DNA from: a virus
Virus record (IMG/VR): IMGVR_UViG_3300025880_000056
Location: 1 to 31,799 of that record
Reading direction: 5' to 3' (one strand)
Length of the DNA: 31,799 nt
A program made the position numbers and the translations under genes. Under the pieces are notes generated by a model. The model made no database searches. It saw only the letters and a program-made list of their open reading frames with translations, and was not told where the DNA came from. The number at the start of each line of letters is the position of its first letter. Within the stretch, counting starts at the first letter, position 1. Of this stretch, positions 1-31,799 are shown piece by piece.

Positions 1-1410
1 CCATAGGCTTGAGTATTCAAACATACCAAAGTTTAGTAGGAACAAATATTCCTTAGCCGCTACTTCAAATGCATCTCCATCAGTCTTCCAAGCGTTTCCG
101 CCATATCCTGATGAATCCCATTTGCCTGCATCGTATGCTTCTTCCATAGCCGCATACAATGGACCACTTGCCCAGTCTGAGCTAATGGTTGGATACATCT
201 TTAATGATACTGCGTCAAGACCGTGCATATGTAATGTATGAAATACGTGTTCAATTACTTCTTGTGCATCTTCGTCACCTGTTCCAGGGGTGGTATCACT
301 GTTTAAGTACCAAACCATATCGTTAGCAACGTGACTATCAAATAGTGGTGACAAGTTATAAGAAGCAATACCTGCATCAGTTAAGAAGTTTGGTGTGTAA
401 TCAGCACCAGCACCTCTTGCTACTCGTTGTAACGTTGGGCCAACTGCTGCGTGATAAGTTCCTGCGTCACCACTTAGCGTTTTAATAAATGTACGCTGTG
501 ATGCTTCGCTGATCCCTGCACCATTTGGATCTGTAAACAATTCAAACATACGTGCTACCTTTTCAACAAAGGCATCAGGCACTGCTGTTTGGCCGCCGAC
601 GGTTCCTGCCGCTACAATTCTTACACCATTAACTGTAACCTCACGACTAAAGAAATTACTTCCGTCGCCGGTAAGATCAATAATTGCACCGTTGTTGTAT
701 TCTGGATCATTGTCGGCGTTGAACCAATCAGGATCAATATAATAAGGAGCGTCTAATACTAAGTCTAAGCAATCACAAATACCATTTCCTGGGAGAACAT
801 TTCCACCTACATAGTCTGCGGGATTTACTGCGTTTGTAACACCACTATTGATAAATTCTGTATGTCCAATCCAACTAGCATTGTCAGCACAAATAATATC
901 AACATTCTCACCTGCACCAACTTGTTGTACTTTACTGCTGATAGCAACATTTTCATTTGTTGTTGCAGTTTTCCACGGATTTTGTTTTGTTTGCATTCTA
1001 TACAAAGCGGTTGTACGGTTTATTGTAGGTTCTGCGTTACTAAAATTACTTTGTACACTACTACCGCCAACAGTCCACATTTGATAGTTGTTGTATGCAT
1101 TTGGCCATCTGTCGGTTAGTGTATTGTTGGTTGCACAATGTAATTCTTCCCACGGTGGCATATATGTCTCAGGATATTTTTCAGGACTTTCGTTAATAAA
1201 TTTTACACGTTCGTCGCTTTGTAGTGCAGTTGCTTCTTCTAGTGTAAGCAAATAACTACCACGTGTTGGACTATGTAGTTTTTCGTCTTCGACTGTAACT
1301 TCTCTACTTGGTACACTAGCGTATGTATTTCCGTCTGCAATAAGTTCAGCATGTAGTTCAGCCCATTGCTCAGTGTTATGTGTTCCTAGTGTATAATATT
1401 TTTCGCTCAT
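1..1410 (-). CDS. Large virion structural protein, subtilase-like N-terminal half, C-terminus outside window
   Basis: The frame is open from ATG at 1410 to the left edge (470 codons, no stop), so the C-terminus is missing. An AAGG about 8 bases upstream supports the start. The first 130 residues resemble a propeptide-like region. Residues 171-186 (DIICADNASWIGHTEF) resemble the catalytic-Asp strand of subtilases, with D175 in the Asp position, but I see no HGTH or GTSxAxP motif in the visible part. Residues 387-397 form a His-rich stretch (EHVFHTLHMHG), and the segment ending at residue 470 reads like the C-terminal part of marine T4-like phage structural proteins. It follows the fibre-like genes and is probably a late virion or adhesion protein. 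Family resemblance is from memory; enzymatic activity is unproven. It could simply be a non-catalytic tail or fibre protein. Confidence 0.75.
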   Translation of the reverse strand, partial: MSEKYYTLGTHNTEQWAELHAELIADGNTYASVPSREVTVEDEKLHSPTRGSYLLTLEEATALQSDERVKFINESPEKYPETYMPPWEELHCATNNTLTDRWPNAYNNYQMWTVGGSSVQSNFSNAEPTINRTTALYRMQTKQNPWKTATTNENVAISSKVQQVGAGENVDIICADNASWIGHTEFINSGVTNAVNPADYVGGNVLPGNGICDCLDLVLDAPYYIDPDWFNADNDPEYNNGAIIDLTGDGSNFFSREVTVNGVRIVAAGTVGGQTAVPDAFVEKVARMFELFTDPNGAGISEASQRTFIKTLSGDAGTYHAAVGPTLQRVARGAGADYTPNFLTDAGIASYNLSPLFDSHVANDMVWYLNSDTTPGTGDEDAQEVIEHVFHTLHMHGLDAVSLKMYPTISSDWASGPLYAAMEEAYDAGKWDSSGYGGNAWKTDGDAFEVAAKEYLFLLNFGMFEYSSLW

Positions 1411-1419
1411 GTTTAAACC

Positions 1420-1568
1420 TTAATTTAAGTTGACCCAAGCACTGTTTGCATAGCCTTGGAATTTATTTGTCGTATTTTCTAAATCTTAGATCATATCCTA
1501 TTCTTAAACACATCAGCACCTGTTCCGTCGTTTGCAAATGTTCCTAAGTTAATTAAATTTACAGCCAT
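1420..1568 (-). pseudogene. Remnant of a small tail-fibre-like gene, frames disrupted
   Basis: Behind a good ribosome site (GGAGA, 7 bases before ATG at 1568) a frame starts MAVNLINLGTFANDGTGAD and stops at 1491-1493 after 25 residues. The beginning matches the common N-terminus of small marine-phage tail proteins (NLI.LGT.ANDGTGDDLR). A different frame ending at 1420 encodes LENTTNKFQGYANSAWVNLN before a stop, which matches the usual C-terminus of such fibre or tail proteins. The two ends are therefore separated by at least one frame change and most of the middle is absent. A real 25-residue peptide is possible but less likely. Indel errors in the assembly could also contribute. Confidence 0.55.
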
Positions 1569-1579
1569 TTATTTCTCCA

Positions 1580-2389
1580 TTAAGCCACTGATGATAAGTT
1601 TGTCCAAATTGCGCCATCGTAAAATACAACATATGGTCTAGAACCTCCTGATGTAAGCGGATCCCAATTTGTTTTGTCTGCAACACAAATCATTCCTACA
1701 GTTGGACTTGCTGGCGCTGCTGATAATGGTGTTAACGACATTATATCAGTAACCATACCTACTGATGTCACAGAGGCTTTAGTTGTGCTTCCAACTTGTA
1801 GTTGAATTTCATTTGCTGCGTCTAGGACAATATTTGTTGCACTTTGTAATGTAGGAGTTCCTGCACCGGAACTAACAAACTCTGTTGCTGTTACTGTGCC
1901 AGTTATTGTAATGTTGCCAGTGCCTGTAATATTGTTACTATTAAGATCTAAGTTGCCACCTAGTTGCGGAGTAGTATCACTTGATACGTCTGCAATGCCG
2001 CTGGCGCTAGAGATAGTAATAGTTTTAGTTGCCCCGCTTCCAGATGCAACAACGCCTGCTCCAACAAAATTAATTGTTGTAGCTGCTGTTGATAATGCTG
2101 AACCTTCATCTTGGATAGTAATTGCACTACCGCCACCACCACCACCGCCGAATCCTTGCAAATTAACCCATTCCTGAGTTGCTATTGTTCCATCCGCATC
2201 TGGTAGTATAATATCTCTGTCTGCAGTTACACTGGTTGCTTGTAGTTTTGCTTCAAAATTATCAGGAACAGTGCCTTCAAAAATAAGTTTAGTGCCTTGA
2301 CTAATCCAAATATTTTCTTGTGGATACAATGAAATATTTTGATCAGATTTTAATACTAATTCTTTTCCAATTGCTTTAATTGTTGTCAT
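1580..2389 (-). CDS. Fibre-like virion structural protein, 269 aa
   Basis: The protein begins with a short beta-rich region, has a Gly run at residues about 81-87 acting as a flexible hinge, then repeats rich in Thr, Asn, Ile and Gly (GGNLDLNSNNITGTGNITI) typical of trimeric beta-helical or fibre shafts in marine T4-like phages. The C-terminal segment (PTVGMICVADKTNWDPL) resembles the closing domain of phage fibres. ATG at 2389 has TAGGAG upstream. It sits downstream of gp23 beyond a strong terminator and has its own late-promoter-like box at 2411-2418, so it is probably transcribed separately. Function in adsorption or head/tail decoration is inferred; no exact T4 counterpart recognised. Confidence 0.75.
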   Translation of the reverse strand: MTTIKAIGKELVLKSDQNISLYPQENIWISQGTKLIFEGTVPDNFEAKLQATSVTADRDIILPDADGTIATQEWVNLQGFGGGGGGGSAITIQDEGSALSTAATTINFVGAGVVASGSGATKTITISSASGIADVSSDTTPQLGGNLDLNSNNITGTGNITITGTVTATEFVSSGAGTPTLQSATNIVLDAANEIQLQVGSTTKASVTSVGMVTDIMSLTPLSAAPASPTVGMICVADKTNWDPLTSGGSRPYVVFYDGAIWTNLSSVA

Positions 2390-2410
2390 GTGTGTAACTC
2401 CTACTAAACA

Positions 2411-2418
2411 TATTTATT
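2411..2418 (-). promoter_or_regulatory. Late-promoter-like box AATAAATA
   Basis: On the minus strand the sequence reads AATAAATA, one base off the T4 late consensus TATAAATA. With T4 spacing, RNA would start near 2405, leaving a 16-base leader that contains the ribosome site of the gene starting at 2389. Its position just after the gp23 terminator fits a re-start of transcription. Confidence 0.4.
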
Positions 2419-2434
2419 CAAAATGTAGTCATAA

Positions 2435-2458
2435 AAACAGGGGCCGTAGCCCCTGTTT
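2435..2458 (-). terminator. Intrinsic terminator after the capsid gene, UACG tetraloop
   Basis: A perfect 10-bp stem closes a 4-base loop. On the minus strand the loop is C(UACG)G, the extra-stable UNCG type, and the stem is followed by TTTTTATG. The complementary loop (CGUA) is not special, so the orientation is clear: it ends the gp20-gp23 transcript 22 bases after the gp23 stop. Confidence 0.85.
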
Positions 2459-2479
2459 CTTTGGTTATCGAAATACCTA

Positions 2480-3637
2480 TTAGGTAAATGCAAGTTGGTT
2501 GCTTGTAACAGCCACTTTTGCAAGATAGTCAGCAGCATTACCGAGCGAGCTTGCTTGGTTGCTTAGTTCTACATAACCATAACGTGTCATGAAGCTAACT
2601 ACTGGCTCAAATGTATTCGGGTCTAGGACCGTGCCACTTGACATTAGCGGGATGTATGGGCAATAGAATGCCGCTGCATCTGTTTCTGTTGAACCTTTGT
2701 AACCAACAAGTACATCGTCGTTGGCTGCATACTGGTTAACATATACACGCATTGTGCCGTTTAGAGTACCTACAAACTTAGTATTTGTTGGTGCTTCAAA
2801 CGTACCTTCTGTGCTTCTTGCGAAAGCTGAAGTTGTTGCACTTTGTAGTACTGTAAGTACTGTTGGGCTAACTACTGCCCAGTTACCTGCGCCACGTCTT
2901 GTACGTGCTGCAATTGTGTTTGCATTTTTGTTGATAAGAACTGCAAGAGCTGCATGCTCGTCACCAACAAATGTAGCTGTACCTGATACGCCGCCTTGAG
3001 CGTATGTATCTGTACCACCAGCAAGACTTGTTAGGCTTGAAATGATTTCTTGATCGATTTCAGCAGTAATTTCTTGTGCAAGTGCTTGCATAATTTCTGC
3101 TTCAACGTCAAGACCATGCATGCTTTGTGCGTCTTGTGCTGCTTCGAAAGTCCAACGTGCGCTGAGCTTACGTGATTTTGCTTCAACAGTTTGTTTTAGA
3201 ACTTGAATGCTAAGTTTTTTACCTGCTTCTGCTTCTAAAGCTGATGTTGCTGCACCGCGATTGGTTGCTGCATCACCTGAATAACCGTTTGCAATTGCGA
3301 ATGGGCTTAATGCTTCATCGCCTGCTGTTGCGCTGTCAAATGTTTCAGCGTAACGCACACGTAGTGTGTGAATTTGTCCAACAGGGCCTGTCATAGGCTG
3401 TACACCAACGATTTCGTTGGCGATAACTGTTGGCATGACACGTCTAATTACTGGAAGGATTACTTTGTTTAATGTTGCAATGTTTCCACTTTGAGTAGCA
3501 CCAGCTGTAACTGCCTCTGCGAGGTAGTTCTTAGTGTTCTCAAGTGTTGTTTCCATCACCATTTTTTTCGTTCCAGTTAGACCGTCTGTTAGAGCTGCTT
3601 TAGTTGCGCTCCAATTTTCCATTAGGTTGTCTGCCAT
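2480..3637 (-). CDS. gp23: Major capsid protein, T4 gp23 family
   Basis: Forms the hexameric shell of the head. The core motif around residues 66-90 (VILPVIRRVMPTVIANEIVGVQPMTGP) is the hallmark of T4-type gp23, and the GYVELSN region near the C-terminus also fits. The protein is 385 residues, clearly shorter than T4 gp23 (521), mainly because the N-terminal part and surface insertions are reduced. A candidate gp21 cleavage site of the LxE-A type is LAE/A after residue 41, which would remove a short propeptide. AAGGAG stands before ATG at 3637. It is last in the portal-core-protease-scaffold-capsid string and is followed by a strong terminator at 2435-2458. Confidence 0.95.
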   Translation of the reverse strand: MADNLMENWSATKAALTDGLTGTKKMVMETTLENTKNYLAEAVTAGATQSGNIATLNKVILPVIRRVMPTVIANEIVGVQPMTGPVGQIHTLRVRYAETFDSATAGDEALSPFAIANGYSGDAATNRGAATSALEAEAGKKLSIQVLKQTVEAKSRKLSARWTFEAAQDAQSMHGLDVEAEIMQALAQEITAEIDQEIISSLTSLAGGTDTYAQGGVSGTATFVGDEHAALAVLINKNANTIAARTRRGAGNWAVVSPTVLTVLQSATTSAFARSTEGTFEAPTNTKFVGTLNGTMRVYVNQYAANDDVLVGYKGSTETDAAAFYCPYIPLMSSGTVLDPNTFEPVVSFMTRYGYVELSNQASSLGNAADYLAKVAVTSNQLAFT

Positions 3638-3648
3638 TTTCGGTCTCC

Positions 3649-4746
3649 TTAACTAATACCGGCTAGCTTACGAAGGTAAACAATATCTGCGCCGTTTTCA
3701 GCTTCTGCTGATTCGGTTAATGCTTCTTTATTTCCAGTGACTTCTTTCGAATTTTCACTTAGTACCTTCTTACTTGGGGTCGCATCTTCCTTCAATACTG
3801 ATGGTAGATACTTATTAAATGCGTTTTGTAACTTGTCTGTATTAGTACTTTCAAGTAATGCACTCATTATTTCTTTTTGCTGTTTATTAAGTGGGGCCAT
3901 CATCTCTTGCATGACAGCTTTGCGTTCAGCAACATCAGCTTTGATGCGAGCATCGCGGGCTGATTCTGTTAACTGTACTTCTTTTTCAGCGATTTGTGCT
4001 TTAGATTCTTCAAGTTTAACTTGTAGTTCATCCATTGCTTTGTTTAGTTTTGCAACTTCAGTACCTTCATTGAGGTAGCTGCTCATAAACTCTGCTGCAA
4101 ACGTTTCGAAAATCTTGCGACCAAACGTATTCTGTTTAGCAACTTGAATATCTTCACGTAATGTAGTAAGTTCATTCTTAATAGTATTTTCAAGAATGTT
4201 CTCAATCTTCTCAGCAGATTTTGCAATAAACTGACGTTTAGTTTCGTTGATTACTTCTTTGCCTTCTTTTATCATTTTGACTTTTGCTTCAACTAGTGAG
4301 CGTTTGTCATCATGAAACTCGTTAAGCTCTTTCGTAAGTTGCTCCATAACAAATCCCTCTAATTGAGACATGTTAGTTTCTTGCAACTTGCGGTCTTCGC
4401 GAAGTTCATTAATTTCTTTGCGAAGTGTATCCATCACAAATGAATCAAGCATTTTTGAATGCTCTTTCATGTGCTTGCGATATGATACACGATCTTCTGC
4501 AACTTTGGCTTTGTCTTCTTTGAACTCTTCGAGTTCTTTAGAAATAACATCGCCAATCATTGTATCCATAGCTTCAACAATCTGCGACTTGTCATTTTCA
4601 TAACGAGCTGCAAATTCTTCTCTAAGTTCAGCTGTGATTGTCTCACGAGCTTCCGTTAGTTGGGTTTCCCAAGCTTCAGATAACGAAGACCTGACCTCTT
4701 CGGAGAGCGTGTTTGAGTTTAATAGTTCATCCATTGCATGAGCCAT
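3649..4746 (-). CDS. gp22: Prohead core scaffolding protein, T4 gp22 family
   Basis: 365 residues, nearly all charged alpha-helix and coiled coil, with very few aromatic residues, as expected of an internal scaffold that is digested by gp21 during head maturation. Three related segments repeat in the first half, each with a hydrophobic patch followed by a KE(L/I)(N/E)E(F/L) and acidic tail: about residues 62-82, 102-122 and 132-152. The C-terminus YLRKLAGIS is typical of marine gp22 proteins. It lies between protease gp21 and capsid gp23, with a good ribosome site (TAGGAGAG) overlapping the gp21 end. Identification rests on position, composition and C-terminal motif. Confidence 0.9.
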   Translation of the reverse strand: MAHAMDELLNSNTLSEEVRSSLSEAWETQLTEARETITAELREEFAARYENDKSQIVEAMDTMIGDVISKELEEFKEDKAKVAEDRVSYRKHMKEHSKMLDSFVMDTLRKEINELREDRKLQETNMSQLEGFVMEQLTKELNEFHDDKRSLVEAKVKMIKEGKEVINETKRQFIAKSAEKIENILENTIKNELTTLREDIQVAKQNTFGRKIFETFAAEFMSSYLNEGTEVAKLNKAMDELQVKLEESKAQIAEKEVQLTESARDARIKADVAERKAVMQEMMAPLNKQQKEIMSALLESTNTDKLQNAFNKYLPSVLKEDATPSKKVLSENSKEVTGNKEALTESAEAENGADIVYLRKLAGIS

Positions 4747-4747
4747 A

Positions 4748-5389
4748 TTAATCTCTCCTATACTTCAGGTTTTTAATAAAGTTTGTTACCTCTTCCTGGA
4801 GATAACGTTGTGCGCCTTTATCATGTCTAGTTGCCTCAGCGACATCCATTAGTACGTTTCCCCGGTTATGATTCATAATTCTTTCATAAATTGGATCGGG
4901 ATAAGCACTTGGAGCACTTGGATTTGCAACAATATCAACTGTAATGATTTCAAAATCTTTTACTATGCCTTTATCGTCAACGTTGCCACTGCCTCGGCTA
5001 GACACGCCTAAATTACATCCACTCTCTATAAGGGTTTTACAAATATTTCCCATTGGAGTAGGTAATAATTTCAGCTTACCAATACCATTTGCACCATCAG
5101 TATCCATTTCTGTGATAATGTGTGATACACGATCTAAATTAATATTAAGATCATCTGGATGATCGGCTTCGCCTAATACACTGTATCCACCTTTAATTTT
5201 TTCATTGATTGCTTTAACAGCATTATGAATTTCTTCTTTGGTGTAGATACGATTGTTTTGGTTGCGTACATCGCCTTCAATAAAGATACCTTTCATATAC
5301 AAGCTCTTGCCACCGTTAGCTTCTTCGATGCTTTCGGTAACAATGTTTGCTTGTCTAAATGTTAAGTGTTCTTTTAGCGAGGTATACAT
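4748..5389 (-). CDS. gp21: Prohead core maturation protease, T4 gp21 family
   Basis: Serine protease of the T4 prohead type that digests the core and trims the capsid protein. The catalytic His lies in GEADHPDD (H77) and the catalytic Ser in GVSSRG (S130/S131), with the following DFEIITVDIVANPSAP (about 145-160) forming the conserved beta-strand region. Length 213 matches T4 gp21 (212). The start overlaps the end of the upstream acidic protein gene by close spacing, and the stop is 1 base from gp22, so the genes are translationally linked. No missing key residue. Confidence 0.95.
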   Translation of the reverse strand: MYTSLKEHLTFRQANIVTESIEEANGGKSLYMKGIFIEGDVRNQNNRIYTKEEIHNAVKAINEKIKGGYSVLGEADHPDDLNINLDRVSHIITEMDTDGANGIGKLKLLPTPMGNICKTLIESGCNLGVSSRGSGNVDDKGIVKDFEIITVDIVANPSAPSAYPDPIYERIMNHNRGNVLMDVAEATRHDKGAQRYLQEEVTNFIKNLKYRRD

Positions 5390-5390
5390 A

Positions 5391-6191
5391 TTACTTCATT
5401 CCTCTAATTGGACTGTCGCTTTTGGTAACTTCACTCTTTGCACTTGGCGCAGGGCTTAGTTTACCAGCTTCTTGAGGACCAGTTACGCCCATATCTTTTA
5501 CAGCAGGGGCACTAGCTTTAGGGCCGTCTTTTGTATCAGTTGGGTGTGGTTTAGCATGTGCATTTCCAGCGCCTTTGGCTACTGGGCTTGCTGTGTCACT
5601 GTTGTCACTGTGTGAAACACTAACTGCTGAAAGTGTGGCGCCTTCTTCCATTGGCTCTACAGATTCTTCCATTTCTGGCTCATCCATATCGTCAGCTGGC
5701 TCATCGTCCATCATATCAGCAAATGCTGCACGTAGTTCTGCAATTGCATCTTCTACGTTGTCCATGGCTTCTTCTGCATCGCCGGCTTCGTCGTCATCGC
5801 CTTCTTCTGCTTCTGGTTCCATGTCCATAGCTAGTTCCATTTCTGGAGCAGCATCGTCCATGTCCTCGTCGTCCATGATTTCTTCTTGATCAATTTCTTC
5901 TTCTGCTGTTTCGATATCGCTAAGGAAATCTTCTTCGTCATCAGAAACATTAATTGCTTCTTCGACTTCGTCCTCATTGCTATCATCGTCAGCTTCATCA
6001 AGATCGATCGTTTCGTCTAGATCCTCTTCAGAAATCTCGTCTTCTACTACCTCATCGTCTTCGGTGATACTTGACCAATGGTTTTTGGCTTTCTCAACAA
6101 ATACGTTGTGTAGGAGATCAGCAGCTTTGTCTTGCTCATCGTTAACGAGATACTCGAGAACCTTTACTAAAGATTCCTTATGTTCGCTCAT
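5391..6191 (-). CDS. Highly acidic prohead core protein, gp67/gp68-like
   Basis: 266 residues. The N-terminal 40 (LVKVLEYLVNDEQDKAADLLHNVFVEKA) look like the small prohead core proteins gp67/gp68 of T4-like phages. Residues about 43-180 are dominated by Asp and Glu with little else (DDEDMDD, EEGDDDEAGDAEE). The last 80 residues are Ser, Ala, Pro and Lys rich and probably disordered. It occupies the gp67/gp68 slot between portal and protease. LxE sites such as DLDE/A are present, consistent with digestion by gp21. Strong ribosome site AAGGAG before ATG at 6191. Role as core protein is inferred from position and charge; the acidic middle could also shape the interior before DNA entry. Confidence 0.75.
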   Translation of the reverse strand: MSEHKESLVKVLEYLVNDEQDKAADLLHNVFVEKAKNHWSSITEDDEVVEDEISEEDLDETIDLDEADDDSNEDEVEEAINVSDDEEDFLSDIETAEEEIDQEEIMDDEDMDDAAPEMELAMDMEPEAEEGDDDEAGDAEEAMDNVEDAIAELRAAFADMMDDEPADDMDEPEMEESVEPMEEGATLSAVSVSHSDNSDTASPVAKGAGNAHAKPHPTDTKDGPKASAPAVKDMGVTGPQEAGKLSPAPSAKSEVTKSDSPIRGMK

Positions 6192-6269
6192 ATCTTTCTC
6201 CTTAAAAAATTACAGGCTTACCAAGATGGTTTACATCTATATTTAACACACCAAGACGTTTTGCTTTAG

Positions 6270-6293
6270 AAACACCCTAAAAAATGGGTATTT
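6270..6293 (-). terminator. Weak terminator-like hairpin between core protein genes
   Basis: On the minus strand an 8-bp stem (AAATACCC with GGGTGTTT, one G-U pair) closes an 8-base AT loop. The G-U pair exists only on the minus strand, favouring an RNA read leftward. Only a short T run follows, so it may attenuate or mark a processing site rather than terminate fully. It lies in the 146-base gap between the 66-residue protein gene and the acidic core protein gene. Confidence 0.35.
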
Positions 6294-6310
6294 TATGAAT
6301 AAGTTCATAA
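6293..6310. repeat. Perfect inverted repeat, 7-bp arms, 4-base loop
   Basis: TTATGAA-TAAG-TTCATAA directly abuts the hairpin at 6270-6293 in the gap between two head genes. It would form a second small stem-loop; strand and role are not determined. Confidence 0.4.
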
Positions 6311-6337
6311 GATAAGTAAAAACTGTGTGAAAATATA

Positions 6338-6538
6338 TTAGCCTGCGGGTTTAGCGTAAACTTTTTTAATGTTTTCCATTCGTGATGCATGTTCAATATT
6401 ATGCACTTCACGTTGTTTTCTTAGACGATTTATGTGCTTTAGTGTAAGCCTACCTTTGCGGGTATCGTCTATTTGTCTATTATTATAATTGTCTTCTTCC
6501 GCATCATAATACTCGTTTAATATTTCTGTACTACGCAT
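6338..6538 (-). CDS. Small conserved T4-like phage protein, 66 aa, in the portal-core block
   Basis: Starts MRSTEILNEYYDAEEDN and contains TRKGRLTLKHINRLRKQREV, a basic helix pattern (RLTLxHxxxLRK) I recognise from small proteins located after gp20 in marine T4-like phages. The start is placed at ATG 6538, overlapping the gp20 stop (ATGCGTAG), because GGGGGTG lies 6 bases upstream. A longer frame to 6646 exists but would overlap gp20 deeply and has no ribosome site. Position suggests a head-assembly role (T4 has gp67 here), but the sequence alone does not prove it. Confidence 0.7.
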   Translation of the reverse strand: MRSTEILNEYYDAEEDNYNNRQIDDTRKGRLTLKHINRLRKQREVHNIEHASRMENIKKVYAKPAG

Positions 6539-8204
6539 TTTCATCACCCCCGGTTGCTTCTGCTCCACTAATTGGACTAGCACCCTCATCATCAGCTGAT
6601 GCAGCATCAACATCAATGTCAACATCTCCACCATCTGGAATATCAAATCCTCTTACACCAACGTTACCTAATCCAGGCATATCCTGGCCTTCTGGTGTTA
6701 TACCACTGGCATTTTCTTCTGCCCACATACGTTCATTTTTAAGTATTTCTGCTTCGGTCATACCTAAGTATTTCTCCATTAAGAATCTTCTACTCATGTA
6801 AGGAACACCTTCAAGTCCACTGAATACGTTAGCTCTTGCAGCATGTATTTCAATTTCTTTGTATTGACTAAAGCTCTGTGGCTCTACAAATTTAAGATCA
6901 AACAAGCTAGCATCAATGCTAAGACCTTTGTTTTTCATAAACAGTTTAAATTCTTTGTCCATAGTAGGAGCAATAGTATTTTGTAATCTCATACAGTATT
7001 GATTAAATCTATACTCTTGAATAAATGCAGTACCTACTCTTCCATCAACATGTGTTGCAGTACCATCATCTGGACCTGTTGGCAAATAACTGCTAGGAAC
7101 ACGTAATGCTCTTAGCATTTTGTTTGTAAAGTAACGCAAGTCATCAATTTGACCGAGGTTCTCACCGCCTGGTAATACTTCAACTTTACTACCTCTGCCT
7201 TCAGCAGTTTGGGCAAAAAAGTAGTCTTCCATAATACTTAATGGATTATATGCAGCATCCATAATAGTTGTGCCGCCACCTGTTTTGTTAGGAATACGCT
7301 TTTGGTGTATTTCGTTTTTGACACGCTCAACAAAACCCATAGCTTTGTTGGGAGGCATATTACCCACGTCAACATAAAATACTCTACGCTCTGGAGCACG
7401 TTGTACTCGATAGATAATAATACTATCTTCTAGTAGTTCTTTTTGCTTGTAGGTTTTAAAGATTGGATCTAAAATACTGGAACCAAAGGGCCAATTGTTG
7501 TCCATGCCTTCGGTGAGACCCATGTGTACAACATGTGTTGCATCTACATTATATTCTTGTATAGTTCCTAGACTATTACTGTAGTCTGCGCTATTATTAG
7601 CACCATATGCTCCGCGGTCCAGTGTTTGTCCACGCATCATACTGTTAACTGTGCCATATGTTTGAGAATGTTGCACAGGCTGACTAACTGTTTTTTCTTG
7701 CATATTAACATCAAGATTTTTCATTATGTATTGTTCTGGACGTTTACCTTTGGCTTCGTTAACAATGCTTTTGGTAACATCTACAGGATTTACATAGTAT
7801 AATTCCCATGTTTCTGGATCTCTGATAAAAAATTGATCCCCGTACTTAACAGTGTTACGGAACATTCTAAAAATACGTTTGTCCCAATCTTGCAGACTAC
7901 ACCATTGTTGTAGTGTTTGCTCAAGAATTCTGCTTTCGCTTTCTGTAGCAGTTTCCTTGAATTCAATTTTAAAAGGAACATTAGTTGTTTCGTCTAGCTG
8001 TGTGCTAAATTCACTGATAATATCAAGAGCAGCATTGATTTCACTGTCCATGTCCATTTGATCATATTGTGCATAACGCTCAACTCTATTTGGTTGACCG
8101 CTGTATACTTCCGGTAGCCAGCTTTGAAAACGACTAGAACTACTAGGTTTCATGCCCCCAGCTTCTTGTCCGCCGTATACTGTAAAGTGTTTTTTCCAGC
8201 TCAT
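6531..8204 (-). CDS. gp20: Portal vertex protein, T4 gp20 family
   Basis: Forms the dodecameric portal that starts prohead assembly and passes DNA. Conserved blocks: SEINAALDIISEF (about 55-67), the YGDQFFIRDP region near 120, DPIFKTYKQKELLEDSIIIYRVQRAPERRVFYVDVGN (about 240-280), and the YLPTGPDDGTATHVDGR-type region near 385. Length 557 compares with 524 in T4; the extra residues are mainly an acidic, Gly/Ala-rich tail. It is preceded by overlapping early and late promoter sequences at 8223-8251 and leads the head transcript. The last 8 bases overlap the next gene. Confidence 0.95.
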   Translation of the reverse strand: MSWKKHFTVYGGQEAGGMKPSSSSRFQSWLPEVYSGQPNRVERYAQYDQMDMDSEINAALDIISEFSTQLDETTNVPFKIEFKETATESESRILEQTLQQWCSLQDWDKRIFRMFRNTVKYGDQFFIRDPETWELYYVNPVDVTKSIVNEAKGKRPEQYIMKNLDVNMQEKTVSQPVQHSQTYGTVNSMMRGQTLDRGAYGANNSADYSNSLGTIQEYNVDATHVVHMGLTEGMDNNWPFGSSILDPIFKTYKQKELLEDSIIIYRVQRAPERRVFYVDVGNMPPNKAMGFVERVKNEIHQKRIPNKTGGGTTIMDAAYNPLSIMEDYFFAQTAEGRGSKVEVLPGGENLGQIDDLRYFTNKMLRALRVPSSYLPTGPDDGTATHVDGRVGTAFIQEYRFNQYCMRLQNTIAPTMDKEFKLFMKNKGLSIDASLFDLKFVEPQSFSQYKEIEIHAARANVFSGLEGVPYMSRRFLMEKYLGMTEAEILKNERMWAEENASGITPEGQDMPGLGNVGVRGFDIPDGGDVDIDVDAASADDEGASPISGAEATGGDENA

Positions 8205-8222
8205 GTGAATCTCTTTTGTTTC

Positions 8223-8251
8223 ATTATACTAATATTTATACGTTTTGTCAA
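8223..8251 (-). promoter_or_regulatory. Nested consensus sigma-70 and T4-late promoters before gp20
   Basis: On the minus strand a perfect TTGACA (8246-8251) and a perfect TATAAT (8223-8228) are separated by exactly 17 bases. Inside that spacer lies a perfect T4-late TATAAATA (8233-8240). The predicted late start is near 8227 and the early start near 8216, both just upstream of the gp20 ATG at 8204. Everything here is directly visible; promoter use is inferred. Confidence 0.75.
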
Positions 8252-8254
8252 CTG

Positions 8255-10117
8255 TTAGTTTGCGTTCAGTGCGCCGTGCAGCTCTTTAAGAAGTCTCATA
8301 ACAGTTGCCATCTCTGGCCCTTCATTTTGCGTTGTGTTTGGATCATCACGTTTGCGAAGCTCTTCTTTAATGGCGTCGAGAGCTGCACGGCTGGATGGGT
8401 CGTTCATGTTACTCATATTCAGATTCGCATATGATTCTATCCCTGATATTAAAGCATTCGCATTAGTAGGTCCCGCTAGTAGCTGTGCGAGTTTATCTTG
8501 TCCAGCAACGCCTGCAACTTGTGAAGCAATCAACATCGCATCCATAGCCAGCTGGAAAGAGCCTGCATCTTCTATACCTAACATTCGCATCATCGGACGT
8601 ATAGCCGTTTGTCCGAATGCTGTACCAGCAGCGACAATTAATTTTTGAAACTCACTGTTAGGGTCGGAGAGTTTGCTACTAAATCCTTCAGCCATGCCGC
8701 CAATGGCTTCGCCTAGATTTGCTATCCCATCAGTTCCAGTCATTGATTGAATAAAAATACCTGTTGAGGCTTTTATAGATGCTGCAACTTCATCCATAGT
8801 ACTAGCCAGACCCCGTAGACCTTTATTTTTTTCTGCATTTCCTACAGTTTCATTTATTGCTTCTTCATATGCTTTAGTAACATTGTCTATTGATTGAGTT
8901 CTGGCTTGAATAGCTAGAACTGCTTCTGCAGCCGAATTTCCAAACGTTGCCATTATCCGGAATTGCTGCGGATCTAGTATACCACTTTTTTTAAGATTTG
9001 ACACTAGTTCTTGACTTTGTACAGCAAAATCTTCTGTGCTTATCGAAGCATCACCAAGACTATTAGTTACAAAGTTAATTAAATCCTGTGCACCTTCTCC
9101 GAAAAACCTAATGAGTTGAGGAGCAAATGCGTTGGCGGGAATGCCAGTTGCTATCCCTGTCAGTATAGCGTCACTCAGCTCTTTACCTTGAGGACCCATT
9201 GAACCCAAAGACTCTGCTAGTCGTGCAAATTGTTGTTGGGTATGCATGGTTTGCTCTGACAGATAACTCTGTGCTACTGCACCCTTGCGAGCTTCCATAC
9301 CTGCTTTTCTTCGTTCCTGTACGTCTTGCCCTGTAATAGCTGCCATTGCTTCATTAATTTTTAAAGTTTCGACCATCTGATCAGTAAACTCGCCAGTTTT
9401 AAGATTTCTCAAACCTTCTGTGCCGATTGTTTGACGTCTAATTTCTAATTCATCTGCTAATATCATAGCCATTTCGTCGGATTTCATTCCAAAGAATCCA
9501 AAATTTCTAGTGCCGTCACGCACAGCCTTTCCTAATTCTAAAAATCGGTGCATGCCTTGACTTGTGGTGTCTCCTAGTCCTGCCATAACAGCACCGTTGG
9601 TGCCGACTATTTTACCAAATTGATCAAGTGTAAGTCCTAGATTACCTGCTTGGGCTTGTACTTCAATTAACTTATCGCCAAAATTAACACCAACTCTGGC
9701 AGTTTTATTCATTACTTCACCTAGTTCTTCAGCATAGCCGAATGCCATGCCAAACTGAACGCCAAAATTGGCCATACCCATCGCATCAAAAATCCGTTGA
9801 CTGAAAGCGCCAGCTTTGGTCTCGTCACCTAATCTTGATATTCCAGCCGCCGCTCCAGAAGCCGAATTTGTCGCGCCTCCGATTCGAGAAGTCATTTTAC
9901 TCAACAAACTTTTTTGTGCAGCGTTACCTTGTTCTATACTTTTAGACAAATTATTAACTGCCCGCTGAGTTGAATCGCCGCCTGTTTTAACACCACCTAA
10001 TGCATCACGTATACTTTTAGATACATCTAGTAGATCTCGTTGAGTACCTTCCATAGCAAAATCAGGTACTTCTATTGGTACAGGTCTACCCCCTATTGGT
10101 ATTGAAATTATTGCCAT
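8255..10117 (-). CDS. Probable tail tape-measure protein (gp29-like)
   Basis: 620 residues, mainly alpha-helical, rich in Ala, Gly, Gln and Met, without obvious enzymatic motifs. The N-terminus (IISIPIGGRPVPIEVPDFAMEGTQRDLL) is followed by helices with small residues and hydrophobic segments at about 110-130 (MANFGVQFGMAFGYAEELG) and 465-490, as in tape measures. Length is close to T4 gp29 (590). It is the only such protein in the window and lies back-to-back with the gp26/gp51-like pair, the kind of frameshifted pair that accompanies tape-measure genes in many tailed phages. A late box stands upstream at 10159-10166. No T4 signature was read directly, so the call rests on composition, size and context. 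Confidence 0.6.
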   Translation of the reverse strand: MAIISIPIGGRPVPIEVPDFAMEGTQRDLLDVSKSIRDALGGVKTGGDSTQRAVNNLSKSIEQGNAAQKSLLSKMTSRIGGATNSASGAAAGISRLGDETKAGAFSQRIFDAMGMANFGVQFGMAFGYAEELGEVMNKTARVGVNFGDKLIEVQAQAGNLGLTLDQFGKIVGTNGAVMAGLGDTTSQGMHRFLELGKAVRDGTRNFGFFGMKSDEMAMILADELEIRRQTIGTEGLRNLKTGEFTDQMVETLKINEAMAAITGQDVQERRKAGMEARKGAVAQSYLSEQTMHTQQQFARLAESLGSMGPQGKELSDAILTGIATGIPANAFAPQLIRFFGEGAQDLINFVTNSLGDASISTEDFAVQSQELVSNLKKSGILDPQQFRIMATFGNSAAEAVLAIQARTQSIDNVTKAYEEAINETVGNAEKNKGLRGLASTMDEVAASIKASTGIFIQSMTGTDGIANLGEAIGGMAEGFSSKLSDPNSEFQKLIVAAGTAFGQTAIRPMMRMLGIEDAGSFQLAMDAMLIASQVAGVAGQDKLAQLLAGPTNANALISGIESYANLNMSNMNDPSSRAALDAIKEELRKRDDPNTTQNEGPEMATVMRLLKELHGALNAN

Positions 10118-10136
10118 TAACTGCTCACTTAACTAT

Positions 10137-10144
10137 GATAAATA
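10137..10144 (+). promoter_or_regulatory. Late-promoter-like box GATAAATA before the gp26-like gene
   Basis: One base off the T4 late consensus; with T4 spacing RNA would start near 10150, giving a 26-base leader to ATG at 10176. It faces the minus-strand box at 10159-10166. Confidence 0.4.
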
Positions 10145-10158
10145 CTTTTATATACTGT

Positions 10159-10166
10159 TATTTATA
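10159..10166 (-). promoter_or_regulatory. T4-late promoter box TATAAATA before the tape-measure gene
   Basis: A perfect late box on the minus strand in the 58-base gap between divergent genes. Predicted start near 10153, leader about 36 bases to ATG at 10117. Confidence 0.6.
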
Positions 10167-10175
10167 GGCGGAAAC

Positions 10176-11030
10176 ATGTCAGATAATCCATTAGCAAATT
10201 TCTATCGAAATAAAGAAATATACGTAAAATTACCCACACAAGGTAAATGGTATACCACGCCACCCAAGCTAACACAAGAAGGCGAGATCGGCGTATACCC
10301 AATGACATTACAAGACGAAATACGTATGAATATACCTGACAGCTTGTACAACGGTGAAAGTTTATTTGAACTGTTTCAAAGTATTTGTCCAGACATTGTA
10401 GATCCTTACGAAATAGCTATGCCAGATGTAGATGTACTTTTGCTAGCAAGTAGAGCTGCAACTTATGATAAAAAAATGTCAGTGGAAACACAGTGTACAC
10501 ACTGCGAAACACCAAACAGTTACGAAATTAATCTAGCGCAGGTATTGAGCAATGTTACGTTTAACACAGATAAAAAAGAGATAGAACTACAAGAATTAGT
10601 TATCTCTATCAAACCCAACACGTTAAAAAGTATATCAGCAAATACACTAAAGACAGTTGAAACAGCTAGAATGTTACAAGAAATACAAAACCAGGATAGT
10701 GTGTTAACTGACGATTTGAAAACAAGATATGGCAATAGTATACAAATAGCTGCCGCTGCACAATTAGCAATACTAGCTGATGCAATTGAATACATAAAAT
10801 TACCAGATGATACAAAAGTTGTAGACATAGAACATATTATAGAATGGCTATCTAACAGTAACAAAAAAACTATCGATACACTACAAAAAATATGTGGAGA
10901 TGTTAATCAAAACGGAATCAGTAACGAATTTGAGTTTGTATGCAACAATGAAGAATGTTTACAAAGTTTCAAAGGTAAAGTTGAGTTTAATCCAGCTTTT
11001 TTTTTCGGCAACAGATTACAAGAGCAATAA
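10176..11030 (+). CDS. gp26: Baseplate hub assembly protein, T4 gp26-like
   Basis: 284 residues. The beginning (NPLANFYRNKEIYVKLPTQG) and the GEIGVYPMTLQDEIRM and PDVDVLLLASRAATY blocks (about 37-97) match the T4 gp26 baseplate family as found in marine phages. Two Cys pairs, C107/C110 (CTHC) and C256/C261 (CNNEEC), look like a split zinc ribbon. In T4 gp26 acts with gp51 and others in making the central hub. The zero-frame stop is at 11028, but nine consecutive T bases at 10997-11005, coding FFF at residues 275-277, allow a -1 slip into the gp51-like frame, giving a fusion of about 361 residues. The gene is divergent from the tape-measure candidate. Confidence 0.85.
   Translation: MSDNPLANFYRNKEIYVKLPTQGKWYTTPPKLTQEGEIGVYPMTLQDEIRMNIPDSLYNGESLFELFQSICPDIVDPYEIAMPDVDVLLLASRAATYDKKMSVETQCTHCETPNSYEINLAQVLSNVTFNTDKKEIELQELVISIKPNTLKSISANTLKTVETARMLQEIQNQDSVLTDDLKTRYGNSIQIAAAAQLAILADAIEYIKLPDDTKVVDIEHIIEWLSNSNKKTIDTLQKICGDVNQNGISNEFEFVCNNEECLQSFKGKVEFNPAFFFGNRLQEQ
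10997..11005 (+). promoter_or_regulatory. Putative -1 frameshift (slippery) site, nine T
   Basis: Nine T bases spanning codons TTT TTT TTC near the end of the gp26-like gene. Slipping back one base moves ribosomes from the gp26 frame into the frame open from 10991 to 11260. No clear downstream pseudoknot was found by eye. Confidence 0.55.
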
Positions 11031-11260
11031 CTCCTGAAAAAATAAATCAGTTAGTTGAAAGTTATGATCAAGAACGCAAAAAAATACGCAAAGTAGTTAA
11101 TCAAATAGCACTTTATTCGAATGGAAGTTATACAGTTCAAGACTTACACAATATGACAATGCAACAAGTTAAAGAGATTCAAGAATGTATGCAAGAGAAA
11201 GTTGAATTAGAAAAACAAGCAAGAGAACAATCTAAAGGAACTAATCGTAAAACTTTTTAA
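11003..11260 (+). CDS. gp51: gp51-like baseplate hub assembly segment, reached by frameshift, no start codon
   Basis: In the -1 frame relative to gp26, 85 codons follow the T run and end with TAA at 11258. They encode ITPEKINQLVESYDQERKK, then YSNGSYTVQDLHNMTMQQVKEIQE and a charged helical tail. The frame is open only from 10991 (TAA at 10988-10990) and contains no ATG, GTG or TTG before the conserved-looking part, so it is probably made as a C-terminal extension of gp26. The resemblance to the small gp51-type protein of marine T4-like phages, and the order 26-51, support the name. Alternatives: start at ATT/ATA by re-initiation, or one T missing in the assembly, which would make one continuous gene. 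Confidence 0.6.
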   Translation, partial: FRQQITRAITPEKINQLVESYDQERKKIRKVVNQIALYSNGSYTVQDLHNMTMQQVKEIQECMQEKVELEKQAREQSKGTNRKTF

Positions 11261-11368
11261 TGTTTCTTCGAAGAGCTAAAGCTCATCGTCATACTCATTT
11301 CATTTCGTATGATATTTCTTTCTTAGATATAATTTTTATTATGATTAGTTATTACCCTGTTTTCAGTC

Positions 11369-11394
11369 GCACTTAGCTTGTTACAGCCAAGTGC
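11369..11394 (-). other. Stem-loop after the poly-T of the RNA region
   Basis: Nine-bp stem with an 8-base loop. On the minus strand every position pairs, counting one G-U; on the plus strand the same place is an A-C mismatch. That suggests the folded strand is the minus strand. It directly follows the T9 run at 11395-11403. Confidence 0.4.
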
Positions 11395-11424
11395 AAAAAA
11401 AAAGCTAAAGGTCATTACCCCGCT
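11395..11424 (-). terminator. Intrinsic terminator with nine-T tail
   Basis: Minus-strand AGC-GGGGT-AATG-ACCTT-(TA)-GCT folds into an 8-bp stem with a 2-base bulge and two G-U pairs, followed directly by nine T. It would end transcription coming from the GIY-YIG gene or the RNA candidate. Confidence 0.5.
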
Positions 11425-11625
11425 CCAGATCGCTCCGTTATAGTGAAACCTATTGCTAGGCAGAGGCGGTCTTGCGCTACCCCTTTACTCACTGCTTAAG
11501 ACGCAGAAACTCCAAATGCTATAACGTCAACATTATTGGATATCCGTGGGTTACAATGGCACAGTAGAGCCCACTCTTTTGGTTTGTGTCCCTCAGCAAG
11601 TTCCGTTGTCTAACCAAACCAATGG
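11395..11625 (-). ncRNA. Candidate structured non-coding RNA, about 230 nt
   Basis: The 398 bases from 11261 to 11658 hold no credible protein gene, and 11400-11625 looks richer in G and C than its surroundings. On the minus strand several stems are visible: TTGGTTTG/CAAACCAA (11615-11622 with 11579-11586, 8 bp), GTGGG/CCCAC (11570-11574 with 11546-11550), CTGC/GCAG (11503-11506 with 11492-11495), and CCTA-GCAA-TAGG (11449-11460), the last with a GNRA loop only on this strand. The stretch ends in a terminator-like stem plus T9. It lies downstream of the GIY-YIG gene in the same direction, so it may be a separate RNA or a long 3' untranslated region. I do not recognise it as tRNA, tmRNA, RNase P RNA, 6S RNA or a group I intron. 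Confidence 0.45.
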
Positions 11626-11658
11626 CGACTTCTCAATGCTTTTTGTAAAGAGGGTATG

Positions 11659-12087
11659 TTATGACTGGTGTCTGTTTAGAGATTCTACAAGTGCCTTAGA
11701 TCCGCCAACGCGGACATTTATTATGCCGTTGTAATATTCATCTGTTTCTAAAACTTTACGATCAAATTGCTCCCTAGCTTCTAGGTAACTCATTTCGCCT
11801 CTGCCTGTACAGAAGTAAAGTATTTCTCTTGTAAAGTTTTCTTTGCCTAAGTTTTCAACATCTGCGTTTAACTTGTCACTGCTTCCCCAGTAGGTCTTCC
11901 AGTCACTTTCTTTAGTTGAACGCCTTTTGTTTTTTCTGCCTTTGAGTGGTTTTTTAGTTACTTTAAATTGTGCCAGTTTTTTGCCAATGTACTTTTTACC
12001 GTTCGTGGTATTGGTTATGAGGTATACAAATCCTACGTATTCCTCTGGTATTTGTTCAACAATTTTGTCTTGATAAGTCCATTGCAT
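11659..12087 (-). CDS. GIY-YIG nuclease-domain protein, 142 aa
   Basis: The N-terminal domain carries GFVYLI (19-24), KKYIGKK (Y33-I34-G35), a KNKRR basic patch (52-56), the metal-binding Glu in YLEAREQF (E103), and the conserved Asn in YYNGI (N120). These are the GIY-YIG nuclease landmarks. There is no C-terminal DNA-recognition module like those of Seg or I-TevI homing enzymes, so the domain stands almost alone. Close relatives are common in marine T4-like phages as stand-alone genes; cutting activity and target are unknown. No Shine-Dalgarno is visible before ATG at 12087. It has a sigma-70-like promoter at 12105-12134 and is followed by the structured RNA region. Confidence 0.85.
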   Translation of the reverse strand: MQWTYQDKIVEQIPEEYVGFVYLITNTTNGKKYIGKKLAQFKVTKKPLKGRKNKRRSTKESDWKTYWGSSDKLNADVENLGKENFTREILYFCTGRGEMSYLEAREQFDRKVLETDEYYNGIINVRVGGSKALVESLNRHQS

Positions 12088-12104
12088 ATGTTTATATAGT
12101 AATT

Positions 12105-12134
12105 AGTATATATGCCTTTAACCATCAATGTCAA
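12105..12134 (-). promoter_or_regulatory. Sigma-70-type (early) promoter before the GIY-YIG gene
   Basis: TTGACA (12129-12134) and TATACT (12105-12110) on the minus strand with an 18-base spacer. The -35 lies in a 15-base sequence (12128-12142) shared with 15919-15933 and overlaps the stop codon of the upstream gene. Confidence 0.6.
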
Positions 12135-12142
12135 CCTAAATG
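12128..12142 (-). repeat. 15-base repeat CATTTAGGTTGACAT, copy 1
   Basis: Identical to 15919-15933. In both places TAG is the stop of the upstream gene and TTGACA is a promoter -35, so one short element ends one gene and begins the transcript of the next. Confidence 0.8.
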
Positions 12143-12831
12143 TACTTCTTTTTTAAGATTTCCCAGGTTTGTTTATAACCTCTGTCAATCTGATGAAAAT
12201 GTGTGCTTGCTTGTGCAGCAGAGTGATCGTTTCCGCCTGGAAAACAATTGTCTCCAAAAAAGATAGTTCTCGAGTCTTTGTAGTCATTGAGTACTTGGCC
12301 TTTGTCACAGCCAACGGGAAAAATATCTAAACTAGTTTCTCCGGCAATTTGAGCAACGACATCATCGAACTGTTCATTGAATGCAAGTGCTACTATTTCT
12401 CTAGCATGATTGTGTTCTTCCCATTCTACATATTGAGCACGTTGATTCCAATCAGCATTACGCCCGCAAATACTAAAGTTGGCAGTGCCTATTCTTTGTT
12501 CAATATGGTTACCAGTTTTTTCTGAATACTTAGTTCTATCAAGCTGATCTTCTAAAAATTTATATTGCTCTTCAGACAGTTTCCATGTGTTTCTACGTTG
12601 TTCTTGTGCACCGATAAACATATGATTACCGCTACAATGATACACCCTACTAAATGTATTAGTGAGTGTTAAACCAATCTGTTCTAGTGTTTTAGGTCTA
12701 TCGCTGCCTGTTACAATTATACAGTGATGATTGCAAATAAAGTCTAACATAAACTTTTCAAATTCAGGATCGATGGGTTTACGTGCATCTGTAAGTGTGC
12801 CGTCTACATCAAAAAGGAACTTGGTCGTCAT
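12136..12831 (-). CDS. Phosphomannomutase-like HAD hydrolase (eukaryotic-PMM type)
   Basis: 231 residues with the full HAD set: DVDGTLT (nucleophile D8, D10), VTGSD (40-44), and FFGDNCFPGGNDH (D194, D202). The region ANFSICGRNA (117-125) and SLDIFPVGCDKGQVL (167-181) follow the pattern of eukaryotic-type alpha-phosphomannomutases (NVSPIGR.A and SFDVFP.GWDK), which interconvert mannose-6-phosphate and mannose-1-phosphate. R113 and R124 sit where sugar-phosphate-binding arginines are expected. The gene overlaps the preceding 96-residue gene by 23 bases. In a phage it could feed GDP-sugar synthesis for surface or DNA glycosylation, or be a nucleotide or sugar phosphatase. No glycosyltransferase is seen in this window. 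Confidence 0.8.
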   Translation of the reverse strand: MTTKFLFDVDGTLTDARKPIDPEFEKFMLDFICNHHCIIVTGSDRPKTLEQIGLTLTNTFSRVYHCSGNHMFIGAQEQRRNTWKLSEEQYKFLEDQLDRTKYSEKTGNHIEQRIGTANFSICGRNADWNQRAQYVEWEEHNHAREIVALAFNEQFDDVVAQIAGETSLDIFPVGCDKGQVLNDYKDSRTIFFGDNCFPGGNDHSAAQASTHFHQIDRGYKQTWEILKKKYI

Positions 12832-13099
12832 TCTCTTCGTACTCCTTTACTTCTTGTGGGAACCATTTGTACAACAAATCTATTGGCATACTGTATTTGA
12901 GATTTTGTATCTTTTTTTTCGAATTTACATCAGTAGTAATAGTATAAGCATTGCCAAGTGTTAATGTACTAGTATCAGTAGTACAAGTAATTGTATTGTC
13001 AGCGATCCAACTTTCGAAATCATCGTCTCCTTTAACATCTTTGTTATTAAAACTATCTATGGATATATCTGATATATTAAAATCGTCGTCATTCTGCAT
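12809..13099 (-). CDS. Unknown small protein, 96 aa, between gp46 and the HAD gene
   Basis: Acidic N-terminus (QNDDDFNISDISIDSF), a Thr-rich middle (NTITCTTDTSTLTLGNAYTITTD), and a C-terminus with YSMPIDLLYKWFPQEVKEYEEND. The start overlaps the gp46 stop by 11 bases and its end overlaps the HAD gene by 23, with GGAG about 8 bases before its ATG, so it is a genuine member of the gp55-47-46 string. No domain recognised. The repeated GAATGACGAC at both its ends places the start codons of itself and its neighbour in similar settings. Confidence 0.65.
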   Translation of the reverse strand: MQNDDDFNISDISIDSFNNKDVKGDDDFESWIADNTITCTTDTSTLTLGNAYTITTDVNSKKKIQNLKYSMPIDLLYKWFPQEVKEYEENDDQVPF

Positions 13100-14858
13100 C
13101 TACAAACTCCGTATCTGTACTAAATGTTGTGAACCCACCTTCTTTAACAACTTGCAGTATTGTGTTTACACGACCCACAAGTTCATCTCTGTGTGAGATA
13201 AGGAAGATATTTTTGTTACGCTCACGTTCTATCTTTTTGAGAACTCCTAGTGCTGCATCTACTCCGTTGGTATCCATGCCACTATCAATCAGTTCGTCAA
13301 CAGCAAGAAAGTTCATTGGTGTATTCATACTTTCAAATACATCTCTAAACGCCCAGCTTAACCCAAGTATGAGTCTATTGCGTTCTCCACGACTCAAGTT
13401 ATCAAAGTCTAACTCTCTGCCAAGCTCAGTGATCTCCACAGTTAAGTCTGGTTGGAACTGCACTTCATGCGGCAAGCCTAGTTTAGTCAAATAATAAGCT
13501 AGTCTGCTGTTTAAGTATTGCAAGTTCTGTTCAATGATACGTTTTCGAATAAAACTGTCTTTGTTTGTTAGCAGTTTGTATAGGAAGTCTTGATGATCTT
13601 TTAGAACAGTCAAATCATTCATATCTTGCCAAGTAATTTCCTGCATACCTGTTTCACGTAATGCATCAACTTGTTCTTGATAAGTGTCGGTGTCTGATGC
13701 AATGCGTTCAGCTTCTGTTTTTAAATTGTTAACAGTGTTTTGATGCTCAAGTGCTTCTTGCAGTTTATTATAATGTGTAACTGGCATCACACCTAGTTCA
13801 CCAAGTTCTACTAACGCACTTTGATATTCTGTTTTAAGATCAGTATCAGTGTCAATATGTAGTTGCGATTCACTAACTGCTTCTTGTTTTGTTTTGAGTA
13901 TTTCTTCGTGTTTGCTGTCGTGAATACTCTGACCGCATGCGTAACATTCATGCTGCTGGGTTGCTATTAAATCCTTTTGTGCTTTTTCTAAACGCTTTTG
14001 TTCTCTAGTAATACTGTTTACTAGTTTTGTAATTTCTGTTTCTAATGTAGTTACTTGTGTTTTCTTTTCGAGGTAATCGTTTAGTAGTGCATGATTGTCA
14101 AGCTCAGTTTGTATATCTATTTTTTCGAGGGTGTTGATTTGGTTCTTAATAACTTTGACATCATTTGATTGTTTATCTCGCCAGATGTTTTGCCTCCGCT
14201 CCAAATCACCAATACTTTTTTCAATCCTGGCATTTGCCTCTTCAATTGCATTAATTCTATATTCTTCTTGCTTGATTGCATCTTTTGTCAGCCTTTGCTG
14301 TTCTTTGAGTACTTCTGCTTTCTCACTAAGTTCTGTAATACCTAGTAGCTGTTCGATGATCGCTCGTTGATCATTTGCTCGCATACTGAGAAAAGGTTCG
14401 GTATATGTGTTAAGTGCAACAATGTGTTTGAACATATCGTGGCTCATACCAAATAGTTTTTCTATTTGTGCTTGAGTTTGACGGTTCTCACCTTGTGCTT
14501 CGTCATCATCAACGTTTTGTTCGTTGACATAGTATTTAAGCACATTAGGCTTTCTGCCTCGTTCGATGCGATATTTTACACCATCTTTTTCAAAATCCAG
14601 CGTAACCAACATACCTTTGCTGTTGGTTTTATTAACAAGATTGTCTTTGCGAATGTTTGTGAGTGCGTTTCCATAGATAGCATAACTGAGTGCGTTAATG
14701 ATAGTGGTCTTGCCAGTACCATTTCTACTTCCATCTCCGCCTAAGTCTAAGTTATTACCTAGTACCAATGTTAGTCCATTGTCATTAAAACGCACAGCTT
14801 GTGTAACGTTGCCGACACTCATAAAGTTCTTTACGGTTAAGTCATTTAATGTAATCAT
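13089..14858 (-). CDS. gp46: Recombination endonuclease subunit gp46 (SbcC/Rad50-like ATPase)
   Basis: The ATPase half of the gp46/gp47 complex that resects DNA ends for recombination-dependent replication. Walker A GSRNGTGKTT (43-52), long coiled coil (about 175-300 and 310-440), zinc hook CYAC (C305, C308), signature NLSRGER (487-493), Walker B FLAVDE (517-522) and switch His in ISHRDE (H556) are all present. Length 589 versus 560 in T4. The ATG at 14858 overlaps the gp47 stop (ATGA) without its own Shine-Dalgarno, so translation is probably coupled to gp47. Confidence 0.97.
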   Translation of the reverse strand: MITLNDLTVKNFMSVGNVTQAVRFNDNGLTLVLGNNLDLGGDGSRNGTGKTTIINALSYAIYGNALTNIRKDNLVNKTNSKGMLVTLDFEKDGVKYRIERGRKPNVLKYYVNEQNVDDDEAQGENRQTQAQIEKLFGMSHDMFKHIVALNTYTEPFLSMRANDQRAIIEQLLGITELSEKAEVLKEQQRLTKDAIKQEEYRINAIEEANARIEKSIGDLERRQNIWRDKQSNDVKVIKNQINTLEKIDIQTELDNHALLNDYLEKKTQVTTLETEITKLVNSITREQKRLEKAQKDLIATQQHECYACGQSIHDSKHEEILKTKQEAVSESQLHIDTDTDLKTEYQSALVELGELGVMPVTHYNKLQEALEHQNTVNNLKTEAERIASDTDTYQEQVDALRETGMQEITWQDMNDLTVLKDHQDFLYKLLTNKDSFIRKRIIEQNLQYLNSRLAYYLTKLGLPHEVQFQPDLTVEITELGRELDFDNLSRGERNRLILGLSWAFRDVFESMNTPMNFLAVDELIDSGMDTNGVDAALGVLKKIERERNKNIFLISHRDELVGRVNTILQVVKEGGFTTFSTDTEFVDAE

Positions 14859-15862
14859 AGGGAGTTATATATATCTACTAGAATTTTCTTGTTTATCATT
14901 TCGCTGTCTACAGCGTTTAAACTATTGTACACTATCTGGTCTACATTTTCAACTTCGATATCGTCTACAACTTTCCAATCCTGTGCATGCTCTTCCTTTT
15001 TGCTGGGGATCAACGCTATCTCTCTAACGTTGTACTGTTGGCTAAAAGTTTCTTTGATAAAACTTGCTTCTTCATAACTGATGTTAATGTCTAATGTAGC
15101 ACGACAATAAGTGTGTTGATTTAGAATAACGTCAGGTTCGTCGATTAATCTGCTAAGAGGAACAGTTCTATATCGCGGGCCTGGATAATCTATATACTCA
15201 GGTACACCATTCCATTCCAGTTTCATCATGCCTCTGTCATCGTCCCATGTGTCAGCATAGTTATGACCAAACGGGCTACCTAAGTAGTGTACGTTGCCTT
15301 TGGCTTGTCGTTTGTGGAAGTGTCCACTGAACACATACTCGGGGCCTTGTAGATGTTGTGCATTGATGCCGCCGTGATCTGGCATCTCAACCATTGCATT
15401 CATCTTAAAGAAAGGAAGTTCGAAGTGTCCAAACATATATCGACACTTGGTCTTTTGTAAGCCTTTCCATTCGTCTCCTACTAGCCAAGGCACAAGTGCA
15501 ATATCGTCTTGCACCATCATATCCTCGACTAGTGTTACATTTTCAAATAGTCCTGCATATGGTAAACTGTTTAAGTCACGTTTCTCACGATAGTATAGAT
15601 CATGATTACCCATAATCATATATACATGCTTGAATGCACGACTGAGTTTACCTACATTTTCAACACTGTGATTGAGTGTACTAACATTTACGCTAGCTCT
15701 GTGATGATGCCAGTCGCCTAAGAATATACAGGTTTCACAATCTTCGCTTTGTTCAATAAACCAATCAACAAAGTCGGCACAATCTCGATTGTGTTGTTTG
15801 CTGTTGTTTTTGTTGCCAAAATGTATGTCTGTAAAACATGCGGCTTTACTAAAGAATGTCAT
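14855..15862 (-). CDS. gp47: Recombination endonuclease subunit gp47 (SbcD/Mre11-like)
   Basis: Metallophosphoesterase nuclease partner of gp46. Metal ligands fall in TDIHFG (D12, H14), LGDWHHH (D50), MGNHDLYY (N86, H87), MFGHFE (H146) and SGHFHKRQ (H181, H183). Length 335 matches the T4 protein (339). GGAG before ATG at 15862. A sigma-70-like promoter with a poor -10 lies upstream at 15897-15925; readthrough from the gp55 promoter is also possible across the 64-base gap. Confidence 0.97.
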   Translation of the reverse strand: MTFFSKAACFTDIHFGNKNNSKQHNRDCADFVDWFIEQSEDCETCIFLGDWHHHRASVNVSTLNHSVENVGKLSRAFKHVYMIMGNHDLYYREKRDLNSLPYAGLFENVTLVEDMMVQDDIALVPWLVGDEWKGLQKTKCRYMFGHFELPFFKMNAMVEMPDHGGINAQHLQGPEYVFSGHFHKRQAKGNVHYLGSPFGHNYADTWDDDRGMMKLEWNGVPEYIDYPGPRYRTVPLSRLIDEPDVILNQHTYCRATLDINISYEEASFIKETFSQQYNVREIALIPSKKEEHAQDWKVVDDIEVENVDQIVYNSLNAVDSEMINKKILVDIYNSL

Positions 15863-15896
15863 GGTTCTCCGTTCAAAGAATGTCTACTTTGTACTT

Positions 15897-15925
15897 ACAT
15901 TAACTGATAATGTGTGTGATGTCAA
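15897..15925 (-). promoter_or_regulatory. Possible sigma-70 promoter before gp47
   Basis: TTGACA (15920-15925), 17-base spacer, TAATGT (15897-15902) on the minus strand. The -35 is perfect and embedded in the shared 15-base repeat, but the -10 matches consensus poorly. Confidence 0.4.
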
Positions 15926-15933
15926 CCTAAATG
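15919..15933 (-). repeat. 15-base repeat CATTTAGGTTGACAT, copy 2
   Basis: Same 15 bases as 12128-12142; here it holds the gp55 stop codon and the -35 of the gp47 promoter. Confidence 0.8.
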
Positions 15934-16802
15934 TTGAAGCCGTGTTCTTTGCGTTCTTTGTCTGCGGCTTCGTCCCACTTAGCACGTTCTGCCATTTCGT
16001 GTTCAATTTGGCGTGTCCAGCTAGGCATCTGACCATTTTCTTGTAGTAGGTCATCTCTGATGTTTTGATTACGCTTTTCCAAGTTCAACACTCTTGTAAA
16101 ACTGTTTGTAACTGCGGCAGTGTAATATGCAAACGGGTTTTGACTTTTAAGTTCATTGAACTGTAGTCCAATTTGCGATAGCTGTAGTAGTGCATGACTA
16201 CGCATTTCATCTACATATGTATAACCACGCCAGTTGCTGCGCATACTGTAACGTTCGCATAGTTTAATATACATTTTTGCTAGGTTATTAGTGATCTTGC
16301 CATGCTGTGTATTGAAATGTCCATTATCGAATCCGCCTTCCCAGTGACTGCGGAGTACTTCTGTAAGTTCTCCGTTCACATAAGCATAGTGTTGGAAAGG
16401 TGGGAAGTTACACTTTGCATGGTGATCTGCGGTAGTTTTAGGTTTGCTTTTTCTTCCAGGTTCTAGCGGTACATGATCAAATGTCATCAAACGAAAAATA
16501 AGCGTGTTTTCTTCAATTGTATCTGGATCGATTTTATATGTAATCTGTTTGGGTTTCTGACTAGCTTTGCCGTTGTTATCGAACCAATCCCAATACGCTG
16601 ATTCATATGCTTGTAAACTTAGCTGATGAGCTCTGCTTTCTTTAGCTAGTTGTATAAATTCAGGATTATTCACATCTGCAATGTCTTCGACAATTGTATC
16701 AAATCTATTATATTCTTCATCGTGACTGCTACAAAAACTGAGTTTACTTTTGTGTATTTCTTTGAGCATGTCCTTGTTGTTTAAATATTTTTGTTTTTTC
16801 AT
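15927..16802 (-). CDS. gp55: Late-transcription sigma factor, T4 gp55 family, with internal insertion
   Basis: gp55 replaces the host sigma factor and directs RNA polymerase to TATAAATA late promoters. The conserved core is at residues 170-252: NNLAKMYIKLCERYSMRSNWRGYTYVDEMRSHAL, then LQFNELKSQNPFAYYTAAVTNSFTRVLNLEKRNQNIRDDLL, the sigma region-2-like helices. The N-terminus KYLNNKDMLKEIHKSK (5-20) also matches marine gp55. Between them are about 140 residues with no place in T4 gp55 (185 aa), ending in LRSHWEGGFDNGHF; total length is 291. It heads the 55-47-46 string and has a strong sigma-70 promoter at 16826-16854, fitting early or middle expression. Confidence 0.88.
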   Translation of the reverse strand: MKKQKYLNNKDMLKEIHKSKLSFCSSHDEEYNRFDTIVEDIADVNNPEFIQLAKESRAHQLSLQAYESAYWDWFDNNGKASQKPKQITYKIDPDTIEENTLIFRLMTFDHVPLEPGRKSKPKTTADHHAKCNFPPFQHYAYVNGELTEVLRSHWEGGFDNGHFNTQHGKITNNLAKMYIKLCERYSMRSNWRGYTYVDEMRSHALLQLSQIGLQFNELKSQNPFAYYTAAVTNSFTRVLNLEKRNQNIRDDLLQENGQMPSWTRQIEHEMAERAKWDEAADKERKEHGFNI

Positions 16803-16825
16803 AGTGTTTCCTTAAAATTAGTTAT

Positions 16826-16854
16826 AGTATATGTTCGATAATTCAATTTGTCAA
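16826..16854 (-). promoter_or_regulatory. Sigma-70-type promoter before gp55
   Basis: Minus-strand TTGACA (16849-16854), exactly 17-base spacer, TATACT (16826-16831). It would start RNA near 16819, shortly before the AAGGAA and ATG of gp55. A late box for the opposite gene lies next to it at 16876. Confidence 0.75.
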
Positions 16855-16875
16855 TCAATACGCACTTAATTCTGC

Positions 16876-16883
16876 TATAAATA
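16876..16883 (+). promoter_or_regulatory. T4-late promoter box TATAAATA before the baseplate block
   Basis: Perfect late box within TGCTATAAATA, a context shared with 23463. T4 spacing puts the RNA start near 16889, giving a 13-base leader that just includes AGGAGA. Confidence 0.75.
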
Positions 16884-16901
16884 CATACATAGGAGAGTTT
16901 G

Positions 16902-17495
16902 ATGAGATATACACATTTAACGGAAGATATAGCAACTGATATTGCTGTTTTTTACGGCGGCAGGTTTCAGCCTATGCATAAAGGTCATCATAAAGTTTAT
17001 ATGGATCTAGTAGAACAGTTTGGCTCCTCTAACGTATTTATCGCTACTACAATAGCCAAGAATGCAACTCCTGAAAAAGACCCATTCAGCTACGAAGAAA
17101 AAACAGGTATTATGACAGAGATGTTTAATATACCTGCTAACCAGATTGTTAAGACTAGTCCTTATAGACCGGATGTAAGTTTAACAGGCAAAGACCCGAC
17201 TAACACTGCTATTGTATTGGTATTCAGTGCCAAAGATGCAGGACGCTTAAAAGGCGGCAACTATCTCAGAGATTATACTCCTGGAGAAGAAATGGTACCC
17301 AGTGATCAAGCAGGATACATATATGAAGTTCCGATACAAGAAGGTGGCATGAGTGCTACTGATTTCAGAACAGTTATGAAAAATGAAAGTCTCAATGATA
17401 ATCAAAAAATGATGAAGTTCAGAGAGTTTTTTGGAAGTATCAATGAAAACGTGTTTAATTTTATTAAGGATAAACTAAATGGCAGTGCTAGCTGA
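16902..17495 (+). CDS. Nucleotidyltransferase (cytidylyltransferase-like), HxGH family
   Basis: GGRFQPMHKGHHK (residues about 19-31) is the N-terminal nucleotide-binding motif of the HxGH cytidylyl/adenylyltransferase superfamily, with GHH in the active site. The middle (NIPANQIVKTSPYRPDV) and GGMSATDFRTVMKN (about 148-161, the ISST/K-like region) complete the fold. Such genes, often labelled cytitidyltransferase, sit near baseplate genes in marine T4-like phages; the substrate is unknown. The start is ATG 16902 with AGGAGA upstream; a TTG codon 3 bases earlier is less likely. It overlaps the next gene by 17 bases. Confidence 0.8.
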   Translation: MRYTHLTEDIATDIAVFYGGRFQPMHKGHHKVYMDLVEQFGSSNVFIATTIAKNATPEKDPFSYEEKTGIMTEMFNIPANQIVKTSPYRPDVSLTGKDPTNTAIVLVFSAKDAGRLKGGNYLRDYTPGEEMVPSDQAGYIYEVPIQEGGMSATDFRTVMKNESLNDNQKMMKFREFFGSINENVFNFIKDKLNGSAS

Positions 17496-18123
17496 AAACA
17501 AAACTAGATTGATGTTGCCTAAAGGGGCAGTTGGTTACTACGACAGTCCTTTATTGTCTCCGTTGCGAACTGCTAGCGGCGCAGGTCTTGGCATAGTGTT
17601 TCCTTATCAGCCTGACATCACATATAGTCAAAGTGTAAGTTATAGTCCTTATGACCTAACACATACCAATTATACATACAATGCTTATAGAAACACACCA
17701 TCTCCTAGTATACAACTTATGGCACAATTTGCTAGTGTTACACAAGAAGAAGCGGAATATACCTTAGCTGTACTACATTTTTTCAGAAGTGTGACAAAAA
17801 TGTTTAGCGGCATGGGCGATATAGGTAACGTACCTGTAGCAGGCACGCCACCTCCTGTTTTAAGATTTAGTAGTTTCGGATCGCAAGTATTAGGTGCACC
17901 ACAAGCAATAAGTAGTACGTCTGGAATTAGAGTTGTCATTTCAAATTTTAGTACTACATTTGATAGCAACGTAGATCTCAAAGATGTAAACGGACAACAG
18001 ATTCCCACAGTTATGAGCTTTGCAATTGATCTTATGGTTCAGAACACACCTGACAGGCAGAAGAATGAATATAGTACCGGACAATTTATTAATGGTAATG
18101 CATACACAGGAGGGTTTATCTGA
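17479..18123 (+). CDS. gp48: Baseplate tail-tube cap protein, gp48-like
   Basis: 214 residues. PYQPDITYSQSVSYSPYDLTHTNYTYNAY (about 41-70), EEAEYTLAVLHFFRSVTKMFSG and TPPPVLRFSSFG in the middle, and the SFAIDLMVQNTPDRQ C-terminal strand match the beta-rich tube-fold protein found before gp53 in marine T4-like phages. In T4, gp48 and gp54 cap the baseplate and initiate the tail tube. AAGGAT lies 6 bases before ATG. Assignment to gp48 rather than gp54 is based on context and length memory, so the symbol is less sure than the role. Confidence 0.65.
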   Translation: MAVLAENKTRLMLPKGAVGYYDSPLLSPLRTASGAGLGIVFPYQPDITYSQSVSYSPYDLTHTNYTYNAYRNTPSPSIQLMAQFASVTQEEAEYTLAVLHFFRSVTKMFSGMGDIGNVPVAGTPPPVLRFSSFGSQVLGAPQAISSTSGIRVVISNFSTTFDSNVDLKDVNGQQIPTVMSFAIDLMVQNTPDRQKNEYSTGQFINGNAYTGGFI

Positions 18124-18428
18124 TGGCAACCCCTAAGTATAAACAAAGTAGTAATTATGCAAATACTGCTGTGAATAGAAAGTATTTGGAATTATATAAT
18201 CCTACTGTTACTTCTAAGAATTTAAACTCAGCAAAACGAAAGCTAGTTATACAGCAAAAATATAATAGACGTCCTGACTTACTTGCATACGATTTATACG
18301 GTAATAGTAGACTATGGTGGATATTCGTACACTACAATAGAGATGCAATCAAAGACCCGATAATGGACTTTACCAGTGGAAAGATAATTGAAGTACCAAA
18401 AACATTCAATCCTTCGGGAGTTAATTAA
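18123..18428 (+). CDS. gp53: Baseplate wedge subunit, gp53-like
   Basis: 101 residues. LLAYDLYGNSRLWWIFVHYNRDAIKDPIMDFTSG (about 57-90) is the signature of gp53, a LysM-like fold that binds the wedge to the hub in T4. T4 gp53 is longer (196 residues), so only this domain with a short N-terminal arm is kept. The ATG shares a base with the previous stop, and the stop shares a base with the next ATG. Confidence 0.8.
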   Translation: MATPKYKQSSNYANTAVNRKYLELYNPTVTSKNLNSAKRKLVIQQKYNRRPDLLAYDLYGNSRLWWIFVHYNRDAIKDPIMDFTSGKIIEVPKTFNPSGVN

Positions 18429-21109
18429 TGGCCGCAACAAATTTCTACGAAGAAAATATACTCAACAAATTTGCCAATTACACATATAATTGGAAGATTC
18501 ACATGGTGCATCCTACAGAAGCTACTAAATTTGATGATAATATAAAAGCAGATCGTACTATTGTATTAGCTGACAGCGGAGTTGAAACTGAAATCAACAT
18601 CGACAGCGTTGAGCAGAATATGGTACTGGCATTCTCAAAAGCAGATAGAAATAGTGTAGCTAACCAATTTAATATCCGCCTAGTAGAACCTGGTGGTGTT
18701 ACACTGTTTAATAGAATACTATTTGCTGCTAGAAAGTTAGATATTGAAAATCACTTAAAAGCAACATACTTGTTAGAACTTAACTTTAAAGGATATACTG
18801 ACGATGGTGTAGCTGTTAGTAATATAATAGGACCATATTATTACAGTTGTGTATTACTAGATTTAACTTTAGACTATAGAGACGGCGGGACTACGTATGT
18901 TGGGAATTTTATCGAAGTAGAAAATGATGCATACAGTAAAGTTAGTTTGCATTTGCCATCAGATATAGATGTAGAAGCTAGTACATATGGTGATTTTTTA
19001 AAAGCATTTCAAGAAAAAGTCCAAGAACAAGAATTATACAGAGTATCTTCTAGTACTAGCCAGTTTTACCCTAATAGATATGAATTTGTATTAGATCAAG
19101 AAGTTAGCCATTGGGGAGATTGGGAATTTGGTGCTACACAAGGCATAGATGATGAAACAGGCACTAGAGCAATAAGTGTCAGTGGTAACGGAACACTAAA
19201 ATTTAATTTCCCACAAGGTACAAGTATTGTTGCAGCACTTGCTACTGCATTATATCAAACGACAGAATTTCAAAAGCTACCTATATTCGACGGTAGTAGT
19301 GGTAAACAAAATCCTGAAGACGGAACTGCTCGGCCTGAAAAATTATCAAAACTTTCTAGCTGGATGAAACTCGCAACAGATGTTGAGTATCAGAACTATG
19401 ATCCGTTACGTAAGCATTATCAAAAATTTATAAAGTATACAGTAGGACAATATATTACTCCAGAACTTATACACGATCCGGTGAGTTATCTAGAACTTTA
19501 TAAAACCAAAACACTACAACAAGAAAGACTCAAAAACATTGTGCGCAATGGACTGTTAAGGAAAAAATTCGACTACACTTATACAGGTTTAAATACTGAA
19601 GTATTGAATCTAGACATTCAACTTAACAATACCTACTATCAATTACAAGCACTACACCAAGGTGCTGTGCAATTCAGCGATCAAATGTTTGCAAAAATAA
19701 ATTCACGAGTACAACCGGTAGCGGATCGGATCGGGACGATAAGTGAAATAACAGCAAAGATAAACAAGAATAACGCTGACAAAAGTAAATTAGAATTAGA
19801 ACTTGGAAATCTTAGTGATCACCCGGCGCTCCGAGAGCCCGCGCTGCGGGATAGATTATTAAATGAGATAGCTGTTATTAACGAAAAAACAGAACAACTA
19901 CAGCAAGAAAAAGAACGTATCCAAGATGAGAGATCTGAACTTCTTGAACCATTCTTAAAGGATAATCAAGTTACGCCTAGAATTCAACGTTTACAAAATA
20001 GATACATTACTCAAAGTGATGTAGTAAGTACTGCTGCTGTTGATAGAGCATTTGAAGAAGCAGAAGATTTGCCATTAACTTTTATAGCAAATGCTGTTAA
20101 TAGTAAAGCTACTGCTGGACCCGACAAAGGAGATAGTGTAGGTACAGTTATGTTAGGCGCAGTTGAAATTAACCTTAATAGTTTAGCAGATCTGGCAACT
20201 ATGATAATTACAGTTAGAGGTGATCCTTATTGGTTGGGTAAACCCAAAGGCGCAGGTAATAAAAATATTCAAAATAATGCTGAATATACCAGAGGAGGCA
20301 ATAGCTTTTTCTTAGACTTAAATTTTCCAACTTATCCAGAAGATAACACAGGACTAGTAAACATACCAGAAAAAGATTTTGGTATAACAGGATTGTATAG
20401 AGTAACACAAGTGCAAGCAAGATACCAAGATGGACAATTTATAATGATGTTAGATACATTTAGAGATACTAATTCCAATGTTGGATTATTGTTATCTGAG
20501 CTTACATCTGGTCAAATTGATCTCAATGAATATAATCAACTTGCTGACAGATTTGTCAATGAAGAACAAGGCGATGGCGGCAGCGAAGGATCAACTACCA
20601 GCACTACGAGCGGTAGTGGTGTTGGTGAATTTGAAAACGGAACTGGGTCTGGAGTAGTTACACAAGCGCAAAATGGTATTAGAAATCAAGCAGTAGATCC
20701 CAGTGTGGTTAGGATACTAGAAACAGCTGGTATAAACAGTGGTGTAAATGTTGTTGTTACCAGTGGCGGTCAACCAAGCAGTGGCCCTAATAGAACAGGA
20801 AGTCGCAGACACGATAACGGTATGGCAGCAGATGTTCAGTTATTTGTTCCAGGGAGATCAACACCATTGGACATCAACAACCCCAATGACTTACCCATAA
20901 TACAAAACTTTATAAATCAAAGTCGTTTAGCAGGTGCAACTGGAATAGGCGCAGGTAACGGATACATGGGAGACAATACATTTCATATCGACCGTTCTTA
21001 TCCAGAAAAAGGATATACACAATACTGGGGCGGCCCGTTGGACAATGGTACGTTTAGATCTAAAAACGCACCAAAATGGTTAGCAGATATAGCACAAGGA
21101 AGAGCATAG
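18428..21109 (+). CDS. Baseplate hub protein (gp27-like) with C-terminal M15-type peptidase domain
   Basis: 893 residues. Residues 1-200 (FANYTYNWKIHMV, FNIRLVEPGGVTLFNRILFAA, YLLELNFKGYTDDG) match the hub domain that precedes gp5 in marine T4-like phages and corresponds to T4 gp27. Residues about 435-510 are a coiled coil. A Ser/Gly linker near 710-730 leads to a C-terminal domain with SRRHDNGMAADV (H795, D802) and GIGAGNGYMGDNTFHID (H853), the layout of zinc peptidases of the M15 family that cut peptidoglycan cross-bridges. T4 gp27 (391 aa) has no such domain. It lies just upstream of the gp5-like spike and could digest the wall during entry; metal binding and activity are inferred. Confidence 0.8.
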   Translation: MAATNFYEENILNKFANYTYNWKIHMVHPTEATKFDDNIKADRTIVLADSGVETEINIDSVEQNMVLAFSKADRNSVANQFNIRLVEPGGVTLFNRILFAARKLDIENHLKATYLLELNFKGYTDDGVAVSNIIGPYYYSCVLLDLTLDYRDGGTTYVGNFIEVENDAYSKVSLHLPSDIDVEASTYGDFLKAFQEKVQEQELYRVSSSTSQFYPNRYEFVLDQEVSHWGDWEFGATQGIDDETGTRAISVSGNGTLKFNFPQGTSIVAALATALYQTTEFQKLPIFDGSSGKQNPEDGTARPEKLSKLSSWMKLATDVEYQNYDPLRKHYQKFIKYTVGQYITPELIHDPVSYLELYKTKTLQQERLKNIVRNGLLRKKFDYTYTGLNTEVLNLDIQLNNTYYQLQALHQGAVQFSDQMFAKINSRVQPVADRIGTISEITAKINKNNADKSKLELELGNLSDHPALREPALRDRLLNEIAVINEKTEQLQQEKERIQDERSELLEPFLKDNQVTPRIQRLQNRYITQSDVVSTAAVDRAFEEAEDLPLTFIANAVNSKATAGPDKGDSVGTVMLGAVEINLNSLADLATMIITVRGDPYWLGKPKGAGNKNIQNNAEYTRGGNSFFLDLNFPTYPEDNTGLVNIPEKDFGITGLYRVTQVQARYQDGQFIMMLDTFRDTNSNVGLLLSELTSGQIDLNEYNQLADRFVNEEQGDGGSEGSTTSTTSGSGVGEFENGTGSGVVTQAQNGIRNQAVDPSVVRILETAGINSGVNVVVTSGGQPSSGPNRTGSRRHDNGMAADVQLFVPGRSTPLDINNPNDLPIIQNFINQSRLAGATGIGAGNGYMGDNTFHIDRSYPEKGYTQYWGGPLDNGTFRSKNAPKWLADIAQGRA

Positions 21110-21110
21110 T

Positions 21111-22544
21111 ATGAAATACACAGGCAAAGACAGTGAAAGTACTGGCATTCCCGATAGGTATTATCGAGGAGGTAGCGCTGGCGCAATTATGCAACTTAAC
21201 GGTGTATTTGTTGCAAAAGTCGTAGCTATCAAAGATGATACATTCCAAGGCCACATTAATGTAGAACTAATAGGTCACCAAGTTGTTACTGAAAAAGATA
21301 ACGACGATGTTAGAAGACAATATCATCGAGTCAGACGCTTGATGAATTTTGGCGGCTCTATACAAGACCAAGGATATAGTAATCAGTACGGTATGATAAC
21401 GCATCCACCAGCCCCAGGCAGTGAAGTACTAGTTGCATTTACAGGCGCTGACCAAGAGGGATTCTTATTAGGCGTATTACAAGACGCTGGCAGAGCAGGT
21501 CAAATACCAGGTATACCCGCAGGCGAATTAGCAGAAGGTGGGCAAACAACTATCGGTCCTAGTTTAGATGCAGGTGTCGCTGTGTCAAATACTACAAAAA
21601 AAGTCAGACACCCTGTATCAGATCAATTAGCAATACAAGGGCTTGGACTAGATAGTGTTAGAGGATTAACCAGTAGTGGATCCAGAAGAGAGTCTCCTAT
21701 AAATTTGTTTGGGTTTAACACACCCGGCGGACATAGTTTTGTTATGGATGATGGTACCCGCAATGATGAGGATGTATTAGTTGCTGATAAAAATAGAGCA
21801 GCAGGCGAAAATAAACTAATGCGCTGGAGAAGTAAAGGCGGCGCTCAAATATTAATAAATGATACTAGTAATATTGTATACATTGGCAATCACGCCGGCA
21901 CTAGTTGGATACAAATGAATTCTGCAGGCGACATTGATGTCTACAGTGAAAGTAGAATTAGTTTACACAGCGAAGATGATTTTAATTTATATGTAGGAGG
22001 CACGTTCAACTTAGATGCAGACAATATTAATATTAAGTCAAGAGGATCAGAAGGTATCAAAATAGAAAATGCAACAGGCGAACTAAACGTACACAGTGCA
22101 AGAGATATAAAACTTACTACCGATATGAATGGACATATCAAAGCCAGAGGAAATGTTAGGATTAGTACAGATGGATTAATCGATCTTAACGGTCCACCTG
22201 CAACCGCTGCTATAAAACCAGTAACTCAAAATTTAACAAGTAATACAACTGTTAAGAAAAGTGTTGCTGGCAGAGTACCAGAACATGAGCCGTGGGGCGG
22301 GCACACAGAAGAACAAAGTAATATAGCTGTACAAGCACCAAGTAGTATAACAAATAAAACTGCCAAAGACTATGACTTAAACAACCTACAAAGTAATAAA
22401 TCTCATAGTTACGACGAAATAAAGCCACAAAATGTAAACACTAACAAAAATAGTGGACTTGGTTCTGTAGAACCAGACGGTCATAAGATGTTAAATCCGA
22501 GAACCGGAAGAGGATGGCTCAGAGGACGGGGAGGTTCTTTATAA
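21111..22544 (+). CDS. gp5: Baseplate central spike, gp5/VgrG-like, without lysozyme domain
   Basis: 477 residues. An OB-fold begins near residue 27 (GVFVAKVVAIKDD...INVELIG) and runs to about 125 (ITHPPAPGSEVLVAFTGAD). GHSFVMDDG (207-215) opens the spike, followed by Asn/Asp/Ile-rich beta-helix repeats (about 265-360), and the C-terminal GRVPEHEPWGGH (387-398) is typical of gp5 spikes. T4 gp5 (575 aa) has a lysozyme domain between OB-fold and helix; here that space is a Gly/Pro-rich linker (125-205) with no lysozyme motif. It follows the hub gene by 1 base. Confidence 0.9.
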   Translation: MKYTGKDSESTGIPDRYYRGGSAGAIMQLNGVFVAKVVAIKDDTFQGHINVELIGHQVVTEKDNDDVRRQYHRVRRLMNFGGSIQDQGYSNQYGMITHPPAPGSEVLVAFTGADQEGFLLGVLQDAGRAGQIPGIPAGELAEGGQTTIGPSLDAGVAVSNTTKKVRHPVSDQLAIQGLGLDSVRGLTSSGSRRESPINLFGFNTPGGHSFVMDDGTRNDEDVLVADKNRAAGENKLMRWRSKGGAQILINDTSNIVYIGNHAGTSWIQMNSAGDIDVYSESRISLHSEDDFNLYVGGTFNLDADNINIKSRGSEGIKIENATGELNVHSARDIKLTTDMNGHIKARGNVRISTDGLIDLNGPPATAAIKPVTQNLTSNTTVKKSVAGRVPEHEPWGGHTEEQSNIAVQAPSSITNKTAKDYDLNNLQSNKSHSYDEIKPQNVNTNKNSGLGSVEPDGHKMLNPRTGRGWLRGRGGSL

Positions 22545-23443
22545 TGTTAACTGAAGTTCCAGAATACTTCCGCACAGTGTGGACAGACTATGTTATAAAA
22601 GATGACACTATGTACAACACCCTAATAGATATTACTACAATAGATGCAAGCGAATCTGTCAGAAGTGTTGCGTTAAATTTTAGCAGATATAATGCTTACG
22701 ACACTGCAGGATATGGTGAAAGTAATTTCGCAAACGGTGTAACAGAACAACAAGCATACAATGACTGGATATTAAAATGGGCAAATGAAAACAGCAAAGT
22801 TTTAAAATCAATATCTAATTTAGATATTTTAAAAATTACACAGAATCAATATGATGCTATTGCGCTGTTTAACTGGGCAACAGGGAATGTTTACACAGTA
22901 GAATCTCCTGAAGGTCAATATGATCTGAGATCTGTTATACAAAATAAAAACTGGGATAGTGTTGCAGACATAATGTCCAGAAGTACGATCAACAAAGAAA
23001 AATCTGTTCTCTGCGCAAAATTATTAAGACTAGCAGATTATGATTCATTCAAAGACAGGATATGGCTTAGAACTCAGGGTATCCATGACATGCGTAAGAA
23101 AAACGAATTAAGATTACTAGATAGTCAACAAATACGTTTTGCTCGTTTTGCATATTTTGCAGAAACTGGCGATTTTCTACCTTATACGCCAGAAGGGATT
23201 AAACGAGATATTGTTAAAAAATATAACGATACACTTATACAACAGAGATTTGAATCAGATGGCAACACTACACAATTTAAACTTACCCAATCTCCGAGTG
23301 TATATCCTGTTGAAAAAATAAAAGTATTGGTAAATGGACAACAGATTCAGTTGTATTATGATTATACCGTAGATAATACGACACTAACTATCACACATCC
23401 CCTTATAAGTGGTGATTTAATAGATATTACTATTAAAATATAA
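22544..23443 (+). CDS. Lysozyme-like (GH24-related) baseplate protein with C-terminal beta domain
   Basis: The start is ATG 22544, touching the gp5 stop and preceded by GGGGAGG; an upstream in-frame ATG lies inside gp5 and has no such site. 299 residues. GYGESNFANGVTEQQA (56-71), TQNQYDAIALFNWATG (99-114) and VIQNKNWDSVADIMSR (131-146) line up with the lambda/T4-lysozyme family pattern (GYGH, QxQFDALVSFxxNxG, LNxGDxxxAAxxxxR). The usual catalytic Glu region is unclear, so activity may be lost or altered. Residues 235-299 form a beta-rich domain (TQFKLTQSPSVYPVEKIKVL) common in tail proteins. Position next to gp5 fits a displaced wall-degrading part. Confidence 0.6.
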   Translation: MLTEVPEYFRTVWTDYVIKDDTMYNTLIDITTIDASESVRSVALNFSRYNAYDTAGYGESNFANGVTEQQAYNDWILKWANENSKVLKSISNLDILKITQNQYDAIALFNWATGNVYTVESPEGQYDLRSVIQNKNWDSVADIMSRSTINKEKSVLCAKLLRLADYDSFKDRIWLRTQGIHDMRKKNELRLLDSQQIRFARFAYFAETGDFLPYTPEGIKRDIVKKYNDTLIQQRFESDGNTTQFKLTQSPSVYPVEKIKVLVNGQQIQLYYDYTVDNTTLTITHPLISGDLIDITIKI

Positions 23444-23462
23444 ACTGAGTAGTTAATTTTGC

Positions 23463-23470
23463 TATAAATA
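23463..23470 (+). promoter_or_regulatory. T4-late promoter box TATAAATA immediately before gp25
   Basis: Perfect box within TGCTATAAATA in the 32-base gap after the lysozyme-like gene. T4 spacing places the RNA start at 23476, the A of the gp25 ATG. Confidence 0.65.
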
Positions 23471-23475
23471 GTAGT

Positions 23476-23841
23476 ATGGCAACATATTATGGATATAGTA
23501 CAATCGACACAGTTATAGCTAGCAAGACACTGGTAGACTCAGAACTTGCTAAACGTGACCTAATGAATCATTTTTACACTCGTCGGGGTGAGAGAGTGCA
23601 GAACCCAGAGTTTGGAAGTATACTGCATGAACTAGTTTTTGAACCTCTTGACAGTGAAACAGAATCGGCAGCATTAGATGATGTCAATCGTATTATTAAT
23701 AACGATCCTAGATGGATTGCATTAGAAACACTATTAAGTAAACCCAATGATCATACTTTACAAATTAAAGTAAGATTAAGGTATGACGACACCGGAACAG
23801 CAGAAGAGCTGTTCTTAACATATGTAGGCGAGATAGCATAA
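23476..23841 (+). CDS. gp25: Baseplate wedge subunit gp25
   Basis: 121 residues of the GPW/gp25 family, a lysozyme-like fold without activity that links wedge and sheath. DLMNHFYTRRGERVQNPEFGSILHELVFEPLD (about 29-60) and the IINNDPRWIALE helix (74-85) are diagnostic; length is close to T4 gp25 (132). No Shine-Dalgarno precedes the ATG, and a late box ends 5 bases upstream. Its stop shares one base with the gp6 start. Confidence 0.95.
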   Translation: MATYYGYSTIDTVIASKTLVDSELAKRDLMNHFYTRRGERVQNPEFGSILHELVFEPLDSETESAALDDVNRIINNDPRWIALETLLSKPNDHTLQIKVRLRYDDTGTAEELFLTYVGEIA

Positions 23842-26800
23842 TGGCACAGGGCGCAAGACAGAGCAGTTTATTTGCTGCAGAAGATTTTAGTGTTGTATAC
23901 GAAAGTTTTAGCGAAGCTAATTTTCAAGCATACGATTTTGAAACTATACGTAACAGCATGGTTGATTACATCAACAACAACTATCCAGAAAATTTCAATG
24001 ACTGGATTAGTTCAAGTGAGTTTGTAAGTTTAATTGAACTTATGGCTTTTTTAGGTCATAATTTAGCATTTAGAGCAGATTTAGCAAGCAGAGAGAATTA
24101 TTTAAGCACAGCAGAACGCAGAGAAAGCGCCCTACGTATTGCTGATTTCTTAGGCTATACTCCTACTAGAAATATTGTTGCTAGTGGTTATTTAAAAGTA
24201 GACAGTATTACAACTGATGAAACAATTTATGATGTTAATGGTGTTAGTCTTGCAAACACTACACTACAGTTTGAAGACTTAGTAGACCCAGACGCTTATC
24301 AAAATTTTATCACAGTAATGAATGCAATTTTTCAAAGTACAAGTCAGTTTGGATCTCCGTTTAGTAAATTTATTAATAACGGTATAACAAACGAGATTTA
24401 CAGAACTACTAGTATTAATAATACAACTACAAAAAGTTTCAGTAATTCTGTTAATGGCAGTAGTGCTAGGTTTAGTTTACACAGTGTAGCTTACAACAAC
24501 AAAAATTTAATTGAAAAAGACCCAGACCCGTATGGTGTTATAGATATACTTTACAAAAATGACAACAGTGGATTTGCAAGTGCAAATACAGGATTTTTTG
24601 TAGGATTTAAACAAGGTACATTGGAATATCAGGACTTTAATATCAATGACGGTTTACCTAATATGGTAATAGATATCAATGAACAAAATATTAGTAATGG
24701 AAATATTTGGGTACAAAGTATCGACGAAATAGGAACTGTTCAAAAAACATGGAGTAGAGTTGATAGACTGTTCGGACTTAATGCAATTTTTAATGCAAGT
24801 CAAAATGGTGTCAGAGATATCTATACTGTGGCTAGTAGAGAAGATGATCAAATTAGTATTGTTTTTGCAGACGGAGATTTTGGTAACATACCTAAAGGTA
24901 TTATCAGAGTCTGGTATCGAGCAGGACTAAATGAAAGCTACACTTTAAATCCTGACAATTTTAATTCAACGTCTTACAGTTTCACTTATATTGGTGCTGA
25001 TGGGAATTCTCATAATGCAAGACTCTCATTGAGTCTTAAAAATAATGTCACTAATGCTAGTACTAGAGAAAGTGTAGATAGTATAAAAGCAAACGCAGGC
25101 CGTTTTTTTGCTACACAAGACAGAATGGTAACAGCAGAAGATTATAGTATCTTTCCTGTTACAGTAAGTGAAAATATTCGTAAGATAAAAAGTGTAAACA
25201 GAGTACACAGCGGACATAGTAGATTTAGAGATTTTTACGATCCAACTGCAACTTACAGCGATGCAGTAAACTATCTGACCGATGGTTACCTGTACGAAGA
25301 TAATGTAACTACTCGTAGTTTAATTAACTTACCCACTAGTAATAATAGTAATCAAATATATCAAAAGTTTTTGAAACCTCTATTGAATAACCCTGAACTT
25401 AAAAACTTTTACTATAACAGACACACATACAGTGGATTACATATAGCAGCTAACAGCTATAGTGAAGCTGGCTTGGGTATTAATGTGTTCAATGCTAATA
25501 ATAGTGAAGACGGTGTGTTTAGATGGAATCAAGTTACTAAAGGTGCTAACACTTGTACAGGATATATCACATATAATGCATTTGTGCAGAGATTAGGAAG
25601 TGTTGCAACTAATAGCTTACACAAACTACAAGTAAATGGATTAGCAGAATTTATTACTGCTCCATATAAAATTGGATATGTTAAAACAATTAATGTTGTT
25701 GATCAAGGTAGCGGATACACAACTGTACCATCTGTTACACTTCTAGGCGCAGGCAATGGCGCCACTGCAATTGCCAATGTTAGTGCTGGTAAAGTTATTA
25801 GTATTACTATAACTGATACTGGCCAAAATTATACATCGGCAACTGTGTGTAATATTACTGGCGGCGGCGGCACCGGATGTATTGCTACTGTTACAGTAGA
25901 CAGTGCAGATACCAAATGGGTAAGAGTTACAAAACTTTTCAAAGATGGACTTGGCAATGACAACAACACCGGAGCACCTACTGGAATTGATACGTCAGGC
26001 AAAGGTGCAGTGAGTATCAATGCTGTAATTCCAAGTGGCGCTAGAATTAGGAGACTTGTTCCTAGCTGGAGCTCAGACTTAACAACAACGGTAAAAGATA
26101 GTTTAATCTCTAAATTAGAATCAAATGTGGATTTTGCACTAAGATTTAATCCTAGTAGCCAAGAATGGATGTTGGTAGATAGTGCAAATTTGCCCAGTAA
26201 TAGTGTACTCAACAACAGTGTAGACAAATGGAGTAGACTGTACGAAGGTGATAATACAAATAATGGCAGAGATAACAGTTGGACAATCCGAGTTAACTAT
26301 AACAATACTTACTGGGAAATACTAACTAGAAAATCTAGATTTGTATTTGGTAGTGATTCAGAAGTAAGATTCAACAACTTAAATTTTGAAGAAACATTCA
26401 GCAGTGAAACACTTAAACCGCACAAAGATACAGTAGAGGTATTAGACATAAATCCTACTAGCAGCACAAACGCAATACCTTTGGGCAAAAACTATAAGTT
26501 CAATACATTTGGATATTACACATACAATGACGGATTTACAGATCCATATAAAATACGTGTTACTTTAGCCGATCCCGACAATGATGGTTATCCATCTAAC
26601 CCGGAAGCATTTTTAAATGTAACAAAAAATCAAAGCATCAATCTAGGAACAACTACAGAAAATGGTTATACATTTGTAGTACAAGATAATGATAATGGAA
26701 GTACAATAGTAACTGGTAGAGGAAACTTGAGAACCAAATATCAGAGAATTGCTGATCTAAATCAACTGATAGATCCTAGCACTACTAATATAATTGATAC

Positions 26801-27365
26801 TTATGTATTGTTGCGTAGTTATGATAACAGTTATAGGACCTGGAGTATATATGACGGAAGAAGTCAAACTAAACCTAATCCACCAACAGTTAGCGAACTA
26901 ACAACATTATTTGAGAGTTTAGAAAGTAAAAAAAGCATCAGTGATCAAGTTATATACAGACCTGTTAAGTATAAACTACTGTTTGGCGATTTAGCTAATA
27001 GCGAAGTTCAGGCACGGTTTGTTGTAACTAAAACTGCAAATAGTACAATGAGCGAAACCGAAATACAAAATAGAATTGTTAATCTTATTACCAAATATTT
27101 TAATGTCGATAATTGGGACTTCGGTGAAGACTTTTACTTCACCGAGATGGCAGCTTACATACACAATAACATGATTGGACAGATTAGTCAAATTACAATT
27201 CAGCCAATTAGTGAAGATTTACAAAGTACAGACTTATTTGAAATATCAAGCGATAGCGACGAACTATTTCTGCCAGTTGTGAAAAGCAGTAACGTTATAA
27301 TTTCAAATACAACACTTGCTAATCCGACAAGTTTAGCAGCAAATCCTGGAGTTAGTATTACATGA
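23841..27365 (+). CDS. gp6: Baseplate wedge subunit gp6, enlarged
   Basis: The N-terminal SMVDYINNNYPENFNDWISSSEFVSLIELMAFLGHNLAFRADL (about 37-80) and LGYTPTRNI mark gp6, which forms the inner baseplate ring with gp25. The C-terminal YKLLFGDLANSEVQARFVV... YFNVDNWDFGEDFYFTEMAAYIHNNMI (about 1048-1110) also matches. At 1174 residues it is nearly twice T4 gp6 (660); the extra part lies in the middle. Residues about 612-690 contain two copies of a GxGYT...V...GAGxGATA-type repeat (GSGYTTVPSVTLLGAGNGAT) seen in marine phage structural proteins. Stop overlaps the next ATG (ATGA). Confidence 0.93.
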   Translation: MAQGARQSSLFAAEDFSVVYESFSEANFQAYDFETIRNSMVDYINNNYPENFNDWISSSEFVSLIELMAFLGHNLAFRADLASRENYLSTAERRESALRIADFLGYTPTRNIVASGYLKVDSITTDETIYDVNGVSLANTTLQFEDLVDPDAYQNFITVMNAIFQSTSQFGSPFSKFINNGITNEIYRTTSINNTTTKSFSNSVNGSSARFSLHSVAYNNKNLIEKDPDPYGVIDILYKNDNSGFASANTGFFVGFKQGTLEYQDFNINDGLPNMVIDINEQNISNGNIWVQSIDEIGTVQKTWSRVDRLFGLNAIFNASQNGVRDIYTVASREDDQISIVFADGDFGNIPKGIIRVWYRAGLNESYTLNPDNFNSTSYSFTYIGADGNSHNARLSLSLKNNVTNASTRESVDSIKANAGRFFATQDRMVTAEDYSIFPVTVSENIRKIKSVNRVHSGHSRFRDFYDPTATYSDAVNYLTDGYLYEDNVTTRSLINLPTSNNSNQIYQKFLKPLLNNPELKNFYYNRHTYSGLHIAANSYSEAGLGINVFNANNSEDGVFRWNQVTKGANTCTGYITYNAFVQRLGSVATNSLHKLQVNGLAEFITAPYKIGYVKTINVVDQGSGYTTVPSVTLLGAGNGATAIANVSAGKVISITITDTGQNYTSATVCNITGGGGTGCIATVTVDSADTKWVRVTKLFKDGLGNDNNTGAPTGIDTSGKGAVSINAVIPSGARIRRLVPSWSSDLTTTVKDSLISKLESNVDFALRFNPSSQEWMLVDSANLPSNSVLNNSVDKWSRLYEGDNTNNGRDNSWTIRVNYNNTYWEILTRKSRFVFGSDSEVRFNNLNFEETFSSETLKPHKDTVEVLDINPTSSTNAIPLGKNYKFNTFGYYTYNDGFTDPYKIRVTLADPDNDGYPSNPEAFLNVTKNQSINLGTTTENGYTFVVQDNDNGSTIVTGRGNLRTKYQRIADLNQLIDPSTTNIIDTYVLLRSYDNSYRTWSIYDGRSQTKPNPPTVSELTTLFESLESKKSISDQVIYRPVKYKLLFGDLANSEVQARFVVTKTANSTMSETEIQNRIVNLITKYFNVDNWDFGEDFYFTEMAAYIHNNMIGQISQITIQPISEDLQSTDLFEISSDSDELFLPVVKSSNVIISNTTLANPTSLAANPGVSIT

Positions 27366-30300
27366 GCGAACGCAATTCAACCCCAATAAACGCACCAAAA
27401 ATTACCAGACCAGGCGAAAGCAGTGAATTTACAGGTTCTAGAAATATTACAGAGTTTTTACCTGCGATATTCAGAACAGATTCAAACAAACAGTTTTTAG
27501 ACACAACACTCGAACAACTAATGAGTAGTGGTAGTTTAATGAGCATCAATAATATGATAGGCAAAAACATTGCCACAGATGCAAACTTTCTCAGAGACAA
27601 TAGAGAAAGTGACAACTATCAATTTGTTCCTGGCAATGTTATTAAAGATAAAGACGGCGTTGTTGAGTCAGCATTAACATATGACGATTTAATTAATACT
27701 CTAGCATTTGATGGAGTGAATGTAAACAAGCAAAATCAATTGCTAAATGAAAAAGGTCATACTTTAGATCTACCAATTAACTATGACATGTTTATTAACT
27801 ATCAAAAGTATTTCTGGACTGTTGATGTTTTACCTCCTTGTAGTATTAAGCCCACAAGTTCGGATGTTATTGACATTGACACTATTTTCGATGACGTGTA
27901 TTATACAACACCAACATTGAGTACTAACAACACACTTGAACTTATGAATGGCATGCGTATTAGATTTATGCCAACACAGATTGATAGAACACTACAAACT
28001 GTACTGGGCAACCAAACATTCAATGCTACGGTCGTTCAGGGTAATGTAGTTAAAGTTTATAAAAATAACCAACTTGTAGAAGACATTCCTGCCAACTACA
28101 CCTATAACAGTGCAAGCGGTGTTGTGACATTTGTAACTGCACCAGCAGTGGATGATGAAATTGAAATTCATACATTTTATGCATATAGCACTAGCGGAAA
28201 TTATGCAGTCGGTGACATTTATATTGTAGACGGAGTTGGGTCCAACGAAGGTATTAAATTAACAAAACAGTTTACAAGCGGCCAAGTTGAAGGTACATAT
28301 AGCAAACGCAACTGGATGAATCGTACAGTTTATAGCAGCTTGGTTCCTACTGAATTTGATGCAGCTGGCACTAGTTTTGATTTTACACCGTACGACTTGA
28401 GCGAGTTCCGTATGACTGAAAGAGATTACGTAGTAGAACAAAGATGGAGTACAGATCAAAGTGCATGGGCCAGAAGTAATTTATGGATACACGAAACCGC
28501 CGCACTAGCAGTTGTGGCATTTGAAAATCTAGATCAGAGTACATACTTGCCAGATAATTTTAGAGGTGTTAGGCCTATTATCGAATTTCGTGCAAACATT
28601 GAAAAACACAACTTTGGTCAACGTCATATCGCATATGTAGATCATTTAATAGAAGCAGAGATTAATCCATTTGCTGATATTGTAGGTCTGGCGGAGTATA
28701 ATCATTCCACATATAATATTAACACAGTGTGGAGTGAAAAAGGATTTACTAAAAGCGATAAAGTAAAATTAGTTATGACTGGCGATACAACTTATTGGGA
28801 ATGTCAAGAAAGTCATGGTGTTGGAAAAAATCCTAGTTATTACGAAAATAGAAAATACTGGAAACAAATCTCAGGTCAAAATTTAGAAAATGACGATTTA
28901 GTGATGTTTCTTCGAACTATTGGCGGTACATCTGCTAATAAAATATACAAAGTTACCGGAGTCGGCTCTAGTATTAATTTAACTGAGTTATATGGAAACA
29001 GCAGTACACCTCTTATCGAAGGCGATAAGGTTGTTGTATTATTCGGATACAACACTTTAGAACTACCTTATGAGTTAAACTCAGATCCCTACAGTGGAAG
29101 TGAGTGGCATTGGAACGGTACAAGGTGGATATACGGACAACAAAAAACACACAAAAGCGCAAGTATGTTAACTAGTTTGTATGACACTACACTTACTTCA
29201 TTGAGTAATCTAGACAAATATCCAAACAGTAATTTTGTAGGAGATCGTATTTTCGATTTTGGACGTAGTTCAAGTACTGCTTACGACAATGCACTCGGGT
29301 TTAGTCCTAGCTATGTAGACTACGGAAATACTCCGGGACTAAATTTTGACTTTGGCGCAGGGGCAAACAGATATAATTATATCTTAGATGATATAGATAC
29401 AAGCAATACGGCAACGCTAGAAATACCAGGTTACTATTACTATAAGATAGGCACACGGTACTATAACAGTTGGAGCGAAATACGAGATGGTCAGCCTGTG
29501 CGTAGACACATACAAAAAACAGTCGGCTCTGATCCTAGCACCATTGATATAAATTTAGGCACAAGCGATTACAATAAACCTACTGAATTTAGATTTCAAT
29601 TACGTGACAACTTGTTAACGGCAAGTACAGTGACCTCGTCCAGAACGACATCGATTAATGGAACATTACCTGATCTATACATGCCAACAAATACAACAAT
29701 TAGTATACAAACACTCTTCCCTCAGGGAGAGATAGAATTTACTAAATTTGATGGTACTGCATTGAGCAATGTTACCAGAACAGCAGGAGTAACAGATCGA
29801 TTTGATTTAGTCATTGGCGCTATGCCAGACAGTAATATAATCAAGTATAGGTATACCGGAAGTAGTGAGTATGGCATTATAAGACTGTACGATGAAACAA
29901 ATGCAACAACCATTAGTGTAACCAAAAACGGCGAGGCGTTTACTAACTACACAACAAATGGAAAAATACTTAGTATCAATAGTGGTTTGGTAGAAAATGA
30001 TGTATATGATATAACATTTTACACTGATAGTGAACTTGATGTTTCGGCAGAAGGATATTTTGAACCTGCTGACACACAAATATACAACCCGCAAAATAAA
30101 ACATTAACAACTGCTAGTTTTGGAGATATGGTTAGTCATATCAGCGAACAAATGGAAAGTATACCTGTGTTTACAGGAGATTACTTTGGTACAAACAATT
30201 ATGATAAGATTGGACGAGTGCATCAGTTTGGAGGCACAATTAGACAACAGCCATTTAGTACAGAACTATTAAATGTGCTAGCAACTAGTAATGATACAGA

Positions 30301-31799
30301 CATTTATAGTTCATTGAAACATGCGGCAAACAGTTATGAAAAATTTAAAAAACAATTTGCAATTAAAGTACAACAGTTACACAATGATATTCCACAAGAA
30401 ACTACAGTTTATGAAATAGTAGACATTGCGCTGAGTCAACTAACTATTGGAAAAAATTCAAATAGTGCATTTGCAAACAGTAATATGGCAATGTTCAGAG
30501 ATTACAAAAGCAAAGACTATACGTTTACAAACACTATGAGTAAAACGTTTGATTTGCCTGAGACTGTAAACACATATGATGATGCGCAGAATCACATACA
30601 AGTGTGGCTTAAACATAATAACTCGTCGGGTGATGTAGTTTGGCAGCCTTTGCTTAAAAATTTAGACTATACAATTACTAATACACAAGTTACAGTGACT
30701 AAAACTGTGGTGTATCCAATCAATGGCGCCTCTGTTCATATACGATGGTATCCGCAAAATGCTGTTAGTTTTATTCCTAGTAGCGCAGTTAAGTTAGGTC
30801 TTGTTAGACCTTATACAACTGAAATTACTGCAAGTGAATTAAGAGGTCACGACGGTAGTGTGCATACCAGAAAAGGTACAGAACTATACGACAGAAACAA
30901 AGTAGGATTTGATCCAGTTGATGCATGTTTGTGGGATTTAGAAAATAGAATTTATAATAACCTACAAGCTAGTTTAAAAACTATTCCTAGTTATTTGGAT
31001 ATAATACCTAGTCCTTATCGACCAACTCCGTACACTCGGTCTGACGTAGACTCACTGCTAAAAAATGAATACATCAAGTGGATTAGTAAGAACACAGTTG
31101 CTGACTCAATATACGACATAACTGATAAGTTTACTTGGAACTATAGTAAAGTTGAACCTTATATAGGACATTGGAAAGGAATATATCAATACTATTTCCG
31201 TACACACCGTCCTCATACTCATCCTTGGGAGATCTTAGGCTACAACGAAAAGCCAACTTGGTGGGATGCAAATTATAGCTGGACAGACCCGTCATCTAGA
31301 TCAAATCTATTAAACGCAATTGCACGTGGGATTTACAACGATCCAGCTGATGCTATTAAAAAATATGATATAAATTTAGCTACTGGGTATAATGTTGTGA
31401 ATAATCTTGTTACTACCGGGGGTGTTTTGAATGATCCGGTAACAGCAGGTGTTGTTACTTGGCCAACTTATAACACTGATATAGATTTTGTATATGGAGA
31501 TCTAGGCCCAGCAGAAGCGGCATGGCAAGAAACCAGTGAATATCAGATTGTGAAAATTTTAGCATTAATGAAACTAAGACCACTGTGGGTAACAAACAGT
31601 TATTTTAGAAGTAACGAAAGACAACTTTTAGATACATCTGGGATAGAAAATGTAACATGGATTAACAAAAGCGAACTACAGTTAACAAATAATATTGATG
31701 TTCAAATTAGCGGGCTCGAATATGAAAACAGTATTATACAAAGTATAAGAGTAATTGATCCAGGTAATGGGTTTACAAGTGCCCCAGATTTGTCTGTAT
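27362..31799 (+). CDS. Giant baseplate wedge protein (gp7/VrlC-like), C-terminus outside window
   Basis: Open for 1479 codons from ATG 27362 to the right edge with no stop. The start (NSTPINAPKITRPGESSEFTG, then ITEFLPAIFRTDSNKQFLDTTLEQLM) matches the giant proteins that follow gp6 in marine T4-like phages and occupy the place of T4 gp7 (1032 aa). Further landmarks are repeated WEC/WKQI segments, YFRTHRPHTHPWEILGYNEKPTWW near residue 1280, and LALMKLRPLWVTNSYFRSNERQLL near 1400. The last visible residues (RVIDPGNGFTSAPDLSV) begin a GxGFT repeat like the one in gp6. It probably builds the outer wedge and links to fibres; exact equivalence to gp7 is uncertain. Confidence 0.75.
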   Translation, partial: MSERNSTPINAPKITRPGESSEFTGSRNITEFLPAIFRTDSNKQFLDTTLEQLMSSGSLMSINNMIGKNIATDANFLRDNRESDNYQFVPGNVIKDKDGVVESALTYDDLINTLAFDGVNVNKQNQLLNEKGHTLDLPINYDMFINYQKYFWTVDVLPPCSIKPTSSDVIDIDTIFDDVYYTTPTLSTNNTLELMNGMRIRFMPTQIDRTLQTVLGNQTFNATVVQGNVVKVYKNNQLVEDIPANYTYNSASGVVTFVTAPAVDDEIEIHTFYAYSTSGNYAVGDIYIVDGVGSNEGIKLTKQFTSGQVEGTYSKRNWMNRTVYSSLVPTEFDAAGTSFDFTPYDLSEFRMTERDYVVEQRWSTDQSAWARSNLWIHETAALAVVAFENLDQSTYLPDNFRGVRPIIEFRANIEKHNFGQRHIAYVDHLIEAEINPFADIVGLAEYNHSTYNINTVWSEKGFTKSDKVKLVMTGDTTYWECQESHGVGKNPSYYENRKYWKQISGQNLENDDLVMFLRTIGGTSANKIYKVTGVGSSINLTELYGNSSTPLIEGDKVVVLFGYNTLELPYELNSDPYSGSEWHWNGTRWIYGQQKTHKSASMLTSLYDTTLTSLSNLDKYPNSNFVGDRIFDFGRSSSTAYDNALGFSPSYVDYGNTPGLNFDFGAGANRYNYILDDIDTSNTATLEIPGYYYYKIGTRYYNSWSEIRDGQPVRRHIQKTVGSDPSTIDINLGTSDYNKPTEFRFQLRDNLLTASTVTSSRTTSINGTLPDLYMPTNTTISIQTLFPQGEIEFTKFDGTALSNVTRTAGVTDRFDLVIGAMPDSNIIKYRYTGSSEYGIIRLYDETNATTISVTKNGEAFTNYTTNGKILSINSGLVENDVYDITFYTDSELDVSAEGYFEPADTQIYNPQNKTLTTASFGDMVSHISEQMESIPVFTGDYFGTNNYDKIGRVHQFGGTIRQQPFSTELLNVLATSNDTDIYSSLKHAANSYEKFKKQFAIKVQQLHNDIPQETTVYEIVDIALSQLTIGKNSNSAFANSNMAMFRDYKSKDYTFTNTMSKTFDLPETVNTYDDAQNHIQVWLKHNNSSGDVVWQPLLKNLDYTITNTQVTVTKTVVYPINGASVHIRWYPQNAVSFIPSSAVKLGLVRPYTTEITASELRGHDGSVHTRKGTELYDRNKVGFDPVDACLWDLENRIYNNLQASLKTIPSYLDIIPSPYRPTPYTRSDVDSLLKNEYIKWISKNTVADSIYDITDKFTWNYSKVEPYIGHWKGIYQYYFRTHRPHTHPWEILGYNEKPTWWDANYSWTDPSSRSNLLNAIARGIYNDPADAIKKYDINLATGYNVVNNLVTTGGVLNDPVTAGVVTWPTYNTDIDFVYGDLGPAEAAWQETSEYQIVKILALMKLRPLWVTNSYFRSNERQLLDTSGIENVTWINKSELQLTNNIDVQISGLEYENSIIQSIRVIDPGNGFTSAPDLSV

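Follow-up and report, generated by a model that had tools for sequence, protein, structure and literature searches.

The head genes of a T4-like phage represented by a 31.8-kb virus record (IMG/VR record IMGVR_UViG_3300025880_000056, the whole 31,799 nucleotides of which are termed the window here) appear to be preceded by a dual promoter, which would serve the string from portal to capsid gene with the host sigma-70 polymerase before replication and with a gp55-type late polymerase afterwards. We assign this reading a probability of roughly two thirds, based on two overlapping promoter signals and on their occurrence in related phages. Since both signals are kept by relatives, gp20 is probably activated two times, each time by a different form of one polymerase.

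On the minus strand of the window a gap of 50 bases (8205-8254) separates a 620-aa ORF from gp20, the product of which has its nearest counterparts, among the cultured phages listed, in the jumbo phages Phosso, PA5oct and Atu_ph07 (50-55% identity). As stated in an earlier, sequence-only reading of this DNA, the gap contains a perfect sigma-70 promoter, TTGACA-17-TATAAT, with a perfect late box in its spacer (TTGACAAAACGTATAAATATTAGTATAAT at 8251-8223 and TATAAATA at 8240-8233, both on the minus strand). A search for TTGACA-N15..19-TATAAT detected exactly one site in the window, namely this one, and its hexamers (12/12) and spacer of 17 fall within what is expected of a near-consensus sigma-70 promoter with a spacer of 16-18. 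The late box ends 28 nt before gp20, a structural gene, as would be expected of a T4-type late promoter. Head genes of T4-like phages, T4 gp20 among them, are classic late genes. On the minus strand of the head string, from 8233 to 2418, neither a further TATAAATA-like box (exact or with one mismatch) nor another sigma-70-like site above 9/12 was detected, leaving the composite as the sole strong promoter candidate of the portal-capsid string.

A sigma-70 polymerase starts 7 nt after TATAAT. The T4-type late box spans positions -13 to -6 relative to the start, according to the available text of PMC1524935. The starts predicted from these geometries (Table 1) lie 11 bases apart in the window, in agreement with the distance of about 11 bases proposed earlier, and 10 bases apart in most relatives with the nested arrangement. 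The earlier placing of both promoter types on the same DNA also finds support, as the two putative promoters overlap ahead of the portal-capsid string; the further parts of that proposal, namely competition between the polymerases, low early and high late output, or head protein made early, would be possible consequences.

Table 1. Positions of the composite promoter and of associated features in the window.
Feature	Position	Strand	Evidence
-35 hexamer, TTGACA	8246..8251	-	exact in 45/45 gp20 upstreams having a sigma-70 promoter
T4-type late box, TATAAATA, inside the spacer	8233..8240	-	exact ATAAATA in 42/45 gp20 upstreams chosen for the sigma-70 promoter alone
-10 hexamer, TATAAT	8223..8228	-	mean pairwise identity 0.89 over 37 nested relatives
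Predicted late start, 6 nt past the late box	8227	-	T4 late-promoter geometry (PMC1524935, available text)
Predicted sigma-70 start, 7 nt past TATAAT	8216	-	usual geometry of sigma-70 promoters
gp20 portal, first downstream gene	6531..8204	-	PHROG phrog_213 portal, E 1.2e-116
Rest of the head string: 266-aa ORF, gp21-type protease, 365-aa ORF, gp23-type major capsid protein	2480..6191	-	
Putative structural gene of 620 aa, upstream; 3 bases between its stop and the -35	8255..10117	-	phrog_14121, E 2.2e-5
gp55-like late sigma factor, expected reader of the late box	15927..16802	-	phrog_12791, E 2.3e-85; phrog_234, E 5.5e-23
Plain late box, TATAAATA, before the 620-aa gene (comparison case)	10159..10166	-	best surrounding sigma-70 score 8/12

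In the window TATAAATA alone is not enriched (4 seen versus 3.9 expected), a perfect sigma-70 promoter occurred in 12 of 100 shuffled windows, and the combination of a perfect sigma-70 promoter with a nested late box was found in none of 150 simulated windows. The case against chance that can be made from the window alone is modest; as far as sequences can tell, the decisive evidence is the conservation in relatives.

The upstream regions of gp20 were obtained by two scans of viral contigs with the gp20 of the window and of one relative as queries (best 80 matches each), so that the sample leans to close kin. The 153 loci including the window, some of their contigs having been fetched by both scans, yielded 62 distinct upstream regions of 55 bases; loci with fewer than 55 bases upstream were left out, and a few gp20 starts sit some bases downstream of the true ATG as the match begins at residue 3. 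Both elements were present in 42 of the 62 upstreams, namely nested in 37, with the late box after the -10 in four and overlapping the -10 in one, and the others carried only the late box (15), only the sigma-70 promoter (three) or neither (two). The conservation in relatives on which the sequence-only reading had made its proposal depend therefore holds for the pair in these 42 upstreams and for the late box in 57/62, and fails for the sigma-70 half in the 17/62 from which it is absent (present in 45/62). After shuffling, 1.9% of the upstreams contained a sigma-70 promoter and 8.7% an ATAAATA. The sigma-70 score was 12/12 in 33/62.

Within the 37 nested upstreams the mean pairwise identity was 0.49-0.52 for the spacers and 0.34 and 0.52 for the flanks, the -10 being much better preserved (Table 1); the value of 1.00 for the -35 and the late box is partly by construction, since the nested class was defined by ATAAATA or CTAAATA together with a -35 of at least 5/6. 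The spacer between -35 and -10 is 16 or 17 in every gp20 upstream having a sigma-70 promoter, and the gap between late box and -10 is 3 nt in 31/37 nested upstreams although the distance to the -35 varies. A gap of 3 places the predicted starts 10 nt apart, which is about one helical turn, and the gap of 4 in the window places them 11 apart. Relatives retain both boxes while the surrounding letters vary, and judged from this pattern the co-occurrence is not luck.

In a gp20 tree of the 62 rows, rooted at the midpoint for drawing only, the five rearranged upstreams, which keep both elements but have the late box downstream of the -10 or overlapping it, form one clade (support 100/98). The nested state needs four changes on this tree and rows with only the late box are interspersed with nested rows, suggesting that the sigma-70 half was lost or gained more than once. 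By eye, the sigma-70 half, and with it the composite, is absent from all six printed gp20 upstreams of cultured jumbo relatives. Taking these relatives together with the upstreams noted above that lack it, the sigma-70 half is a clade trait and not a general rule for head genes.

Besides the window, a wider comparison covered six virus records in full and 20 kb of one more, with late boxes counted as exact ATAAATA between ORFs called by a simple script and before a same-strand ORF. Eleven of the 75 late boxes lie within a sigma-70 promoter of 11-12/12 and the remaining 64 score at most 9, compared with 0.06% of late boxes reaching 11/12 when the flanks are shuffled. These 11 composites precede only gp20 (seven) or a 115-aa gene (four), termed X here, which is present in at least 80 viral contigs (L246-L325). 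Viewed from the other side, 18 records contain 48 perfect sigma-70 sites, of which 14 include ATAAATA, 11 of them at gp20 and three at X. For the comparison of plain with composite late promoters 12 rows were classed as gp20 or X by ORF length, one of which, the single row without a -35, was taken as an unrelated ORF of 560 aa (G004, 117412). At least 4/6 of TATAAT at a gap of 2-4 was found in 43 of the 63 plain late promoters versus 37% by shuffle; a TATA after the box being common there, part of the -10 signal may be a property of late promoters. A TTGACA of at least 5/6 at the distance seen in the composite occurred in 0/63. The notion that a -10 comes at no cost with a late promoter was only partly confirmed, the TATA peak lying 2 nt after the plain box and mostly 3 nt after the box in composites.

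Some further promoter sites were observed in these records. Near-identical late promoters (aaacATAAATAtgtata...) precede six consecutive long ORFs in record G004 (105023-119483; L205), and promoters of the same type precede two long ORFs in record G001 (at 25943 and 30169; L208), giving the impression of a duplicated late-gene cassette. A divergent pair of late boxes at 10138-10166 of the window belongs to a baseplate-hub-like gene on the plus strand and the 620-aa gene on the minus strand; the same pair in the records G003, G004, G005, G006 and G010, with starts 18-23 bases apart throughout, indicates a conserved bidirectional late promoter. A sigma-70 site of 11/12 (12134-12105, minus strand) is located 17 bases before the ORF 11659-12087 of the window, the PHROG matches of which are NAD synthetase and homing endonuclease.

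The 80 loci of X sampled from viral contigs gave 64 distinct upstreams, all of which contain a sigma-70 promoter (64/64, with an exact TTGACA in 59 and a -35/-10 spacer of 16-18). A late box is present in 53/64, nested in 49, upstream of the -35 in three and downstream of the -10 in one, and there is none in 11. Its sequence is ATAAATA in 43 cases and CTAAATA in 10, the latter being a late-promoter form reported for Aeh1 in the available text of PMC1524935. As at gp20, the gap between late box and -10 is mostly 3 nt (42/49 nested upstreams). X looks like an early gene that acquired a late box, and gp20 like a late gene that acquired an early promoter.

With regard to the function of X, a single member had no PHROG match at E 0.01 and no Pfam match, an alignment of 47 members produced scattered weak PHROG matches (best E 0.0018), and the best match among solved structures (E 0.038) was not related by name. 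In the cultured-phage collection no match was found by tblastn at E 0.01. The structural model is confident (pLDDT 91.6) and consists of a helix, two hairpins and a helix; a Foldseek search against the PDB yielded nothing below E 0.09, and the VIA-align superposition on prefoldin (Z 8.2, 4.0 Å, 99 aligned residues) may reflect only a common helical arrangement. BFVD contains one close uncharacterised match (E 1.4e-5) in addition to weakly matching DUF4376 proteins. X has the same preceding genes in four records, and one such gene in G004 has weak structural and tail-fibre PHROG matches. To call X a tail-fibre chaperone on account of this gene neighbourhood would be a guess.

Many matches of a broad scan of viral contigs for the composite could, by rough estimate, arise by chance in A/T-rich DNA, and a scan with fixed geometry and a flipped-box control was therefore run. 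The exact geometry of the window was found in at least 119 stretches of all viral contigs with the forward box versus 97 with the flipped box. These raw counts alone are weak, and the argument is the recurrence of downstream families. Among the matches listed, the forward set comprised 46 distinct downstream proteins of at least 60 aa, assigned by PHROGs to Hsp20 (12), tail tube (6), amidase (4), gp32-type single-strand binding protein (2) and late sigma factor (1), with 25 of 31 families listed. None of these families was among the 25 of 35 families listed for the 46 proteins of the flipped-box control, where none listed had more than two members. The composite at gp20 thus belongs to a small class of promoters, other members of which precede X and, in further viral contigs, hsp20, gp19-type and gp32-type genes. 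Sites without an ORF of at least 45 aa within 100 bases were more frequent in the forward set (52/119 of the matches listed) than in the control (28/98). The contigs of some of these ORF-less forward sites encode Hsp20 relatives (L543 and L555 are the contigs of L748 and L734), and the limit of 100 bases thus hides some downstream genes.

In the broader scan five gp32-type proteins and two gp20-type portals were found among the 56 proteins of the matches listed. Pfam confirmed gp32 (L086) and HSP20 (L085, L141, L487), and the tail-tube representative L131 had no Pfam match. Contigs with the composite at hsp20 (L085, L105) or at the tail tube gene (L131, L151, L183) encode, in addition, proteins related to other T4-like products of the window. 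Of two nested ORF readings at L164, only one entered alignment A6. In one contig (L519) the composite is located 55 bases before a late sigma ORF (4265-5164, plus strand), the product of which is 47% identical to the gp55-like protein of the window; a composite ahead of the late sigma gene would make a feedback loop. Composite-like sites were also noticed before short ORFs that have the motif NDRTP in common (L114, L128, L139, L142).

The 66 distinct hsp20 upstreams, one locus (L726) being too short for this count, comprised 25 with TTGACA, ATAAATA and -10 nested, 13 fused, six with the late box only and 22 with neither. In the fused form, TTGACA-17-TATAAATA, the late box doubles as the -10 (L689, L693, L712, L718 and others). 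The hsp20 promoters of viral contigs thus share the nested form with gp20 and differ from the gp20 geometries by the fused form, and their sum of 38/66 is biased upward since the relatives were drawn with composite-bearing queries. Among cultured phages no perfect composite was present in the hsp20 upstreams of ten of the 502 matching records. The upstream of HTVC008M contains a 10/12 site the -10 of which is part of a late box (fused type), that of P-RSM1 contains a 10/12 site without ATAAATA, and that of S-CAM7 was taken from the start of the match and not from the annotated start.

The T4 late box is read by polymerase equipped with gp55, gp33 and the gp45 clamp, an arrangement that ties T4 late transcription to replication (available text of PMC1524935 and PMC2988020). 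The window encodes a gp55-type late sigma factor (15927-16802) of 291 aa, in which the gp55 profile matches residues 141-276 and about 140 extra N-terminal residues are conserved in relatives. A fused gp55-gp33 protein, considered because of this length, was not adopted: the extra part is N-terminal, and the model of the protein is poor (pLDDT 66). The gp55-like gene has its own sigma-70 site (11/12, 16854-16826, minus strand) without a nested box, which fits an early synthesis of the late sigma factor.

The arrangement in the window resembles T4 late promoters in its box TATAAATA, in the structural genes that follow and in the gp55-like sigma factor of the genome, but differs in that the box sits within a full sigma-70 promoter. 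To our knowledge, T4 late promoters have no -35. According to the available part of a cyanophage review (PMC2984593), overlapping early and late promoters are believed to drive middle transcription in RB49, the S-PM2 homologues of MotA-controlled genes have both promoters, and Syn9 has a number of such genes; for a few genes of S-PM2, quantitative PCR gave no middle profile. In these T4-like phages without MotA an early promoter resembling that of sigma-70 and a late one (NATAAATA) are located ahead of one gene, as are the early and late promoters of the window. However, the genes described there are homologues of T4 middle, MotA-controlled genes, whereas gp20 encodes the portal and the genes concerned here are the portal-capsid string and X. 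A further difference is that the late box occupies the spacer of the sigma-70 promoter here, in most cases with 3 nt between it and the -10, and has been traced through many relatives.

The jumbo phages CBB and GAP32 also have the ATAAATA motif, CBB being related by its portal (47.8% identity). The paper on CBB (PMC5259590) describes, apart from each other, 18 promoters of RpoD type and 35 ATAAATA sites associated with structural genes; unlike the window, CBB has by eye no composite at gp20, and the available part of that paper does not mention an overlap of both promoter kinds. In the available text of the literature surveyed, where RB49 and S-PM2 are covered by the review, there is no description of an early promoter at gp20 or of a sigma-70 spacer with a late box inside. 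Early-plus-late promoters have already been reported for RB49 and cyanophages, and what appears to be new, as judged from the sequences, is the compact nested arrangement at a portal gene.

It might be argued that the late polymerase, or an activator from the phage, makes additional DNA contacts at TTGACA and TATAAT within an extended late promoter, at which host sigma-70 never starts. Such a reading would suit gp20 as a late head gene in T4, the TATA-like stretch following the box in plain late promoters and the gap of 3 nt that prevails in nested upstreams of both gp20 and X, as if box and -10 were one unit. Yet the -35/-10 spacing of 16-17 at gp20 and 16-18 at X is the sigma-70 optimum, the pair keeps its 17 in the rearranged upstreams though the late box shifts to either side, X always has the pair even in the 11/64 upstreams devoid of a late box, and no TTGACA stands at the corresponding distance in the plain late promoters; an extended late promoter is therefore considered unlikely. 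Somewhat less likely still, the sigma-70 promoter could act as a brake, the host holoenzyme occupying the site early with little RNA made and the late promoter remaining closed until sigma-70 is displaced. The footprints must indeed overlap with predicted starts 10-11 nt apart, and RNA with the short early leader of the window (about 12 nt) may be poorly used. A brake seems unneeded, however, given that the late polymerase requires gp55 anyway; moreover, the -10 and the spacing suit productive starts, and the early leader of X (about 20 nt by inspection) would contain a full AGGAG site.

The -35/-10 pair could also be read by a phage-encoded sigma factor or a middle-mode activator instead of host sigma-70, making the composite a middle-plus-late promoter. 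CBB encodes a sigma factor with regions 2, 3 and 4 (available text of PMC5259590), and the early-plus-late pairs of RB49 and the cyanophages are thought to serve middle transcription (available text of PMC2984593). Against these precedents stand the perfect host consensus of the pair and the PHROG scan of 20 window proteins, in which no such sigma factor appeared, and we consider this reading very unlikely. Least credible, and disfavoured, is a coincidence by luck of A/T-rich promoters of both kinds that persisted by shared descent. Each element alone is near its chance frequency in the window and promoters are inherited among related phages, but the boxes persist amid changing spacers and flanks, sigma-70 promoters surround 11/75 late boxes against 0.06% by shuffle, both elements are kept in rearranged geometries, and the flipped-box control was without a recurrent T4-like gene family among the families listed.

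With a dual promoter as the preferred reading, host RNA polymerase and its main sigma factor would read TTGACA-17-TATAAT before replication and produce the first gp20 RNA from about 8216. After the gp55-type sigma factor has replaced the host sigma factor, the same core polymerase would read TATAAATA and start at about 8227, approximately one helical turn upstream, for bulk late synthesis. Owing to the overlapping footprints the two polymerase forms would exclude each other from the site, and replacement of the sigma factor would act as a hand-over on the same DNA. We infer the use of both halves, its timing and strength and the hand-over. The benefit is probably that the portal would be available ahead of bulk capsid protein. 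With an early leader of only about 12 nt and a ribosome site near the 5' end, the early RNA might be poorly translated.

More tentatively, and with odds that we put clearly below even, the composite may represent a class of dual-sigma promoters with starts one helical turn apart, controlling a small assembly-start regulon that is handed from the pre-replication polymerase to the replication-coupled late polymerase. Its possible members would be the portal, X, Hsp20, the tail tube, the gp32-type protein and, in one contig, the late sigma factor. If this were true, the nucleating ring and chaperones would exist before bulk capsid protein.

That a conserved promoter of host type encloses the late box ahead of the portal gene suggests transcription of the head string before replication in some T4-like phages. 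The composite would be a small and experimentally accessible example of one promoter shared by two sigma factors, and may serve as a sequence signature for dual-phase genes in phages for which neither a culture nor RNA data are available.
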